Shown here one piece after another: positions 1-64,000 of a stretch of DNA of 64,000 nucleotides. The stretch spans positions 186,001 to 250,000 of the forward strand of contig JAUHWL010000005.1 of the NCBI GenBank assembly GCA_030424545.1. The letters run 5' to 3'. The position numbers and the translations under genes are program-made. How positions within the stretch are numbered: the first letter of the stretch is position 1; each line of letters begins with the position of its first letter. This stretch comes from Bacteroidia bacterium. GTDB lineage: Bacteria > Bacteroidota > Bacteroidia > Flavobacteriales > Schleiferiaceae. The notes beneath the pieces were generated by a model. That model was not told the origin of the DNA. It did no database searches and saw only the letters and a list, made by a program, of their open reading frames with translations.

Positions 1-1407
1 GTCATTTACTCCGTTTCCGCCTTCGCACAACAAATAGTACCAGTAATTTTGTACTCCGCTATTGGTATGCACTCCGCCATTGTCAGAAGCAGTTCCATTC
101 CAAAAGCTACCTAAATAGGTGTCTGGATCTCCATAACTATTGGGGTTAGATAAATCTCTTAATTTAAAATCACGAATCCCCATGATCCAATTTGCCGAAT
201 CGCCAAACGAATGAAACTCTATCGCGGTTCCAAAAATATCGCTGAAAGATTCATTTAATGCGCCTGGCTCATACGCATATACCAAGTTTGCTGTATATTC
301 TGTAACCCCATGAGAAAGCTCGTGGCCTATAACATCTATACTGGTAAGCGGATTGCCATTTCCATCGCCATAACGCATAAACAAGCCATTCCAAGAAGCG
401 TTAAAGTACAGCGAATCATAGTGTACATAGCTAATTAATTTCGACCCTAAATCATCATAACTATTGCGGCTGTGTTCATTTAAATAATAATCATACGATT
501 TTCCTGTGGCCCAATGTACATCTGTGCCCACCTCGTTTAGTTGTGGGTTAAAATTGTTCCAATAATTATCTGTGTCTTCAAAAAGTTGTGCGTTTACAAA
601 ATCTGTTTTTCTAAAATTGTTATACGTCTCTACTCCGCCACCTCTAGTTACATCTAGCAGCACATATTTTGTAGGATTTACAGAGTCTGTAACAATATCT
701 TGTACTCCGTGATACTTTGTGTTTGCAACACCGTTTACTGTACCGGTATGGCAGCCTTCGGCTTCAAAAACAACTTCACCATTTTGCGCGTCTATAAAAA
801 CAGTGGTGTGTTCTTTTGGGCCGTGATAAAACAAATCTAACTTATAGGCCAGTTTATAATTTTCTCCGTTTTGAGAATAATTTGCATCGATGTACACAAG
901 TTTTTCCTCGGGATAAAACGTTGCGTCTTTATCTTCTTTAAGTTGCTTATACCAATTTTCTAATGCTGGTTTTTCCCAATAAAAATAATCTGCTTTAACG
1001 TGCTTTTTAGCCAATGCTATTGCTTGAGAAAACGAGAGGCTTGCCACAGCGTTTTGCGGTAAATTAGAAACCAATCTTCCGTTTGCCTTTTTTAAAATAC
1101 CATTTCTGCTGTGCAAAATAAACTGAGCACCTTCTACTTCAACTCCGTTAATATATTGCGCATAGCGGCTATGTGTAATGCCTAACTCATCCGTTTTTTC
1201 GTTTATCAATACAAAAGTTGAACGACCATCTTTTGTAAGCGAAGTGCTATATTTTTCAAAAAAGTCTGTTACTCTGATGGTTTGATTAGATTTAATAGTT
1301 AACCAATTTGAGTTGGTGCTATAATCTGCAATTGCATGAAGGTTGTTTTGTGCTGTTGCAATAAAACCAAAACACAAACTTGCCAATAGAAAAAATACTT
1401 TGTTCAT
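1..1407 (-). CDS. Secreted M4 (thermolysin-like) metallopeptidase, C-terminus cut by window edge
   Basis: Zinc endopeptidase, exported. 469 residues are visible from the ATG at 1407; the rest lies beyond base 1. A signal peptide occupies residues 1 to about 19 (MNKVFFLLASLCFGFIATAQ). Residues 20-230 look like the FTP/PepSY propeptide that thermolysins carry. The M4 catalytic core follows: HELSH at 362-366 (zinc ligands His362 and His366, catalytic Glu363), third zinc ligand Glu386 in NESFSDIFG, and the HTNSG motif at 447-451. Flavobacterial M4 proteases of this layout often end in a type IX sorting domain, which cannot be checked here. The gene is divergent from the glycosyltransferase gene, with an imperfect hairpin at 1427-1455 in between. 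I found no exact TAnnTTTG element upstream. Family assignment is secure; substrate unknown, probably nutritional protein degradation. Confidence 0.95.
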   Translation of the reverse strand, partial: MNKVFFLLASLCFGFIATAQNNLHAIADYSTNSNWLTIKSNQTIRVTDFFEKYSTSLTKDGRSTFVLINEKTDELGITHSRYAQYINGVEVEGAQFILHSRNGILKKANGRLVSNLPQNAVASLSFSQAIALAKKHVKADYFYWEKPALENWYKQLKEDKDATFYPEEKLVYIDANYSQNGENYKLAYKLDLFYHGPKEHTTVFIDAQNGEVVFEAEGCHTGTVNGVANTKYHGVQDIVTDSVNPTKYVLLDVTRGGGVETYNNFRKTDFVNAQLFEDTDNYWNNFNPQLNEVGTDVHWATGKSYDYYLNEHSRNSYDDLGSKLISYVHYDSLYFNASWNGLFMRYGDGNGNPLTSIDVIGHELSHGVTEYTANLVYAYEPGALNESFSDIFGTAIEFHSFGDSANWIMGIRDFKLRDLSNPNSYGDPDTYLGSFWNGTASDNGGVHTNSGVQNYWYYLLCEGGNGVND

Positions 1408-1426
1408 CTTGAAATATTTAGTGGGT

Positions 1427-1455
1427 GTAAAAGAAAGTAATTTCTTTCATTTTAC
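1427..1455. promoter_or_regulatory. Imperfect hairpin in divergent intergenic region
   Basis: Outer arms GTAAAA (1427-1432) and TTTTAC (1450-1455), inner arms GAAAG (1433-1437) and CTTTC (1444-1448), a 6-nt loop and one bulged A at 1449. It lies 20 nt upstream of the M4 protease start. It could be a 5' leader structure or an operator. No function is shown. Confidence 0.35.
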
Positions 1456-1539
1456 CTTCATCAAACAAACAAGAGCACCACTTTAATGTTTAAAAGGCAA
1501 CGCACCCCATAAAACTAAAGGCACAATGAACTACAAAAT

Positions 1540-1547
1540 TATCTTTG
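1540..1547 (+). promoter_or_regulatory. Promoter -7 element TATCTTTG
   Basis: Exact match to the Bacteroidetes TAnnTTTG -7 consensus, 15 nt before the ATG at 1563. It overlaps a possible in-frame TTG start at 1545, which argues that TTG is not the start codon. No clear -33 TTG is visible. Confidence 0.6.
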
Positions 1548-1562
1548 CCAAAAATTTTACAC

Positions 1563-3263
1563 ATGGGCTTGTTTAGTCGTTGGGCAATAAACCTACTTTT
1601 TTTTAGTGCTTTGGCTGTTTACGGTGCCGGTTTGGCCGTAGACATTATGGAAATAGATGCGGCTCAATATGCAAGTTTAAGCCGCGAAATGGCAGAAACC
1701 GGAGATTACTTGGAGGTTTATCATCGCGGAGAAGATTATTTAGACAAACCTCCTTTACTGTTTTGGATTAGCTCTACCTTTATTAAAGTTTTTGGCCCGT
1801 ACAATTGGGCGTATAAATTAGGTTCATTTTTGTTTTCGGTCTTGGGTGTAATATCTACCTATAAGCTAGGCCACCTCTTGTATAACAAACGTATTGGTTT
1901 TGTGGCGGCTATAATGCTAGCTACCTCACAAGCCTATTTTTTATTTAATCATGATGTACGCACAGATACCGTATTAACAAGTGCGGTAATATTTGCGGTT
2001 TGGCAAATTATGGCCTTTGTGTTTTATCATGATAAAATGCACTTAATTGGCGGCTTTGTAGGCATTGGTTTGGGCATGTTGGCCAAAGGCCCAATTGCTA
2101 TTATGGTTCCTATTTTGGCCCTATCAAGCTACTTTATTGGCAGAAAACGCTACAAAGAATTTTTTCGAGTTGATTGGCTTTGGGGCATTTTAATCGTTGC
2201 TGTAATGCTAGCCCCCATGTCGTACGGGTTATACACGCAGTTTGATAGCCAACCCACCAAAGAAATGACCTTTATGAGCGATGCCGGCAACAGGGTAGAA
2301 ACCAACATTAGCGGCTTAAAATTTTACTATTGGACCCAAAGTTTTGGCCGAATTACCGGAGAAAATGTTTGGAAAGACGGTTCTCCTCCAACCTTTTTTA
2401 TAGATACGTTTTTGTGGAGCTTTTTACCTTGGAGTTTGTTGGCAGTTTGGGCAATTTTATGGCGCACTTCTAATACAATTGTAGACGTTTTTAAAAAGAG
2501 GAAAAAGCAAGAGTGGCTAACGCTGGGCGGGTTTATTCTTCCATTTATTGCTTTTAGTATGAGCAGCTACAAACTGCCACACTATATTTTTGTGCTCTTT
2601 CCGTTTGCCGCAATTATTACAGCCGAGTTTGTTTTACGCGCCCTTTTTGAAAAACCAAAATGGTGGAAAGGCATCATGATTGGCATACAAGCCCTCATCC
2701 CTATTGCTGTTATTGCAGCATGCCACTTTGTTCTACTTGTTGCCTTTCCAACAAAAAACGTTTTTGTTTGGGGCGGCTTTATCATTCTACTTTCTATTTC
2801 AATAGGATGTTTCTTTAGCAAGTCAAAAATTAATCAAGTTGTTTTAAGCAGTGCATTGGCCATTATTGGTGGCAATTGGGTGCTAAACACGCATTTTTAT
2901 CCAGAATTATTAAAATATCAGCCCAGCCGAGAGATTGCTGAGTATATTAATGACAACAATATTCCAAAAGATCAGGTATATGTAACGGATAGTTACGGGT
3001 TTTTCTCGCTAGAATTTTATGCAGACCATACATTTTATGATGCCTTTACAGATGAGTTTATGTTAAAACTGATCAACAAAAAAGAAGTTTGGGTTTATGT
3101 AAGAGAAAATAGATTGGATTTAATTGACGAACATTTTCCAAACAATGAGGTTGTAAAAGTCTGCCCTGCATTTCATGTTTCGGCTTTAACTTTTGATTTT
3201 TTAAACCCAGAAACCAGGGCGCAAACATTAGAAAATCAATACCTCATTAAAATATTATTATGA
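1563..3263 (+). CDS. Glycosyltransferase family 39 (ArnT/PMT-like) integral membrane protein
   Basis: Polytopic membrane glycosyltransferase that would transfer a sugar from a polyprenyl-phosphate donor to an envelope acceptor. 566 residues from ATG 1563. An acidic motif in the first periplasmic loop (EIDAAQYASLSREM, followed by DYLDKPPLLFW) matches the ArnT/GT83-GT39 layout, where acidic residues sit just after the first transmembrane helix. About a dozen hydrophobic segments follow, then a soluble C-terminal domain of about 120 residues. ATG 1563 is preferred because an upstream TTG lies inside the promoter element at 1540-1547. The stop overlaps the next ATG by 4 nt (ATGA), suggesting translational coupling. 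Substrate unknown; lipid A or O-glycan modification are both possible. Confidence 0.85.
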   Translation: MGLFSRWAINLLFFSALAVYGAGLAVDIMEIDAAQYASLSREMAETGDYLEVYHRGEDYLDKPPLLFWISSTFIKVFGPYNWAYKLGSFLFSVLGVISTYKLGHLLYNKRIGFVAAIMLATSQAYFLFNHDVRTDTVLTSAVIFAVWQIMAFVFYHDKMHLIGGFVGIGLGMLAKGPIAIMVPILALSSYFIGRKRYKEFFRVDWLWGILIVAVMLAPMSYGLYTQFDSQPTKEMTFMSDAGNRVETNISGLKFYYWTQSFGRITGENVWKDGSPPTFFIDTFLWSFLPWSLLAVWAILWRTSNTIVDVFKKRKKQEWLTLGGFILPFIAFSMSSYKLPHYIFVLFPFAAIITAEFVLRALFEKPKWWKGIMIGIQALIPIAVIAACHFVLLVAFPTKNVFVWGGFIILLSISIGCFFSKSKINQVVLSSALAIIGGNWVLNTHFYPELLKYQPSREIAEYINDNNIPKDQVYVTDSYGFFSLEFYADHTFYDAFTDEFMLKLINKKEVWVYVRENRLDLIDEHFPNNEVVKVCPAFHVSALTFDFLNPETRAQTLENQYLIKILL

Positions 3264-4483
3264 AAAAACTAATTTTTCTATTTGCTGTTTTTGCGCTTTT
3301 TGTGCGATGCAACTCTACTGATCCAAAAAAAGAAAACGTTGTAAACACCGGCACATGGTTGGGCGAACTTACCTTGAATGATTCGACTACCCTATCATTT
3401 TTATACCAACTAAATTTTAACGATGGCAAAATAGTTACTATTTTAAACGGTGGCGAAGAGGTGTTGCTAGAAACATCATTTAAAAATGCTGATAGCATTG
3501 TTTTAAATTTCCCAGTGTACCAAGTGCGCATTTGCGCCAAAACCGACCAAGAAATTTGGATGGGCTACCTAGAAAAGCTAGATACCAAAGAAGAATACCG
3601 CATACCGTTTGTTGGTTCTTTTGGCATAGAAGACCGCCTGCCCAACACAGAAGCCGCATGCTGCGATTTACCCAAAAGGTGGAAAGTTGCATTTAAAACG
3701 GGCGAAAGAATTACACCTGCCATTGGCGAATTTAAACTGAATGAAAATCGTGTAACAGGTTCTTTTCTCACCCAAAGTGGCGATTACCGCTATTTAGAAG
3801 GTAAACTAAACGGCAACAAACTCACCCTTTTTGGTTTTGATGGGGGCTACATACAAGTGTTTAAAGCAACTTTAAAAAACGATACGCTACGCGGAACCTA
3901 CCACAGCGGGTTAACGGGTTTTAAAACGTGGGTGGCCACGCCCAACGATACATTTAAACTTAAAGATCCCGCCACGTTAAGCGAGCTTAATCCTGCGGTA
4001 GATAGCATCTCGTTTAACTACCCAAGCATTGTAGCAGGCGAGCGCGTGATATACAATCCGCATGCATATTTAGGCAAAGTGGTGGTGCTGCAAATTACCG
4101 GAAGCTGGTGCCCAAACTGTAAAGACCAAGCGCTTTATCTACAAGAACTAAAAAACAATTATGCCAACAGCGGCCTAGAAATTATAGGCGTTGCTTTTGA
4201 GCGCATGGGCACTTTAGAAAAGAGCATTGCCGCAGCAAAAAAATCGAAAGAAAACTTACATGTTGATTACACTGTAGGATTGGCTACCTACACCAGAGAC
4301 CAAACCGCAGAAGAAGAATTCCCTTTTATCACCAAAATAAAGAGCTACCCTACCTTACTTATTATAGATAAAAAAGGAGTGGTTAGAAAAATTCACACGG
4401 GCTTTGCTGGCCCTGGTACATCAAGGTTTTTAGAAGAAACAAACTCACTTACGCAGTTTATAAAAGATTTGTTAGATGAGTAA
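3260..4483 (+). CDS. TlpA-like thioredoxin-fold lipoprotein
   Basis: Probable membrane-anchored thiol-disulfide oxidoreductase of the TlpA/ResA group. 407 residues. A lipoprotein-type signal (MKKLIFLFAVFALFVRC) places Cys17 as the lipidation site, though the lipobox is not ideal. The middle third (about 20-240) is a beta-rich region of unknown type. The C-terminal third is a thioredoxin fold with the redox motif WCPNC inside GSWCPNCKDQALYL, and a cis-Pro region near SYPTLLIIDKKG. It overlaps the preceding gene by 4 nt and the next by 8 nt, so the three form one operon. It probably reduces disulfides of an envelope partner that the sequence does not identify. Confidence 0.85.
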   Translation: MKKLIFLFAVFALFVRCNSTDPKKENVVNTGTWLGELTLNDSTTLSFLYQLNFNDGKIVTILNGGEEVLLETSFKNADSIVLNFPVYQVRICAKTDQEIWMGYLEKLDTKEEYRIPFVGSFGIEDRLPNTEAACCDLPKRWKVAFKTGERITPAIGEFKLNENRVTGSFLTQSGDYRYLEGKLNGNKLTLFGFDGGYIQVFKATLKNDTLRGTYHSGLTGFKTWVATPNDTFKLKDPATLSELNPAVDSISFNYPSIVAGERVIYNPHAYLGKVVVLQITGSWCPNCKDQALYLQELKNNYANSGLEIIGVAFERMGTLEKSIAAAKKSKENLHVDYTVGLATYTRDQTAEEEFPFITKIKSYPTLLIIDKKGVVRKIHTGFAGPGTSRFLEETNSLTQFIKDLLDE

Positions 4484-5015
4484 TTATCTTCAGGAAACGT
4501 TAGAAAACCTCCCTACGCAAGCAAAACAAAAGCGCAAAGAAAACGATGCTTTTTACAGACGTTTAAAAAACTTCGATAAAAAAAAGCTTGACACCGAAGT
4601 ACACCAATTGCACGAAGATGTGTTTGCATGCACCGATTGTATGCAATGCGCCAACTGCTGTAAAACCACAGGTCCGCTTTTAACTAAACAAGATATAGAG
4701 CGACTTGCCAAGCGCGAGCGCATGAAAATCGGCCCATTTATAGATCAATATTGCAAGATTGATGAAGATGGAGAGTATGTATTTAAAACAATGCCCTGCG
4801 TTTTTTTGGCCGATGACAACAGTTGTTTGGTTTACGATATCCGCCCAAAAGCCTGCCGCGAATACCCACATACCGACCGTAACAAGCAGTTTCAAATTTT
4901 AGCAATTACCCGCAAAAACGCAGATATTTGCCCCGCAGTTTTCGAAATTACAGAACGGTTAAAAAAAGCCATTCCGTTGGTTGTAAAACAAAAAACAAAC
5001 TTTAGAAGATCTTAG
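4476..5015 (+). CDS. YkgJ-family cysteine cluster protein
   Basis: 179 residues. The conserved core begins CTDCMQCANCCKTTGP, with later Cys in MPCVF and NSCLVYDIRPKACREYP; this is the YkgJ/UPF0153 zinc- or iron-chelating cluster. Its start lies within the last codons of the TlpA-like gene (8-nt overlap). The biochemical role of the family is not firmly established; metal binding is the usual annotation. The next gene is a second, different cysteine-cluster protein, which suggests a shared metal or redox theme. Confidence 0.88.
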   Translation: MSNYLQETLENLPTQAKQKRKENDAFYRRLKNFDKKKLDTEVHQLHEDVFACTDCMQCANCCKTTGPLLTKQDIERLAKRERMKIGPFIDQYCKIDEDGEYVFKTMPCVFLADDNSCLVYDIRPKACREYPHTDRNKQFQILAITRKNADICPAVFEITERLKKAIPLVVKQKTNFRRS

Positions 5016-5032
5016 ATTAATCATTCGCTAAT

Positions 5033-5083
5033 TTCAACATTGAACTTTCAACCTTCAACATTGAACTTTCAATATTGAACCTT
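5033..5083. repeat. Short tandem repeat, about 2.5 units of 21 bp
   Basis: A 19-nt unit TTCAACATTGAACTTTCAA occurs at 5033-5051 and again at 5054-5072, followed by a degenerate partial copy to 5083. Each unit contains the small palindrome TTCAATGTTGAA-like core. It fills the gap between the two cysteine-cluster genes. Similar TCAA/TTGA-rich tandem strings occur between genes in Bacteroidetes; function unknown. Confidence 0.8.
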
Positions 5084-5099
5084 AAACACTCCCCATCTC

Positions 5100-5672
5100 A
5101 TGATCCAACTCGGCAAAACCATTATTAGCGAAGAAATTATTGAAAAGCAATTTGTATGCGACCTTACCAAATGCAAAGGAGCCTGTTGCGTAGAGGGTGA
5201 TGCTGGCGCTCCGCTTGAGACTGCCGAAGTAGAAAAACTGGAGGAGATTTATGAAGACGTAAAACCATTTCTTCGTCCCGAAGGTGTTGCTGCCATAGAG
5301 AAACAAGGCACATCGGTGCGCGGATTAGATTTAGAAATGGAAACCACCTTGGTTGAAGGCAAAGAATGCGCCTACGTAATTTTTGATGAGAAGGGCACCA
5401 CCAAATGCGGCATAGAAAAGGCATGGGAACAAGGTGCGGTAGATTTTCGCAAACCCATAAGCTGCCATTTATACCCCATACGCATAACAGAATATCCCAG
5501 TTTTAGCGCGGTTAATTACCACAATTGGCCCATTTGCAGCGATGCTTGCGCTTTGGGTGCCGAATTAAAAGTGCCGGTGTACAAATTTTTAAAAGACTCC
5601 CTCATCCGCAAATATGGCGAAGAGTGGTATGGCGAATTAGATGCAGCGGCATCGGCCTTCATTGCAAAATAA
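5100..5672 (+). CDS. DUF3109 family cysteine-cluster protein
   Basis: 190 residues. The N-terminal signature FVCDLTKCKGACCVEGDAGAP followed by SCHLYPIRI and CSDACALG matches the DUF3109 family, which is widespread in Bacteroidetes. The conserved cysteines suggest metal or Fe-S binding; no function is established. It lies 84 nt after the YkgJ-like gene, separated by the tandem repeat, and no terminator is visible between them. The ATG at 5100 follows CTCATG without a ribosome-binding site, which is usual for this phylum. Confidence 0.88.
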   Translation: MIQLGKTIISEEIIEKQFVCDLTKCKGACCVEGDAGAPLETAEVEKLEEIYEDVKPFLRPEGVAAIEKQGTSVRGLDLEMETTLVEGKECAYVIFDEKGTTKCGIEKAWEQGAVDFRKPISCHLYPIRITEYPSFSAVNYHNWPICSDACALGAELKVPVYKFLKDSLIRKYGEEWYGELDAAASAFIAK

Positions 5673-5775
5673 TTTTCGTTTTTGGCCACAAGGTTTTAAA
5701 CATTTTCTGTGTATTACTTTTTAGTAAATTTTTTCAATTCCATTTGCATTTTTAACTTCTCACGTTTGACGGGGA

Positions 5776-5809
5776 TTTCAACAATTTTACAACAAATTCA
5801 TTGTTGAAA
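5776..5809. promoter_or_regulatory. 10-bp perfect inverted repeat upstream of nrdB
   Basis: TTTCAACAAT (5776-5785) and ATTGTTGAAA (5800-5809) enclose 14 nt. There is no following T-run, so it is not a typical terminator for the DUF3109 gene. It could be a protein binding site or an RNA hairpin in a leader about 200 nt before nrdB. Confidence 0.4.
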
Positions 5810-5891
5810 ACTGCACGATTTTGTGTAAAACTATCCATAGGTTTCACGCGTTCTGTTAGTCATATTTGACCTCTATGATGGGAAGTAGCCC

Positions 5892-5938
5892 CTGTTAACA
5901 ACAGAGCCCATATAAACCTAAATCCTTGTTTTTTAGGT
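5892..5938 (+). promoter_or_regulatory. Two small hairpins in nrdB leader
   Basis: CTGTT/AACAG with a 3-nt loop (5892-5904), then ACCTAAA/TTTAGGT with a 9-nt loop (5916-5938). Both are downstream of the weak -7 element at 5861-5868 and so could be transcribed as part of the leader. Function unproven. Confidence 0.35.
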
Positions 5939-6003
5939 ATTTAATAAAATTAATGCTGTACAGGCAGCCATAACATCAGTACGTAACACGAAATTTAAAA
6001 GAA

Positions 6004-6984
6004 ATGCAAAACGAGCCCATTTTAGAAAAAGACAAAAACAGATATGTCATTTTCCCCATTCAACACTCAGACATTTGGGAGTGGTATAAAAAACAAGAAG
6101 CAAGCTTTTGGACCGCAGAAGAAATTGACCTTGAACAAGACGTAATTGACTGGGAAAACAAGCTCAACGACAAAGAAAAATACTTTATTAAACACGTGCT
6201 TGCATTTTTTGCAGCAAGCGATGGTATTGTAAACGAAAACTTAGCCGAAAACTTTGTAAACGAAGTACAATATTCTGAAGCCAAATTTTTCTACGGCTTT
6301 CAAATCATGATGGAAAACATTCACTCTGAAATGTATTCTATGTTGATTGATACCCTAATTAAAGATGATGTAGAAAAAGACAAACTTTTTCATGCCTTAG
6401 AAAATTTTCCGGCCATTAATAAAAAAGCAGAATGGGCCATAAAATGGATAGATAGCCCAAGCTTTGCAGAACGCCTAATTGCCTTTGCTGCTGTAGAAGG
6501 CATCTTTTTTAGCGGAGCATTTTGCGCCATCTTCTGGCTTAAAAAACGCGGTTTAATGCCCGGGCTTGCAACCAGCAACGAATTTATTTCGAGAGACGAA
6601 GGACTACACAGAGACTTTGCCTGTCACCTACATAACCACCATCTGGTAAACAAAGTACCAAAAGAGCGCATCAAACAAATTATTGTAGAGGCGCTAGACA
6701 TTGAGCGTGAATTTATTACCGAGTCTTTGCCTGTAGACTTAATTGGCATGAATTCTAACTTAATGACTCAATACCTTGAGTTTGTAACAGACCACCTACT
6801 ACAAACCCTAGACTGCGAAAAAGTGTATAACGCAGAAAATCCATTCGATTTTATGGATATGATTTCTTTAGAAGGAAAAACAAACTTTTTTGAAAAGCGC
6901 GTGAGCGAATACAAAAAAGCCGGTGTAAACCTTAATAAAGAAGAAGCCAAAGAAAATAAAATCAGTTTTGACGCTGATTTTTAG
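6004..6984 (+). CDS. nrdB: Ribonucleoside-diphosphate reductase class Ia, small subunit
   Basis: Supplies the tyrosyl radical used by NrdA to reduce ribonucleoside diphosphates. 326 residues, ferritin-like helical fold. The six metal ligands are all visible: Asp73 (AASDG), Glu104 and His107 (MENIHSEMY), Glu165 (AVEG), Glu199 and His202 (RDEGLH). The radical residue is Tyr111 in HSEMY. The C-terminus (ISFDADF) resembles the acidic-aromatic tail that docks R2 onto R1 in eukaryotes, and the core is closer to mouse/yeast R2 than to E. coli NrdB. It precedes nrdA by 27 nt in one operon that ends at the terminator at 9525-9555. Confidence 0.97.
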
Positions 6985-7011
6985 TAAAAACTCCCTAACA
7001 TTTAATTACCG

Positions 7012-9498
7012 ATGATGCATGTATTAAAAAGAGACGGCCGCAAAGAATCTGTTAAGTTTGACAAGATTACTGCGCGCATTCAAAAACTTTGTTACGGATT
7101 TAGTGACCTTGTAGATCCGGCTGCTGTAGCCATGCGCGTTATACAAGGCGTGTATGATGGCGTAACTACATCAGAGCTAGACAATCTAGCCGCAGAAGTT
7201 GCTGCCTCTTTAACCATAAAACACCCAGATTATGCTTCTTTAGCTGCACGTATTGCTGTATCTAATCTGCATAAAAATACAGAGAAGAGTTTTAGCGAAA
7301 CCATGACCGCTCTGTACAAATATGTTAACCCAAGAACCAATTTAGAGTCTCCATTATTGGCGGATGATGTATATGAAATCATTCAGAAAAATGCAGAGCT
7401 TTTAGACTCTACCCTTATTTACGACCGCGATTTTGGTTACGATTACTTTGGGTTTAAAACCTTAGAGCGCTCTTACCTATTGCGCATAAACGGCAAAATT
7501 GCCGAGCGCCCACAACAAATGTTGATGCGTGTATCCATTGGTATTCATGGAGACGATATTGATAGCGCCATAGACACGTACCACATGATGAGCAAGCGTT
7601 ACTTTACGCACGCAACTCCAACATTATTTAATGCCGGTACACCAAAACCTCAAATGAGCTCTTGCTTTTTACTTACCGCAAAAGACGATAGCATTGATGG
7701 CATTTACGATACTTTAAAACAAACCGCTAAAATCAGCCAAAGCGCTGGTGGTATCGGGCTTTCTATACACCATGTGCGGGCCACAGGCTCTTACATACGG
7801 GGTACAAACGGCACAAGCAACGGTATTGTACCCATGATGCGGGTTTTTAATGATACGGCCCGTTACGTAGATCAAGGTGGTGGAAAACGCAAAGGTTCTT
7901 TTGCCGTTTACATGGAGCCTTGGCATGCCGATATTTTTGCCTTTTTAGATTTAAAGAAAAACCACGGTAAAGAAGAAATGCGCGCCCGCGACTTATTCTA
8001 TGCCATGTGGATTCCGGATTTATTTATGGAGCGCGTAGAGGCCGATGGCAAATGGACATTGATGTGCCCCAACGAATGCCCAGGTTTATACGACACGTAT
8101 GGTAAAGATTTTAAAGAAAAATACGAAGCCTACGAAGCTGCTGGCAAAGGCCGCAAAACCATTAAAGCGCGTGATGTTTGGGCTAAGATTTTAGAATCTC
8201 AAATAGAAACAGGCACTCCGTACATGCTATACAAAGATGCGTGTAACGAAAAGAGCAACCAGAAAAATTTAGGTACCATACGCAGCAGTAACTTATGTAC
8301 CGAAATTATAGAGTATACAAGTCCAGACGAGGTGGCCGTATGTAATTTAGCTTCTTTAGCATTACCTATGTATGTTGAAGATGGCAAATTCAACCACCAA
8401 ATGCTTTATGACATTACCTATAAAGTAACCAAAAACTTAAACCGCGTAATTGATAGAAATTACTACCCCGTTGCAGAAGCACGCAACAGTAATTTACGCC
8501 ACAGACCCATTGGCCTGGGTGTGCAAGGTTTGGCAGATACGTTTATTTTAATGCGTATGCCTTTTACCAGCCCAGAGGCTAAGCAACTTAACAAAGATAT
8601 TTTTGAAACCATCTATTTTGCCGCGCTTACAGCAAGTAAAGATTTGGCCGCAAAAGATGGCGCTTACGAAACCTACCAGGGTTCTCCCATAAGCAATGGC
8701 GAGTTTCAGTTTAACCTTTGGGATGTTAGCGAAGACACACTAAGCGGTAATTGGGATTGGAAAAAATTACGCAATGAAATTAAAGAGGTGGGCGTAAGAA
8801 ACTCGCTGCTATTGGCACCAATGCCAACAGCATCTACATCTCAAATTCTTGGTAACAATGAGTGTTTTGAGCCTTATACCTCTAACATCTATACACGCAG
8901 AGTTTTAAGCGGTGAGTTTATTGTAGTAAACAAACACCTTTTACTAGACCTAGTAAACCTTGGCCTTTGGAATGATGATCTTAAAAATGAGATTATGAAA
9001 GCCAATGGCTCTGTACAACACATAGACATCATCCCAAACAACATTAAAGAACTATACAAAACAGTTTGGGAAATGAGCATGAGAGACATTATAGACATGA
9101 GCGCAGAGCGCGGATTGTTTATAGACCAAAGCCAAAGCATGAATTTGTTTATGGAAAACCCAAATTCTGGTAAACTTACATCTATGCACTTTTATGCCTG
9201 GAAAAAAGGATTAAAAACAGGAATGTACTACCTGCGCTCTAAAGCAGCAAGTAGCGCCATTAAGTTTACCGTAAGTAAAAATGCAAAAAGCCAGATTACA
9301 CCAGTAACTAGCACCAAAACACAAGTTAAAAATTACGAAGAGCAAACGGCTGCACCCACCAAAGTAAAAGAAGCTATCGCTTCTATGGAGGATGTAAATC
9401 AGGTTGTGTTACCACAAGCCGGCATGGATTATTCCGTGCAAGACCAAATCTCGTGTTCTATTGACGATCCTGATAGCTGCGAAGCTTGCGGATCGTAA
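7012..9498 (+). CDS. nrdA: Ribonucleoside-diphosphate reductase class Ia, large subunit
   Basis: Catalytic subunit making dNDPs. 828 residues. An N-terminal ATP-cone (about 1-95, allosteric activity site) is followed by the 10-stranded barrel. Redox cysteines are Cys218 (PQMSSCFL) and Cys444 (VAVCNLAS); the thiyl cysteine is Cys429 with Asn427 and Glu431 in NLCTE. These numbers coincide with those of the human/yeast R1 subunit, showing the eukaryote-like subtype. A later [10 protein letters not shown] motif is conserved, and the C-terminal CEACGS supplies the swinging CxxC reductant. Two tandem ATGs (7012, 7015) are possible starts. Operon with nrdB. Expected partners are thioredoxin or glutaredoxin, not in this window. 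Confidence 0.97.
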
Positions 9499-9524
9499 AG
9501 TGAATCAACCAGCGAGCCTGTACG

Positions 9525-9555
9525 AAAAACCCATCCCTGCTACGGATGGGTTTTT
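9525..9555 (+). terminator. Rho-independent terminator of nrdBA
   Basis: 12-bp stem AAAAACCCATCC/GGATGGGTTTTT with a short loop, ending in a T-run, 27 nt after the nrdA stop. Confidence 0.92.
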
Positions 9556-10055
9556 CTTTATCAATAAAATTTTAAACCTTATTTAAACTAGATAGTGTTT
9601 GCTAGGATGCTCGTCAAGTTTAAACAATGATTTACTGAGAAAGGATATTCTGGGGTTCTTTAATGTTTTTTCCTATCCCATGTTTTCCCAAACTCTATTC
9701 CTTTCTATCTGCTTATCCATTTTCAAGAAAAACGTATACGCTTTATGTAATCGTTTCCCTACAATTTTAAAGTAATCTGCAAACCCCACGGAAAGCTTTC
9801 CGGGTAAACCCTATTTTTTTCTTCAAAAAACGAATCAAATAATCAAAAAGCACTGCAAATTCTCAACTAAATTTTAAGCAGTTATTAAGCACACCAGAAT
9901 AAACGTTGCGAAATTCAATTATACAATGCGCGCCAATAGAACAATGTCATAAAAATTTGTATAAACCGCCAGACTTACTGCAGTAGAAGCGCAATTCAGT
10001 TTTACAAACCTTCATCGGGGGGATAATTTTACGCCAACAAAAATCCCATCAACCT
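9556..10055. other. 500-bp AT-rich intergenic region
   Basis: Nothing protein-like in any frame. It contains a 14-bp perfect palindrome at 9789-9802 and, just before the acetyltransferase gene, a weak -7-like element TAATTTTA (10024-10031, one mismatch). No tRNA or known riboswitch recognised. Confidence 0.6.
9789..9802. promoter_or_regulatory. 14-bp perfect palindrome CGGAAAGCTTTCCG
   Basis: A perfect dyad within otherwise unstructured AT-rich DNA, about 230 nt after the nrdA terminator and 254 nt before the next gene. It could be an operator for a dimeric regulator. No other copy was noticed in the window. Confidence 0.35.
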
Positions 10056-10694
10056 ATGGAAACATTTCTTTATAACTCGCTTTTTGATATGAACAGATGG
10101 CATGCGCAAAACAAGCAATTGCTTTCTGAGGCCTTTTATCAAAACCCACGTTTACGCAGCATGGTAAACAATACCTGTGAGCAAACCATTAGAGAAGGCA
10201 TTAATAGCATTGTTTCTTTTGCGTACAATAAGGTAGAAAAACTTGGGGGAATTGTAACATCTATTCGCCAAGATGCCATTTTGCTTTACTACCAAAAAAG
10301 CTGCGCACAATGCAACACCGCAGAGGTATTGGCCAAACTAGACCTCATCCTGTTCACATTTCGCAAACAAAGCCTTTGGACCTTATTTAAAAATGAAAGC
10401 CAAGTAAAACAATGGCGAAAAGTTCAAGCACAAGAACAGGGAGATTTAGACTATTTATACGTGTGGTTTCTTGCGCAAGACAAAAATACCCGCGATATCA
10501 GCAGCTTGGTTGAGCTAAAAAACCAGATTGTAAACAAATCTAAATCAACAGGATTGCCCATTTATATTGAGACCGTGAACCCCCGCATGGTAGCGGTTTA
10601 CAAGCGTATGGGCTTTCAGGTTTACAAAGAAGCCACTTTAGGCTCGTGCAACATCAACATCTGGATGTTTAGATACAACCCATTCAATCAATAG
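10056..10694 (+). CDS. GNAT-like acetyltransferase domain protein
   Basis: 212 residues. The C-terminal segment (about 170-200: LPIYIETVNPRMVAVYKRMGFQVYKE) has the form of the last strands and helix of GNAT N-acetyltransferases, where a neighbour-swapped Tyr and GF turn are typical. The N-terminal half includes a CAQC motif and a predicted helical region and shows no clear acetyl-CoA pyrophosphate loop (RxxGxG), so activity is uncertain. It is followed after 2 nt by the desaturase gene, so the two are probably co-transcribed. Substrate unknown. Confidence 0.65.
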   Translation: METFLYNSLFDMNRWHAQNKQLLSEAFYQNPRLRSMVNNTCEQTIREGINSIVSFAYNKVEKLGGIVTSIRQDAILLYYQKSCAQCNTAEVLAKLDLILFTFRKQSLWTLFKNESQVKQWRKVQAQEQGDLDYLYVWFLAQDKNTRDISSLVELKNQIVNKSKSTGLPIYIETVNPRMVAVYKRMGFQVYKEATLGSCNINIWMFRYNPFNQ

Positions 10695-10696
10695 CC

Positions 10697-11794
10697 ATGA
10701 ATACACCCCTACAATTTACAAACAACCAAGTGCATAAAGCATTTTATGAAAAAGCCACCCAGCGTGTACATGCATATTTGGCCACACAAAAACAGGGCAG
10801 GTTTGCCAATAACGTTGCTTTGGCCAAAGCCATCACTCTAGGTGGATTATATCTCTTTATAAGCATTGCCGTATTTTTTGTAAATGATGCCAATATGCTG
10901 CTTTTAGGATATGCGGCTTTAGGATGCTTAACCGTTTTTGTTGCGCTTAACATTGGGCATGATGCGGCACACTATTCACTCTCAAAAAACTTAAAAACCA
11001 ACAAATTGCTGCTATACACCTTTGATATACTCGGGGCTAGCGGACATGTATGGCGTCAAAAACACGTGCACTCGCACCATATTCACGTAAATATTCCTGA
11101 TCTGGATGAAGAATTAAAGCAACCTAAACTAATCAGGATGTTTCCCAATGCTGCCTACTTTTCGTTTCATCAATTTCAACACCTATACACCCCTGTGCTG
11201 TATTTGTTTTATACGCTGTTCTGGATGATGTTTAGAGATTACCGCGACTTTTACACCGTACAGAAAAAACTAACCCGATCATCAAAAACACACCTAACCG
11301 ATTATACCTTGTTTTATGGGGGAAAAGCATTTTTAATGCTCCGCTTATTGGTGCTGCCTATGCTCATCCTCCCTGTATCTCCCGCTGTTGTTCTGCTCGC
11401 CTTTTTATGTTTTCACCTAACCGCAAGCGCCACAGCCGTGTTAATTCTATTAGCCTCGCATGTAGGCGCATTGGTAGATTTTCCCAAACCAGATGCCAAT
11501 GGCCGCATGAGCAACAGCTGGGTGATGCATAATTTAAAAACCACTTTTGATTACGGAACCAAAAGTCGTGCGTTGTTTCACCTTTACGGTGGTTTCAATC
11601 ATCATTTGGCACATCACTTTTTCCCAAATATATGCCACATTCATTACCCGAAAATTACAACTATAATAAAAGAAGAATGCGCAATCTTTAACCTACCCTA
11701 CCCACATCACCAAACGTTGGCCCACGCCATTAAAGCTCATTTTAAATTGTTGCGTATGCGGAGTTATAAACCCCATTTACAATTTGATTTATAG
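10697..11794 (+). CDS. Membrane fatty acid desaturase
   Basis: Di-iron integral membrane desaturase that would introduce a double bond into an acyl chain (acyl-lipid or acyl-CoA). 365 residues with the three histidine boxes: HDAAH (GHDAAHYS), HVHSHHIH and HHLAHHFFPNICHIHYP. Four hydrophobic segments lie between the boxes. The third box with an H at the first position of HHLxHH resembles acyl-CoA/front-end type desaturases (DesA3/linoleoyl group), but lacks a cytochrome b5 domain. It lies 2 nt after the GNAT-like gene. Regiospecificity cannot be read from sequence. Confidence 0.88.
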   Translation: MNTPLQFTNNQVHKAFYEKATQRVHAYLATQKQGRFANNVALAKAITLGGLYLFISIAVFFVNDANMLLLGYAALGCLTVFVALNIGHDAAHYSLSKNLKTNKLLLYTFDILGASGHVWRQKHVHSHHIHVNIPDLDEELKQPKLIRMFPNAAYFSFHQFQHLYTPVLYLFYTLFWMMFRDYRDFYTVQKKLTRSSKTHLTDYTLFYGGKAFLMLRLLVLPMLILPVSPAVVLLAFLCFHLTASATAVLILLASHVGALVDFPKPDANGRMSNSWVMHNLKTTFDYGTKSRALFHLYGGFNHHLAHHFFPNICHIHYPKITTIIKEECAIFNLPYPHHQTLAHAIKAHFKLLRMRSYKPHLQFDL

Positions 11795-11875
11795 CCCAAT
11801 AAACCTCGCGTTCTTCTACATAGCCAAATGTCCTTAACCCTTTCTTCTGTGCAACTTAACCTACAACCTATCTGT

Positions 11876-11883
11876 TATATTTG
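11876..11883 (+). promoter_or_regulatory. Promoter -7 element TATATTTG, leaderless type
   Basis: Exact TAnnTTTG, with only 5 nt between the G and the ATG at 11889, so the transcript would start at or within a base or two of the start codon. Confidence 0.7.
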
Positions 11884-11888
11884 CTCCG

Positions 11889-12257
11889 ATGAAAAATCCA
11901 CACAGTAAATATTATTTTCGATTCTTGCTAGAAATGCTTGCATTGTTTTTTATTGCCTGGTGGGCCAAATCATTGGAAGAAGGGGTTTTGGGCTTGGCTT
12001 TTTCTGTTATCATCACGCTTGCCGTGGCTACCCTTTGGGGTGTTTTTAATGTTCCTGGAGATGAAAGCAGATCTGGAAAAGCACCTGTAGTAGTTTCTGG
12101 AAAAGTGCGCCTAAGTATAGAAGGTTTTGTTTTTTTATTTGCCACATTTGCCGCCTTCAAAACTTTAGGTTTAAGCATAGCTGCCGTTTTTTTACTTGCC
12201 ACTCTTGCCCATTATTATCATACCAAAAAAAGAATTTCATGGCTCTTAAAAAACTAG
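11889..12257 (+). CDS. YrdB family membrane protein (DUF2568)
   Basis: 122 residues with four hydrophobic segments (about 12-28, 33-52, 77-93, 97-112). The GVFNVPGDESRSGKAPVVVSG loop between helices 2 and 3 is the signature of the YrdB/DUF2568 family. Function unknown. Promoter at 11876-11883. Its 3' end overlaps the next gene by 19 nt in another frame, so the two are probably co-transcribed. Confidence 0.8.
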   Translation: MKNPHSKYYFRFLLEMLALFFIAWWAKSLEEGVLGLAFSVIITLAVATLWGVFNVPGDESRSGKAPVVVSGKVRLSIEGFVFLFATFAAFKTLGLSIAAVFLLATLAHYYHTKKRISWLLKN

Positions 12258-12727
12258 CGCAACTCATTTGTTTTGTCTCCTTACCCTTTTTATCGGCCTT
12301 TGCTCAGCAAAAACCACTAGACCCAGATTCGGTAATAAACCAAGTTTTTAAAGCTCTTACCGCAGACGAAGTTTATGTAGATAAAGACATAAACAAAAAT
12401 TTATACAACCATGATTGGGAAGCCTTGGCTTATTGGGACACACAAGAACCTAAGGAGGTAGATTATATGCAAGAAGCCGTGGGAGATATATATAAATTTA
12501 CCCCTAGCACATTTTCTATAAAGGCAGTAGACCCTAAAAACCCATCTGGATATTTGCAACCACTTACAGGCAATTGCACTTTGGCAAATAACACATTGAC
12601 TTTAACGTCTAAAAATGGCAACATTTTAGCGTTAAATCTTATCCTTTTAGATGCTCATTACTTAATTTTAGAAATGGATGGTTTGCGCATTTTCTTTACC
12701 AAACAAAGGTCTTTTAACGCCCACTAA
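12239..12727 (+). CDS. Secreted protein of unknown function
   Basis: 162 residues. Signal peptide MALKKLAQLICFVSLPFLSAFAQQ, with cleavage likely after AFA. The mature part is mostly beta-strand in flavour, acidic, and includes the stretch GNCTLANNTLTLTSKNGN, which recalls small lipocalin-like or calycin proteins of this phylum, but I do not recognise the family. The start at 12239 overlaps the YrdB-like gene by 19 nt. No terminator is visible after the stop. Confidence 0.7.
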   Translation: MALKKLAQLICFVSLPFLSAFAQQKPLDPDSVINQVFKALTADEVYVDKDINKNLYNHDWEALAYWDTQEPKEVDYMQEAVGDIYKFTPSTFSIKAVDPKNPSGYLQPLTGNCTLANNTLTLTSKNGNILALNLILLDAHYLILEMDGLRIFFTKQRSFNAH

Positions 12728-12838
12728 TTCAGTTTCGGCAAATCTTTTCAACAATTTTGTTTGGGATGATGGTCTTGTTTGATTGATAAAACCTTTCATA
12801 TTTCTCTTACAAACAACAATTAAGTTTAATTCTTCTTT

Positions 12839-12869
12839 AAGTATTTCATCTTATAAAAAAGAAATACTT
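12839..12869. promoter_or_regulatory. Inverted repeat, 9-bp stem
   Basis: AAGTATTTC (12839-12847) pairs perfectly with GAAATACTT (12861-12869) around a 13-nt A-rich loop. Confidence 0.4.
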
Positions 12870-12887
12870 GTGAATAAATCCAAGCAA

Positions 12888-12905
12888 AATTATGTGTGCA
12901 TAATT
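12888..12905. promoter_or_regulatory. Inverted repeat, 7-bp stem
   Basis: AATTATG (12888-12894) and CATAATT (12899-12905) around a TGTG tetraloop. Confidence 0.35.
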
Positions 12906-12934
12906 AACTAAAAATTCTATATTAGGGCTATAAT

Positions 12935-12949
12935 GCAAATAGCATTTGC
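12935..12949. promoter_or_regulatory. Inverted repeat GCAAAT-AGC-ATTTGC
   Basis: Six-bp perfect dyad 23 nt before the ATG at 12973. The right arm contains TAGCATTTG, which is the -7 motif with one extra base in its spacer, so the dyad may overlap a promoter and act as an operator. Confidence 0.4.
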
Positions 12950-12972
12950 CTGAAACCACCTAACAGATTGTT

Positions 12973-13170
12973 ATGACTAGAGATATACGAGACAGACATG
13001 GTCGTAAGCCATTAACAAAAGAGCAACGTAAAAAGCTACGTGAGCGCGCAAAAGCTATGCGTAAAGCGAAAAGACGTAAAGCTACTCCGAAAGAAATATT
13101 GCAATTGGTTTTTGTGGTTTTGCTTATTCTAGTCATTATTGGCGTTGCTTATCGCCTATCTTCCCTGTAA
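12973..13170 (+). CDS. Small basic single-pass membrane protein, unknown
   Basis: 65 residues. Residues 1-42 are very rich in Arg and Lys (RKPLTKEQRKKLRERAKAMR and on), then one transmembrane segment at about 44-62 (LQLVFVVLLILVIIGVAYRL). The topology would put the basic segment in the cytoplasm. I do not recognise a family. The basic helix could touch RNA, DNA or lipid headgroups; this is inference from composition only. Preceded by an inverted repeat and followed after 90 nt by the 25-residue microprotein. Confidence 0.65.
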   Translation: MTRDIRDRHGRKPLTKEQRKKLRERAKAMRKAKRRKATPKEILQLVFVVLLILVIIGVAYRLSSL

Positions 13171-13260
13171 AATTGTTTATAAATATTGTTAAAAACCAAC
13201 GCTCCATTCCAACATATTTAGGGTCATTCTCTCTTTTCTTTGCGTCAAGAAAAAAATGTT

Positions 13261-13338
13261 ATGAAAAATAATGCACCCATATTAGGCGTAATTTTAATCA
13301 TAGTGGCAATCGTTTCTTTAGCCATCTATATAAAATAA
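13261..13338 (+). CDS. Candidate 25-residue single-pass membrane microprotein
   Basis: ATG 13261 to TAA 13336-13338 encodes MKNNAPILGVILIIVAIV then SLAIYIK. It has a short polar head, one hydrophobic helix of about 17 residues and a lysine end, a typical membrane microprotein layout. A near-consensus -7 element TTTCTTTG (13235-13242, one mismatch) lies 18 nt upstream. It sits between the small basic membrane protein and the convergent ABC transporter gene. Small size makes this tentative. Confidence 0.45.
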   Translation: MKNNAPILGVILIIVAIVSLAIYIK

Positions 13339-13362
13339 ATTCCACCGTAAATATTCTGCTTT

Positions 13363-15189
13363 TTAACTAGAAAAGCTTTGCATGTTTACCAGCTTATGGT
13401 AAACACCAGCATCAGCAAGTAGCTGTTCGTGATTACCACGTTCTACAATTTGCCCTTTTTCTAATACAATTATTTCATCGGCATGCTGTATGGTACTAAG
13501 TCTGTGTGCAATTACAAGACTTGTTCTGTTCTGCATTAAGTGGTTTAACGCATCTTGTACCAAGCGCTCGCTTTCTGTATCAAGGGCAGATGTTGCTTCG
13601 TCTAGTATTAATACGGGCGGATCTTCTAGCAAAGCTCGGGCAATGCTTAACCTTTGTTTTTGTCCGCCAGAAAGCTTTCCTCCGCCTTCGCCAATATTTG
13701 TTTGGTAACCTTTGGGCAAATCTTTAATAAACTCATGTGCATTGGCCGTTTTTGCTGCGTGCATAATCTCCTCTATGCTGGCATCGGGTTTGCCAAGGGC
13801 TATGTTGTTTGCAACCGTATCGTTAAACAAAATACTTTCTTGGGTTACAATACCCAATTTACTGCGCAACGCGTGAATTTTTAAATCTCTAAGATCTACT
13901 CCATCCAAAAATATTCCCCCTTCTTTTACATCAAAAAAGCGCGGTAGCAGGTTAGAAATGGTTGTTTTACCGCTTCCAGAAGCTCCCACCAAAGCCACCG
14001 TTTTTCCTTTATTTACCTCGAAATTTATATTTTTTAATACTGGACTCTTTTTATCCTCATACCAAAAAGTTACATCTTTAAATGCAATTTTATCGGTAAA
14101 TACCTCAATGTTTTTGGCGTTGCTTTTTTCTACAATTGGATTCTCGGCATCTAAAATTTCAATAATTCGCTCGGCAGAAGAATTGCCTTTTTGGATGTTG
14201 TAAATAGCGTTTGTAAACGATTTTATGGCTGGGAATATCTGATAGAAAAACACAATAAAAGCAATGAGTGCCCCACCGGTTAATTCTTTATCTACCAACA
14301 CTTGCTTGCCGCCATACCACAGCACCAATAACACAACGGCAACTCCCAAGGTTTCGCTCATGGGCGAAGCCAAATCTTTTTTGCGCAGTACTTTGTTTTT
14401 CAACCTTTTAAATTCTCCGCTGCTTTCTTCAAACTTTTTTTCGGTTCTTTCTTCTGCATTAAACGCTTTAATAATGCGCAAACCCGTTAAGGTTTCTTCC
14501 ATCAAACTTAAAATGTGGCCAAACTGATTTTGTGCTTTATCGCTGCTTCGTTTTAAACTTTTACCAACTAAGTTGATGATTAAAACAGAAATTGGCAGCA
14601 CCAACACCACAAACAGGGTAAGCTTTGCGCTCATAATTATTAAGATGATTACCGAACCAATAATCATGAGCGGTTGGCGCACAACCATCTCTAAAGATGT
14701 TAATAAGGTCCATTCTATCTCCGTCATGTCGGCACTCATTCTGGCCAGTACATCTCCTTTTCTTTTCTCGGTGAAGTACGATATGGGGAGCTCTAAACAA
14801 CGTTTATGCACGGCACAACGCAAATCGTGAATTACACCGTTGCGCAACGGTGCTAAAAAGTATAAAGACAAATAGGTAAACAGGTTTTTTAGTAAAAACA
14901 TTACGCCAGAAATAACGCAGATGTAGGCCAGCGCTGTAAGCGCGCTATATTGCTCTACCCACATGGTAATGTAGTAACCGGCAAAATCAGAAATAGCTTC
15001 TTTGTTCCAGCCAAAAGGCACGGGCTCGTAAATACGCTCACTTTGTCCAAAAAGTAAATCGAGCGCAGGAACCAAAACCCCTACTGAGGCTAACGAAAAG
15101 AAGATGAGTAAAAAATTGCTAACAGCGTTGAGTAAGGCATACCCCATATAAGGCCGGGCATAAACCAATATTCTTAAAAATGATTTCAT
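13363..15189 (-). CDS. ABC exporter, fused permease and ATPase (MsbA/lipid-type)
   Basis: 608-residue half-transporter that would act as a homodimer, exporting a lipid or hydrophobic substrate. The transmembrane domain has six helices in about the first 330 residues. The ATPase domain carries Walker A GASGSGKTT, the Q-loop (GIVTQESILF), signature LSGGQKQR, Walker B VLILDEATSALDTESE and the H-loop IAHRLST. Complete by family length. It is transcribed from a -7 element at 15286-15293, divergent from rbfA, with a leader of about 90 nt. MsbA-like lipid flippase is likely but other exporters share the architecture. Confidence 0.92.
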   Translation of the reverse strand: MKSFLRILVYARPYMGYALLNAVSNFLLIFFSLASVGVLVPALDLLFGQSERIYEPVPFGWNKEAISDFAGYYITMWVEQYSALTALAYICVISGVMFLLKNLFTYLSLYFLAPLRNGVIHDLRCAVHKRCLELPISYFTEKRKGDVLARMSADMTEIEWTLLTSLEMVVRQPLMIIGSVIILIIMSAKLTLFVVLVLPISVLIINLVGKSLKRSSDKAQNQFGHILSLMEETLTGLRIIKAFNAEERTEKKFEESSGEFKRLKNKVLRKKDLASPMSETLGVAVVLLVLWYGGKQVLVDKELTGGALIAFIVFFYQIFPAIKSFTNAIYNIQKGNSSAERIIEILDAENPIVEKSNAKNIEVFTDKIAFKDVTFWYEDKKSPVLKNINFEVNKGKTVALVGASGSGKTTISNLLPRFFDVKEGGIFLDGVDLRDLKIHALRSKLGIVTQESILFNDTVANNIALGKPDASIEEIMHAAKTANAHEFIKDLPKGYQTNIGEGGGKLSGGQKQRLSIARALLEDPPVLILDEATSALDTESERLVQDALNHLMQNRTSLVIAHRLSTIQHADEIIVLEKGQIVERGNHEQLLADAGVYHKLVNMQSFSS

Positions 15190-15285
15190 TCTTTTTTGTT
15201 AAATATCATGATAAGATCTTGCAAGAACACCTTATAAATATCTTTTTATAAATAAAGCAAAAAGATCAGCTTTGTTATGTTGCGG

Positions 15286-15293
15286 CAAAAGTA
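15286..15293 (-). promoter_or_regulatory. Promoter -7 element (TACTTTTG on minus strand)
   Basis: Exact TAnnTTTG reading leftward, 96 nt before the ABC exporter start, back-to-back with the rbfA promoter at 15315-15322. Confidence 0.6.
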
Positions 15294-15314
15294 AACTTTA
15301 ACCACCTATTGAAT

Positions 15315-15322
15315 TACTTTTG
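15315..15322 (+). promoter_or_regulatory. Promoter -7 element TACTTTTG of rbfA, leaderless type
   Basis: Exact TAnnTTTG with 5 nt to the ATG at 15328. Its last base is part of an in-frame GTG at 15322, which therefore is unlikely to be the start. Confidence 0.7.
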
Positions 15323-15327
15323 TGCCC

Positions 15328-15687
15328 ATGGAAAGTACAAGACTCAAAAAAGTATCTCGCCTGTTAGAAAAAGATTTAAGCCAGATTTTTCAATTGATGG
15401 CTAAACGCGATTTTCCTGGCGTATTAATAAGCGTAACCAAAGTTAGAATTACGCCAGATCTGGGGCACGCAAAAGCATACATCAGCATTTTTCCTACAGA
15501 GAATAGAGATGATATCTTGCTCCAACTAAAAACGCAAACCAATGCAGTTAGAAATGAATTAGGCATACGGGTGCGCAACCAATTACGCATTATTCCTGCC
15601 CTACAGTTTTATTTAGACGATAGTTTAGATTACGCAGAAAACATAGATAAGCTGCTGCGTGGCGAAGGAGAAAACCCTATTAAGTGA
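15328..15687 (+). CDS. rbfA: 30S ribosome-binding factor A
   Basis: 119 residues, one KH-like domain. Helps late maturation of the 30S subunit by binding near the 5' end of 16S rRNA. Family features: N-terminal STRLKKVSRLLEKDLSQIF, the VLISVTKVRITPDLGHAKAYISIFP core and the C-terminal RNQLRIIPALQFYLDDSLDYAENIDKLL (all typical of RbfA, including the xxPxLxFxxDxS motif). ATG 15328 is chosen over GTG 15322 because the latter lies in the promoter. It overlaps the next gene by 4 nt. Confidence 0.95.
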   Translation: MESTRLKKVSRLLEKDLSQIFQLMAKRDFPGVLISVTKVRITPDLGHAKAYISIFPTENRDDILLQLKTQTNAVRNELGIRVRNQLRIIPALQFYLDDSLDYAENIDKLLRGEGENPIK

Positions 15688-16886
15688 ATGTACCTTTTTA
15701 CATAGCCAAGCGGTATCTTTTCTCAAAAAAATCTACCAGTGCGGTTCATATAATTGCGGCCATTTCTGTGCTTGGTGTGGCTGTTGGTACGGCAGCTATG
15801 ATTACCGTACTTTCAGGATTTAATGGTTTAGAAAGTTTAATCAGAAGCTTTTACAACACGTTTGATCCGGATATAAAAATTACCGCTACGGCTGGTAAAT
15901 ATATGCCAGGAGATTCTGCCCAATATGCTGCTTTACAACATGTAGAAGGCGTGGCAAACTACACCTTAGTGCTAGAAGATAAAGCTCTCATTAAGTTTAG
16001 AGACAAAGAATTTATAGCCACCATTAAGGGGGTAGATAATACCTATGCCCAAACAACAAACTTTACACAAGCCATTACGCGCGGAAACTATTTTGGGCGT
16101 ATGACAGATGAAATTGGGGTGTTAGGAGTTGGTGTTGCCTACCATTTAAATATTGCGCGGCTAGATTTTGTAGACCCCATACAGATTTATGTGCCTCGCC
16201 AAGATTACAAAGTGGGTTTAGACCCCATGCAAAGTGTAAAAATGCTGCCCCTTTACCCCATTGGTATTTTTAGCGTGCAACCTGATTATGACGTAAAATA
16301 TGTAGTAACGCCTTTGGCCTACGCGCAACAATTGTTTGAGCATCCTGGGGGAATAACCTCTATTGAAATAAAATCTGAACCGGGTGTAGACACAGAAAAT
16401 ATAAAAGAAAACATTAAGGCCACCCTGGGCGATGGCTACAACATTTTAGACAGAAATGAGCAGCAGGTAACCATTTTTAGAGTAATAAAAATTGAAGGGT
16501 TAGCCACATTTTTAATTCTCACATTTATTTTAACCATTGCAAGTTTTGGCATTATTGGTACGCTAATTATGCTCATGCTAGAAAAAAAGGAAGATATACA
16601 CACCCTGCGCAGCATGGGGGCAACCAAGACATTAATTAAAAACTTATTCTTTTTAGAAGGATTATTAATTAGCGGATTAGGCTGTTTTTTAGGTATTGTA
16701 ATCGGTATAGGCATTGTTTTGGCGCAGCAAAAATTTGGTTTTATTGCCCTTGGCCAAGGGTATGCTTTAGACGCTTACCCGGTAGAATTGCGCCTTGCAG
16801 ATATGGTAAAAGTTGGGCTTACCATCATGGCCATTGGTAGCCTAATGAGTTGGATTGCCGTAAGAAGGTTAAAAACTTCTATTTAA
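15684..16886 (+). CDS. FtsX/LolE-like ABC transporter permease
   Basis: 400 residues. One N-terminal transmembrane segment (SAVHIIAAISVLGVAVGTAAMITVL), a periplasmic domain of about 220 residues and three C-terminal helices with the FtsX-like EKKEDIHTLRSMGATKTLIKNLFFLEG cytoplasmic loop. This is the LolC/LolE/MacB-type layout for lipoprotein release or other mechanotransmission; the matching ATPase is not in this window. Start is GTG 15684, which overlaps the rbfA stop (GTGA) and fits the family start just before the IAKRYLFSKKS motif. Its end overlaps dusB tail-to-tail by 18 nt. Confidence 0.85.
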   Translation: MNVPFYIAKRYLFSKKSTSAVHIIAAISVLGVAVGTAAMITVLSGFNGLESLIRSFYNTFDPDIKITATAGKYMPGDSAQYAALQHVEGVANYTLVLEDKALIKFRDKEFIATIKGVDNTYAQTTNFTQAITRGNYFGRMTDEIGVLGVGVAYHLNIARLDFVDPIQIYVPRQDYKVGLDPMQSVKMLPLYPIGIFSVQPDYDVKYVVTPLAYAQQLFEHPGGITSIEIKSEPGVDTENIKENIKATLGDGYNILDRNEQQVTIFRVIKIEGLATFLILTFILTIASFGIIGTLIMLMLEKKEDIHTLRSMGATKTLIKNLFFLEGLLISGLGCFLGIVIGIGIVLAQQKFGFIALGQGYALDAYPVELRLADMVKVGLTIMAIGSLMSWIAVRRLKTSI

Positions 16887-17882
16887 AATTTCGGCAAACG
16901 TTTTTTCAGAATATTCGCGCAACACCTCATCAAGCGTAGCAAAAACTTCTTCGCTTGTTTCGGCTGTAACCATGGTGGTGCGGTAGGGCTTAAAATTGGG
17001 CAACCCTTTAAAATAATTGGTATAATGGCGCCTTGTTTCTAACAAACCTTGGCGCTCGCCTTTCCATTCTAAGGCCATTTGCAAATGGCGGCTGGCGGCT
17101 TTTACGCGTTGTTGTATGGTAGGTGGAGGAAGGTGTTTTCCGGTTTCAAAAAAATGCTTAATCTCATCAAATATCCACGGATAGCCAATGGCAGCGCGGC
17201 CAATCATAATCCCATCTACACCGTATTTATTGCGTTTTTCTAACGCTACTTCTGGGCTAGAAACATCGCCATTGCCAAATACGGGGATGTGCATGCGCGG
17301 GTTGTTTTTTACATCGGCAATTAAGCTCCAATCAGCTTCGCCTTTGTACATCTGCATGCGCGTACGTCCGTGTATAGAAATGCCTTTGATACCTACATCT
17401 TGCAATCTTTCGGCAACTTCTACAATGTATTTTGTTTTCTCATCCCAGCCCAAACGGGTTTTTACGGTTACGGGCAAATGTGTGCTTTTCACAATTTCGG
17501 CCGTCATTTCTACCATTTTGGGTATGTCTAACAAAATCCCGGCACCGGCACCTTTGCAGGCTACATTTTTTACAGGGCAGCCGTAATTTATGTCTAAAAT
17601 ATCAGGTTCTGCTTGGGTTGCAATTTCCGCAGCTTCGCGCATACTTTCAATTTCGTTTCCAAAAATTTGTATGCCTATGGGCCTTTCGTACTCAAAAATA
17701 TCGAGCTTCTTTACACTTTTTGCGGCATCGCGAATAAGGCCTTCAGACGATATAAACTCGGTGTACATCACATCGGCACCATTCTCTTTGCACAGGGCAC
17801 GAAACGGAGGATCGCTAACATCTTCCATGGGTGCTAATAACAAAGGGAAATCTCCTAATTCTATATTGCCAATCTTTACCAC
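16869..17882 (-). CDS. dusB: tRNA-dihydrouridine synthase, DusB type
   Basis: FMN enzyme reducing uridines in the tRNA D-loop. About 337 residues from GTG 17882. Motifs: LLLAPMEDVSDPPFRALCKENGAD at the N-terminus (FMN site), INYGCPVKNV with the catalytic Cys, KTRLGWD, ISIHGRT and GNGDV / GVDGIMIGRAAIGYPWIF. I choose GTG 17882 rather than the upstream ATG 17930 for two reasons: a -7 promoter element (17904-17911) lies between them, and the ATG would overlap the divergent CPBP gene. The start also matches the family (VKIGNIELGDFPLLLAPM). Convergent 18-nt overlap with the LolE-like gene. Confidence 0.93.
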   Translation of the reverse strand: MVKIGNIELGDFPLLLAPMEDVSDPPFRALCKENGADVMYTEFISSEGLIRDAAKSVKKLDIFEYERPIGIQIFGNEIESMREAAEIATQAEPDILDINYGCPVKNVACKGAGAGILLDIPKMVEMTAEIVKSTHLPVTVKTRLGWDEKTKYIVEVAERLQDVGIKGISIHGRTRMQMYKGEADWSLIADVKNNPRMHIPVFGNGDVSSPEVALEKRNKYGVDGIMIGRAAIGYPWIFDEIKHFFETGKHLPPPTIQQRVKAASRHLQMALEWKGERQGLLETRRHYTNYFKGLPNFKPYRTTMVTAETSEEVFATLDEVLREYSEKTFAEILNRSF

Positions 17883-17903
17883 TTTTCTGCGATTTTTGCG
17901 CGG

Positions 17904-17911
17904 CAAAAATA
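17904..17911 (-). promoter_or_regulatory. Promoter -7 element of dusB (TATTTTTG on minus strand)
   Basis: Exact TAnnTTTG reading leftward, 21 nt before GTG 17882. Confidence 0.6.
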
Positions 17912-17922
17912 ACGATTTGGTT

Positions 17923-18870
17923 ATGAACAATTTTAGAGTCTATATACGCACGGCACACCCGATCCTTCAATTTTTTTTGTTGATCGCCATTACGTTCTTT
18001 ACCGCTGGGGCCTTGAGCGGACTTGGATTTTTAATAACCGAAACGTTTTACGGCACCTCTTGGGAAAATATCGCTACCTACATAAACAATCCTGATAGCC
18101 CCAATGCCGTTGCTGTTTTAAAACTCTTGCAGCTTTTTAATACGCTGGGCATTTTTCTGCTTCCGGCCATGGTTTTTTCACAATTGGTTTCGCCAAACCC
18201 GTATACGTATTTGCGGTTAAATGTTGGCATTACATGGCCAACTTTACTGGCGGTTATTGCACTATTTATTGCTTTTACACCCATTACAGATGCGCTTTCT
18301 TGGGTAAACAACGTGCTGCCTCTACCCGCTTTATTAGATGATTTTGCAGAGGGCATGAAACAATCTACCACGCAAATGCAAGAATTGGTGGGACGTTTTT
18401 TAATTATGGACAGCTTTGGCGACTTTTTGTTTACGCTGTTTTTAATGGCCGTATTGCCTGCCCTTGGCGAAGAGTTTTTGTTTAGAGGTGTTTTGCAAAG
18501 ACTGTTTATTTCGCACACGCATAAGGTACATTTATCTGTTTGGGTAACGGCTTTGCTATTTGCGTTGATGCATCAGCAGTTTTTTGCCATTATTCCCTTG
18601 ACGGTTTTGGGTGCTGTTTTGGGTTATTTAAAAGAATGGACAGGCAGTTTGTGGGCGCCTATTTTGGCTCACTTTATCAATAACGCTACCATTGTTATTG
18701 TTATGTACTTTACCCATTACAACATGAGCGATGCTACAGAAATTGAATCTCCGCAATGGATTATTCTAATTTTTTCTGTGCTTATTTGTGGCGCAATTTT
18801 ATTCTACCTAATCAAGAATAAAAAAGAAAACATTACCGCAGATGACGATTGGAATGATGTTGTTGTTTAA
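17923..18870 (+). CDS. CPBP family intramembrane metalloprotease
   Basis: Membrane protease of the CAAX/Abi (CPBP, Rce1-like) family. 315 residues, about eight hydrophobic segments. Motif 1 is EEFLFR (Glu183, Glu184, Arg188); motif 2 has His in LLFALMHQQFF; motif 3 is APILAHFINNATIV. All expected catalytic residues are present. ATG 17923 is the first plausible start; an in-frame extension upstream would run antisense through dusB. Its 3' end overlaps the SanA-like gene tail-to-tail by 4 nt. Substrate unknown. Confidence 0.9.
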   Translation: MNNFRVYIRTAHPILQFFLLIAITFFTAGALSGLGFLITETFYGTSWENIATYINNPDSPNAVAVLKLLQLFNTLGIFLLPAMVFSQLVSPNPYTYLRLNVGITWPTLLAVIALFIAFTPITDALSWVNNVLPLPALLDDFAEGMKQSTTQMQELVGRFLIMDSFGDFLFTLFLMAVLPALGEEFLFRGVLQRLFISHTHKVHLSVWVTALLFALMHQQFFAIIPLTVLGAVLGYLKEWTGSLWAPILAHFINNATIVIVMYFTHYNMSDATEIESPQWIILIFSVLICGAILFYLIKNKKENITADDDWNDVVV

Positions 18871-19514
18871 CTTGGAATGATGATTTCATCGCCCAAGAAT
18901 TTAGGCTGGGTGTTTAAGATGTACAAATCGAAAAACATTTTTAACCGCGCAAAATTTTCTCTAACCTGGGTTTTAAACCCGAAGAATTTAGGCACATCTC
19001 CAGCGGCAAAACCTATGGCTTCTATGTTTTTACTTCTTGCCAAAAACAAGGCGCGTTCTATATGAAACTGCTGCGAAATGATGATTACTTTATCCTGACC
19101 AAATACTTTTTTAGAGCGCTCTACAGAATCTAAAGTTCTAAATCCGGCAAAATCTTGCACAATACATTCTTTGGGTACGCCTGCCAAAACCAAATCGTTT
19201 AGCATAGCTGCAGGCTCATTATAATAAACCGTACCGTTGTCTCCGCTAACCAATATATAATCTATCATGCCCGCGGCATACAGTGCCGAAGCCGTTTTTA
19301 TGCGCTCTACATAATACATGTTTGTTTTGCCCGAAGAGGTAAATTTACTTGTACCCAGCAAAAGCCCAACATGCCTGTCTTCTACCATGTTTATATCCGA
19401 GAAAATATATTCACTAACACTGCGCGATACATAGCTATTCCAAACAAATGAGAGCAATAGCAACACAACTCCAACCCAAAAACCATATTTTAAATAGCGC
19501 TTAAATTTTTTCAT
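18867..19514 (-). CDS. SanA-like membrane protein (YdcF/DUF218 fold)
   Basis: About 215 residues. One N-terminal signal-anchor (YGFWVGVVLLLLSFVWNSYV) and a DUF218 domain: VGLLLGTSKFTSSGKTNMYY, YILVSGDNG, EPAAMLNDLVLAGVP and IIISQQFHIERALFLARSKN. SanA of E. coli is linked to envelope barrier function (vancomycin exclusion); the enzyme activity of the family is not settled. Start is uncertain: ATG 19514 (MKKFKRYLKYGF) is preferred, with ATG 19523 and GTG 19556 possible. A near-consensus -7 element (19577-19584, one mismatch) lies upstream. Confidence 0.88.
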   Translation of the reverse strand: MKKFKRYLKYGFWVGVVLLLLSFVWNSYVSRSVSEYIFSDINMVEDRHVGLLLGTSKFTSSGKTNMYYVERIKTASALYAAGMIDYILVSGDNGTVYYNEPAAMLNDLVLAGVPKECIVQDFAGFRTLDSVERSKKVFGQDKVIIISQQFHIERALFLARSKNIEAIGFAAGDVPKFFGFKTQVRENFARLKMFFDLYILNTQPKFLGDEIIIPS

Positions 19515-19720
19515 GCTTATCATTAACAGTTTTATTGTGCTTTTTAGAAATGCCACAAACGGTTGTACGTAGGTAACAAAAATGGGCTAAAAAGATTGTG
19601 TTCCTGCACTTAAAAATAAATTCAAGTGTAATTTTATTTTAGGCGGAAGTCAACAAAGAAAAGGCCAAAATAAAAAAACGGTGGGCCATAACTTTTAAAC
19701 GCCCAACTAATGGCTTTTTT

Positions 19721-19728
19721 TACATTTG
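19721..19728 (+). promoter_or_regulatory. Promoter -7 element TACATTTG
   Basis: Exact TAnnTTTG, 16 nt before the ATG of the polyprenyl diphosphate synthase gene. Confidence 0.65.
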
Positions 19729-19744
19729 CCGTCCAAATCACTAT

Positions 19745-20719
19745 ATGGCTTCGTTAGACTCTATTAAAGCACCCATTGCAGAAGAAATGAAATCCTTTGA
19801 ACCTAAGTTCAGGGCTTTTATGGCTAGTAAAGTTGCTTTATTAGATCGGATTACCCACTACATCGTTAAACGAAAAGGCAAACAACTACGGCCAATGCTG
19901 GTTTTTTTAACAGCAAAAATGTTTGGCGAGGTTACAGAAAGTTCATACCGAGGAGCTTCCTTAATAGAACTTATGCACACAGCAACACTCGTGCATGATG
20001 ATGTAGTAGATGATGCCAACAAACGCAGAGGCATTTTTAGCATTAATGCTTTATGGAAAAATAAAATTGCCGTTTTGGTAGGCGATTATCTGCTAAGCCG
20101 GGTTTTACTTTTGGCTGTAGAACACAAAGAGCACGAGCTATTGCGCCTTGTTTCTGGTGCCGTAAAAAGCATGAGCGAAGGCGAATTGCTGCAAATTGAA
20201 AAAGCCCGTAAACTAGATATTGATGAAGCCGTTTATTACGAAATAATAAAGCAAAAAACAGCCAGCTTGATTGCTAGCTGCTGTGCCGTTGGCCCTGCAT
20301 CGGTAAACCAACCCGAAGAAACCATAGAAAAAATGAGAATCTTTGGTGAAAAACTGGGCATGGCATTTCAAATTAAAGACGACCTTTTTGATTACCAAAC
20401 CGTAAATAAAACAGGCAAACCCACAGGCATTGACATTAAAGAACAAAAAATGACATTGCCTCTTATTTATGCGCTAAACCAGGCGTCTAGAAGCGAAAAG
20501 AAAAACATTATTGGTATTGTTAAAAAGCACCATGATAAACCTGTCGAGGTACAAAAAGTAATTGCTTTTGTAAATGGCAGCGGAGGAATTGAATATGCTG
20601 AACAAAAAATGCAAGAATTTAGGAACGAAGCACTTGTTATTCTTGAGGAATTTCCGGATAATGCTGCTAGAAAATCGCTGTTTGAATTAGTAGATTACGT
20701 AATAAATAGAACTGTTTAA
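19745..20719 (+). CDS. Long-chain polyprenyl diphosphate synthase
   Basis: All-trans prenyltransferase extending farnesyl diphosphate with isopentenyl diphosphate, probably to make the menaquinone side chain. 324 residues. First aspartate-rich motif DDVVD at 85-89 followed by KRRG; second motif KDDLFD at 211-216; the KRKGKQLRPMLVF and FQIKDDLFDYQT contexts are typical of IspB/HepT-type octaprenyl to heptaprenyl synthases. Product length depends on residues before the first motif and is not decided here. Promoter 19721-19728; the MscS genes follow on the same strand after 30 nt. Confidence 0.92.
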   Translation: MASLDSIKAPIAEEMKSFEPKFRAFMASKVALLDRITHYIVKRKGKQLRPMLVFLTAKMFGEVTESSYRGASLIELMHTATLVHDDVVDDANKRRGIFSINALWKNKIAVLVGDYLLSRVLLLAVEHKEHELLRLVSGAVKSMSEGELLQIEKARKLDIDEAVYYEIIKQKTASLIASCCAVGPASVNQPEETIEKMRIFGEKLGMAFQIKDDLFDYQTVNKTGKPTGIDIKEQKMTLPLIYALNQASRSEKKNIIGIVKKHHDKPVEVQKVIAFVNGSGGIEYAEQKMQEFRNEALVILEEFPDNAARKSLFELVDYVINRTV

Positions 20720-20749
20720 CTTTTATATTAATTAAATTTTACAAAAACC

Positions 20750-21565
20750 ATGGATGAATATTTACAAGACTCTGATAAACTTTTAGAACTAATTACAGAC
20801 TTTGCCATTTCTGTGGCATCTGCACTAGCCGTATTATTTATTGGTCTTTTTCTGATCAAACAATTTACAAAGGCTCTTAACAAATATTTTCAGAAAAAAG
20901 ATTTTGATGAATCTCTAGAAGGGTTTTTATTATCGCTTTCTAGCATAGCTTTAAAAATCATGCTTTATGTAGCCGTAATACAAATGTTGGGCGTACAAAG
21001 CACCAGTTTTGTTGCGGTATTGGGTGCTGCTGGCTTGGCCGTAGGTATGGCACTTTCTGGCACTTTGCAAAATTTTGCTGGTGGCGTTATGATTTTAATT
21101 TTTAAACCCTTTAAAGTAAATGATTATATAGAAGCCCAAGGCCATGCCGGAACCGTAAATCAGGTACAAATCTTTAATACCATTTTAAAAACACCAGATA
21201 ATAAAACCATCATTATTCCAAACGGTGGATTGGCAAATGGCTCTATGATTAATTATTCTACCGAAGAAAAACGCAGGGTAGATTGGACCATTGGCATTGG
21301 TTATGGCGATGATGCAGACAAAGCATTAGACGTAATTAATAAAATGATGGAAAGTGATAGCCGCATATTAAAAGACCCGGCTCCGTTTGTAGCTGTTAGT
21401 GCATTGGCCGATAGCAGCGTGAATTTTGCCGCACGTGCTTGGGTAAATGCTAGCGACTATTGGGCGGTTTACTTTGATATGAATAAAAACGTATATCAAA
21501 CATTTGCTAAAGAAGGTCTTAATATTCCTTTCCCACAAATGGATGTGCACGTGCACAACAACTAA
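20750..21565 (+). CDS. Small-conductance mechanosensitive channel, MscS family, copy 1
   Basis: Heptameric channel releasing solutes on hypo-osmotic shock. 271 residues, three N-terminal hydrophobic segments and the pore helix GAAGLAVGMALSGTLQNFAGGVMILIFKPF, then the beta domain (VNDYIEAQGHAGTVNQVQIF) and the C-terminal alpha/beta cage. Minimal MscS architecture. The following gene is a clear paralogue, separated by 15 nt. Confidence 0.93.
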   Translation: MDEYLQDSDKLLELITDFAISVASALAVLFIGLFLIKQFTKALNKYFQKKDFDESLEGFLLSLSSIALKIMLYVAVIQMLGVQSTSFVAVLGAAGLAVGMALSGTLQNFAGGVMILIFKPFKVNDYIEAQGHAGTVNQVQIFNTILKTPDNKTIIIPNGGLANGSMINYSTEEKRRVDWTIGIGYGDDADKALDVINKMMESDSRILKDPAPFVAVSALADSSVNFAARAWVNASDYWAVYFDMNKNVYQTFAKEGLNIPFPQMDVHVHNN

Positions 21566-21580
21566 TTTATCTTGATATCA

Positions 21581-22396
21581 ATGGAAAAATTAGAAAAGTA
21601 TTCAGACAAGTTTGTCGACTTTATTTTTGCCTACGGGCCTAAGTTTTTAGGTGCCGTACTTGTTTTAATCATTGGGTTAGTGGTGATTAAAAAAATAGGC
21701 AAAATGCTTAAGAAGGTTTTGCATAAAAACGGTATGGACGATAGTTTAATTCCGTTTTTAACAAGCTTGCTAGACATTATACTAAAAGCCATGCTAGTGA
21801 TTAGCATTGCCAGCATGATGGGCATAGAAACAACAAGCTTTGTGGCCATTTTAGGTGCAGCTGGTTTGGCCGTTGGTTTAGCTTTGCAAGGCACACTGCA
21901 AAACTTTGCAGGGGGTGTACTCATCCTTATTTTCAAACCCTATAAAGTGGGGCATTTAATAGATGCGCAAGGCAATTTAGGTACGGTAAAAGAAATTCAA
22001 ATTTTTGTAACCATTTTACTTACACCAGAAAACAAAACGGTAATTATACCCAATGGCGCCATAAGCAACGGAAACATTACAAACTATACCATGGAAGGTA
22101 TAATTCGGGTGGATATGTCGTTTGGAATTAGCTATGACTCTAACATTAAAACAGCCAAAGAAGTGCTGCTAAAGGTTATGCAAAATCATCCAAAGGTTTT
22201 GCAATCCCCTGCTCCATTTGTAGGTGTAAAAGCACTTGCAGATAGCTCGGTAAATTTAACAGCACGCCCATACACAGAACCACCAAATTATTGGGAAGTG
22301 TATTTTGACATTATGGAAGCTGGAAAAATTGCTCTAGACGAAGCAAAAATTACCATACCATTCCCGCAAGTGGATGTACATATGAAAGACAAATAA
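21581..22396 (+). CDS. Small-conductance mechanosensitive channel, MscS family, copy 2
   Basis: 271 residues from ATG 21581 (an in-frame TTG 9 nt upstream is less likely). Same layout and the same length as its upstream neighbour; the pore helix reads GAAGLAVGLALQGTLQNFAGG, closer to the canonical MscS form because it keeps the ALQG step where copy 1 has ALSG. The C-terminal half of both ends in a PFPQxDVHxx motif. Tandem duplication, possibly giving channels with different thresholds or a mixed heptamer (inference). Followed by a terminator. Confidence 0.93.
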   Translation: MEKLEKYSDKFVDFIFAYGPKFLGAVLVLIIGLVVIKKIGKMLKKVLHKNGMDDSLIPFLTSLLDIILKAMLVISIASMMGIETTSFVAILGAAGLAVGLALQGTLQNFAGGVLILIFKPYKVGHLIDAQGNLGTVKEIQIFVTILLTPENKTVIIPNGAISNGNITNYTMEGIIRVDMSFGISYDSNIKTAKEVLLKVMQNHPKVLQSPAPFVGVKALADSSVNLTARPYTEPPNYWEVYFDIMEAGKIALDEAKITIPFPQVDVHMKDK

Positions 22397-22421
22397 ACGT
22401 TTTTACCACATTTATTTTTAC

Positions 22422-22459
22422 AAGCCCTTTTAGCTTTTTGTTAAAAGGGCTTTTATTTT
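22422..22459 (+). terminator. Rho-independent terminator after the MscS pair
   Basis: 11-bp perfect stem AAGCCCTTTTA/TAAAAGGGCTT (22422-22432, 22442-22452) with a 9-nt loop and a T-rich tail that runs into the convergent gene's stop. Confidence 0.88.
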
Positions 22460-23604
22460 CCTGGGAAATACTGGGAGTACACTTCTTCTATAAACCCAAA
22501 TCCAAAACTATGCATGTTGGCATCTGTAGAAAGTAAGATTACGGCATCATAGCCTTCTAATGCTTTAATCATATCAATATCTTCAACCATTTTGTTTGGC
22601 CCTTCTGGTATAGGATGAATTTGCTTAAAGTAATACCAAAACTCACCGTTGCCAAAAACCTGTTCAGAATACTCAGACATATAAATACCAAAATAATAGC
22701 TGTCTGCCACAACCAAGGTTTTCGATGTTTTTTCACCCTCCTTAAACTTTAAATCGTAGGTAGGGTAAGCCATTTCTAAATCCGGAATATTGGTAAGCAA
22801 GTTCATTCCGTCTTCAATATCCTGGTCGGTTTTTTGCATTTTGGTGCTGATGTGCACATCTTTTAACACCATTTCTGGCACATGCAAATGGGGCAAACTC
22901 CCCATGTATTTTAAAATAGAATCTAACGCCATTAACTCTCCGTAAACGCTCCAATGTATTCCTGTTTTAGGAAACAGCGGATATTTTGCCGTTTCTTTTT
23001 CGGCCAAGAACCAACTCTTAAAATCTAAATATTGTACGTTGTTTTTTCGCATTTCACGCAGCAGAACTTCGTAGTTGGTGGTTTTCTGTTCTTTGTCTTT
23101 GTACTCGTCTGGAAAATATTCGTCATAAAAACTTGCTTTGCCGGGTGCCAAAACAGAAATAAGCTCAATGCCCATACTTTGCAGGGTATCTTCTATTTTA
23201 CGCAACTTTTCTACCCGCGTTGCATTGGCTTTTTCGCCAATAAAATCATCGCCATAATAGCCTTTCATGTAGCCTTCTTCAAAAAGAAAATCTTCTTTGC
23301 CCACAATTACACCGCGCACATTGGCAATTTTATGGTACGAGAAATCGATTTGATTTTTGATCCGGATATAACCCGTGTAATACGCATTGTTTTCTTTTAA
23401 CCAAAGTTCTTTAGAGGGCTGATAATCTCCATCCATCCAACTTTTTGCTGTAAAATCTGGGTCTGGTGCCCCCATAAAATATCCGCCCAATTGCCCAAAC
23501 GGACCAAAATCTAGCCTTTGCAGCACAAACGGAAAAGACATAAACAACAAGATTGCCCCGAGCAACATGCGTTTTGTACGTAGTGTATGGTCTATCTTCT
23601 TCAT
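22453..23604 (-). CDS. AlgJ/AlgX-like acetyltransferase of a polysaccharide O-acetylation pair
   Basis: 383 residues. One N-terminal membrane anchor (LLGAILLFMSFPFVLQRL), then a periplasmic SGNH-like domain: LISVLAPGKASFYDEYFP, the GIHWSVYG motif holding the Asp/His-type catalytic region, and TLVVADSYYFG with the nucleophile-type Ser in ADSY. This is the AlgX/AlgJ/DltD-like partner that moves an acetyl group onto a polysaccharide. It lies 2 nt after the MBOAT gene on the same strand, the usual pairing. Polymer target unknown. Confidence 0.82.
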   Translation of the reverse strand: MKKIDHTLRTKRMLLGAILLFMSFPFVLQRLDFGPFGQLGGYFMGAPDPDFTAKSWMDGDYQPSKELWLKENNAYYTGYIRIKNQIDFSYHKIANVRGVIVGKEDFLFEEGYMKGYYGDDFIGEKANATRVEKLRKIEDTLQSMGIELISVLAPGKASFYDEYFPDEYKDKEQKTTNYEVLLREMRKNNVQYLDFKSWFLAEKETAKYPLFPKTGIHWSVYGELMALDSILKYMGSLPHLHVPEMVLKDVHISTKMQKTDQDIEDGMNLLTNIPDLEMAYPTYDLKFKEGEKTSKTLVVADSYYFGIYMSEYSEQVFGNGEFWYYFKQIHPIPEGPNKMVEDIDMIKALEGYDAVILLSTDANMHSFGFGFIEEVYSQYFPGK

Positions 23605-23606
23605 GC

Positions 23607-25028
23607 CTAAAACCTAAAATATATAAACGGATTAAAATCTGAAGCGGTAAACACAGAAGACGAAACAACCAACAACAAAATGGCAAAACAGGTAAATACA
23701 ATGTGCTTTTTATTGGTGAATTGATTGCTTGAAAAAACATACGCTTCAACTTTTTTGCCAGTAGCAAATGCCGTGAGAAAAGAAAATACTACGGCACCAA
23801 GAAGCACAACTAAAAATACCGTATTTACATTGGGTGCTGCACCAACATTAAAACTAAAGAGTTTATAAAAATACGTTTTGATGCCCGCTAACGATTCTAT
23901 TTTAAAGATTACCCACCCAAACATGGTAAATAAAAATGTAAAGAGCAAGGCCACAAAATTACCTGCTCGCTGCAATATATTTTGAAGAAATAACCGGTCT
24001 AAAATTAAAAACATACCATGATAAGCTCCCCACAAAACAAAATTCCAAGATGCGCCATGCCACAAACCAGAAAGCAAAAAGACCAGCGATAGGTTAAAAT
24101 ACAAACGGGCGTTGCTGTTTACTTTATTTCCGCCAAGGGGTATGTACAAATAATCGCGCATAAACGTACCTAAGGTAATGTGCCATCTGCGCCAAAACTC
24201 GGTTATGCTTTTGCTTGTATAGGGCGAGTTAAAATTTTCTGGAAAATGGAAACCCATCATTCGGCCTAAGCCAATGGCCATATCCGAGTAACCCGAAAAA
24301 TCAAAATAAATCTGGAACGTATAGGCCAACATACCCAGCCACGCTTGTGCCGTACTAATGTTTTTTAAATCGCTGTTAAAAATGGCATCGGCCTGCTCTG
24401 CCATTACATTAGCTATTAGTATTTTTTTAGCCAGACCAATAGCAAATCGGTAAAACCCAAATAATTTATCGTCTAGTTTGTCTGGCCTATTTTCTATCTC
24501 ATCGGCCACCGTGCTAAACCGAACAATGGGCCCAGCAATCATTTGCGGAAACGATAAAATGTACAGCAAATAATCAGACACTTTGCGCAAGGGCGCGTGC
24601 ACATTTCGGTACACATCTATAGAGTATGTAAGAGTTTGAAAGGTATAAAAAGAAATGCCAATGGGCAGGGCTACTTGGGTCCAACCTACCTCGGTAACAC
24701 CAATTGCCAGCAAAACTTGGTTTACGTTTTCTACAAAAAAATTGGCATATTTAAAATATGCCAGCAAGCCTAAGTTTAAAAAAATAGAGAGTGATAAAAG
24801 TTGTTTTCGCGTTTTTCGGTTTTCGCTTTTGTGCAGTTTTTTAACAATAAAAAAATCTACAATGGTTGATGCTAGAATAACAAAAATGAATTTTGGCGCT
24901 CCCCAACTATAGAATAATATACTCGCAAAAAGTATTACGTAATTTTTATACTTTTTTCCTACACTTATGTATAAAAGCAAGAAAATAGGCAGAAAATAGA
25001 AGAGAAAAATGCTGCTGCTAAAAACCAC
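23607..25028 (-). CDS. MBOAT family O-acyltransferase (AlgI/DltB-like)
   Basis: 473-residue membrane protein that passes acyl groups from the cytoplasm to the periplasmic partner. Typical features: N-terminal VFSSSIFLFYFLPIFLLLY, SYYTFQ-like SFYTFQTLTYSIDVYR, PQMIAGPIVRF, the EFWRRWHITLGTFMRDYLYIPLGGN block and the catalytic His in FLLSGLWHGASWNFVLWGAYHG. Start is GTG 25028, which matches the family N-terminus (M-V/L-F-S-S). Encoded immediately upstream of the AlgJ/AlgX-like partner. Confidence 0.92.
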   Translation of the reverse strand: MVFSSSIFLFYFLPIFLLLYISVGKKYKNYVILFASILFYSWGAPKFIFVILASTIVDFFIVKKLHKSENRKTRKQLLSLSIFLNLGLLAYFKYANFFVENVNQVLLAIGVTEVGWTQVALPIGISFYTFQTLTYSIDVYRNVHAPLRKVSDYLLYILSFPQMIAGPIVRFSTVADEIENRPDKLDDKLFGFYRFAIGLAKKILIANVMAEQADAIFNSDLKNISTAQAWLGMLAYTFQIYFDFSGYSDMAIGLGRMMGFHFPENFNSPYTSKSITEFWRRWHITLGTFMRDYLYIPLGGNKVNSNARLYFNLSLVFLLSGLWHGASWNFVLWGAYHGMFLILDRLFLQNILQRAGNFVALLFTFLFTMFGWVIFKIESLAGIKTYFYKLFSFNVGAAPNVNTVFLVVLLGAVVFSFLTAFATGKKVEAYVFSSNQFTNKKHIVFTCFAILLLVVSSSVFTASDFNPFIYFRF

Positions 25029-25133
25029 ACATATGAAATTTTATGGGCGGCAAGATAGAAAATATGAGTGGCCATATTTTCAATTAAACAGCACTCAAAA
25101 AACAGAATACTTTTTTACAGTGAGCACAATTTA

Positions 25134-26114
25134 CTATTTCAAGATGTCCTTTTGCATCTTAACCTTATCAGAAAGCCCTTTAAAAAATTCACGAATATTT
25201 TCTTCAGATTCCCTATTCATATTTATTCCAAAAGTTTCTTGAAAACTGATGCTCTTTTTTATGGAATGGATAAACTCTGTATTGTGCACCACCAAAGACT
25301 GTATTGTATTTAAGGCAACAACAGCCATTTCTGTAGAGCCAAGGTTGCCAAGAAAACAATTGTTCATCATTATAAATGGCGAAACAATAAGCGTTTTATT
25401 TCCCGTAGTATTCGTACGTTCTGCCAGCGCCTCGTTAAGACGGTCATTAATTAAAAGCGCCAGTTTATCTAGTAGCATTTGTGCTTCAAAAGCATTTAAC
25501 AAACCTTTGCTACGGCAATAGGTTATTTGCTGTAACGTGTTATCCATGGTGCTGGTAGTCCAGATTTCTACACTGGGGATGCCCTTATAAAGATCAAAAA
25601 GTTGTTTGCCTGTGTCTAATAAAAGTTGGGGTACTTGCTTTAAGCGCACATTGTGTTGCTCTGCTTCATGCACCCATGCTAGCGCTTTAAAGGCACCAAG
25701 CTCTGGATATCTAAAATTTTCAAACAGCGGAATATCTCTAGCTACATACGTAATGTTAAAATCTGGCAGACCTTTATATACAGAAAACTGCCCCAATGTG
25801 TGGGTTAAAAAACTTTGCAATGCCGCTAAAGAATCTATGGTTGGTGTAAATTCAATTTTATAATCAACCGTTGGTTTTTGCTCTGCTACCTCAGGCAAAG
25901 TTTGTCCAATTAGTGCATCTACAGAAAGTTCAAAATGGCGGGCGAGAAAAACAATTTCTGAAAAACTAAAGGGTGCCTCACACCGTATTTTTTTATAAAC
26001 AACAGATTTACTCTGATCTAACAGCCCCATTAAAGTTTTACCCAATTTAAGCTTAGGCACTTTTGTTTCTAGCGCACTAATAAATGGTTTTTGTATGTCA
26101 AGAAGAATATTCAT
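25134..26114 (-). CDS. Helix-turn-helix protein, possible transcription regulator
   Basis: 326 residues from ATG 26114. The N-terminal part (about 22-75) resembles a Cro/CI-type helix-turn-helix: LGKTLMGLLDQSKSVVYKKIRCEAPFSFSEIVFLARHFELSVDALIG. The rest is mainly helical without a domain I can name; the length and helical character would suit a ligand- or partner-binding region. A -7 promoter element lies 5 nt before ATG 26114, which excludes the longer GTG start at 26132. It may regulate the neighbouring O-acetylation genes or lipoproteins, but that is only proximity. Confidence 0.7.
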   Translation of the reverse strand: MNILLDIQKPFISALETKVPKLKLGKTLMGLLDQSKSVVYKKIRCEAPFSFSEIVFLARHFELSVDALIGQTLPEVAEQKPTVDYKIEFTPTIDSLAALQSFLTHTLGQFSVYKGLPDFNITYVARDIPLFENFRYPELGAFKALAWVHEAEQHNVRLKQVPQLLLDTGKQLFDLYKGIPSVEIWTTSTMDNTLQQITYCRSKGLLNAFEAQMLLDKLALLINDRLNEALAERTNTTGNKTLIVSPFIMMNNCFLGNLGSTEMAVVALNTIQSLVVHNTEFIHSIKKSISFQETFGINMNRESEENIREFFKGLSDKVKMQKDILK

Positions 26115-26119
26115 GGTGC

Positions 26120-26127
26120 CAAATATA
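26120..26127 (-). promoter_or_regulatory. Promoter -7 element of HTH gene (TATATTTG on minus strand), leaderless type
   Basis: Exact TAnnTTTG, 5 nt before ATG 26114. A TTG lies 21 nt upstream, a suitable -33 element. Confidence 0.72.
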
Positions 26128-26283
26128 AGCACAAAAACAACCCTTAAACAACATTGGTGCTAAAAATGCAAATTATGTTTTTAAGGAAAAAAAATAAAGT
26201 ATTGTAATAACAAACAAAATTGTTGTATTATTGAAGGTGCGAAAAAGCAAAAAATTCATTCCATAATAAATATGTATAGAAAA

Positions 26284-26704
26284 ATGAAACACACACTTTT
26301 AACTTTAGCAACCACAGCACTTTTATTAAGCTGCTGCAAACCAACCGTAACAACTAGCCCAAGCCCCAATTACACCACCACGGTAACGGGCTATGCGGTA
26401 ACAACAGATAGCTTAGACCCTATACCCAATATAGTGCTTAACATAAACCCACTAGCAGGTAGTTACACCACACCTGTTGGCGGCAAAACAGTACGCACAG
26501 ATAGCACAGGCCGCTTTGAGTTTATTTACACAGGCCCAGCCTATGGCCAAATAGGTATTGGCTTTGGCGGTAACAACAGCTACCACAACCTAGGCGGGTA
26601 CGACTACATTACCCCCTACACCAACAAAACCCACAACATAGAGCTGCAACCCTACGGCTGGTTAAAACTGCATGTTAAAAACGTAAACCCGTGGAATGGG
26701 GATG
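26284..26704 (+). repeat. Duplicated segment, copy A (421 bp)
   Basis: Matches 26954-27374 without a gap. By hand I count about 24 substitutions in 421 positions (about 94% identity), most of them silent. Similarity stops abruptly after the codons for NPWNGDD. Confidence 0.9.
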
Positions 26705-26901
26705 ACAGATTATCCATATCACTTGGGGGTTCAATTCATTCCTACTATGGCATAGTAGATAAGTCAATCCATTCAAAGGAACCTGGAAATGGAACTAAGA
26801 CGCTCGTTTGGGCTGTAGAAAAAAATGGGATAGTTAATAGTTTTCAAAAGACCATTTATATTCAAGGTTTTGATACCTCTTTTTATGAAATCCTTTACTA
26901 A
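26284..26901 (+). CDS. Lipoprotein with beta-sandwich-like domain, tandem copy A
   Basis: 205 residues from ATG 26284 (MKHTLLTLATTALLLSCCK); a start 12 nt upstream is possible but copy B begins at the equivalent ATG. Lipobox LLLSC, lipidation at Cys18 (a second Cys follows). The next 120 residues (TVTGYAVTTDSLDPIPNIVL, then TPVGGKTVRTDSTGRFEFIY) look like a carboxypeptidase-regulatory/Ig-like beta-sandwich of the kind common on Bacteroidetes surface proteins. The final 65 residues differ from copy B. Function unknown. Confidence 0.75.
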   Translation: MKHTLLTLATTALLLSCCKPTVTTSPSPNYTTTVTGYAVTTDSLDPIPNIVLNINPLAGSYTTPVGGKTVRTDSTGRFEFIYTGPAYGQIGIGFGGNNSYHNLGGYDYITPYTNKTHNIELQPYGWLKLHVKNVNPWNGDDRLSISLGGSIHSYYGIVDKSIHSKEPGNGTKTLVWAVEKNGIVNSFQKTIYIQGFDTSFYEILY

Positions 26902-26953
26902 CCCACGCTGCTGCTTTGCAAGCAACCCCAACTAGTATTAAAAAAACAAAATA

Positions 26954-27374
26954 ATGAAAAACACACTTTTAACTTTAGCAACCGCAGCCCTTCTATTAAG
27001 CTGCTGCAAACCAACCGTAACAACTAGCCCAAGCCCCAATTACACCACAACGGTAACGGGCTATACGGTAACTACAGATAGCCTAGATCCTATACCCAAT
27101 ATTGTGCTTAACATAAACCCGCTAGCAGGTAGTTACACCACACCCGTAGGCGGCAAAACCGTACGCACAGACAGCACAGGCCGCTTTGAGTTTATTTACA
27201 CAGGCCCAGCCTATGGCCAAATAGGTATTAGCTTTGGCGGTAACAACAGTTACCACAACCTAGGCGGGTACGACTATATTACACCCTACACCACCCAAAC
27301 CCACAACATACAGCTGCAGCCCTACGGCTGGTTAAAACTGCATGTTAAAAACGTGAACCCGTGGAATGGGGATG
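26954..27374 (+). repeat. Duplicated segment, copy B (421 bp)
   Basis: Partner of 26284-26704; see that entry. Confidence 0.9.
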
Positions 27375-27574
27375 ATTTATTGTGGGTAGGTATTGGTAAT
27401 GGTAATGGATTAATAGAAAACGGAATTGTCGATAAAACGGTGTTTTTTAAGACACCAGGCAATGGTAAGACGACAATTGGTTGGGGCGTAACGAAGAATG
27501 GAATTGAAAACATCTATCGAGATACCTTTTATCTCCCAGGATTCGATACAACATTTTATGAAATACTCTATTAA
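26954..27574 (+). CDS. Lipoprotein with beta-sandwich-like domain, tandem copy B
   Basis: 206 residues, lipidation at Cys18 in the same SCCK context. Residues 1-140 are nearly the same as copy A; the C-terminal 66 residues (from LLWVGIGNGNGLIENGIV) are different in sequence but keep similar spacing and the same final FDTxFYEILY. The two could be alternative ligand-binding ends on a common anchor. Lies 52 nt after copy A with no terminator between. Function unknown. Confidence 0.75.
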   Translation: MKNTLLTLATAALLLSCCKPTVTTSPSPNYTTTVTGYTVTTDSLDPIPNIVLNINPLAGSYTTPVGGKTVRTDSTGRFEFIYTGPAYGQIGISFGGNNSYHNLGGYDYITPYTTQTHNIQLQPYGWLKLHVKNVNPWNGDDLLWVGIGNGNGLIENGIVDKTVFFKTPGNGKTTIGWGVTKNGIENIYRDTFYLPGFDTTFYEILY

Positions 27575-27625
27575 AAAACATGAAAAATTTCTTTCCCACA
27601 GGCTTTGTATAAAGCGGTAAAAAAA

Positions 27626-27649
27626 GTTAGGGCGCTGTAACGCCCTAAC
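27626..27649 (-). terminator. Hairpin with T-run on the minus strand
   Basis: 9-bp stem GTTAGGGCG/CGCCCTAAC with a 6-nt loop. The T-run (seven T) follows the stem when read leftward, whereas rightward the tail is CACACACTC. It therefore has terminator form only for antisense transcription, although it sits after a rightward gene. It could also fold as an attenuating or stabilising 3' hairpin of the lipoprotein mRNA. Confidence 0.55.
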
Positions 27650-27697
27650 CACACACTCATTTTAATTCATTCTGTACAAACAAAAATTCAAAAAATC

Positions 27698-30600
27698 ATG
27701 CAATACAAATATACAGCGCGTTTTTACGCAATGCTATTGCTGCTGCTTTTAACCAGCAGTGGCATACACGCCCAAACGTGGCAAGATACACTTGCCATGC
27801 AATATGATAGCCTACAACCTTATGTACAAACGGGTTACCTCTACAACCGTTTTTATTTGGCGGCCTTTGTAGATAGTGGCTACACCGCCAACCCAACCAA
27901 TTTTAATGGCAACAATACGGCAAGCGAGTGCAGCTACAACACATTTTACAAACTGGCCGAAGATTTTAGAGAAGCCGCGTATGATAGTACTGCGCTGCCA
28001 AGCTATTACGGCCTAAAAGACATCGATTATGCGCAACGCAATCTTGCAGACGTCCCTATCTCTATCTTTCAGATTGATTATCAAAAAATTTATCCCTTTG
28101 CTGCAGATAGCGGCTGGATTACGTTTGATACCATCAACTTAAAATATTTGCCTGTGCAAGACACAAGCTATTACCAGGATACTGTTTATGATGGCAATGG
28201 GCAAATTGTAAACCTTATAGATACGGCCATCTATAACAACCCAGATAGTTTAATTGCACTAGCGCTGCCTGTAAACCAACTATTCGCAGCATCCACCTTT
28301 GCCAATGCTTTTGGTATTGCAGGTTTGGGAACACCCGTATCTTTTCGTTTGCCAAGCAGTTTGTTTTTTAGCAACAGCAATGCAAGTGTGCAATACAAAA
28401 TAGATTTAGATGATGGGGCCGGATGGCGCACCGTAACCAAAAACCAACAATTATCAACCACCTACGGCAGTTTTGGCCGCAAAGAGATTAAGGTAAAATT
28501 TGAAATAGGTGGTTGGCGCAGTGGAGAATACCCTGTGGCAAAAACCTACTTGGTATTGTTTAAAACCGCCCCACCACCAGATGATGCTTTTAATGTTTCT
28601 ACCTTGGTTATTAATGCCCCATGCCCAGATTTAAATAATGGCGGGTTTGGTACAAGCGAGGCCCGATTAAGCATAGCCTACGCAGACCCCACACATAAAA
28701 AATTAACCCGCCCATTTATTATGATAGAGGGTTTTGATAGCTATTTGCGCAAAACCAGTACAGACGAAAATGTATATGACCCTAGCATAGGCGGGTACGG
28801 GCGTTTGGCGTGGAATGGCTTTATGAGTGGTAATTTTTATAATGAAGATGGAGACACCGTTTTTACCCAATTAAAAGAAGCACCACTATTATTTGATAGC
28901 TTAATTGGATTGGGATATGACATACTCTTGCTTGATTTTAAAGGCAACCTGAATGGCATTGAACAAAATGCAAATGCGCTAATAAATGTAATTAGATGGG
29001 CAAACCAAGAAAAAGAAACCGATGAAGAATTAGTGATAGTAGGTGGTAGCATGGGCGGACTTGTTGCGCGTTATGCCCTGCGCAAAATGGAATTAGAAAA
29101 CTGTTGCCACCAAACGCGTTTGTATGGCACGTTTGATACACCGCATGATGGCGCCAATATACCGCTGGGCGTGCAAGATTGGGTGTATAATGCTTGGAAA
29201 AACTTAATGAGTAAAGAAGCAGGTAGAAACTACAAAGATGTACTTATATGCAAAAGTGCAAGCCAGATGTTAAGCTACCACCGCGAAGCTGCGCGTGAGG
29301 CAGAATACCACGATTTTCAAACCGTGCTAGACAGTATGGGGCATCCGCAAGATTGTTACCGCATGGCCATTTCTAACGGTACAGCCACGGGCATTGGCTT
29401 AAACATAAACCCCGGAGATCAATTATTGCATTACGAGGTTTACAGAGACGCACCCTATTGGATTGCGGCAGCTGTTCCTGGCTTTATTCTTTCCGGATCC
29501 AATCCACTTATGCTCTTACAAAATAATGCGTATGCCGTTGCCAATAGCCCAAATGCAGCATCAAACCAACTCTTGTTAGAAACAAAACCACTTGGCCACA
29601 CTACCTTTAATTTTGCTTTGTTGAAAGGCATAAATTGGGCAGCAAAGGGTACCCTACAAGGTTTAGGCACAGGTAAATATTTGGCCGATTTAATAAGCCC
29701 ACCCGCAACGCCTTTTAACCTGTTGGCTTATACAGGCGTGCAACTGGGGGTTAGTGCCGCATTTACGGCTTCTATGCAATACATCCATAACCAAAACAAC
29801 AATGTATTGGCGCAAAACCTTTACCTAACCAGGCCAACTGCCCCATACGACTATTGCCCCGGAAGCACCACCAATACAACAGGCGAAATTTCTGGTGATA
29901 AAAAGTTAGAGTTTTTTAATGGCCTAATAAGTATTGACCTTGGTACTGTAGTAGCTCCACACGCCAACCACACGTTTGTGCCTACCATAAGCAGCCTGGA
30001 TTTGCCTGATACAACGGATTTGTATTGGATTTTTATTGGCGAGCAAGTTGTTGCGAATAAGTATTCACCATTCAATGCTGTTTTCGTGCCAACACATGAC
30101 CCTTTCCGCCACGAAGAACATGTAGAGATTACCAAGGCAAACAGAGATTTTGCAGTTAACCAAATAGAGGCCAACCGCCCTGTATTGCATGATGCAAACA
30201 CAACCCTACACAAAGCCCTGCCCACTACGTTTAATTGGGGCAGCCCTGCGCGCGTAATCTTGCACAACGTAACCGTGCAAAATGGTGGTAAAATGTATGT
30301 GAACCGCAACATGCCACTAGACTATGGCTCTGGACCATACCCAGGTTTACTTAGCCGTTTTGAGATGCACACGAGTTACTGCGGTGCCTACATTATTATT
30401 CAAAATGGTGGTTTGTTTGAGCTAGGTGAAAACAATTATCAAACTGTTGGACAAGGTTTAGACAACAATAAAGCAGAAGTATTCTTCCGCAAAAACAGTG
30501 TTATAGAAATACATGCAGGCGCTGTATTGCGCATAAACGATAACAGCACCTTAGTGCTAGAACCAGGGGCTACCTTAATCATCCACCCCGGAGCTATTAT

Positions 30601-32662
30601 AGAATTAGCCGGCCCCAATGCTGTGCTAGAACTGCAAGGCAAAGTGCGTTTAGAGCCCGGTGCAATATTAGAACCTACAGGCACAGGCATTGTGCGCTTC
30701 GCACAAAAAATGGCCAACTCTACCCAAACCCCCAACTTTTGGGAGGTACATGCAGACAACAGTATAAAAATACAAGGCAGCAACGGCCAACTACGCGCAC
30801 AAATACAAGAGAATTTGTACCTGCCCGCAGATTTAGACAGTGTTGTATTTGGCGGTGTAACCGCAACAATACACCCCAACAAAGAACTGTTTATTCCTGC
30901 CCAACAGGTACGTTTGGCCAATAGCTTTTTCCGCGGTAGCGATACCACCCTTTTACACCATGGCGTAAAGCTTACAGGGCAACCCGCAATGGTAAAAAAC
31001 ACCCAATTTAGCCATGGTGTAGTAGGTCTAAAAAACGATTTATTTAGCCAAGGCATGATGTTTACGGTAAGCGAATGCACCTTTACACACAATACTTTGG
31101 GCATGCAAACCTATGGAGGTTCTGTAGAAGCCTACCAATGCACAACGCGGTACAACACCAACGGCTGGAGCCTTTCAGACATAAGCAGTGATGCCTCTAT
31201 AAGCCAAAGCATTTTTGCACACAACACCAACATTGGCCTAGAGGTTTACGCCCAAAACAACGTAACCACTTATATAGACCAATGCGCCATAAACAACAAT
31301 GAGCAAGGCCTGTTTTTTACACACGGTAATCTGCGCCCCACGTGTAATTTAATAAGCGATAATTCTACAGTAGGTATTTACGCAGAAAACGCCAATTTGC
31401 TTTTGTTAAATGATAATGCCCAGAATAAAATTACAGCCAACCCTCATGGCATTCTATTCTTGGCCACCACAGGCATCTTTTTAGAAGAAGGGTACAACAA
31501 CTTTAGCGGCAATACCGTGAGTTATATTTCTGGTGAATTAGATATGATAAACGCTAATCCGCATATAGATGTGCTCAACAATAACATGCCCGGAACCACA
31601 CAAGGCAACACAAATGTTATACCCTTGCATGTATATTGGTTAGATGCAAATGCAGATACCATAGATGTACCCGTAATAAACTGGATGCCAGGTGTAACAA
31701 CACCCAATGAGTGTGCACCATTGCCAGGCAATGCTAACGGCAACACATTAGCTGGCAATGTAATGATGGGCTACCAAAGCGCCAAAGTTGTAAATAGCAC
31801 AAACTACAGCAACGTTTGGCTACATGAGGCATTGGCAGATGCCGCCAAAAAGGTAAGCACGCCAGAGTATGTATTTAATGATTTGTTAGCCATTGCCCGT
31901 TTTAGCGAGATACTAAACGCCACCAGCGGCTCATTTACAGAAACGGAAAACTTAGCCATTAACTACGCGGCAGAACTCATGGTAAGTGCATTAAGCAACG
32001 CCATAGAACAAGGGTTAATGCCGCTAAACGAAGGGCAACAAGGCAACCCAGAACATCCATATTTACAACTGGTTACAGAGCAATTAAACAATCGTATTGC
32101 CGCCACAGGCCTAAGTGCAGAGCAGCTTTTTGAAATGAGCTTATCACTAGCCCAAAGCTACCGCATGGCACAACATTATGACTATGCCCTGCATGTATTA
32201 GACAGCGTTTCTAGCCCAACTACGGCAGAAGAAATTGTTTATACCCAATATTGGGATTGCGTGTGTTTGGCGGAAGATGATTTGCTTAACGAACGTATTC
32301 TACCCGAAGATTTTGCCACAGCACAAGAAAATTGTAGAGCTATATTAACTCAATATTTTAAATGGCAAAGACAACCCAAAACAGGCAATTCAGAAGTTAC
32401 CGATAGGAAAGATGTTGTGCTGTTTAAACAGCTTTATCCAAACCCTGCTGCCAATGGCGTTATGGTAAAATTGACAAACTCAAACCACGCAACAACTGTA
32501 GAGCTGATAGATGTTTTAGGCAAAGTATTACAAAACATCTCATTAAATGCTACAGAAAATGAGGTGTTGATAGATTTACGAAGCACCACTGCCGGGGTCT
32601 ATCTAATAAAAGTTACCCAAAACAATCAAGAGCATGTGCAGCGCTTGGTGGTAAGCAAGTGA
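27698..32662 (+). CDS. Giant secreted alpha/beta-hydrolase plus beta-helix protein with type IX sorting domain
   Basis: 1654 residues. Signal peptide 1 to about 26 (SSGIHAQ). Residues about 330-720 hold a lipase-like alpha/beta-hydrolase region: IMIEGFDSY, a nucleophile elbow GGSMGG (Ser451) and DTPHDGANIPLG, as in PGAP1/lipase-like proteins. Residues about 880-1330 are a right-handed beta-helix of short imperfect repeats (GGLFELGENN, GAVLRINDNSTLVLEPGATL, ILHPGAIIELAG and so on). The last 75 residues (LYPNPAANGVMVKL to the end QRLVVSK) are a type A T9SS C-terminal sorting domain, so the protein is exported and probably anchored on the cell surface. Substrate unknown. Confidence 0.88.
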   Translation: MQYKYTARFYAMLLLLLLTSSGIHAQTWQDTLAMQYDSLQPYVQTGYLYNRFYLAAFVDSGYTANPTNFNGNNTASECSYNTFYKLAEDFREAAYDSTALPSYYGLKDIDYAQRNLADVPISIFQIDYQKIYPFAADSGWITFDTINLKYLPVQDTSYYQDTVYDGNGQIVNLIDTAIYNNPDSLIALALPVNQLFAASTFANAFGIAGLGTPVSFRLPSSLFFSNSNASVQYKIDLDDGAGWRTVTKNQQLSTTYGSFGRKEIKVKFEIGGWRSGEYPVAKTYLVLFKTAPPPDDAFNVSTLVINAPCPDLNNGGFGTSEARLSIAYADPTHKKLTRPFIMIEGFDSYLRKTSTDENVYDPSIGGYGRLAWNGFMSGNFYNEDGDTVFTQLKEAPLLFDSLIGLGYDILLLDFKGNLNGIEQNANALINVIRWANQEKETDEELVIVGGSMGGLVARYALRKMELENCCHQTRLYGTFDTPHDGANIPLGVQDWVYNAWKNLMSKEAGRNYKDVLICKSASQMLSYHREAAREAEYHDFQTVLDSMGHPQDCYRMAISNGTATGIGLNINPGDQLLHYEVYRDAPYWIAAAVPGFILSGSNPLMLLQNNAYAVANSPNAASNQLLLETKPLGHTTFNFALLKGINWAAKGTLQGLGTGKYLADLISPPATPFNLLAYTGVQLGVSAAFTASMQYIHNQNNNVLAQNLYLTRPTAPYDYCPGSTTNTTGEISGDKKLEFFNGLISIDLGTVVAPHANHTFVPTISSLDLPDTTDLYWIFIGEQVVANKYSPFNAVFVPTHDPFRHEEHVEITKANRDFAVNQIEANRPVLHDANTTLHKALPTTFNWGSPARVILHNVTVQNGGKMYVNRNMPLDYGSGPYPGLLSRFEMHTSYCGAYIIIQNGGLFELGENNYQTVGQGLDNNKAEVFFRKNSVIEIHAGAVLRINDNSTLVLEPGATLIIHPGAIIELAGPNAVLELQGKVRLEPGAILEPTGTGIVRFAQKMANSTQTPNFWEVHADNSIKIQGSNGQLRAQIQENLYLPADLDSVVFGGVTATIHPNKELFIPAQQVRLANSFFRGSDTTLLHHGVKLTGQPAMVKNTQFSHGVVGLKNDLFSQGMMFTVSECTFTHNTLGMQTYGGSVEAYQCTTRYNTNGWSLSDISSDASISQSIFAHNTNIGLEVYAQNNVTTYIDQCAINNNEQGLFFTHGNLRPTCNLISDNSTVGIYAENANLLLLNDNAQNKITANPHGILFLATTGIFLEEGYNNFSGNTVSYISGELDMINANPHIDVLNNNMPGTTQGNTNVIPLHVYWLDANADTIDVPVINWMPGVTTPNECAPLPGNANGNTLAGNVMMGYQSAKVVNSTNYSNVWLHEALADAAKKVSTPEYVFNDLLAIARFSEILNATSGSFTETENLAINYAAELMVSALSNAIEQGLMPLNEGQQGNPEHPYLQLVTEQLNNRIAATGLSAEQLFEMSLSLAQSYRMAQHYDYALHVLDSVSSPTTAEEIVYTQYWDCVCLAEDDLLNERILPEDFATAQENCRAILTQYFKWQRQPKTGNSEVTDRKDVVLFKQLYPNPAANGVMVKLTNSNHATTVELIDVLGKVLQNISLNATENEVLIDLRSTTAGVYLIKVTQNNQEHVQRLVVSK

Positions 32663-32685
32663 TTTTATTTGGTATAATTTTCAAG

Positions 32686-32721
32686 GAGGTTGGTTATAGT
32701 TTAGCCAACCTCTTTACTTTT
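32686..32721 (+). terminator. Terminator of the giant gene, overlapping the dnaG promoter
   Basis: 11-bp stem GAGGTTGGTTA/TAGCCAACCTC (one G-T wobble), 32686-32696 and 32702-32712, 5-nt loop, followed by CTTTACTTTT. The T-rich tail doubles as the dnaG -7 element. Confidence 0.78.
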
Positions 32722-32722
32722 G
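32715..32722 (+). promoter_or_regulatory. Promoter -7 element TACTTTTG of dnaG, leaderless type
   Basis: Exact TAnnTTTG with 4 nt before ATG 32727. A TTG lies 22 nt upstream, inside the terminator stem. Confidence 0.7.
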
Positions 32723-32726
32723 GCGT

Positions 32727-34706
32727 ATGAGCAGAATCACTCAAGAAACCATAAATCGCATTTTTGAAACCGCCCAAATAGAGGAGGTCATTGGCGAATT
32801 TGTGCAGTTAAAAAGAGCAGGTTCAAACTACAAAGGGTTAAGTCCTTTTGTAAACGAGAAAACGCCCAGTTTTATGGTAAGCCCCGCCAAGCAAATCTTT
32901 AAAGATTTTAGTAGCGGCAAGGGCGGCAGCGTAGTTACTTTTTTAATGGAGCTGGAGCAATTTACCTATCCCGAAGCGCTGCGGTGGCTGGCAAAAAAGT
33001 ACAACATAGAAATTGAAGAGGATGCCCAACGCACGCCAGAACAAGTAGAAGCGGCAAACGAAAGAGAATCAATTTACTTAATTTCTGAGTTTGCGCAAAC
33101 CTTTTATGCCGAGCAGCTGCAAACCGAAGAAGGCAAAAACATTGGGCTTTCTTATTTTAAAGAACGTGGTTTTACAGAAGAAACCATCGAAAAATTTGGC
33201 CTCGGCTACGCCCCAAGCACCAAAGATGCGTTTGCTAAAGAAGCGCTGCAAAAAGGCTACACAGAAGATGTGTTATCTGCATCTGGCATTAGTATAAAAA
33301 GAGAAGGACAAACCCATTGGTACGATCGTTTTTGGGGGCGAGTAATTTTTCCAATTAGAAGCGTAAGTGGGCGTGTGCTAGGTTTTGGCGGACGCGTGTT
33401 GCGTACAGATGCCAAAACAGCAAAGTACCTAAATAGCCCAGAAACGCTCATCTATCACAAAAGCAAAGTACTATTTGGACTTTTTGAGGCACGAAAAGCT
33501 ATTGCGAAACAAAACGAAGTTTACCTAGTAGAGGGTTACACAGATGTAATCTCTTTACACCAAATAGGGGTAGAAAATGTAGTTTCTAGCAGCGGCACAG
33601 CCCTTACCGAAGAGCAAATAAGATTAATAAAACGCTACACAAACAACGTAACTATTTTGTTTGATGGCGATGCTGCCGGAATACGCGCAAGCTTTCGGGG
33701 CATAGATATGTTTTTGCAAGAAGGCGTAAATGTACGTGTGGTATTGTTCCCAGATGGCGAAGACCCAGACAGCTATGCACGCAAAACTTCGGGGGTAGAA
33801 TTTAACGAGTTTATTGCCGAAAACAGAACTGATTTTATTCGGTTTAAAGCCGGCCTATTGATGAGTGATGCCGAGGATGACCCCATCAAAAAGGCAGAAA
33901 TCATTCGCGACATTGTTTCTTCTATTGCTAAGATTCCAGACGAGATTTCGAGGGATGTTTTCTTAAAAGAAAGTGCCAGCATCTTAAACATGGATGAAAG
34001 CGTTCTTTTTGCGGAATTGTCTCAGCTAAAAGCCAAAGTACTTAGAGACCAAACAAAGCGCGGCACACAACCCAAAATGGAGGTTGTAGAAAGGCAACAG
34101 ACCGAAACTGCTCCGCAAAAAGAAAAAAAGTCGCTTCATTATGAGCAAGAATTTGAATTGATAAAGTTGCTTATAAACCATGGAAACGAGTTGTATGTAG
34201 AACCCAAAGAATACATCCCAAACCAAGATAAAGACAAAGAAGAGGAGGAAGAAGAGTTTGTGCCGACTGTTGCGCAAATTTTGGTTGCAGATATACTAGA
34301 AGATGAAACCACCTTTCTAAACCCAACATTTCAATTGGTATTTGATATCTGTGATCAACAACTAATAGAAAATGAAACAGTACCCGAATCTGAATGGTAT
34401 GTACGCCATGAAAACAAAGATTTAGCAACCCTTGTTGCCGATTTAGTAACCAACCAGACCCTTTCTGACAATTGGGAAAAACGTGGAATTTTTGTGGTAA
34501 GGCCAGAAGACCGCCTAGCCCAGCATACCAAGCAAGTTTCATTGCGCTTTAAAGGTGTTAAGCTAAAAGCCAAGCTAGATGTCATTAGAGAAACATTGGT
34601 AAAACCAGAACTAGAAGACAATGTGCGACAAGAATTTCTAGAGGAGTTTAAAAAGCTTAATTACCTTAAGCAAGAAGTAAGCAAACGGCTAAACCGTATT
34701 GTATAA
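32727..34706 (+). CDS. dnaG: DNA primase, zinc-ligand-free variant
   Basis: Makes RNA primers at the replication fork with DnaB. 659 residues. The N-terminal CHC2-type domain is present (about 30-100) but the usual CPFH and CFGC ligands are replaced: SPFV at 39-42 and DFSS at 60-63, so none of the four zinc ligands (C, H, C, C) remain. The catalytic TOPRIM is intact: VEGYTD with Glu269, DGDAAG with Asp313/Asp315. The C-terminal DnaB-binding region is about 480-659. I recall the same ligand loss in other Flavobacteriia, so it is probably a lineage trait rather than decay. Convergent with the next gene, 3 nt apart. Confidence 0.95.
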   Translation: MSRITQETINRIFETAQIEEVIGEFVQLKRAGSNYKGLSPFVNEKTPSFMVSPAKQIFKDFSSGKGGSVVTFLMELEQFTYPEALRWLAKKYNIEIEEDAQRTPEQVEAANERESIYLISEFAQTFYAEQLQTEEGKNIGLSYFKERGFTEETIEKFGLGYAPSTKDAFAKEALQKGYTEDVLSASGISIKREGQTHWYDRFWGRVIFPIRSVSGRVLGFGGRVLRTDAKTAKYLNSPETLIYHKSKVLFGLFEARKAIAKQNEVYLVEGYTDVISLHQIGVENVVSSSGTALTEEQIRLIKRYTNNVTILFDGDAAGIRASFRGIDMFLQEGVNVRVVLFPDGEDPDSYARKTSGVEFNEFIAENRTDFIRFKAGLLMSDAEDDPIKKAEIIRDIVSSIAKIPDEISRDVFLKESASILNMDESVLFAELSQLKAKVLRDQTKRGTQPKMEVVERQQTETAPQKEKKSLHYEQEFELIKLLINHGNELYVEPKEYIPNQDKDKEEEEEEFVPTVAQILVADILEDETTFLNPTFQLVFDICDQQLIENETVPESEWYVRHENKDLATLVADLVTNQTLSDNWEKRGIFVVRPEDRLAQHTKQVSLRFKGVKLKAKLDVIRETLVKPELEDNVRQEFLEEFKKLNYLKQEVSKRLNRIV

Positions 34707-34709
34707 AAC

Positions 34710-35939
34710 CTACTTCACCAACTTAAACGTTTTAGACAAATTACTGGCAAGTACATTAAAAAAGTAAACACCTGGATTTAATTCCTGCGTCTTGATTTTT
34801 ACCATTTTTTCTGAGGTTCTTTGGTTGCTTAAAAGCCTTCCGGTACTATCTAAAATGCGTATTTCTGTATGGCCTGTTAAGCCCATAATTGTAACTTCAT
34901 CTACAAACGGGTTGGGATAAGCTTGTACGGACAAAAGGCTATTTTCTGGTATGCCTATATTTTCTGGCAAAACATTTACCACAACAAAACCAGAATCGCC
35001 AACGGCAAAAACAATAGAATCAGAATGAGTTGCCATGCCATTAATTCGCTGCGCTACCGTGGCATAGCTCCACCAATTGGGCGTTTTCTCGAATATCATT
35101 CCGCTAGGGCCTGTATAGCCCCAACCGCCAAAAAACGGTTTATTATGCTTGGTTTTTATAGCGCAACTTAGTCCGGGGTAGGCAAACGTAGCTATGTCAT
35201 TAAATCGCTTCCAGCTCAATCCACCATCTTTGCTTATTAAAACACCCTCCATGCCCATGGTTTCGTAGGTGGCGTAAACCAACGTATCATTCATATATAG
35301 CACATCGCTTATAGGTACGGTATCTAAGCTAGTAGCAATGGTATCCCAGCTTATTCCACCATCTGTTGTTCTAAAAAAATAATTGCCCGTGCTGCTTGCC
35401 AGGCCAACTAGCGTATTTAAAAAATCAAAATTGGTAATTTGTTCTGATGCATCCCATCCACCTACAACGTAGGTGGAATCCCAATTACTTGCATTTAATT
35501 GGCTAATGGTTGCGCCTTGAAAACACATGGATCCACCCACAAAACCATTGGCGATATCAAAAAAATATAATCCAGTTTTAAAACACATATTGGTGTTATT
35601 CGGTTGCTCAGAAACCCAATTTATTCCGCCATTTATGGTTTTAAAAAGAAAATTGTTTACTAGCATAAAGCCATATTTTGCTGTTAAAAACTGAATATCC
35701 GTCACGGTTGGCGTGCCAATGTTTGTGCTAATATTTAGGCCAATGTCTGTCCATGTTTTTCCACCATCTACAGTTTTTAACAAGGTGCTGTCTTCGCCAC
35801 CAATGTAACCCACTTGGTTGGTGCCAAAAGAAATGCAATTAAGTTTAGAAGTGGTGCCTACTTGAATGGGAGTCCAAGAAGTTTGTGCCGATAGGGCCAT
35901 GCCCAAAAGACAAAATAAAAGTGAAGTAAAAAATTTCAT
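34710..35939 (-). CDS. Secreted YCF48/BNR-repeat protein with type IX sorting domain
   Basis: 409 residues. Signal peptide MKFFTSLLFCLLGMALSAQ. The body repeats the motif LLKTVDGGKTW, LFKTINGGINW, FFRTTDGGISW and LISKDGGLSW, the T-x-D/N-G-G-x-x-W strands of a YCF48-like (photosystem assembly factor) beta-propeller. The C-terminal 80 residues (VQAYPNPFVDEVTI to SKTFKLVK) form a T9SS type A sorting domain. Probably a surface-attached or released propeller of unknown ligand. A 16-bp palindrome lies 28 nt upstream of the start. Confidence 0.87.
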   Translation of the reverse strand: MKFFTSLLFCLLGMALSAQTSWTPIQVGTTSKLNCISFGTNQVGYIGGEDSTLLKTVDGGKTWTDIGLNISTNIGTPTVTDIQFLTAKYGFMLVNNFLFKTINGGINWVSEQPNNTNMCFKTGLYFFDIANGFVGGSMCFQGATISQLNASNWDSTYVVGGWDASEQITNFDFLNTLVGLASSTGNYFFRTTDGGISWDTIATSLDTVPISDVLYMNDTLVYATYETMGMEGVLISKDGGLSWKRFNDIATFAYPGLSCAIKTKHNKPFFGGWGYTGPSGMIFEKTPNWWSYATVAQRINGMATHSDSIVFAVGDSGFVVVNVLPENIGIPENSLLSVQAYPNPFVDEVTIMGLTGHTEIRILDSTGRLLSNQRTSEKMVKIKTQELNPGVYFFNVLASNLSKTFKLVK

Positions 35940-35966
35940 GAGTGTGTATGTTTTATGTTTTTGTGT

Positions 35967-35982
35967 TGGCTAAAGTTAGCCA
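35967..35982. promoter_or_regulatory. 16-bp palindrome TGGCTAA-AG-TTAGCCA
   Basis: Seven-bp perfect arms; with a bulged T the flanking GTG/CAC can extend the stem to 10 bp. It lies 28 nt upstream of the YCF48-like gene start and could be its operator. No exact TAnnTTTG is seen nearby. Confidence 0.4.
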
Positions 35983-36057
35983 CACTACAGGCGCTAATCA
36001 TAAAAAAATACATGGCCGCGCAGATGCAATGAGTAACCGAACAAACCAACACTAGCC

Positions 36058-36750
36058 TTACTCAACAAAACAAGCTATGGCTTTTTGCAATTTTTCTACA
36101 TCTACTTTCTCTATAGGATGTGCAGAATGCGCCACTTCTTGGAAGGTTGCAAACGGTAACATTTGGGCGGCAAATTGAGTTTCTTCTTTAGATACCATGT
36201 TATCATTTTCGGCTAGCAAAACCAATACAGGGTGAAGAATTGATTGATAAACATCTGCATTAAGCAATGGTTTTCTGCCCAAATCTTGCATGAATAATGC
36301 GGTTTGCACTAATACGTTCTTCCAAGCGTTGCCGTGCCATTTTTTTAGCATTTTGGCGTAATGCGGCACCTTTTCTTGGATTAAAACAGGATTTAACTTT
36401 TTAACTTCGGCAGCAGCAATTTCTGGATTCCATTCTAATTTAGTTCCCAGCGTAATTATTTTTCCTACCAATTCTGGGTTTTGTTTTGCCAAAAGCAAAG
36501 CCACATACCCGCCCATGCTGTATCCAAAAATACTGGTGCCCATTAATTTCTGTTCGCGAATAAAGTTGCGCGTAGCCGCTACACACGCTTCTAAACTTAC
36601 TATTTGATTGGCTTTTTTACCGTGCCCGGGAAAATCTAAAAAATAAAGATTGTAGAAAGACTTTAGTGGTGCAAGAGTTTGCTCTAATTGTGCTGCACAG
36701 CCCAACGCTCCATGCAAACAAACCAGGTTTTTCTTATTAGATTTCTCCAT
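36058..36750 (-). CDS. Alpha/beta-fold hydrolase
   Basis: 230 residues, no signal peptide. LVCLHGALGCAAQLEQTLAPL gives the oxyanion HG motif, FLDFPGHGKK the strand-4 turn, and GYSMGG the nucleophile elbow with Ser. The C-terminal VAHSAHPIEK contains the likely catalytic His, and ENDNMVSKE the acidic residue. This is the MenH/BioH-like small esterase group; the exact substrate is unknown. It overlaps the AlkD-like gene by 14 nt. Confidence 0.87.
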   Translation of the reverse strand: MEKSNKKNLVCLHGALGCAAQLEQTLAPLKSFYNLYFLDFPGHGKKANQIVSLEACVAATRNFIREQKLMGTSIFGYSMGGYVALLLAKQNPELVGKIITLGTKLEWNPEIAAAEVKKLNPVLIQEKVPHYAKMLKKWHGNAWKNVLVQTALFMQDLGRKPLLNADVYQSILHPVLVLLAENDNMVSKEETQFAAQMLPFATFQEVAHSAHPIEKVDVEKLQKAIACFVE

Positions 36751-37441
36751 TTAAGTAGGCCTTGCGCTTATCTTCAGGAAACTTTTCTATGGCATAGCGC
36801 AGCATAGTTCTTGGCATTTTTTTGTAGTGCTTTTTCAGAAAAACTTCTTCGGCTTCTTGGTTGCGTTTGCCTATTTCTTTTAGCATCCACCCAACGGCTT
36901 TTTGAATTAAATCATGTGGATGTTGCAGGAGGATTTCGGCCAACTTAAAAGTGTCTTTGTAATCATCATTGCGAATAAACTGCATGGTTGCTACCATGGC
37001 AATTCTTTTTTTCCAAATGCTCTCTTCTTTGGCCAATTGGTACAATACATCTCTAGGTTTATCTACCAACCACTCGCCTAATATTTGGTACGCACTGCTA
37101 TCTACCAAATCCCAATTATCAATTCGGTTTAGGTTTTTTAAATATAAATCTACCCAGTTTTTTGGTTCTTTAGATTTTTGAAACCTTAAAACCAGCATGA
37201 AAATTGCCGTATGGCGCACCTCGTGAATAGGATCATTTAACAAAGTGGCCATTTCTTTCTTAGAAACTTGCTTATAAAACCGTTTGGCTACTTTGCGTTG
37301 ATCGGGCACGGAGACTCCCAAGAATTGATCTCCCTCTCCATATCCACCCGAAAATGCCTGAAAAAATTTAGGAGCAGTGGTTGCTCTGTCAAAATCCACA
37401 TACTTTTCGAGGTCTGCTTTTAGTGGTTTAATGTTTTCCAT
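36737..37441 (-). CDS. DNA alkylation repair protein, AlkD-like (HEAT repeats)
   Basis: 234 residues from ATG 37441. Helical HEAT-like repeats with the family motifs GVSVPDQRKVAKRFY, EVRHTAIFMLVLRF, NRIDNWDLVDSSAYQILGEW and AVGWMLKEIGKR. AlkD removes bulky alkylated bases without base flipping; a DNA glycosylase role is likely. A -7 element (37471-37478) upstream excludes an earlier start at 37498. It overlaps the alpha/beta-hydrolase by 14 nt. Confidence 0.9.
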   Translation of the reverse strand: MENIKPLKADLEKYVDFDRATTAPKFFQAFSGGYGEGDQFLGVSVPDQRKVAKRFYKQVSKKEMATLLNDPIHEVRHTAIFMLVLRFQKSKEPKNWVDLYLKNLNRIDNWDLVDSSAYQILGEWLVDKPRDVLYQLAKEESIWKKRIAMVATMQFIRNDDYKDTFKLAEILLQHPHDLIQKAVGWMLKEIGKRNQEAEEVFLKKHYKKMPRTMLRYAIEKFPEDKRKAYLNGEI

Positions 37442-37470
37442 TTCTAAGAAATTCTGGAATGATAAAGCTA

Positions 37471-37478
37471 CAAATATA
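37471..37478 (-). promoter_or_regulatory. Promoter -7 element of AlkD-like gene (TATATTTG on minus strand)
   Basis: Exact TAnnTTTG reading leftward, 29 nt before ATG 37441 and directly after the stop of the upstream aminopeptidase gene. Confidence 0.62.
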
Positions 37479-39356
37479 TTAGCCTTCTTCAGGTACAAAT
37501 TCTAACAACGCATCCATTGTTTCGCGGCTAACTGCATGATAGTTTGGGCGAGCTTTTGCGTAGATTGTTAACGCCCAATCTTTTTGATTAGACTCTATCA
37601 TAGCTTGGTATGTTGGCGTTAAAAATTTTCTGCGGCCAATGTTTACAAGGAAAATATCTACATGATTTTTAAAATCATTAGCCGTGTAATTATTGCGAAT
37701 TGTAGGTTGCATCCAAGCCGCCATAATTTCGGCATTTGGGCTGGCAGAAAACTGGTAAGCGTTATCAAGAGTAAGTAATAGTTCTGGTGTAGGGTTTTTT
37801 ATTCCTCTAATAAAATATACCCATTCAAATGTGCTCCAATTATCTGTAACTGCGCTAAAGTCAGGAGTTGCGCCTTTTTCTATTAACCCGCGAAGAGAGT
37901 CTACCACAGCAAATCTTGGCGATTGAGGAACTGGGCTATTTTCTGGAATTCCTGTTCCGTAAATCCAAATGTCTAAACCAATTTGGCTAGCCTCGTCTGG
38001 AGTTAATAAGTCGCCTTGTAGTTGCTCTAAAAAGCGCTCGGTGTCCATACTTGTAAATTTATTTTCGGTAAAGTAATTTTTCAACCAGGCATCCCAACGC
38101 TCACGACCTACAGTTTCTTCACATAATCTTAAAAAATTATAGCCTTTATCATAAGCCACAGCGCTTACACCATCATCTGGGTTTTCTACATCTGTTTTCA
38201 TTTTTAAGGCTGTTTTGGGCGCCTCATCTGCCATCATCGCAGTTAGGTCTTTTACCATATCTTGATGACTGATACTGGCAGTCATTTCAGAATAATCTCG
38301 GCCATATACCGCTTCCATAATGCGCATTTCAAAATAAACGGTAAAGCCCTCATTTAACCAAAAATCGCCCCATGTGGCATTGGTTACCAGGTTACCGCTC
38401 CAGCTATGCGCAAGTTCGTGCGCTATTAAAGAGGTTTGACTTCTGTCTCCAACCACAACAGTTGGTGTAGCAAAGGTTAAACGTGGGTTTTCCATACCTC
38501 CAAACGGAAACGAAGGGGGCAATACCAACACATCATATCTACCCCAGATGTATGGGCCATAAAGTGCTTCGGCCTCCACAATCATATCTTCCATTTCAGC
38601 AAATTCCCAGGCCGATTTTTCTAGCATGTCTTGTTCAGCATATACGCCAGTGCGGTCTGATACAGCTTTAAAAGAAATATCACCTACAGACAAGGCCATT
38701 AAATAAGAGGGTATTGGGATTTCCATATCAAAATGATATTTCCCATCTGTACTTTTTTCTTGTGGGTTAGAGGCACTCATCAACGCCAACATTCCTACGG
38801 GCACAGAAACCTCTGCATTGTAGGTATAGCGTACTCCTGGGCTATCTTGACAAGGCAACCACGTTCTAGCTAAAATGGCTTGACTTTGAGTAAATAAAAA
38901 AGGTGATTTTTTACCTCCTGTTTGCTCTGGGTCTAACCATTGTAATGCTCGTGCACCGGGGTTTGTGTTGTATTGAATGGTTATTTGTTTGGCTTTTGCA
39001 GGAATATTTATTGTTAGAGGCTGCCCTAGAATTTCATCTTTATCTCCCAAAGTAAAACTAAGCGCTTTTCCCTCGGCTGTTACAGCAATAATGTTAATGT
39101 CATAGGTATCAAAAACTACAGTTTCACCATGATTTTCTGACAATGTCCAAGTGGCTTTGCCAAATAGAACTTTTTCTACAAAATCTACATCTAATTCTAA
39201 ATCTAGATGTTCTACAGCGGTAGTGTTTGGTTGTGCATAACTGTGCACATCTTTGGCATAAACCATTTCATTGGCTACTTCAATCTCTTCTTCTTGATTT
39301 TGGCAAGACCATAAAACGGTAGCGGCTAGGGCAACACTAAATACTTTCTTCAGCAT
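37479..39356 (-). CDS. M1 family aminopeptidase lipoprotein
   Basis: 625 residues from ATG 39356. Lipidation at Cys18 (VLWSC). Zinc aminopeptidase of the leukotriene-A4-hydrolase type: exopeptidase motif GGMEN at 286-290, HELAH at 313-317 and second Glu at 336 (WLNEGF). All catalytic residues are in place. It would trim oligopeptides in the periplasm or at the outer membrane. The track of a longer start at 39392 is not needed since the signal begins at MLKKVFSVAL. Divergent from the membrane protein gene at 39472. Confidence 0.94.
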   Translation of the reverse strand: MLKKVFSVALAATVLWSCQNQEEEIEVANEMVYAKDVHSYAQPNTTAVEHLDLELDVDFVEKVLFGKATWTLSENHGETVVFDTYDINIIAVTAEGKALSFTLGDKDEILGQPLTINIPAKAKQITIQYNTNPGARALQWLDPEQTGGKKSPFLFTQSQAILARTWLPCQDSPGVRYTYNAEVSVPVGMLALMSASNPQEKSTDGKYHFDMEIPIPSYLMALSVGDISFKAVSDRTGVYAEQDMLEKSAWEFAEMEDMIVEAEALYGPYIWGRYDVLVLPPSFPFGGMENPRLTFATPTVVVGDRSQTSLIAHELAHSWSGNLVTNATWGDFWLNEGFTVYFEMRIMEAVYGRDYSEMTASISHQDMVKDLTAMMADEAPKTALKMKTDVENPDDGVSAVAYDKGYNFLRLCEETVGRERWDAWLKNYFTENKFTSMDTERFLEQLQGDLLTPDEASQIGLDIWIYGTGIPENSPVPQSPRFAVVDSLRGLIEKGATPDFSAVTDNWSTFEWVYFIRGIKNPTPELLLTLDNAYQFSASPNAEIMAAWMQPTIRNNYTANDFKNHVDIFLVNIGRRKFLTPTYQAMIESNQKDWALTIYAKARPNYHAVSRETMDALLEFVPEEG

Positions 39357-39459
39357 GAATTTTCTTTTTATTTGGGACGGCCAAAATAACAAATATCAAT
39401 GCAGCGTGAAAAGTTGTCTGAAAACAGATTTTTGCAGAAACACCAACATTGAAATATTC

Positions 39460-39467
39460 TATTTTTG
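39460..39467 (+). promoter_or_regulatory. Promoter -7 element TATTTTTG, leaderless type
   Basis: Exact TAnnTTTG with 4 nt to ATG 39472. Confidence 0.68.
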
Positions 39468-39471
39468 AAGC

Positions 39472-39837
39472 ATGGAAAATCAGACAAATAAACAAACTCC
39501 CGGGGGTATTATTCGCAATCTCATAATCAATACGCTTAGTATTTTTACCGTGAGTTATATTCTAAAAGGCATAGAGGTTGACGGCTTTTTAACCGCTTTG
39601 GTAGTAGCTGTGGTGATGTCTGTTTTAAACGTAACGCTAAAACCAGTTTTAATTTTTATAACGATACCTTTTACAATTGTTACGCTTGGCTTGTTTTTAA
39701 TGGTGATAAACGTAATTACCCTTTATGCTGCCGATGCGCTTGTAGATGGTTTTCATATAGCCGGTTTTTGGTGGGCCGTTTTGTTTTCGGTTATGGTGAG
39801 TTTGCTCAATAGTATTTTAATGGGCTCTAGCAGATAG
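39472..39837 (+). CDS. Phage-holin-family (PF04020-type) small membrane protein
   Basis: 121 residues with four hydrophobic segments. GIIRNLIINTLSIFTVSYIL, then LNVTLKPVLIFITIPFTIVTLG and a final WWAVLFSVMVSLLNSIL match the widespread PF04020 family, formerly called phage holin family 4. Despite the name it is chromosomal in most bacteria and no phage genes surround it. Function unknown. Confidence 0.85.
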   Translation: MENQTNKQTPGGIIRNLIINTLSIFTVSYILKGIEVDGFLTALVVAVVMSVLNVTLKPVLIFITIPFTIVTLGLFLMVINVITLYAADALVDGFHIAGFWWAVLFSVMVSLLNSILMGSSR

Positions 39838-39892
39838 CTCAAACTCTCCGCATTTTATAGCTAGAAATCCTTGTACAACAGGCAGGAATTAA

Positions 39893-39926
39893 AAAAGGCC
39901 ACCATGCGGTAGCCTTTATTCTTTAA
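39893..39926. terminator. Bidirectional terminator
   Basis: Stem AAAGGCCACC/GGTAGCCTTT with one C-A mismatch and an ATGC loop. Reading leftward it is followed by a run of six T, rightward by TTTATTCTTT. It sits between the convergent holin-family gene and the gene ending at 39940. Confidence 0.78.
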
Positions 39927-39939
39927 TGTTTGTTCAGTA

Positions 39940-41523
39940 TTATCTTTCAACATATGTAACCCTACCGTAGCGTTGATCTTTTTTGCGTTGTGCGAAAATC
40001 AGAATTTCATTTGTTCCTCCTCTGGCACATACTTTTGGTCTTACTAAAATCTCTTCGGCTTTTACGTTAAATAGTTTTGTTTTACCAGTGTTTCCTTCAT
40101 AATCCATGCTAAAGCAAACAGCAACTGAGTTTTTCTTGCTGCCGTTAAAATAGCTCCCTTTTCCAGACTTCATCACATGCAGGTTTTTAACATGATCATT
40201 GTAAACAAAAAACAATCTATCTGATGTTGGTAAAAAGAAGAATGATGAGTAAAAACCACCATCATTTTTGGTGTGTTGCAACTTTGGCACTTTGTTATAC
40301 CATTCTATATTATATTCTGGCGAAATGCTAAAAACAACAATATCGTTGTAGTAATAATGGTAAGTTGTACTTGTTGTTCCGTTCGCGCTGGTTGTGGTGG
40401 TTACGGTAACATAATACTCTTCTGCCACAACAACAATACTCCCGTTTTCTCTTAATAAAATGTTACGTATTGTCATGCTTCCAGATTCTGTTTCTTTTCC
40501 TTTGGCCGCTTTTTTGCGTACTTTTTTTATCTCTTTTTCGGTCATGTTTAAGGTTAAAAAGTCTAACGAAAATTCTTCCAAAACAGAATTTGAGATTTCT
40601 TTAGATTCTTTATCAATTGATAAGGCAAAACAACCTTTGGCAGAAGAGCTTAAGTCTGCAGAGTAAAACCCTACACAAACTATTTCATCTTTTTTAAAGA
40701 CAATAGACATATCTTTTAAGAATACATCGGTGATTCCAATTTCGTACACTTCAGGTTCATCACTACTTTCTTCAAAAGACAGTAAACGCATTTCATAATT
40801 TACAGATCCTTTGCGTTTATCTTTTGCCTTTTCATTGTAAAGTTTGCCTAAAACGTAAACAGACCCGTCATTGTCTAATTCATATTCAATAATACTAAAC
40901 AGATCTTCGGCATAAGGTAACTCTACATCTCGCTCCCAAATCAATCCTAATTCTTTGTCGTAAACATGAAAACCAAAGGCCTCTGCGCTTTCGCCATCAA
41001 CAGGTATGTTGTAGTACACAAAAAGCTTTGATTTATCTTTTGATATTTCAAAGTCAAACGCACCGCGGTCTCTTCTAGATCCATCTTCATAACTGTATTC
41101 AGCAATTTTCACTAAATCATCTGCAAACGCTAGGTTGTTTAAATCTAATTTCTGGTAAAAGAGGTAGCTCATTTTGCTTCTTTTATTTCTGTATGAACCA
41201 ACAATAAAAATGTTTTCATTAAATAAAATAGCATCCATTATGCTCAATTCTTCATCCCCATAAGTCATTTCTATTTCTTCAGAGAGAATAACATCTAGCT
41301 TATCATTTAACTTATCTATAATTAGGTTTCTTCTTCCCCTTTTTAATACATAGGTATTGTCTCCTATTGTGCCAATAAATTTATTCACGGTAGATTTATC
41401 CTTGTGCTCATTACCCCAGGAAAGAGAAAATTTATCTTTAAGTGGTGGCCTTCTTGTTGTTTTTTGCGCAAAGGCAAATTGCATTCCTAATAAAATAGTT
41501 AAAGCAAGAGTGAGTACTTTCAT
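39940..41523 (-). CDS. Secreted protein of unknown function (527 residues)
   Basis: Signal peptide MKVLTLALTILLGMQFAFAQ. The mature part is a long series of beta strands with repeated motifs such as NKFIGTIGDNTYVLKRG, NIFIVGSYRN, SVYVLGKLYNE and RLFFVYNDH, suggesting a beta-propeller-like fold. A run of KEIKKVRKKAAKGKE in the middle is charged. No catalytic motif recognised. It ends with the bidirectional terminator and starts 17 nt after the beta-barrel gene, so the two are probably one operon. Confidence 0.7.
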   Translation of the reverse strand: MKVLTLALTILLGMQFAFAQKTTRRPPLKDKFSLSWGNEHKDKSTVNKFIGTIGDNTYVLKRGRRNLIIDKLNDKLDVILSEEIEMTYGDEELSIMDAILFNENIFIVGSYRNKRSKMSYLFYQKLDLNNLAFADDLVKIAEYSYEDGSRRDRGAFDFEISKDKSKLFVYYNIPVDGESAEAFGFHVYDKELGLIWERDVELPYAEDLFSIIEYELDNDGSVYVLGKLYNEKAKDKRKGSVNYEMRLLSFEESSDEPEVYEIGITDVFLKDMSIVFKKDEIVCVGFYSADLSSSAKGCFALSIDKESKEISNSVLEEFSLDFLTLNMTEKEIKKVRKKAAKGKETESGSMTIRNILLRENGSIVVVAEEYYVTVTTTTSANGTTSTTYHYYYNDIVVFSISPEYNIEWYNKVPKLQHTKNDGGFYSSFFFLPTSDRLFFVYNDHVKNLHVMKSGKGSYFNGSKKNSVAVCFSMDYEGNTGKTKLFNVKAEEILVRPKVCARGGTNEILIFAQRKKDQRYGRVTYVER

Positions 41524-41540
41524 TGTAAAAATATTAAGGG

Positions 41541-42137
41541 TTAAAATAAATAAGCGGCCGATATATTGATAAGGAACAATACGGGAGACAAGTCGGTATA
41601 GTAAAATTCTGGTTGATCATTGGTAAACTGATAGCAAAGGCCATAGGATATTTCGGTAAAGAAATGATCTGTAAGCGACCATTGCATAATAAGTTCTGCA
41701 GAAAACCTGTTTATGTTATAATCTTGTTCGGTACTTAATGTTTTTTGATGAAAGAAAGTATACGATGTTCTAATGCCCCAATAATCCCCCAATAGATCGT
41801 CATTTAAGTTAATAGTTGGGCCAATGCTCAAATAATATCCGTTTGAAAGTTCATCTATTGGTTTATCAAAGACATTACTGAACAAGCTATTCCCATTAAA
41901 ATTGTTTAGCAAATAACCCGCACCAACATCTATATTAAATACATCATTCAATGTGGTTTCATAATTCAAGCCAATTGCCCCATTTAAAATAGGAATAACC
42001 TTGAGCTTTATGGCATGATCCATTTTATGCCCTTTTGTATCAAAATATTTTTCGTTGTCTGAAATAGTTACACGTTTCTGTGCAAAAATTTGCCCTGTAA
42101 AAAGCATTACAATGGCAAGTAGAAGTAAATGTCTCAC
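41541..42137 (-). CDS. Probable outer-membrane beta-barrel protein
   Basis: 198 residues. Signal peptide MRHLLLLAIVMLFTGQIFAQ. Alternating hydrophobic strands (AIGLNYETTLNDVFNIDVGAGYLL, YYLSIGPTINLN, GIRTSYTFF, SAELIMQWSL, FTEISYGLCYQF) and a C-terminal aromatic residue (SAAYLF) are those of a small 8-strand barrel. Family not identified. It is upstream of and probably co-transcribed with the gene for the 527-residue secreted protein. Confidence 0.7.
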   Translation of the reverse strand: MRHLLLLAIVMLFTGQIFAQKRVTISDNEKYFDTKGHKMDHAIKLKVIPILNGAIGLNYETTLNDVFNIDVGAGYLLNNFNGNSLFSNVFDKPIDELSNGYYLSIGPTINLNDDLLGDYWGIRTSYTFFHQKTLSTEQDYNINRFSAELIMQWSLTDHFFTEISYGLCYQFTNDQPEFYYTDLSPVLFLINISAAYLF

Positions 42138-42199
42138 GAGGTAAGTTTAGGTGAGGCAAATAAAACAAAATATTGCATTTAAAACTATTAAATGCAGAT

Positions 42200-44668
42200 T
42201 TACTCTGTAATATAAACGCGCGGCACTCTTGTAGAAACGTTGGTTAAGACCTCATAGGCGATGGTTCCTGCATTTTTTGCCAATTCGCTTGCCGTAATGT
42301 TGGCGCCTAAAAGTTCAACCTCATCTCCTTCTTTTACAGGAAGATTGCCTACATCAATCATAATCATATCCATGCATACATTACCAATAACTGGTACTTT
42401 TTTATTGGCGAGGAATACGCAGCCCTTGCCATTGCCAAGTGCCCTACTATATCCATCCGCATATCCAACAGGCAATGTGGCAATTGTTGTTTGTTGTAGG
42501 GCAATAAAGCTTCTATTATATCCAACAGATTCGCCAGAAGCAACTTTTTTTATTTGTGATATTCTGGTCATCCATCGGGTAACGGGCTCCAAATGTTTTT
42601 GCTCTTTTACCGAGTTGGCTACACCATACAAACCAATGCCTAAGCGCACCATATCAAATTGTGCTTGGGGGTAATTGGCAATACCAGAAGAATTGGCAAT
42701 GTGCAACAAGGGTTTGTATCCAAGCCACTCTATGGCCTTGTTGCTTGCATTTTTAAACCGATTAATCTGGCTCATTGTAAATTCTTCATGTTCTAGATTA
42801 TCGCTTGCTGCGAGATGAGAAAAAATACTTGCTACTTGGCATGTTTTGGTTTGGCGTATTCTGAGTATTGCTTCTTCTAAATCTTCCTCATTTAACCCTA
42901 ACCTGTGCATACCCGTTTCTATTTTTAAGTGCACATTTATGCTTTTTACACCTGCAAAGTTGGTATCAACAACATGCAAAAACTCATGAATAGATTTTAA
43001 TGAAAACAGCTCCGGCTCTAGTTGATATTTAATAAGTCTATCTAAGGCATTTTTATCAGGGTTGATGACCATAATAGGCAGCTCTACTCCTGCTTGCCTT
43101 AATGCAATTCCCTCATCTACATAAGCTACAGCCAAATAATCTACATTGTTATATTGCAACAAACGCGCAATTTCTGTGCTGCCCGCCCCGTAGCTTAATG
43201 CCTTAACCATAGCCATTAATTTTGTAGTAGGTTTTATTTTTTGCCTATAAAACCGGAGGTTGTGCGCAATGGCACTTAAGTTTACTTCTAGCCAAGTCTG
43301 ATGTACTTGCTCTTGCAACGCGTTGGCAATTTTCTCAAATCCATATTTGCGTGCACCTTTTAATAAGATAGCTGCATTTTGCCATTTTAAGTTGGGTAAT
43401 TCATCCAAAAGCTTTTGTGTAGACCCTACCAATTTATGTGGATGATTTAAATGTGCAAAAGGTTTGCTTAGCTCCAGTCCAACACCCATTACAAAACTTA
43501 CATCCATGCCATTTAAAATTTGCACAGTAGATTTATAAGCCTCTGTTTTAATGGGATCAGGCATTTCATCAAAAGCAGAAAGTACAACAATTTTCTGCCG
43601 ATTTTTTGGCTGCTGCATCAATAAATCCAAGGCCAATTTTACACTTTCTGGGTCTGCGTTGTAAAAATCGTTAATCAACAAATTATTGTGCACGCCTTTG
43701 CGCTCTTCTAAGCGCATTTCTACGGCATGCAAATGTTTAGCTTGGCTAACCAATTGTGCTGTTGGCACCCCCAATGCACGAGCTCCTAAAAACGCGTGAA
43801 TCAAATTTTCTACAGATCCTGCATCTTTAAAAATACAAGGCAATAGAGCATCACCTTCGGGCAGTTTTAAAAGAACATGATTCTTTTCAACTGCTACTTG
43901 CAAGGCTCCTTTTCTATTCGTCCTTGTCCAGGCAATTGTTTTGTCTTTATCTATCGTTTCTAAAACAGCATCATTTATAAGCTCATAATCTGCACAATAA
44001 ATAACCTGCTGGCAATGCGTAAAAAGTTGAACTTTCTCGTAAACTTTAGCTTTTATATTCGGAAACCCTAAAGCGTGCGCTTGACCAATGTTGGTAAAAA
44101 TTCCCAGTGTTGGTTCAATCATATCACGCAAGGGCAACATTTCGTCTTGCTTAGAAATTCCTGCTTCTATTAAGGCTACATCATGTTGTTTGCCCATTTG
44201 CCACAAACTAAGTGGCACCCCTATTTTAGAGTTATAGCTACGCGGGCTACGCACCACGTTTTTGTAAGGTTGCAAAAATTGAAAAAGCCACTCTTTTACA
44301 ACCGTTTTTCCGTTGCTGCCGGCAATGGCAACTACCGGATAATGAAATTTTTTACGATGCGCTTGAGCTAATTTTTGCAGCGCAGTTAAGGTGTTGTCTA
44401 CCTCTAAAAAAGTAGCCTCAGAAAAATTTTCCTTTTCGAAACTGCTTTGAACAACAAACGCCTTTACTCCTAACTTGTATAGTTCTTTAATGTATTTATG
44501 GCCATCATTACTTTCTGTTTTTAAAGCAAAAAATAACGATTGGTTCGGAAAAATAAGTCTTCTGCTGTCGGTGAGAATTTGTTGGATTTCCCTCTCATCA
44601 TCGCCCAAGCAAGCAACACCCAAAATATTGGCTATTTGGGCAAGTGTGTAGTTTGGCTCATCTGCCAT
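42200..44668 (-). CDS. Bifunctional MurF ligase / alanine racemase fusion
   Basis: 822 residues. The N-terminal half (1 to about 450) is a Mur ligase: ATP loop VVAIAGSNGKTVVKEWL and LIEAGISKQDEM, adding D-Ala-D-Ala to the UDP-muramoyl tripeptide. The C-terminal half (about 455-822) is a PLP-dependent alanine racemase: TWLEVNLSAIAHNLRFYR, PLP Lys489 in MVKALSYG, Tyr in SVGYNRSF and LPVGYADGYSRAL. MurF-Alr fusions are typical of Bacteroidetes and join D-Ala supply to its use. Overlaps tdk by 11 nt. Confidence 0.95.
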   Translation of the reverse strand: MADEPNYTLAQIANILGVACLGDDEREIQQILTDSRRLIFPNQSLFFALKTESNDGHKYIKELYKLGVKAFVVQSSFEKENFSEATFLEVDNTLTALQKLAQAHRKKFHYPVVAIAGSNGKTVVKEWLFQFLQPYKNVVRSPRSYNSKIGVPLSLWQMGKQHDVALIEAGISKQDEMLPLRDMIEPTLGIFTNIGQAHALGFPNIKAKVYEKVQLFTHCQQVIYCADYELINDAVLETIDKDKTIAWTRTNRKGALQVAVEKNHVLLKLPEGDALLPCIFKDAGSVENLIHAFLGARALGVPTAQLVSQAKHLHAVEMRLEERKGVHNNLLINDFYNADPESVKLALDLLMQQPKNRQKIVVLSAFDEMPDPIKTEAYKSTVQILNGMDVSFVMGVGLELSKPFAHLNHPHKLVGSTQKLLDELPNLKWQNAAILLKGARKYGFEKIANALQEQVHQTWLEVNLSAIAHNLRFYRQKIKPTTKLMAMVKALSYGAGSTEIARLLQYNNVDYLAVAYVDEGIALRQAGVELPIMVINPDKNALDRLIKYQLEPELFSLKSIHEFLHVVDTNFAGVKSINVHLKIETGMHRLGLNEEDLEEAILRIRQTKTCQVASIFSHLAASDNLEHEEFTMSQINRFKNASNKAIEWLGYKPLLHIANSSGIANYPQAQFDMVRLGIGLYGVANSVKEQKHLEPVTRWMTRISQIKKVASGESVGYNRSFIALQQTTIATLPVGYADGYSRALGNGKGCVFLANKKVPVIGNVCMDMIMIDVGNLPVKEGDEVELLGANITASELAKNAGTIAYEVLTNVSTRVPRVYITE

Positions 44669-45254
44669 TCACTTTCTTTTTCTTCATTAGTTGCTGAAAA
44701 GTTGCTCTGTTCACGGGTTCGTACTCATCTTGCTCGCCCAACATTACGGTTCTTTCTTCTTCGCTTTTTCTATAGCTAAAGTGAGCAATATCTCCGGTAT
44801 GTGTACAAATGGCGTGCAATTTTGTTACAAACTCTGCGGTTGCCAAAAGATTGGGCATTGGCCCAAAGGGCTTGCCTGCGTAGTCTAAATCTAGTCCGGC
44901 AACAATTACCCGAATACCTTTATTAGCCAGTTGGTTGCAAACCTCAACAATGCCTTCGTCAAAAAACTGCGCCTCATCTATGCCCACAACGCGGGTATCG
45001 TTGGCAAGCAATTCTATATTGCTACTACTTTCTACCGGGGTAGATTGAATAAAGTTGGCGTCATGGCTTACAACATGCACTTCATGATAGCGCGTGTCAA
45101 CCATCGGCTTAAATATTTCCACCTTTTGCTTGGCAATTTTAGCGCGTTTTAACCTACGTATTAACTCCTCGGTTTTCCCCGAAAACATTGGCCCACAGAT
45201 AACTTCTATCCAGCCAGATTTTGCATTTATTTCCTCTGCGTTATCTCGAAACAT
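44658..45254 (-). CDS. tdk: Thymidine kinase
   Basis: 198 residues. Walker A GPMFSGKTE at 21-29; Walker B-like VVGIDEAQFFD; substrate loop VIVAGLDLDYAGKPFGPM. The zinc-binding pattern is altered: the region AEFVTKLHAICTHTGDIAHFSYR has one Cys plus His residues in place of a full CxxC pair. This is a type II TK (TK1-like). Salvage of thymidine to dTMP, complementing nrdAB and dCMP deaminase in this window. Promoter 45277-45284; murF-alr follows. Confidence 0.94.
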   Translation of the reverse strand: MFRDNAEEINAKSGWIEVICGPMFSGKTEELIRRLKRAKIAKQKVEIFKPMVDTRYHEVHVVSHDANFIQSTPVESSSNIELLANDTRVVGIDEAQFFDEGIVEVCNQLANKGIRVIVAGLDLDYAGKPFGPMPNLLATAEFVTKLHAICTHTGDIAHFSYRKSEEERTVMLGEQDEYEPVNRATFQQLMKKKKVNGR

Positions 45255-45276
45255 TTTGTAATTTCATCACCTCGAG

Positions 45277-45284
45277 CAAAGCTA
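45277..45284 (-). promoter_or_regulatory. Promoter -7 element of tdk (TAGCTTTG on minus strand)
   Basis: Exact TAnnTTTG, 22 nt before ATG 45254. Confidence 0.58.
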
Positions 45285-45314
45285 AGAAAGCAGATTTATT
45301 TTAAGCAAAAAACA

Positions 45315-46058
45315 ATGACAGAAAGCCTTAGAGGTGAGATTGAAAAATTACTTGTAAAACTCGCCAAAGACATTGCCAACCAACCCCTTGATACTCTGAT
45401 AGAACCCCTAGAAGAAGCTTACGAAAAACTCTTAATAGCCGATTACTTGGCAAAACGAAATGAGCGTAAAAATGCTTTGCAAGAAAAGGTTTTGGCTACG
45501 TTAACGTCTAAAAAAACGCAAGAAACCCATTCTATTTCGCTACCGAAAGAAGAAACGGAAGTACCAAAAGAGCCTGCAAAAGATTCTCAAATAAACCTTT
45601 CTCCAGAAATAAAAGTGCTGCCTATTCCGGAAGGCCCTCCACCAATGATGCACGAAGAGGAGGAGGCGGTGCAACCCGTTACAGAACCAAAGGTGGTGCC
45701 TAACGTAACCAAAGCAAAAGTTGTTGCAAATCCTGAGCCTGAAGAACCTAAAGAAGTAAAAAAAGCATCGAGCATTGCAGAAAAAGCACAGGCCGAGAAC
45801 ACCAAAAAATCATTGCACGCCAAGCTGGCTGCTAAAAAACTTTCGTTTGGGTTAAACGATAGATTGGCCTATGTTAAACACCTTTTTGAAGGAAATAACG
45901 AAGATTTTAATCGCGTAATTTCTCAATTAAACACCTTTGAAGACTGGGAAGAGGCAGAAGGTTTCATAAACGAAATGGTAAAACCCGATTTTGATTGGAA
46001 CGGAAAAACCGAATACGAAGAGCGCTTTCTTACCCACTTGAAAACAAAATTTGAATAG
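45315..46058 (+). CDS. Conserved Bacteroidetes protein of unknown function
   Basis: 247 residues, no signal peptide. N-terminal helical part (LLVKLAKDIANQPLDTLIEPLEEAYEKLLIADYL), a low-complexity Pro/Glu/Lys/Val-rich linker at about 60-165, and a C-terminal domain (LSFGLNDRLAYVKHLFEGNNEDFNRVISQLNTFEDWEEAEGFINEMVKP). I recall this C-terminal motif as a conserved unknown in Flavobacteriia and relatives, with neighbours as here. It sits 7 nt upstream of rsmI. It may be an adaptor or scaffold; I cannot assign a function. Confidence 0.7.
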   Translation: MTESLRGEIEKLLVKLAKDIANQPLDTLIEPLEEAYEKLLIADYLAKRNERKNALQEKVLATLTSKKTQETHSISLPKEETEVPKEPAKDSQINLSPEIKVLPIPEGPPPMMHEEEEAVQPVTEPKVVPNVTKAKVVANPEPEEPKEVKKASSIAEKAQAENTKKSLHAKLAAKKLSFGLNDRLAYVKHLFEGNNEDFNRVISQLNTFEDWEEAEGFINEMVKPDFDWNGKTEYEERFLTHLKTKFE

Positions 46059-46065
46059 CCCTTGT

Positions 46066-46734
46066 ATGGCCAACTTAATTCTAGTTCCTACGCCAATTGG
46101 CAATTTAAAAGACATAACGTTTAGGGCTGTTGAAGTGCTGCAAAACGCAGATTTAATTTTAGCTGAAGACACGCGCACTTCTGGTTTTTTGCTAAAACAC
46201 TACCAAATTGCCACGCCCATGCAAAGTTTTCATATGCACAATGAGCATAAAGTGCATCAAAAATATATAGATGAAATGGAAGCGGGGAGGCAAATTGCCT
46301 TAATTACAGATGCGGGCACACCGGGTATTTCGGACCCTGGATTTTTGCTGGTGCGCGAAGCCTTAAAGGCCAATATAAGTGTAGAAACTTTGCCCGGTGC
46401 TACGGCTTTTGTACCCGCTTTGGTAAACAGCGGTTTGCCTTGCGACAAGTTTGTGTTTGAAGGTTTTATACCCGTAAAAAAAGGACGGCAAACGCGCCTT
46501 ACTTTTTTGCAGGAAGAAACCCGAACCATGGTTTTTTATGAGAGTCCGCACAAGTTGGTAAAAACGCTTAAAGATTTTGCCGCCTATTTTGGTACCGAAA
46601 GACAAGCCAGTTTTAGTCGCGAAATTTCTAAGAAATTTGAAGAAACCTACCGAGGAACGCTCAAGGAAATTATCGCGTACGCAGAGAGTAAAACACTTAA
46701 AGGCGAGTTTGTTTTGGTTGTTGGGGGAAAGTAA
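46066..46734 (+). CDS. rsmI: 16S rRNA (cytidine(1402)-2'-O)-methyltransferase
   Basis: SAM-dependent methyltransferase of the tetrapyrrole-methylase fold, acting on C1402 in the decoding centre. 222 residues from ATG 46066 (an in-frame TTG 15 nt upstream overlaps the previous gene). Motifs: LVPTPIGNLKDITFRAVEVL at the start, LAEDTRTSGFLLKHY, LITDAGTPGISDPGF, LPGATAFVPALVNSGL and FYESPHKL. Encoded 7 nt after the conserved hypothetical gene. Confidence 0.95.
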   Translation: MANLILVPTPIGNLKDITFRAVEVLQNADLILAEDTRTSGFLLKHYQIATPMQSFHMHNEHKVHQKYIDEMEAGRQIALITDAGTPGISDPGFLLVREALKANISVETLPGATAFVPALVNSGLPCDKFVFEGFIPVKKGRQTRLTFLQEETRTMVFYESPHKLVKTLKDFAAYFGTERQASFSREISKKFEETYRGTLKEIIAYAESKTLKGEFVLVVGGK

Positions 46735-46863
46735 ATCTTAATTAGAATAAAATATTATCAGCATCTATACTGTTTTTTGCCTTTTTTATGCCTCGATATT
46801 GTTGAACCGAGTTTTAGTTCTTAAAACAATCTGAATATTATTTTCGTTATTTGTACACTCAAT

Positions 46864-47154
46864 ATGAAAAGCAAGACTATACATATTTTAGAAGTTGTTG
46901 GGGACTTTGTTACGAATGCTAGTGGGTTTGCACTATACACAACTTTAAAAAAAGCACTCGAAAACAATGACCTCATTCACTTATCATTTAAGGGTATTTC
47001 AGGAACTTCGTCTTCTTTTCTAAATTCTTCCATTGGCGCGCTTGTTGACGAAAATGGCATTTCAGTTTTGCAAAAAATCAAGCCGACAGATGTAAGCAAT
47101 GTTCAAGCGGCAGTATTAAAAAAGTATATCGCTTCTTTGCGCAAAATTGCTTGA
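46864..47154 (+). CDS. STAS-like protein (DUF4325 family)
   Basis: 96 residues. FKGISGTSSSFLNSSIGALVDENG and LHLSFKGIS-type strands match the DUF4325/STAS-like family, which resembles anti-anti-sigma domains. The serine-rich loop (SGTSSSFLNSS) is where a phosphorylatable Ser would sit in SpoIIAA-like proteins. Members usually occur beside a GHKL-type ATPase, as here, where the ATPase gene is convergent (9-nt gap). Probably a partner in a phospho- or ATP-controlled switch; the output is not known. Confidence 0.72.
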   Translation: MKSKTIHILEVVGDFVTNASGFALYTTLKKALENNDLIHLSFKGISGTSSSFLNSSIGALVDENGISVLQKIKPTDVSNVQAAVLKKYIASLRKIA

Positions 47155-47163
47155 CTGAACTAG

Positions 47164-48027
47164 CTACCAGTCGAAATCATTTTCCTCCGCTTTATCTTGT
47201 AAACTTTCAACCTGAATTGAAATTTGGGCAATGGTTCCTTTAAAATGAGCTATTGGGTTTTCTTCATAACGATTTGACGGAGAACCTCCACGCAATAGAA
47301 CATCATCGGAATAGAGTTGCCAACGGTTGCCCGAACTTTTCATAAATGTATTTAACAGATCTAGACCTTTGCCCATGTTTTGTGGAATTGACTTTGTCGT
47401 CATATTTTCTTTAACCGCCCATTTTACGCTGTCTATTTGAGAAAGCTCTTTTTCTTTTTTGGTTAGTCTATAATTATTTACAGAATGAGGAATTCCAATA
47501 CCAAAATCGGCCACAGAAATTTTTATTGCACCTATGTTTGGGTAATACTGGCAAAACACATATGCACCTAAATCAGAATGTGCATGGTCATACGCATTAT
47601 TGAGTAATTCCGCCAACACCACATTTAACATACCTAAATCCTTGCCCAGGAAAAAATTTTGAAAATACTGCTGCGTAGCACTAATGTACTCTGGCATGCG
47701 CTCCCTTGCCAATCGTTCTATAGGCATGGCAGTATACTTTGAAATTGTACCAATTGTATTTGTTCCGGTGTAATTGCCCTTGCAAAAATCTACCAATCCA
47801 ATCGCTTGAATATAATCTTCTGTAGCGTTGTTTATGGCTATTAATTTTGTGCGATTATCTAAAGCTAATTGATGGATGAAAAACCCTGTTAATATCAATA
47901 CATCAATTGGTTCTAAAAATGATTTGCGCAATACTAGCGTAACATTTAGCTTTTTCTTTTTTAAGATTAAATCATAAATTTTAAAATAATCTCGCTGATG
48001 TGATATGGTTATTTCTACAAAATCCAA
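47164..48027 (-). CDS. STAS-like / GHKL ATPase-domain protein
   Basis: 287 residues from an unusual TTG start at 48027, the only in-frame start after the upstream stop. Residues 1 to about 110 are STAS-like (RDYFKIYDLILKKKKLNVTLVL, EPIDVLILTGFF). Residues about 140-265 are a HATPase: N-box AELLNNAYDHAH, G1 box ADFGIGIP and G2 box NMGKGLDLL. It resembles an anti-sigma or histidine-kinase ATPase without a dimerisation/His domain. It lies 52 nt downstream of the restriction gene on the same strand, so may be co-transcribed. Confidence 0.75.
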   Translation of the reverse strand: MDFVEITISHQRDYFKIYDLILKKKKLNVTLVLRKSFLEPIDVLILTGFFIHQLALDNRTKLIAINNATEDYIQAIGLVDFCKGNYTGTNTIGTISKYTAMPIERLARERMPEYISATQQYFQNFFLGKDLGMLNVVLAELLNNAYDHAHSDLGAYVFCQYYPNIGAIKISVADFGIGIPHSVNNYRLTKKEKELSQIDSVKWAVKENMTTKSIPQNMGKGLDLLNTFMKSSGNRWQLYSDDVLLRGGSPSNRYEENPIAHFKGTIAQISIQVESLQDKAEENDFDW

Positions 48028-48079
48028 TTCGTTCTGGTTTACTTACTTTTTGAAATACGATAAATGTCGGGGATAAATT

Positions 48080-51000
48080 TTAGACTCCCTCCACAATTTT
48101 AATCTCCTCCACTGTTAACCCGTACAGTTCATACACCATTCTATCAATCTCCTTGTCTATCTTCTCAATGTCTGCTTGCAGGGCGTTGGCTTCTGCTTTC
48201 TTCTTATTAAAATATTGCATCCACTCGGCTTCTTCTTCTAGGCTTAGTTTTACCTTTTTCTTTTTAAGCTCTGCCAAAAAGCCTTTAAAATCTAAGGCCG
48301 GCCAGTTCTTAACTGGGTTTGAGTCTGCTAGTGAACTATGCTTTGACACAACAAATGCAGTAACCGCATGTACTATTTCCAATCTCTTTTCAGTATTAAA
48401 AACACGGTTTTTAGATAAACCTGATAACGGTAATTGCTCGACAAGAGAACAATCAATTATAGGAATTGACTTTAATTGGTAACCTTTAATTTTTGGAAAT
48501 AGCAACTTGCTATCTGAATAATTTGAAACCCAAAACTTTTTTATCAGACTGGAGTTCAGAAGACCAAGAATAAAGTACAAGTCTATTTTTACGTCATCTT
48601 TTGGGTAGACACTGTAAAGTGTGTTTGATGCCAGTATTTTTTCCTTTGAAATACCTACAATAGGTATCTGACCAATTTGTCGCACTACGACTCTTTCGAG
48701 ACTGTAAACATCCCAAGATCCCCCACTTTTTATGTCATCATCTACGTAATTAAAGTACTTCGTAGGTTTCGCTATTGTGAAAGCATGAATGTCTCCACCA
48801 TCAATAATTGGCAAATAATCGTCAGATAATTTAGTTCTAGCTATTGAGGATTTACGATCGTATGCTTGAATTCCAAAGTATGTCTTACAGATGTCACCAA
48901 GCTTAACACAATTACTAGTATCAAACTCAAAAACGTCTTTGACATTAAAAACGAAGTCTGGGTCTTCGTACCACTTAGCTGTTTTTGCCCAAGTCAAATG
49001 AACGATGTTAGAATTTATACTTGTCAGTATTTCAACCTGTTCATTACACATTGATTTGGTTCCAACCAAGGTTGCCACATCAACACTTGCATCAGGAAAA
49101 ACTGCTTCGCTGTGTATAACAATTGCATCCAGTCTTAAAGATGACAGTAGAAATTCTCGAAGCGGCTTTATGTATTTGTTGGTCAGGTAAGTATTTGGTG
49201 TAATAAACCCAATTCTACCTGAATTTCTCAAAATCCTTGTTGAAACCTCAAAGAACAGATGAAACAAGTCGATCTTGTAACTAGCCACGGCAAATTCTTT
49301 GTATTTCTCTAGCACTCTTTCTTCAGTATTCGAAGGTTGGCAAAGGACATAAGGTGGATTCCCAATTACCACATCAAAGCCTCCTTTTACATCCCCCTTC
49401 GCCCCCTTCAAAGGGGGAAAGATGGAGGGAAATTCTTCTTGCCAGTTAAAGGCGAGGTCGCCTGCTACGGCCGGGTCGTCTATTAGGCTGTTGCCCACTT
49501 TTATGTTGCTGCTTAGGTTGTTTAGCTTGCGGCCTTTTTTGGCGGTGCGCAGCCAAAGTGAGAGGCGGGCTATTTCTACGCTTTCTTCGTTTATATCTAC
49601 GCCATAAATGTTGCGCTCTAGTATGTGGTTCTCTACATCAGGGAAAACCATGGCGTAGCCCAGCAGTTGGCTTTCTAGCTCATCAACATAATGGTGTTCG
49701 GCCATTAAAAATTCTAGCGCCTGGTTTAAAAACGCGCCAGAGCCGCAGGCGGGGTCGCAAATGGTAAGTTGCAGCAGCCACTCGCGGTAGGCTTTTAGTT
49801 GGGCATCTAGTTTTTTAAGGGTGGCAGTTTTTCGGCCTTTGCGGTCTTTTGCAAATTCTTCTTCGGTTATGCCAAGTTCTGTTTTCTTTTCTTGGCAGAG
49901 TATGCCAACGGTATTGTCTACAATGTATTTGGTAATGTATTTGGGCGTATAAAACACGCCATCTTTTTTGCGTTTGGTTTTGCTTTTGTCAACTTCTTCG
50001 CCTGCCAGCTGTGCGCGTACGTTTTCAATGTCGTTTAAGCTGTGCTCAAAAATGTGCCCCAAAATATTGGTGTCCACTTCGGTTTCAAAATCGTACTCGG
50101 TTAGTTTTAGGCAGTGTTGCTCTAGCACCGCATCAGAAATTTCGAGGGTATCTAAAACGGCATCTTCTTTAAAAAGCCCCCCATTGTAGGCGTGTATTTC
50201 GGCTTTGTTGGGTTGCTTGCGGCCGTTGTTCATATAGCCGAAATACTTTTTGTAGATGCTATACAGCGGGCGGTATTCGTCTAAATCTTTTAGTTTACGC
50301 CAGTGGTGCACAATTTCGCTAATGCTGTTAGGCGGTAGCAGGCCTTTGTCTTCGGCAAAAAAGATAAAGAGAAAACGGTCGAGCAGTTTTTGGCTTTTCT
50401 TGTAGAGTAAAAGCGGGTCGGCCTTGGGGTTGTTTTGGCAGAGGTCGTGCCACAGGTCGTTTTTAAAAGCCGAGTAATCTTTGTACAGCCGCTTGGTTAC
50501 TTTTTCTTCTTCAAGTAAACTTTCTTCTTTTACCCTTTGCGGGATGCCGCCCAGCAGGTTGTCTTTTTGCAAAAAGAGCCAGAGCAAATCAAACGCATCG
50601 CGCGTAAGCGTAAAGAGGTTAAACTCTACGTGTTCTACCGCATTGTGTATGTAAAAGCGCAGCTTTTCAAAATTGCTGGTGATGACGTAAACGCAATCGG
50701 GCTGGTTGTTTTTGTAGTTAAAGGCTTGGTCGGTTACCTTGTTTAGGTCTTTGGTGTCGGTGCCTTTTAGTTCGATAACGGCAAGGGCAGACCTCACCCC
50801 CGGCCCCTCTCCTGCAAACGAGGGGAGCAAAATTGCGCCATCAGTTTTTTTGGCGTCTTTTATGTTTTTAAGTTCAGTTGTTAGGTTAAAATTGGGGTTG
50901 GGGTTTATGGTGTAGCCCAGAATGTTTACAAACAACTCGCGCAAAAACCCTTCTTGAAATTGTTCTTCTTTGCTGTTGCGGATGTTGTGCTGAATGGCTG

Positions 51001-51103
51001 GATCTAAAAAGTAGGCACTATATTTTTCAAAGGCTTGCTGAATGTCAGTCTCGTTTTGTGTGGAAAGAAACTTTTTAAGTACTGAGGATTGGTATATTGG
51101 CAT
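48080..51103 (-). CDS. Type IIG restriction enzyme and methyltransferase (Eco57I-like)
   Basis: 1007 residues combining cleavage, methylation and target recognition. PD-(D/E)xK nuclease at the N-terminus: Asp88 and ELK at 111-113. A helical connector follows (about 190-380). The amino-methyltransferase has motif I DPACGSGAF at 450-458 and motif IV NPPY at 582-585. The target-recognition domain is about 600-930. Two short peptides encoded by intergenic-type palindromic repeats interrupt it: residues 93-105, between the nuclease Asp and Glu, and 558-575, just before motif IV. The recognition part has much lower GC than the rest. Target and activity are unknown. Confidence 0.9.
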   Translation of the reverse strand: MPIYQSSVLKKFLSTQNETDIQQAFEKYSAYFLDPAIQHNIRNSKEEQFQEGFLRELFVNILGYTINPNPNFNLTTELKNIKDAKKTDGAILLPSFAGEGPGVRSALAVIELKGTDTKDLNKVTDQAFNYKNNQPDCVYVITSNFEKLRFYIHNAVEHVEFNLFTLTRDAFDLLWLFLQKDNLLGGIPQRVKEESLLEEEKVTKRLYKDYSAFKNDLWHDLCQNNPKADPLLLYKKSQKLLDRFLFIFFAEDKGLLPPNSISEIVHHWRKLKDLDEYRPLYSIYKKYFGYMNNGRKQPNKAEIHAYNGGLFKEDAVLDTLEISDAVLEQHCLKLTEYDFETEVDTNILGHIFEHSLNDIENVRAQLAGEEVDKSKTKRKKDGVFYTPKYITKYIVDNTVGILCQEKKTELGITEEEFAKDRKGRKTATLKKLDAQLKAYREWLLQLTICDPACGSGAFLNQALEFLMAEHHYVDELESQLLGYAMVFPDVENHILERNIYGVDINEESVEIARLSLWLRTAKKGRKLNNLSSNIKVGNSLIDDPAVAGDLAFNWQEEFPSIFPPLKGAKGDVKGGFDVVIGNPPYVLCQPSNTEERVLEKYKEFAVASYKIDLFHLFFEVSTRILRNSGRIGFITPNTYLTNKYIKPLREFLLSSLRLDAIVIHSEAVFPDASVDVATLVGTKSMCNEQVEILTSINSNIVHLTWAKTAKWYEDPDFVFNVKDVFEFDTSNCVKLGDICKTYFGIQAYDRKSSIARTKLSDDYLPIIDGGDIHAFTIAKPTKYFNYVDDDIKSGGSWDVYSLERVVVRQIGQIPIVGISKEKILASNTLYSVYPKDDVKIDLYFILGLLNSSLIKKFWVSNYSDSKLLFPKIKGYQLKSIPIIDCSLVEQLPLSGLSKNRVFNTEKRLEIVHAVTAFVVSKHSSLADSNPVKNWPALDFKGFLAELKKKKVKLSLEEEAEWMQYFNKKKAEANALQADIEKIDKEIDRMVYELYGLTVEEIKIVEGV
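49380..49429. repeat. Palindromic repeat of intergenic type inside the restriction gene (family 2)
   Basis: CCTCC, TTTTACATCCC and CCCCCTT/AAGGGGG (49402-49408, 49411-49417) ending in GGAGGG. Read on the minus strand it encodes residues FPSIFPPLKGAKGDVKGG just before motif IV. The CCCCCTTTGAAGGGGG core followed by GGATGTAAAAGGAGG is one I associate with intergenic palindromic repeats of Bacteroidetes. Confidence 0.7.
50792..50827. repeat. Palindromic repeat of intergenic type inside the restriction gene (family 1)
   Basis: CCTCACCCCC, GGCCCCTCTCC, loop, AGGGGAG. Read on the minus strand it encodes residues 93-105 (LPSFAGEGPGVRS). The intergenic copy at 61834-61870 starts with the same CCTCACCCC and CCTCTCC blocks. 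Confidence 0.7.
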
Positions 51104-51131
51104 TATCGACTTTTAAAAATTAGCTACGTTT

Positions 51132-51139
51132 CAAAAGTA
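51132..51139 (-). promoter_or_regulatory. Promoter -7 element of restriction gene (TACTTTTG on minus strand)
   Basis: Exact TAnnTTTG reading leftward, 28 nt before ATG 51103. Confidence 0.6.
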
Positions 51140-51332
51140 TTTTAATTCTTGAAAGAAATCAGGTTTACGGTACAGATACAAAACAAAAAAGTGAGCTTGG
51201 TACTTACTTGGGGGCTGCACAAAACATTTCCGAAAAAGAGCGTACCTCAGAGCTTATTAATTCTGACTGACGATGGTATTTGGATAATGCAAATCACCTT
51301 TTAAAAAAAACACTCAATCACATCGCAAAATG
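51140..51332. other. Intergenic stretch with short frame-broken coding-like text
   Basis: Two overlapping short frames (51149-51304 from TTG, 51 residues, and a frame without a start ending at the TGA near 51270) read like protein but are mutually exclusive. Neither has an ATG or a recognisable motif. It could be a decayed gene end next to the restriction gene, or chance. Confidence 0.3.
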
Positions 51333-51340
51333 TACATTTG
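51333..51340 (+). promoter_or_regulatory. Promoter -7 element TACATTTG of marC
   Basis: Exact TAnnTTTG, 23 nt before ATG 51364. It lies within a possible 5' extension of the reading frame, so the longer protein (from 51280) is unlikely. Confidence 0.65.
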
Positions 51341-51363
51341 CGGCCTTAAAATTTTACGGAAAA

Positions 51364-51936
51364 ATGAATTTCAATTGGAATGAAGTTTTATCGGCTTCCA
51401 TGGTGCTCTTTGCGGTTATAGATATCCTTGGGAGCATTCCGCTGGTATTGTCGTTGCGTCAAAAAGTGGGACATATAGAATCTGAAAAAGCTTCTATTGC
51501 AGCCTTGGTATTGATGGTGGCCTTTTTATTTGCGGGCGAAACCCTTCTTGCTATTTTGGGCGTAGATATAAATAGTTTTGCTGTTGCAGGTTCGTTTGTT
51601 TTGTTTTTTCTCGCGTTAGAAATGATTCTCGGCATACGCCTATACAAGGAAGAAGAAGCTAAATCTGCTAGCATTGTACCCATTGCATTCCCATTAATTG
51701 CAGGAGCTGGCACTTTAACCACATTGCTTTCTATGCGCGCAGAATATGCTACTGTAAACATATTAATTGCTGTTCTCATCAACGTTGTTTTGGTATTTAC
51801 AGTATTGAAAAATACCGCCAGGTTTGAAAAAATTCTAGGCGTTGGCGGCATCAACATCTTACGTAAAGTATTCGGTATAATTTTATTGGCCATTGCTGTA
51901 AAATTATTTACCTCAAACATTCAACAGCTTTTTTAA
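51364..51936 (+). CDS. MarC family integral membrane protein
   Basis: 190 residues from ATG 51364 with six hydrophobic segments. LFAVIDILGSIPLVLSL near the N-terminus, PIAFPLIAGAGTLTTLLSM in the middle and ILRKVFGIILLAIAVKLF near the end are typical of MarC/UPF0056 proteins. Earlier claims of multidrug-resistance function were not upheld; the role is unknown. The promoter at 51333-51340 fixes the start. glyS follows after 9 nt. Confidence 0.9.
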   Translation: MNFNWNEVLSASMVLFAVIDILGSIPLVLSLRQKVGHIESEKASIAALVLMVAFLFAGETLLAILGVDINSFAVAGSFVLFFLALEMILGIRLYKEEEAKSASIVPIAFPLIAGAGTLTTLLSMRAEYATVNILIAVLINVVLVFTVLKNTARFEKILGVGGINILRKVFGIILLAIAVKLFTSNIQQLF

Positions 51937-51945
51937 ACTCCAATT

Positions 51946-53487
51946 ATGGCACAAGACGATTTATTTAAAAATGTAATTTCTCACGCCAAAGAATACGGCT
52001 TTATTTTTCAGAGTAGCGAAATTTATGATGGCCTAAGTGCCGTTTACGATTATGGCCAAAATGGTGCTTTGCTCAAAAATAATATCAAAGAATATTGGTG
52101 GAAAAGCATGGTGCAATTGCACGAAAACATAGTGGGTATTGATAGTGCCATTTTTGCGCATCCTACTACCTGGAAAGCCAGCGGCCACGTAGATGCTTTT
52201 AACGACCCGCTTATTGACAACAAAGACAGCAAAAAGAGGTATCGCGCTGATGTTTTGGTGGAAGATCACGTAGAAAAAATAAGACAAAAAGCAGATAAAG
52301 AAGTAGCAAAAGCGGCCAAACGTTTTGGCGAATCTTTTGATGCGGATATGTATCGTACAACCAACCCTCGCGTAATGGGCTATTTGCAAAAGGCTGATGA
52401 TATTATAAAGCGTTTTGTTACCGCCTTAGAAGCAGAAGATTTAGTAGAAGTAAAAAAGGTAATAGAAGACGAGGGCATTGCCTGCCCTATTTCTGGGAGC
52501 AAAAACTGGACTGACGTAAGACAGTTTAATTTAATGTTCTCAACCAAAATGGGTTCTGTTGCCGAAGAAAGCAATGATTTATACCTGCGCCCCGAAACCG
52601 CACAAGGCATTTTTTTAAACTACCTAAACGTGCAAAAAACCGGCCGCATGAAAATTCCTTTCGGTATTGCACAAATTGGCAAAGCCTTTAGAAACGAAAT
52701 TGTTGCGCGCCAGTTTATCTTCCGCATGCGCGAATTTGAACAAATGGAGATGCAGTTTTTTGTACGCCCTGGCACCGAAATGGAGTGGTATGAAAACTGG
52801 AAAACAGCCCGCATGAAATGGCACAGCAACCTAGGCATTGATGCCAGTAAATACCGCTTTCATGACCATGATAAACTAGCACACTATGCCAACGCGGCCG
52901 CGGATATTGAGTTTGAATTTCCGTTTGGTTTTAAAGAGCTTGAAGGCATTCACAGCCGCACAGATTTTGACTTAAAGCAACACGAAAAATTTAGCGGTAA
53001 AAAATTGCAATATTTTGATCCGGAGTTAAATAAAAACTACGTGCCTTATGTTGTAGAAACTTCTATTGGTTTAGATAGAATGTTTTTGGCTGTTTTTTCT
53101 TCGGCCCTGCAAAACGAAGTGCTAGAAGATGGTAGCGAGCGCACCGTATTAAAATTACCTTATGCTTTGGCTCCGGTAAAAGCCGCCATTTTACCATTGG
53201 TTAAAAAAGATGGTTTACCCGAAGTTGCCCGCGAAATCTTATCTCAACTAAAATTTGAGTTTAACGTACAATATGACGAAAAAGATGCCATTGGGAAACG
53301 CTATAGAAGACACGATGCCATCGGAACGCCCATTTGTATTACCGTAGATCATGAGAGTTTAGAAGACAAATCGGTTACGATTAGACACCGAGATAGTATG
53401 CTGCAAGAACGCGTACCTATAGAAACGCTAAACCAAATCTTAGGCAATCATGTAAAAATGGATTCGCTTTTAAAAACGCTTGACTAA
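51946..53487 (+). CDS. glyS: Glycine--tRNA ligase, homodimeric (GlyRS alpha-2 type)
   Basis: 513 residues. Class II synthetase; charges tRNA-Gly. Conserved blocks: LFKNVISHAKEYGFIFQSSEIYDGL at the N-terminus, ETAQGIFLNYLNVQKT, motif 2 FRNEIVARQFIFRMREFEQMEMQFFV, motif 3 VETSIGLDRMFLAVF, and the anticodon-binding domain from about 410 (LAPVKAAILPLVKK). Co-linear with marC (9-nt gap). Gene name glyS/glyQS varies between databases; this is the single-chain eukaryote/archaea/Bacteroidetes form. Confidence 0.96.
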   Translation: MAQDDLFKNVISHAKEYGFIFQSSEIYDGLSAVYDYGQNGALLKNNIKEYWWKSMVQLHENIVGIDSAIFAHPTTWKASGHVDAFNDPLIDNKDSKKRYRADVLVEDHVEKIRQKADKEVAKAAKRFGESFDADMYRTTNPRVMGYLQKADDIIKRFVTALEAEDLVEVKKVIEDEGIACPISGSKNWTDVRQFNLMFSTKMGSVAEESNDLYLRPETAQGIFLNYLNVQKTGRMKIPFGIAQIGKAFRNEIVARQFIFRMREFEQMEMQFFVRPGTEMEWYENWKTARMKWHSNLGIDASKYRFHDHDKLAHYANAAADIEFEFPFGFKELEGIHSRTDFDLKQHEKFSGKKLQYFDPELNKNYVPYVVETSIGLDRMFLAVFSSALQNEVLEDGSERTVLKLPYALAPVKAAILPLVKKDGLPEVAREILSQLKFEFNVQYDEKDAIGKRYRRHDAIGTPICITVDHESLEDKSVTIRHRDSMLQERVPIETLNQILGNHVKMDSLLKTLD

Positions 53488-53595
53488 AAAACCCTTGATA
53501 TTTTGCAATAAAAAGTGTTTTTAACAATTTTTAAAAAATTATAAAAATATTTTCTTGTTTAAATTAACATCACTTTAACAAGTAAAAATTATAAT

Positions 53596-53603
53596 TACAT
53601 TTG
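53596..53603 (+). promoter_or_regulatory. Promoter -7 element TACATTTG
   Basis: Exact TAnnTTTG, 36 nt before ATG 53640. An in-frame TTG at 53601 lies inside it and is therefore not the start. Confidence 0.68.
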
Positions 53604-53639
53604 CAGCCATTCAAGAATAACGCCTTAATAACGAGTAAG

Positions 53640-53828
53640 ATGAAAAAAGTAAGTTTATTTGTAGCTGCACTTTCTATGGTTGCTTTTGTTGCTTGCAACA
53701 ATGCTGCTGAAGAAGCTACAACAGAAGTAGTAGAAGAAACAATGGAAGAAGTTGTTGAAGAGCCTACTGAAGTTATAGAAGAAGTTGTTGACACTACAGT
53801 TGTAGAAGAAGCTCCTGAAGCTATGTAA
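53640..53828 (+). CDS. Small, very acidic lipoprotein
   Basis: 62 residues from ATG 53640. Lipoprotein signal MKKVSLFVAALSMVAFVAC with lipidation at Cys19. The mature 44 residues contain 15 Glu and one Asp, no Lys or Arg, and many Val/Thr, in a repeating EEVVEE pattern. It has its own promoter (53596-53603) and its own terminator (53875-53901), the mark of a highly and separately expressed short transcript. Similar short E/V-rich lipoproteins occur in Flavobacteriia; function unknown, perhaps surface charge. Confidence 0.8.
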   Translation: MKKVSLFVAALSMVAFVACNNAAEEATTEVVEETMEEVVEEPTEVIEEVVDTTVVEEAPEAM

Positions 53829-53874
53829 TAACTTTAAAAGAACGAAAGTTCTTTTATGTTGTTAAAAAACAAAG

Positions 53875-53901
53875 AAAACCCCGCAAAAGCGGGGTTTTTT
53901 T
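53875..53901. terminator. Bidirectional terminator
   Basis: Stem CCCCGC/GCGGGG with an AAAA loop, extended by A/T pairs, then seven T. Reading leftward the AAAA before the stem gives a shorter T-run for the convergent protease gene. Confidence 0.9.
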
Positions 53902-53904
53902 ATG

Positions 53905-55521
53905 CTAATTAATTTCTTCTGATTTAATAATGGCAGGATTTAAAATCTCTAACGCCTTTAACACCATAGGGTCATTTTTAAACAAGATAGGATAGATGCC
54001 CATTTCGCCCCACAAATTTCTGCCTATTAACCCTTTAATTCTGGTTTTAATAACCACAAGTGTCGGGTCGTTAAGCTCTTCTAGCTTCATGTCTAATTCT
54101 GTGTACTCAAGGGCTTTTTGTAATATCTCTTGCGTAACCTCAAAATTTTCTTGAAAGCTTGTTAAATCGTATTGATTTAATTCTTTTCTATTTTTATCTA
54201 CATAGTTAAACGCAAACTTTTCTAGCTGCCCATAACTAAAGTAGTGATACAGCCAACCCAATACATTGGCGGTTGTATCAATCGGCACAAAAACATCGGG
54301 CGATATTCCTCCACCCCCATAAACCACTTTACCCCCAGGTGTTACAAATTGCTCTTGGTTTGTATGGTGTATGCTGTCTCCAGAAGTTAGTTCGCCTTTT
54401 TCATATCGATCTGCGGCTTCTTTTTGATATTGCTCATACCCTTCTGTATACGGTTTTTGTATGCTTCTGCCTGTTGGCGTATAATAGCGGGCTGTTGTTA
54501 ATCTTACTCGAGAACCATCTTTTAAGGTCATTTCTTCTTGTACCAAACCTTTGCCAAAACTTCTACGGCCAATAATAGTTGCACGGTCATTATCTTGCAG
54601 TGCACCAGCTACAATTTCACTAGCCGAGGCCGATCCTTCGTTTACTAGCACCGCAATTTTGCCCCGCTTAAATTGCCCGTTTTTAGTTGCGTAAGTATAT
54701 GATGTTTCTCCGCTGCGCTGTTTTGTAAATACAATGAGTTCTTCATCATCTAAAAACTCGTCACTCATAGATATGGCCGCACGTAACAAACCCCCTGGAT
54801 TATCTCTTAAATCCAAAATGAGGCTTTTCATGTTTTGTTTTACCAACTTTTTAAGTGCGTATTCAAATTCATCGGTGGTGGTTTCTGCAAATCGGTCTAC
54901 TTTAATTAAACCTACAGAATCATTTAGCATGTAAGAAACATTTACGCTATAAATGGGCACTTTACCACGTTTTATGGTGATAAGCTTAGTTTGCCCTTCT
55001 GTGGGTCTGTAAATTTCTACCCCTACTTTGCTGCCACTCTTGCCTTTTAACAAAACGCCATATTCTTGCTCAGGAAACTCTATTCCGGCAACTGCTTTAC
55101 CATCAACACTTATTAATCTATCACCACCTTTTAAACCTGCTTTTTCGCTTGGCCCATCTTTTATTGTTCTTAGTACAGTTAGCGTGTCTTTATGAATAAG
55201 GTATTCTATTCCTATTCCTTCAAAACTACCTTTTAAGTTTTCTTCGCTTTTTTGTACATCTTGTTTGGCTATGTACACCGAATGTGGATCTAATTTTCTT
55301 AGTAAATCAGAAATTGTTAAGTCTAATAAGCTATCTGTATTTACTTCATCAACATATTCATAATCAATAAAATTAATGAGCTGTCGTAGTTTTTGTTCGC
55401 GCACATCATACGGCATTAACGCCATCGATTTTGTTGCAAAATTCATTTGTTTTCCTATTACAATTCCAGCTATAATTGCTAATGAAAGAGCTAATGGGAG
55501 ATATATTTTGTATGACTTCAT
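53905..55521 (-). CDS. S41 family C-terminal processing peptidase
   Basis: 538 residues. N-terminal membrane anchor or signal (MKSYKIYLPLALSLAIIAGIVIGKQ), then a PDZ domain at about 95-180 (FEGIGIEYLIHKDTLTVLRTI to GLKGGDRLISVDGKAV), and the S41 core with the Ser in NEGSASASEIVAGALQD and the Lys in RRSFGKGLVQEEM. This is the Ctp/Prc processing protease of the periplasm, cleaving C-termini. Its start overlaps the dCMP deaminase stop by 4 nt (ATGA). Confidence 0.94.
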   Translation of the reverse strand: MKSYKIYLPLALSLAIIAGIVIGKQMNFATKSMALMPYDVREQKLRQLINFIDYEYVDEVNTDSLLDLTISDLLRKLDPHSVYIAKQDVQKSEENLKGSFEGIGIEYLIHKDTLTVLRTIKDGPSEKAGLKGGDRLISVDGKAVAGIEFPEQEYGVLLKGKSGSKVGVEIYRPTEGQTKLITIKRGKVPIYSVNVSYMLNDSVGLIKVDRFAETTTDEFEYALKKLVKQNMKSLILDLRDNPGGLLRAAISMSDEFLDDEELIVFTKQRSGETSYTYATKNGQFKRGKIAVLVNEGSASASEIVAGALQDNDRATIIGRRSFGKGLVQEEMTLKDGSRVRLTTARYYTPTGRSIQKPYTEGYEQYQKEAADRYEKGELTSGDSIHHTNQEQFVTPGGKVVYGGGGISPDVFVPIDTTANVLGWLYHYFSYGQLEKFAFNYVDKNRKELNQYDLTSFQENFEVTQEILQKALEYTELDMKLEELNDPTLVVIKTRIKGLIGRNLWGEMGIYPILFKNDPMVLKALEILNPAIIKSEEIN

Positions 55522-55958
55522 TCTGTAATTTCAGCAATCTGTACAATTTCTACACCCGCTTTTTCTAAAAACTCTAAGCCAGAAACATCTTTATAACCAC
55601 GCATATAAACCAAACGGTTTATACCTGCTTGATGTACAAGTTTGCTACATTCTTTGCACGGACTCATGGTTAAATAGAGTGTTGCATTTTTACAACTATG
55701 TGTAGAGCTCGCCACTTTTAAGATGGCATTTGCTTCAGCATGTAATACAGACCATTTTGTAATGTTTTGTTGAGTTTCTTCGTCCCATTCTTCACATTTG
55801 TTATCCATTCCTGTTGGTGTACCGTTAAATCCATCAGAAATAATCATTCTATCTTTTACAATTAAGGCGCCTACCTTTCTACGTTCGCAGTGGCTTAGCT
55901 TTGCCCACTCTGTGGCCATTCGCAGGTAAGCCTTATCATATTTAAGTTGTTTTTTCAT
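55518..55958 (-). CDS. dCMP deaminase
   Basis: 146 residues from ATG 55958. Zinc-dependent cytidine-deaminase fold: zinc ligands in VLHAEANAIL (His and catalytic Glu) and MSPCKECSK (two Cys). The N-terminal CERRKVGALIVKDRMIISDGFNGTPTGMDN is the ComEB/dCTP-type signature. Converts dCMP to dUMP for thymidylate synthesis, working in the same pathway as nrdAB and tdk. Overlaps the ctp gene by 4 nt. Confidence 0.93.
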   Translation of the reverse strand: MKKQLKYDKAYLRMATEWAKLSHCERRKVGALIVKDRMIISDGFNGTPTGMDNKCEEWDEETQQNITKWSVLHAEANAILKVASSTHSCKNATLYLTMSPCKECSKLVHQAGINRLVYMRGYKDVSGLEFLEKAGVEIVQIAEITE

Positions 55959-56109
55959 GTATATAAACGAAACAAGATTCACTCAAAAATTTGTCGCCAA
56001 ATTTGGTTAAACTTAACAAATTACACACAAGAAGTGTGGTAAAAAACTGGTAAAACATTTCCAGATTAAAGTCTGTTAATTTGCAGCAAGTAAATTGAGG
56101 TAATTTAAC

Positions 56110-57222
56110 GTGAGCGCAGCGAAAAAAAATATTTCTAAAATGGCTAGTTGGGGGCTTAGCGGACCAGAACCATTTTTAATTGCAGGACCCTGTAGTGCGG
56201 AAAGCGAGGAGCAAATAATTGAAACCGCCAGAGCACTAAAAAAACACGGCAATGCATCCGTTTTTAGAGCTGGTGCTTGGAAACCACGCACTAGGCCCGG
56301 AAGTTTTGAAGGAATTGGAGCCATTGCACTAGAATGGTTGAATAACGCAAAACAAGAAACGGGAATGCCCGTGGCTACCGAGGTTGCCAACGCTTGGCAT
56401 GTAGAAGAAGTGCTAAAACACAACATAGATGTGCTTTGGATAGGTGCACGCACCACTGTAAACCCTTTTTACATGCAAGAAATTGCCAATGCGTTAAAGG
56501 GTGTAAACATTCCTGTATTGGTTAAAAACCCGTTGCACCCAGATTTAGGCCTATGGATAGGAGGTTTGGAGAGATTAGAACGTGCTGGAATCACAAAATT
56601 AGCTGCTATACATCGAGGTTTTTATACCGTAAAACCTTCGCCTTTCAGAAATGAACCCAAGTGGGACCTAAGCTTTGAACTACGTACTCACCTTCCTGAA
56701 TTACCCATTCTATGCGACCCTAGCCATATAGCAGGAAACACAGATTTTTTGCAACAAGTATCACAAACCGCCATGGATATTAATTTAGACGGCTTAATGA
56801 TAGAGTCTCATATTAGTCCAGAAAAAGCATTAAGCGATGCTGCCCAGCAAATAACGCCTGATGCCTTGGCATTGTTGATGAAAAACTTGATTGTTAAAAA
56901 AGAAGATTCTGACGAAGAAAAAATAAGGCAAAAACTAAATAATTATAGAAACTCTATTGATCTTTTAGATGATGAATTAATTAAAATTCTACAACAACGT
57001 TTTAAAAATGTAGACCGCATTGGGCAAATTAAATTAGAAGATCACATTACCGTTTTTCAGCTTTCTAGATGGTTTGAAATGATGAAAGACCGTACTTCTA
57101 AGAGCAGTACGCACCAATTAGACAAAGAATTTTTACATGAGCTGTTTAGTGTAATTCACAAATTTTCTGTAAAAAGGCAAACCGAAATTATTCAAAACAA
57201 TTCAATACATAATAATCCCTAA
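56110..57222 (+). CDS. Bifunctional DAHP synthase / chorismate mutase
   Basis: 370 residues. First step of the shikimate pathway plus the first step toward Phe/Tyr. N-terminal synthase (about 1-265) of the AroA-beta/KDO8P-like type: LIAGPCSAES, FRAGAWKPRTRPGSFEG, PVATEVAN, IGARTTVNPFYMQ, KNPLHPDLGLW, IHRGF and ILCDPSHIAGN. C-terminal AroQ chorismate mutase (about 275-365): LNNYRNSIDLLDDELIKILQQRFKNVDRIGQIK. Fusion of these is common in Bacteroidetes, where CM may regulate the synthase. Start is probably GTG 56110; ATG 56140 is possible. Confidence 0.93.
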   Translation: MSAAKKNISKMASWGLSGPEPFLIAGPCSAESEEQIIETARALKKHGNASVFRAGAWKPRTRPGSFEGIGAIALEWLNNAKQETGMPVATEVANAWHVEEVLKHNIDVLWIGARTTVNPFYMQEIANALKGVNIPVLVKNPLHPDLGLWIGGLERLERAGITKLAAIHRGFYTVKPSPFRNEPKWDLSFELRTHLPELPILCDPSHIAGNTDFLQQVSQTAMDINLDGLMIESHISPEKALSDAAQQITPDALALLMKNLIVKKEDSDEEKIRQKLNNYRNSIDLLDDELIKILQQRFKNVDRIGQIKLEDHITVFQLSRWFEMMKDRTSKSSTHQLDKEFLHELFSVIHKFSVKRQTEIIQNNSIHNNP

Positions 57223-57253
57223 TTTTCAATTTTTAAAACAAATAAATATTTCT

Positions 57254-57751
57254 ATGAAAAAACAACTATTCAAACTTGTAACAGCAATTACTTTAACAGC
57301 GTTTATTAGCACAAGTTGCAGCGGCACCAAATCTCTAGCAAATGTGGCCAACCTATCTAGCTTAATGGGTTTAGTGGGCTCTAAGCCAGAATTAACAACG
57401 CTTTTAAGTTTAGTACAAACTTCTGGTTTAACAAATATGTTAAGCGGCACCAGCTTGCTAACCATGCTTGCACCAACCAATGATGCGTTTTCTAAATTAG
57501 GAGGCGATGCCGTAAATAAATTGCTTAATGACAAATCTTCTGTAGATAAATTATTAAACAACCACATTTTAACAGGTTCTAACTCTATTGATCGCCTTAC
57601 CGAAGCGGGAAGTGTAAACAGCTTGGCTAAAACTGCATTAGACTTTACAAAAACAGATAATGGTGCACAAGTAAACGGTGTTAACATTTTAGAATCAGAC
57701 CAAACGAAAAACGGCTGGGCACACCTTGTAGATGGTGTTTTAGGCATGTAA
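57254..57751 (+). CDS. Fasciclin (FAS1)-domain lipoprotein
   Basis: 165 residues. Signal with lipidation at Cys22 (FISTSC). The FAS1 pattern is present: SLLTMLAPTNDAFSKLGGD (H1-box type) and LLNNHILTGSNS (H2-box type NHIL), ending ILESDQTKNGWAHLVDGVLGM. Cell-surface adhesion is the usual role of FAS1 proteins; partners unknown. Lies 31 nt after the aro gene and ends with a strong terminator. Confidence 0.82.
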   Translation: MKKQLFKLVTAITLTAFISTSCSGTKSLANVANLSSLMGLVGSKPELTTLLSLVQTSGLTNMLSGTSLLTMLAPTNDAFSKLGGDAVNKLLNDKSSVDKLLNNHILTGSNSIDRLTEAGSVNSLAKTALDFTKTDNGAQVNGVNILESDQTKNGWAHLVDGVLGM

Positions 57752-57773
57752 TAAAAAGTTAAGCATATTGTTT

Positions 57774-57808
57774 AAAACCGCTTCAATATAGCATTGAAGC
57801 GGTTTTTT
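57774..57808 (+). terminator. Rho-independent terminator
   Basis: 14-bp perfect stem AAAACCGCTTCAAT/ATTGAAGCGGTTTT, 5-nt loop, ending in a T-run. Confidence 0.94.
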
Positions 57809-57836
57809 ATTTACTTTCACTTTAAGCCAATACGTT

Positions 57837-59543
57837 ATGCAAGAAAAAATCTGGATTAAAAAACCAACGCCTAACCCAAAGGTTGTTGCCGAGCTAGAAA
57901 AAAAACTAAAAATTGATAAAAACCTCTGCGCACTTTTAGCAAACCTTGGCGTAGAAAATTTTGAACAAGCCCGCAGCTTTTTTAGGCCAGATTTAGCCTC
58001 TTTACATGACCCTTTTTTAATGAAAGACATGGATGTTGCCGTAGAGCGCATTGAGAAAGCAATTTGCAATCAAGAAAACATTTTAATTTTTGGCGATTAT
58101 GATGTGGATGGCACCACCGCGGTAAGCTTGGTATCTAGCTACTTCTCCCAACATTATGAATTGATTGATACTTACATCCCTGACCGATACAAAGAAGGTT
58201 ATGGCATCTCTACCCAAGGCATAGATTATGCCGAAGACAACGATGTTTCGCTGATTATTGCCCTAGACTGTGGCGTAAAAGCCCTAGATAAAATTGCCTA
58301 TGCAAATGAAAAAAATATTGATTTTATTATTTGCGATCACCACAACCCAGGTAAAAACCTGCCCGATGCAGTTGCCGTTTTAGACCCCAAACGAAACGAT
58401 TGCCAATACCCCTATAAAGAGCTGAGTGGTTGTGGTGTAGGTTTTAAATTGGTTCAGGCCTATCACACCAAAAATGGCGGCAGTTTTGATGATTTAATTC
58501 CCTTGCTCGATTTGCTTGCCATTAGCATTGGAGCAGACATTGTACCCATCACGGGCGAAAATCGCGTACTTACCCACTTCGGACTCATCCAATTAAATAG
58601 CAACCCACGACCCGGCATTTTTGCCTTGATGCAAAGTGCTAAAAAAGAAATCTTTAACATTACCAATGTGGTGTTTATTTTGGGGCCGCGCATTAACGCA
58701 GCGGGCCGCATAGAGCATGGCAAATTGGCCGTAGAACTTCTCACCAGCAATGACGAAGAAAAATGTCTACGCCTAGCCGAAATCATTGATGCGCACAACA
58801 AAACCCGCAAAGATTTAGACCGCGGCATTACCGAAGAAGCGTTAGAAATGGTGGAGCAAACGCCAGAAAAATGGAGCACCGTTGTGTACAACGAAAAATG
58901 GCACAAAGGTGTTATTGGCATTGTGGCCAGTCGACTAATTGAAACCCATTACAAACCCACGGTTGTGCTTACCAAAAGCGGCAACAAACTGGCTGGCAGT
59001 GCACGCAGTGTTATAGGTTTTGATTTATACAACGCACTAGAACAATGCACCGATGCACTAGAACAATTTGGCGGCCACATGTATGCAGCCGGCATGACGA
59101 TGAAAGAAGAAAATCTGGAAAAATTTGCCCAACTTTTTGAAGCTGCCGTGCGTAACAACATCAAACCTGAACAGCGCATACCGCGTGTAGAATATGATTT
59201 AGAAGTAAAATTAGCCGATTTAGACCCCAAGTTTTTTCGCATACTGCGCCAGTTTGAACCGTTTGGCCCAGGCAATTTATCGCCCTTATTTTTAACCCGA
59301 AACTTAAAAGATAGCGGCTGGGCAAAAGGTGTGGGTGCCGAAAAAGATCACCTAAAATTTCAAGCTGTTGACGAAGAAACTGGCGCTAAAATAAACGGTA
59401 TTGCTTTTGGTTTTGGCCATCTGGCCGATGCCATAAAAGCCGGAGCACCCTTCGATTTAATTTATCATTTAGAAGAAAACATCTGGAATGGAAGCAGTAG
59501 CCTGCAGTTGATGGTGCGGGATTTGAAGCTTACGGATTCTTGA
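57837..59543 (+). CDS. recJ: Single-stranded-DNA-specific exonuclease RecJ
   Basis: 568 residues. 5'-3' ssDNA exonuclease in recombination and repair. DHH phosphoesterase: DYDVDG at 87-92, D144 in ALDCGVK, DHH at 167-169; DHHA1 domain with GSARS and GGHMYAAGM; OB domain at the end. All metal-binding residues are present. Only a weak -7-like sequence precedes it, 18 nt away. Confidence 0.95.
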   Translation: MQEKIWIKKPTPNPKVVAELEKKLKIDKNLCALLANLGVENFEQARSFFRPDLASLHDPFLMKDMDVAVERIEKAICNQENILIFGDYDVDGTTAVSLVSSYFSQHYELIDTYIPDRYKEGYGISTQGIDYAEDNDVSLIIALDCGVKALDKIAYANEKNIDFIICDHHNPGKNLPDAVAVLDPKRNDCQYPYKELSGCGVGFKLVQAYHTKNGGSFDDLIPLLDLLAISIGADIVPITGENRVLTHFGLIQLNSNPRPGIFALMQSAKKEIFNITNVVFILGPRINAAGRIEHGKLAVELLTSNDEEKCLRLAEIIDAHNKTRKDLDRGITEEALEMVEQTPEKWSTVVYNEKWHKGVIGIVASRLIETHYKPTVVLTKSGNKLAGSARSVIGFDLYNALEQCTDALEQFGGHMYAAGMTMKEENLEKFAQLFEAAVRNNIKPEQRIPRVEYDLEVKLADLDPKFFRILRQFEPFGPGNLSPLFLTRNLKDSGWAKGVGAEKDHLKFQAVDEETGAKINGIAFGFGHLADAIKAGAPFDLIYHLEENIWNGSSSLQLMVRDLKLTDS

Positions 59544-59550
59544 TTTTTAT

Positions 59551-59597
59551 CGCAAAGGTTCGCAAAGTTTCCCCTCTTGATAGGGGATTAAGGGGTG
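59551..59597. repeat. Short repeats including palindrome of family 1 type
   Basis: CGCAAAG occurs twice (59551-59557, 59561-59567), followed by TTTCCCCT CTTGAT AGGGGATTAAGGGGTG (59568-59597), a degenerate relative of the CCTCACCCC/CCTCTCC palindromes found at 50792 and 61834. Intergenic. Confidence 0.55.
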
Positions 59598-59714
59598 TGT
59601 TATTTTTTCTACCAAAGCTTTTTTCAAATCCATGTAAATCTCGAATTATGTGGTAGTTTTCTCACCATGTCTCCCTCTAACTCATTCAGCTACTTAGCTC
59701 AACCCAAAAAAAAT

Positions 59715-59722
59715 TATATTTG
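59715..59722 (+). promoter_or_regulatory. Promoter -7 element TATATTTG
   Basis: Exact TAnnTTTG, 24 nt before ATG 59747, serving the two lipoprotein genes. Confidence 0.66.
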
Positions 59723-59746
59723 GTACACACATAAAAAACACACATC

Positions 59747-60163
59747 ATGAAATCACGCATTTTACTATTCGTAGTTCTTGTTAGTTTAATTGGCGTATCA
59801 AGCTGCAAGAAAAATGATCCCGGAACTTCTCCGAACACCTACTATGGTGCTTGGCAATTAAAAAATGTTAGTGGCGGTTTAATGGGCATAAACCTTAATT
59901 ATACCACGGGAGAGGTAATTTGGAGCTTTGATGAAAACACAAGTAAGCTTACCGTGATAAACAATATTATTTCAACAGGATCAAAAAGCATTTTTGCCCG
60001 CTTAGCAACAGGTACTTATACTTTTTCCATCAGTAAAAATGGTAAACGCAAAAACCTATTTGTAGATAATGTAGACTTTGGAACCATTCACGTCAACAAT
60101 GGAGTATTATTGCTGGATGAAGGTGTTGCCGCTGATGGTTTTTTAACAGAATTTGGTCGATAA
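59747..60163 (+). CDS. Lipocalin-like lipoprotein
   Basis: 138 residues. Lipidation at Cys20 (GVSSC). GAWQLKNVSGGLMGINL at the start of the mature part, and repeated short beta strands ending GVLLLDEG, resemble the lipocalin-like family of Bacteroidetes lipoproteins. Binding partner unknown. The LRR gene follows after 6 nt. Confidence 0.75.
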   Translation: MKSRILLFVVLVSLIGVSSCKKNDPGTSPNTYYGAWQLKNVSGGLMGINLNYTTGEVIWSFDENTSKLTVINNIISTGSKSIFARLATGTYTFSISKNGKRKNLFVDNVDFGTIHVNNGVLLLDEGVAADGFLTEFGR

Positions 60164-60169
60164 AAAATC

Positions 60170-60913
60170 ATGCGTAAAACAATTGGATTTCTATTCTTAC
60201 TTCTTCTAATAGCTTTATCCAGTTGTTCTTCTTATGAAGATTTAAGGCTTGCGCTTGCTAACCCAGATGATGCAGAAACCCTCAGGCTGTCTAACGAAGG
60301 TATTTTTATTCTACCTCCAGAAATTGGCACGTTAAAAAACCTGAAAAAGCTCTACCTGTTTAGAAACAAATTAGATTCTATACCCAAAGAAATTGGCGAG
60401 TTAGAAAATTTAGAGGTATTGGTTATTAGCAGCAACCACCTTACCACGATTCCCAAAGAAATAGGCAACTTAAAAAAGTTAAAACGCCTATCGCTACAAC
60501 AAAACGATCTTGATAGCATACCTAAAGAAATTGGGCAACTGGAATATTTAGAGGAGCTAGAGCTACAGTATAACCAACTTAAAACTTTACCGCCAGAAAT
60601 TGGTGACCTTAAAAACCTAAAATATCTATACCTCAACAACAATATTTTAGATGTTTTACCTCCAGAAATTGGCAAGCTTACCACGCTAAGAACCCTGGTA
60701 ATTGGTAAAAACAGATTGTTTGAAGTACCAAACGAAATTGGGAATTTAACCGCTCTGTCTGATTTAGATTTAACGCAATGTGGCAACGGGGCAGTTATCC
60801 CCTATTCTATTTTAAACCTGCGGAATTTAGACTATCTGTATGTAGACAAAACACTTATTATACCCGATGCCATTTTTATAAAAATGCCTCGCTTAAAAGT
60901 GGTTGTTAGATAA
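60170..60913 (+). CDS. Leucine-rich-repeat lipoprotein
   Basis: 247 residues. Signal MRKTIGFLFLLLLIALSSC with lipidation at Cys19. About seven LRRs with a 23-residue period: LPPEIGTLKNLKKLYLFRNK, IPKEIGELENLEVLVISSNH, IPKEIGNLKKLKRLSLQQND, and on. These are the bacterial L-x-x-LPxEI(G/x)xLxxL type. A surface ligand-binding protein is likely. Operon with the upstream lipocalin-like gene. Confidence 0.92.
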   Translation: MRKTIGFLFLLLLIALSSCSSYEDLRLALANPDDAETLRLSNEGIFILPPEIGTLKNLKKLYLFRNKLDSIPKEIGELENLEVLVISSNHLTTIPKEIGNLKKLKRLSLQQNDLDSIPKEIGQLEYLEELELQYNQLKTLPPEIGDLKNLKYLYLNNNILDVLPPEIGKLTTLRTLVIGKNRLFEVPNEIGNLTALSDLDLTQCGNGAVIPYSILNLRNLDYLYVDKTLIIPDAIFIKMPRLKVVVR

Positions 60914-60961
60914 TCTTGTTACTATTTTTTATTCAAAAAGTAATGGCGTATTCGGCTTTAT

Positions 60962-60969
60962 TATTTTCG
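60962..60969 (+). promoter_or_regulatory. Promoter -7-like element TATTTTCG
   Basis: One mismatch (C for T) to TAnnTTTG, with 4 nt to ATG 60974, the same spacing as the leaderless genes in this window. Confidence 0.42.
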
Positions 60970-60973
60970 CGGC

Positions 60974-61648
60974 ATGGGAAAAGATAAACTTAGAAGGTTT
61001 GCTGAGAACGAAACATTCGCACACCTTTTTCAGCCGAAGCGCGATGAATTGCAAAATGGATTTGCCTTAAAAGGAAACTGGAACAAAAAATTCTTTAAGA
61101 ACGATAATCCCATTGTACTAGAGCTGGGCTGTGGCCGTGGCGAATACACCATAGGACTAGCCAAGCGCTACCCCAACATTAATTTTATTGGTGTAGATAT
61201 TAAAGGCGCGCGATTGTGGCGCGGAGCAAAAACAGCGCTAGAAGACAACATGAAAAACGTGGCCTTTTTGCGTACAGGTATAGAACTAATAGATTTATGT
61301 TTTGCGGAAAATGAAGTAAGTGAAATTTGGATCACATTTGCCGACCCACAGATAAAATACAAACGCGCCAAACATCGTTTAACGCATCCCAACTTTTTAA
61401 ATCGGTACAAAACCATATTGCATGAAGAAGGTAAAATTCACCTAAAAACCGATAGCGAATATCTTTTTGGCTACACCCATGGCTTGGTGCAATTGCTTAA
61501 TTACCCTGTAATAGAAACGTACCACAGCATTTATGAACAAGTGCAAGAAAATGATAGCGTGTTGAAAGACATAAAAACGCATTACGAAGAAATGTGGTTA
61601 GAAATGGGTAAAACCATTGGCTATATATGCTTTCAACCCAATAAGTAA
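60974..61648 (+). CDS. trmB: tRNA (guanosine(46)-N7)-methyltransferase
   Basis: 224 residues. SAM-binding VLELGCGRGEYTIGLAKRYP; substrate motifs FIGVDIKGARLWRGA and ITFADPQIKYKRAKHRLTHPNFLNRY typical of TrmB. Makes m7G46 in the variable loop. Followed by a structured 140-nt stretch ending in a terminator. Confidence 0.95.
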   Translation: MGKDKLRRFAENETFAHLFQPKRDELQNGFALKGNWNKKFFKNDNPIVLELGCGRGEYTIGLAKRYPNINFIGVDIKGARLWRGAKTALEDNMKNVAFLRTGIELIDLCFAENEVSEIWITFADPQIKYKRAKHRLTHPNFLNRYKTILHEEGKIHLKTDSEYLFGYTHGLVQLLNYPVIETYHSIYEQVQENDSVLKDIKTHYEEMWLEMGKTIGYICFQPNK

Positions 61649-61684
61649 ACTATTAATAAAAAGCTCGTTTTAAAATTATTTTAA

Positions 61685-61795
61685 TTTTTTGTGCGGACTT
61701 TGGCAGCCCGGCTCGCTTATATAAGTGAAAAAGGGTAGTTTTTTCATGGTTTTTGGTTAGACCGTCTCGGGATTCGTTCTCGAGGCGGTTTTTTT
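61685..61795 (+). ncRNA. Candidate small RNA or structured 3' region ended by a terminator
   Basis: The terminator lies 112 nt beyond the trmB stop, a long way for a simple 3' UTR. The stretch before it is richer in G and C than its surroundings, begins after a T-rich tract with TTTGTGCGGACTTTGGC, and can form at least two hairpins. I do not recognise a known RNA family, and no exact TAnnTTTG promoter precedes it. Confidence 0.25.
61761..61795 (+). terminator. Rho-independent terminator
   Basis: Stem ACCGTCTCG/CGAGGCGGT (one G-T wobble; 61761-61769, 61781-61789) followed by seven T. Confidence 0.85.
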
Positions 61796-61833
61796 ATTTT
61801 AAAAGTTTAAGAACAAATTGATTCTTTAAAAAA

Positions 61834-61870
61834 CCTCACCCCAACCCTCTCCTTTTAGGAGAGGGAGACT
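61834..61870. repeat. Palindromic repeat, family 1, intergenic copy
   Basis: CCTCACCCCAACCCTCTCCT, loop TTT, AGGAGAGGGAGACTT: 9-bp perfect stem CCCTCTCCT/AGGAGAGGG (61845-61853, 61857-61865). It shares its first 9 nt and its CCTCTCC block with the copy inside the restriction gene. Confidence 0.75.
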
Positions 61871-61946
61871 TGGCGCTTTTATATCTTGAAAAAATCAAAC
61901 CGATTTCTTAAAAAAAATCTCTAATCTTTGAGCATAAATTCTACTT

Positions 61947-62297
61947 ATGCCCAAAAACCTAAACAACATAAATTTTTTTGAACGCGTTTATGCCGTGGCC
62001 CTGCAAATACCTTTTGGCAGAGTAACAAGTTATGGCGCTATTGGAAAATATTTAGGTAGCGCTGGCAGCGCCAGAATGGTAGGCTGGGCTATGAATGCTA
62101 GCCACAACAAACCCGAAATTCCGGCACACAGAGTTGTAAATAGAAAAGGGTTACTTACAGGTAAACACCATTTTAATGGCTCCAACCTCATGCAAGAATT
62201 GTTAGAAAACGAAGGCATTCAGGTTGTTGAAAATCAAATTCAAAATCTAGAACAGCATTTTTGGGACCCTATGATAGAGTTAAAAATAAAAGAGTAA
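61947..62297 (+). CDS. Alkyltransferase-like protein (ATL), MGMT family without the acceptor cysteine
   Basis: 116 residues. The MGMT DNA-binding HTH is present (VTSYGAIGKYLGSAGSARMVGWAMNAS) but the acceptor motif PCHRV is PAHRVV, with Ala for Cys. It therefore cannot accept alkyl groups. ATL proteins bind O6-alkylguanine and flag it for nucleotide excision repair. Thermus ATL also has Ala. A near-promoter TAATCTTTG (one extra base) lies at 61922-61930. Confidence 0.92.
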   Translation: MPKNLNNINFFERVYAVALQIPFGRVTSYGAIGKYLGSAGSARMVGWAMNASHNKPEIPAHRVVNRKGLLTGKHHFNGSNLMQELLENEGIQVVENQIQNLEQHFWDPMIELKIKE

Positions 62298-62308
62298 ATC
62301 CAACCACA

Positions 62309-62326
62309 ATTGCTAGATTTAGCAAT
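62309..62326. promoter_or_regulatory. Hairpin ATTGCTA-GATT-TAGCAAT
   Basis: 7-bp perfect dyad with a 4-nt loop, 16 nt before ATG 62343. Without a T-run, so not a terminator; possible operator or leader hairpin. Confidence 0.35.
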
Positions 62327-62342
62327 CTATAAAACATTTTGC

Positions 62343-63269
62343 ATGAAAATAATTTCTACCGCATTAGTATTACTAGCAACACTTATTCTAGTTCCGATAG
62401 CTACCTACTATTTTGGTGCTCCATTAGGGGGTACAGAAAAAGAAGCCCTTTACTTTTTAGCTAAAGTTTTAGTAGGTGTTATATTAATCTGTTTTGTTTT
62501 AGGCGAAGCAACCCAAAACAATAGCCAAGTAGATAAATTATGGAGCATCTTGCCCATTGGTTACGTTTGGTACGTGGCTTTCGTAGGAGACTTTTCACCT
62601 AGACTTGTAGTTATGTCTACCCTGGTTACACTTTGGGGCATCCGTTTAACGGCCAACTTTGCTTTAAAAGGCGCGTATAAATTGGCATTTTGGCAAGGCG
62701 AGGAAGATTACCGTTGGCAAGTTTTGCGCCAAAAACCAGAATTTAAACCACGCTGGAAATGGACACTTTTTAATTTGTTCTTTATCTGCGGCTACCAAAA
62801 CACGTTGATTTTACTGTTTACCTTACCCACAATTGTAGCCCTACAATACAACAACGTGCCACTTGGCAATTTAGATTTTACTATTGCCGGCATTATGTTT
62901 TTGTTTATTGTGTATGAAACCATTGCAGATTTGCAACATTGGCGCTTTCAATCGGAAAAATGGAAAAAAATAAATGCCGGAGAAACATTACATGGCGATT
63001 ATAAAAAAGGGTTTTTAGACAAAGGGCTGTGGCGATTTTCTCGTCACCCTAACTATTTTGCAGAACAAAGCATTTGGGTTAGTTTTTACTTTTTTAGTGT
63101 AGCTGCTTCGGGCGAGTGGGTGAACTGGAGCGCCATTGGGTGTTTACTTCTCATTTTACTCTTTCAGGGTAGCAGTAACTTTAGCGAAGAAATTAGTGCA
63201 GAAAAGTATCCAGAGTATAAAAACTACCAGAAAAAAGTGCCGCGCTTTATTCCCCTAAAATTAAAATAA
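62343..63269 (+). CDS. DUF1295 / steroid 5-alpha-reductase-like membrane protein
   Basis: 308 residues from ATG 62343 (an upstream TTG 62310 start is unlikely, since the hairpin lies across it). About seven hydrophobic segments; the C-terminal signature GLWRFSRHPNYFAEQSIWVSFYFF matches DUF1295/isoprenylcysteine methyltransferase-like enzymes that bind NADPH or SAM near this motif. Reductase of a lipid or isoprenoid is likely; substrate unknown. MmcQ gene follows after 6 nt. Confidence 0.85.
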   Translation: MKIISTALVLLATLILVPIATYYFGAPLGGTEKEALYFLAKVLVGVILICFVLGEATQNNSQVDKLWSILPIGYVWYVAFVGDFSPRLVVMSTLVTLWGIRLTANFALKGAYKLAFWQGEEDYRWQVLRQKPEFKPRWKWTLFNLFFICGYQNTLILLFTLPTIVALQYNNVPLGNLDFTIAGIMFLFIVYETIADLQHWRFQSEKWKKINAGETLHGDYKKGFLDKGLWRFSRHPNYFAEQSIWVSFYFFSVAASGEWVNWSAIGCLLLILLFQGSSNFSEEISAEKYPEYKNYQKKVPRFIPLKLK

Positions 63270-63275
63270 TAAACC

Positions 63276-63629
63276 ATGAATATTGAAGAGTTGCGCCTAT
63301 ACTGCCTTGCCAAACCTGGCACCACAGAGGGATTGCCTTTTGGGCCCGATGTTTTGGTTTTAAAAGTAATGGGAAAAATGTTTGCCCTTATACCCCTAGA
63401 AGACGATGACATTAAAATAAATTTAAAATGCGACCCTGAGATGGCCATCGCCTTGCGCGAAAAATATAGTAGTGTAAAAGAAGGCTACCATATGAATAAA
63501 AAACTTTGGAATACAGTTACTGTAGATGGTAGCTTTGCCACATCAGAACTGCGTAGTTGGATAGACAATAGTTATGACCTAGTTGTGGCTGGTTTACCAA
63601 AAAAATTGCGCGAAGAGCTAAATAATTAA
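63276..63629 (+). CDS. MmcQ/YjbR family protein
   Basis: 117 residues. The N-terminal LYCLAKPGTTEGLPFGPDVLVLKVMGKMFALI and C-terminal GYHMNKKLWNTVTVDG...SYDLVVAGLPKK match the CyaY-like YjbR/MmcQ fold, possibly DNA-binding. Role unknown. Lies 6 nt after the DUF1295 gene and 1 nt before the next. Confidence 0.9.
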   Translation: MNIEELRLYCLAKPGTTEGLPFGPDVLVLKVMGKMFALIPLEDDDIKINLKCDPEMAIALREKYSSVKEGYHMNKKLWNTVTVDGSFATSELRSWIDNSYDLVVAGLPKKLREELNN

Positions 63630-63630
63630 A

Positions 63631-64000
63631 ATGAAAACACTGGCTAAATATTTCTTACAAGGGTTGCTATATATTACACCAATAGCCGTTACTATTTACG
63701 TGCTTTATTGGGTGTTTATGAAGCTAGATAGCATATTTAACTTCTATTACCCAGGTGTTGGAATTCTTATTGTTTTGCTTGTTGTTACCGCCATAGGTGT
63801 TGTAGGAAGCCAGCTTATTAAGCTACCCTTTTTTGGTTTTATTGAGGGGCAATTAGAAAGAGCCCCTTTAGTAAAAACCATTTATACCTCTGTTAAAGAT
63901 TTACTTAACGCATTTGTTGGTCAGAAAAAGAGCTTTAACCAACCCGTTTTAGTAAAATTATATGAGGAATCTGAAATACGCAGATTAGGTTTTATTACAG
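63631..64000 (+). CDS. DUF502 family membrane protein, cut by window end
   Basis: 123 residues visible from ATG 63631, one base after the MmcQ stop. Two hydrophobic segments (LLYITPIAVTIYVLYWVF; VGILIVLLVVTAIGVVGSQL) and the LVKTIYTSVKDLLNAF...FNQPVLVKLYE motif are those of DUF502. Function unknown. Confidence 0.88.
   Translation, partial: MKTLAKYFLQGLLYITPIAVTIYVLYWVFMKLDSIFNFYYPGVGILIVLLVVTAIGVVGSQLIKLPFFGFIEGQLERAPLVKTIYTSVKDLLNAFVGQKKSFNQPVLVKLYEESEIRRLGFIT

What the first reader, a model, noticed from the sequence alone, without database searches (positions are those of the whole stretch)
50792..50827. A palindromic intergenic repeat translated in frame inside the nuclease domain of the type IIG enzyme
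Thirty-six nt with the look of an intergenic palindromic repeat encode LPSFAGEGPGVRS between the catalytic Asp (88) and ExK (111-113) of the PD-(D/E)xK nuclease. The flanking residues would join directly as DGAIL...ALAVIELKG, which is the expected strand-turn-strand. The same sequence blocks occur at 61834-61870 as a normal intergenic palindrome. Either the repeat inserted without breaking the reading frame, or it is tolerated as a surface loop. It shows a mobile-type repeat making protein and possibly affecting cleavage.
Basis: partly seen in the sequence, partly recalled or inferred. Interest (0 to 1): 0.68.

Follow-up and report, generated by a model that had tools for sequence, protein, structure and literature searches.

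The report
Mobile palindromes translated inside restriction enzyme
A gene for a DNA-cutting defence enzyme has taken up, without breaking, two short pieces of mobile DNA, and related copies elsewhere suggest that these pieces are the ends of a tiny mobile element carrying its own nuclease that slips in frame into other genes.

Summary
Nucleotides 50791-50827 are one of six strict genome copies of a palindromic element (ACCTCACCCC..CCTCTCC..GGAGAGGGGAG), translated in frame as residues 93-104 of an intact type IIG enzyme, between invariant Asp88 and E111-x-K113. About 90% of aligned homologues have a 3-residue turn there. The hairpin in this copy is eroded.

(1) A second palindrome of another family sits in frame before the NPPY motif (residues 563-572, 49388-49417). 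(2) Both families are linked to DUF559, a Vsr-like PD-(D/E)xK nuclease. Elements flank free DUF559 genes, one of them in this genome, and flank DUF559 nested in frame inside LeuRS, methylmalonyl-CoA mutase and DNA methylases, with near-constant spacing. A cyanobacterial BREX-locus methylase looks alike. The window inserts are best read as solo ends of such a cassette. (3) In eight relatives, including the closest one, site 2 holds a whole HUH (RAYT-like) domain. In one of them, all three genome copies of a different palindrome lie in frame in that same gene.

The inserts look tolerated and the gene is under strong purifying selection. Mobility and any effect on cleavage are untested.

The parts
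48080..51103 (-). Type IIG restriction-modification enzyme, 1007 aa, intact; the host gene of both inserts
   Evidence: ORF; PADLOC REase_MTase_IIG 6.9e-283; Pfam Eco57I, TaqI_C, N6_Mtase, MmeI_hel; dN 0.11 with dS saturated (NG86 estimate 3.8) against the Chlorobaculum homologue
50791..50827 (-). Site 1: palindromic element of the CTCACCCC/CTCTCC family, translated as LPSFAGEGPGVR (residues 93-104) in the turn between the two catalytic strands of the PD-(D/E)xK nuclease; read as a solo end of a DUF559 cassette
50840..50842 (-). Codon of catalytic Asp88 of the nuclease
   Evidence: invariant in 50 homologues
50765..50773 (-). Codons of E111-L112-K113 (ExK motif)
   Evidence: invariant in 50 homologues
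49388..49417 (-). Site 2: second palindromic element (CCCCCTTTGAAGGGGGCGAAGGGGG on the gene strand), translated as PPLKGAKGDV (residues 563-572), between FP.VF and GGFDVVIGNPPY of the methyltransferase; the slot that holds a HUH domain in the closest relatives
   Evidence: model loop 566-571 pLDDT under 50
61834..61870 (+). Intergenic copy of the site-1 element family with an intact hairpin

Best explanation
The 37-nt insert is a solo end of a small mobile cassette whose full form is element - DUF559 endonuclease ORF - element, about 0.5 kb. Copies without the ORF (inverted pairs or single ends) behave like MITEs. Because the palindrome has stop-free frames, it can be read through when it lands in a gene. 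Here it landed in the hairpin turn of a type IIG nuclease, replaced a 3-residue turn by 12 residues, and persisted because that turn is a permissive surface loop. A second DUF559-linked palindrome did the same at a permissive methyltransferase loop. Shown: the element is a repeated family; it is in frame in an intact, conserved gene; most homologues have an empty site; DUF559 lies close to elements of both families more often than in control loci; cassettes have near-constant spacing; nested in-frame DUF559 cassettes exist. Inferred: that DUF559 moves the elements (for example by nicking followed by repair or gene conversion), that the solo palindrome derives from such a cassette, and that the enzyme still cuts.
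For: Empty site in 106 of 118 aligned rows, including the closest relative. Family copies across the phylum, 24 of 117 read copies in frame in long ORFs. Pfam finds DUF559 nested in frame beside elements in LeuRS, methylmalonyl-CoA mutase, an N6_N4 methylase and an Eco57I-type enzyme. DUF559 in 9 of about 119 element-1 loci and 5 of 18 element-2 loci against 1 of 206 control loci, always within 171 nt of an element. Inner spacing 406-450 nt in six of seven cassettes, 540 in one. A free DUF559 gene in this genome lies between two copies. LeuRS: one genome has the full cassette, another only two fused ends at the same position, two others nothing there. Starting from DUF559 instead: 4 of 8 plasmid DUF559 loci have the CCCTCTCC-type hairpin, 0 in 95 kb taken elsewhere from two of the same plasmids; a BREX-locus methylase has ten in one gene plus a nested DUF559. 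Relaxed protein constraint inside the element.
Against: Most copies have no DUF559 within the few kb read, so another agent could move them. Mobility was not observed and no target duplication was identified. Control loci were not matched in every respect to element loci. The window copies are solo ends, so their link to DUF559 goes through family membership only. The genome was not scanned for further DUF559 genes.
Confidence: 0.6

Rival explanations
1. REP/RAYT origin: the palindromes are REP-like elements moved by a HUH (Y1) transposase, possibly the RAYT-like domain that relatives carry inside this same enzyme at site 2. The window gene lost that domain and kept palindromes.
For: Both nearest relatives by tree (L032 and L022) carry the nested HUH domain at site 2, with HUH and Tyr invariant in all eight and a fold like TnpA_REP 4ER8, Z 11.6. 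In L022 all three genome copies of ACAAGGGG-TTTAAA-CCCCTTG lie in frame in this gene, one of them in the same nuclease turn. REPs inserted in frame in tnpAREP genes are described for subclass 2.4 (PMC6006769).
Against: The window's two palindromes belong to other families than the ACAAGGGG one, which is absent from the window genome. The window families lack the GT[AG]G foot and are linked to DUF559 instead. The Y1 genes of this genome have no copy nearby.
Confidence: 0.2
2. Single ancient insertion inherited or passed on with the gene, with no recent mobility in this genome.
For: In Algoriphagus antarcticus the only strict genome copy is the one in this gene; the three genes share exact boundaries and orientation.
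Against: On the tree the three carriers need three gains, since the sisters L032 and L154 are empty, and no shared flanking tract was seen. Short gene conversion cannot be excluded.
Confidence: 0.18
3. Chance or ordinary loop: a GC-rich surface loop that happens to resemble the repeat.
For: The window copy no longer folds better than shuffles.
Against: Two pattern hits in the window against 0 in 100 shuffles; nearly the same DNA in two Algoriphagus genes at the same position; more non-synonymous than synonymous change inside it, the reverse of its flanks.
Confidence: 0.02

Closest known systems
Rickettsia palindromic elements (RPEs; Ogata 2000 and 2002, as reviewed in PMC10969869)
   Same: Repeated palindromic DNA inserted in frame into unrelated protein genes and translated
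   Different: RPEs are about 150 bp and described in Rickettsia; these are about 37 nt, spread over Bacteroidota with hairpins of a like motif in Cyanobacteria and Azospirillum, and linked to a nuclease ORF
REP / REPtron with RAYT (TnpA_REP), subclass 2.4 (PMC6006769)
   Same: Short palindromes, some inserted in frame inside the transposase gene itself; resembles the nested HUH domain in relatives
   Different: The window palindromes have no GT[AG]G foot and go with DUF559; nesting of a RAYT-like domain in a type IIG enzyme was not found in the papers searched
Intragenic GTAG/CGTC repeats in uvrA, uvrB and other genes (PMC3733652)
   Same: In-frame palindromes in coding genes, often DNA-repair genes; a UvrA case is also seen here (L262)
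   Different: Other tags at the hairpin foot; no DUF559 link seen in the passages read
DUF559 / Vsr-like endonucleases (VsrA of Caulobacter, PMC12907096)
   Same: Same Pfam domain; there responsible for an SOS response in cells
   Different: Not described in the passage read as part of a palindrome-ended or nested cassette
Inteins and homing endonuclease genes
   Same: Nuclease domain nested in frame at fixed positions of conserved genes
   Different: No splicing (Hint) domain found; the peptide stays in the protein; much smaller

Membership tests
Type IIG restriction-modification enzyme (host gene) | PD-(D/E)xK nuclease, N6-adenine methyltransferase and specificity domain in one chain | tested here: met
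   PADLOC IIG 6.9e-283; D88, ExK and NPPY invariant; Pfam Eco57I and TaqI_C; Foldseek hits MmeI, BpuSI, BrxX
Protein-coding palindromic element (RPE-like kind) | Repeated palindromic family found both between genes and in frame inside unrelated genes, homologues lacking it | tested here: met
Rickettsia palindromic elements proper | Sequence of one of the ten RPE families, about 150 bp | not tested
   No RPE sequences were compared; length (37 nt) and host differ
GTAG-type REP mobilised by RAYT | GT[AG]G tetranucleotide at the hairpin foot | tested here: not met
   Foot is CCTCACC / GGTGAGG in the copies read
GTAG-type REP mobilised by RAYT | RAYT gene flanked by the same repeat in the genome | tested here: not met
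   Three Y1_Tnp matches in the genome, none with the element in the 2.5-3.3 kb read around it
DUF559-linked palindromic cassette (proposed) | Element copies on both sides of a DUF559 ORF at near-constant spacing | tested here: met
   Seven cassettes, inner distance 406-450 nt in six and 540 nt in one; 9 of 119 and 5 of 18 against 1 of 206. Met for the family; the window copies themselves are solo
DUF559-linked palindromic cassette (proposed) | DUF559 protein acts on the element | not testable with these tools
   Needs a cleavage or mobility assay
Intein / homing element | Splicing (Hint) domain | tested here: not met
   No such domain in Pfam scans of the host and nested proteins
Y1 (HUH) transposase, for the nested domain of relatives | HUH motif and catalytic Tyr in an IS200/RAYT fold | tested here: met
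   H85, H87 and Y163 invariant in all eight; IS608 Z 11.8, TnpA_REP Z 11.6

The most novel reading that the evidence does not exclude
A class of very small mobile elements not described in the papers searched, about 0.5 kb, made of a Vsr-like DUF559 nuclease between palindromic ends, spreads by inserting in frame into protein-coding genes across at least Bacteroidota and Cyanobacteria (DNA methylases, a BREX-locus methylase, LeuRS, methylmalonyl-CoA mutase), with solo ends left as translated loops. In parallel, a HUH/RAYT-like domain nested in type IIG enzymes keeps its own palindromes in the same gene, so these defence enzymes act as a haven for nested nuclease parasites.
Probability: 0.45. 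Interest if true: 0.82.

Novelty: new variant of a known kind. Interest (0 to 1): 0.66.

Why it matters
In-frame palindromes are known mainly from Rickettsia and from REP-rich genomes, and the agent that moves many such families is unknown. A near-constant nuclease-plus-palindrome cassette nested in frame in well-known genes gives a concrete candidate mover and makes the question testable with one enzyme and one oligonucleotide. It also gives DUF559, a domain named as of unknown function, a possible job as a mobile-element nuclease. And it shows that restriction and BREX-type methylases can tolerate nested nucleases and palindromes at a few loops, which bears on how their domains and specificities are exchanged.

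Tried and rejected
First pattern with wrong spacing found nothing. Viral contigs gave no relatives of the nested HUH domain or of the LeuRS-nested DUF559 at the reach of that tool; no plasmid match for the HUH domain. Idea that in-frame copies prefer R-M genes: only 2 of 17 intragenic ORFs in the phylum sample are methylases (HsdM, N6_N4), though in the genomes first picked through IIG relatives several further in-frame copies lie in other R-M or methylase genes; not claimed. Local gene conversion between the window gene and the Algoriphagus genes: no tract seen, very short tracts not excluded. The strict pattern misses degenerate copies (for example the second end at the free DUF559 gene). 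The two ORFs L279/L280 are GC-rich frames without Pfam support and may not be genes.

Full report
WHAT IS IN THE SEQUENCE. The gene at 48080-51103 (minus strand) encodes a 1007-aa enzyme. PADLOC calls it a type IIG restriction enzyme-methyltransferase at 6.9e-283, and Pfam finds Eco57I, N6_Mtase, MmeI_hel and TaqI_C. The catalytic Asp88 and E111-L-K113 are invariant in 50 homologues. Between them lie residues 93-104, LPSFAGEGPGVR, encoded by 50791-50827, a copy of the element ACCTCACCCC..CCTCTCC..GGAGAGGGGAG. The pattern occurs twice in the window, against a mean of 0.00 in 100 shuffles, six times in the genome, and in 104 of 385 Bacteroidota genomes with few hits for the reversed pattern. The intergenic copy at 61834-61870 still folds (z -3.3); the copy in the gene does not (z -0.25).

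EMPTY SITE. In an alignment of 118 rows, 106 have the short form DGAIL-KDG-xALAVIELKG. The insert therefore replaces a 3-residue turn; the flanks do not simply join. The closest relative, Chlorobaculum thiosulfatiphilum (84% over residues 1-562), has the plain turn. Two Algoriphagus genes carry the same element at the same base and in the same orientation (LPSPEGEGSGVR and LPSPSGEESGMR). Two others carry unrelated palindromes in the same turn: L022 ACAAGGGGTTTAAACCCCTTG and L033 TCGAGGGAGCATGCTCCCTCG. On the tree the three carriers of the window family need three gains, and no shared flanking tract explains them. Inside the element the three copies differ by 11 non-synonymous and 6 synonymous codon changes over the three pairs; in the 24 flanking codons the counts are 4 and 36. 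So the insert is kept as DNA-derived sequence with little protein constraint, in a gene that is itself strongly constrained (dN 0.11, dS saturated at an NG86 estimate of 3.8).

A SECOND INSERT. The same enzyme has PPLKGAKGDV (49388-49417) between FP.VF and GGFDVVIGNPPY, where most homologues have one or two residues. Its DNA, CCCCCTTCGCCCCCTTCAAAGGGGG on the plus strand, belongs to another repeated family, with 17 further copies in nine other genomes and none for the reversed pattern. The AlphaFold model (mean pLDDT 83.9) shows both inserts as loops: 93-105 between strands 89-92 and 106-112, and 566-571 under pLDDT 50.

THE DUF559 LINK. Contexts of 117 copies of the first family were read. 24 lie in frame in long ORFs: LeuRS, UvrA, MnmE, HsdM, multicopper oxidase, an E2 acyltransferase and others. 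Unexpectedly, Pfam also found DUF559, a Vsr-like PD-(D/E)xK nuclease domain, nested in frame beside the elements in LeuRS (L302), methylmalonyl-CoA mutase (L321), an N6_N4 methylase (L337), two Eco57I-type enzymes (L218, L220) and fused to N-formylglutamate amidohydrolase (L259). A profile made from these finds DUF559 in 9 of about 119 loci of the first family and 5 of 18 loci of the second, against 1 of 206 control loci (Fisher 7e-4 and 1e-5). Every such DUF559 lies within 171 nt of an element. In seven cassettes with an element on each side the inner distance is 406, 406, 417, 418, 441, 450 and 540 nt. Neighbouring copies point outward far more often than inward (22 to 1). In LeuRS one genome has element-DUF559-element, another has two ends fused at the same place, and two others have neither there. 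In three genomes DUF559 is joined in frame to coproporphyrinogen oxidase beside copies of the second family. The window genome has a free DUF559 gene between two copies (L002). Starting from DUF559 instead of from the element, 4 of 8 plasmid loci have a CCCTCTCC-type hairpin, against none in 95 kb taken elsewhere from two of the same plasmids. In Pseudanabaena galeata the methylase gene beside brxC has a nested DUF559, and ten such hairpins lie in the gene. DUF559 proteins can act on DNA in cells (VsrA, PMC12907096). None of the 14 papers in the library that mention DUF559 is, by title and abstract, about palindromes or mobile elements.

THE NESTED HUH DOMAIN. At site 2, eight relatives carry a whole domain with the HUH motif and catalytic Tyr conserved. 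It models well and matches IS608, ISDra2 and TnpA_REP (4ER8, Z 11.6). Among 395 Bacteroidota genomes every close relative of this domain (39% or more, five of five) is inside a IIG gene. Its palindrome, AAGGGG-N6-CCCCTT with a self-complementary centre, is nearly confined to these loci in the genomes searched. In L022's genome all three copies are in frame in the gene: the nuclease turn, the HUH domain and the C-terminal region. In Chlorobaculum both such copies are inside the HUH domain, in two other genomes the single copy lies inside it, and in two more it lies just 3' of the gene. In-frame REPs between the HUH and Tyr motifs are described for subclass 2.4 (PMC6006769), but nesting in a restriction enzyme was not found in the searches made.

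READING. The simplest account of the window insert is a solo end of a DUF559-linked cassette that landed in a permissive hairpin turn and was kept because it reads through in frame. Shown: family, frame, empty site, DUF559 proximity and near-constant spacing. Inferred: movement by DUF559, derivation of the solo copies, and retained enzyme activity. A REP/RAYT origin is the main rival; it explains the ACAAGGGG palindromes of relatives better than the two window palindromes.

LIMITS. No mobility or cleavage was measured. Controls were other fetched loci, not a matched random sample. The literature library lacks most subscription journals. The genome is one assembly of unknown source, and pattern counts miss degenerate copies.

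Noticed in passing
L022:3477-7366; L032:3495-7313; L097, L101, L102, L108, L159, L182: A complete HUH (RAYT-like) domain nested in frame before NPPY of type IIG enzymes in eight genomes; palindromes of the AAGGGG-N6-CCCCTT family nearly confined to these loci, three in frame in L022.
   Followed up: yes
L382:2379-7244 (Pseudanabaena galeata plasmid pPg_02): The methylase gene beside brxC has a nested DUF559, and ten CCCTCTCC-type hairpins lie in the gene.
   Followed up: partly
L302, L310, L313, L320: Leucyl-tRNA synthetase carries a full, reduced or no element cassette at one position in different genomes; L313 and L320 have a copy at another position.
   Followed up: partly
L358, L359, L367: DUF559 fused in frame to coproporphyrinogen III oxidase; a copy of the second palindrome family lies at the junction (L358) or just upstream.
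   Followed up: partly
L001:1441-2325 (genome contig C6): An element lies at the start of a lipoprotein-like ORF and could supply its GTG start codon (GTG AGG TTG) before the signal peptide.
   Followed up: no
L002:1461-1960 (genome contig C11): Free DUF559 gene between two direct copies of the element: the candidate autonomous copy of this genome.
   Followed up: partly
48080-51103: Identity to Chlorobaculum is 84% up to site 2 and about 32% after it, and G+C drops from 45% to 37%: the specificity half seems to have been exchanged near the site-2 insert.
   Followed up: partly
26280-26579 and 26950-27249: A 300-nt direct repeat, 94% identical, 670 bases apart.
   Followed up: no
L083:3468-6773: A different insert, of coiled-coil look, at site 2 of another IIG homologue.
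   Followed up: no
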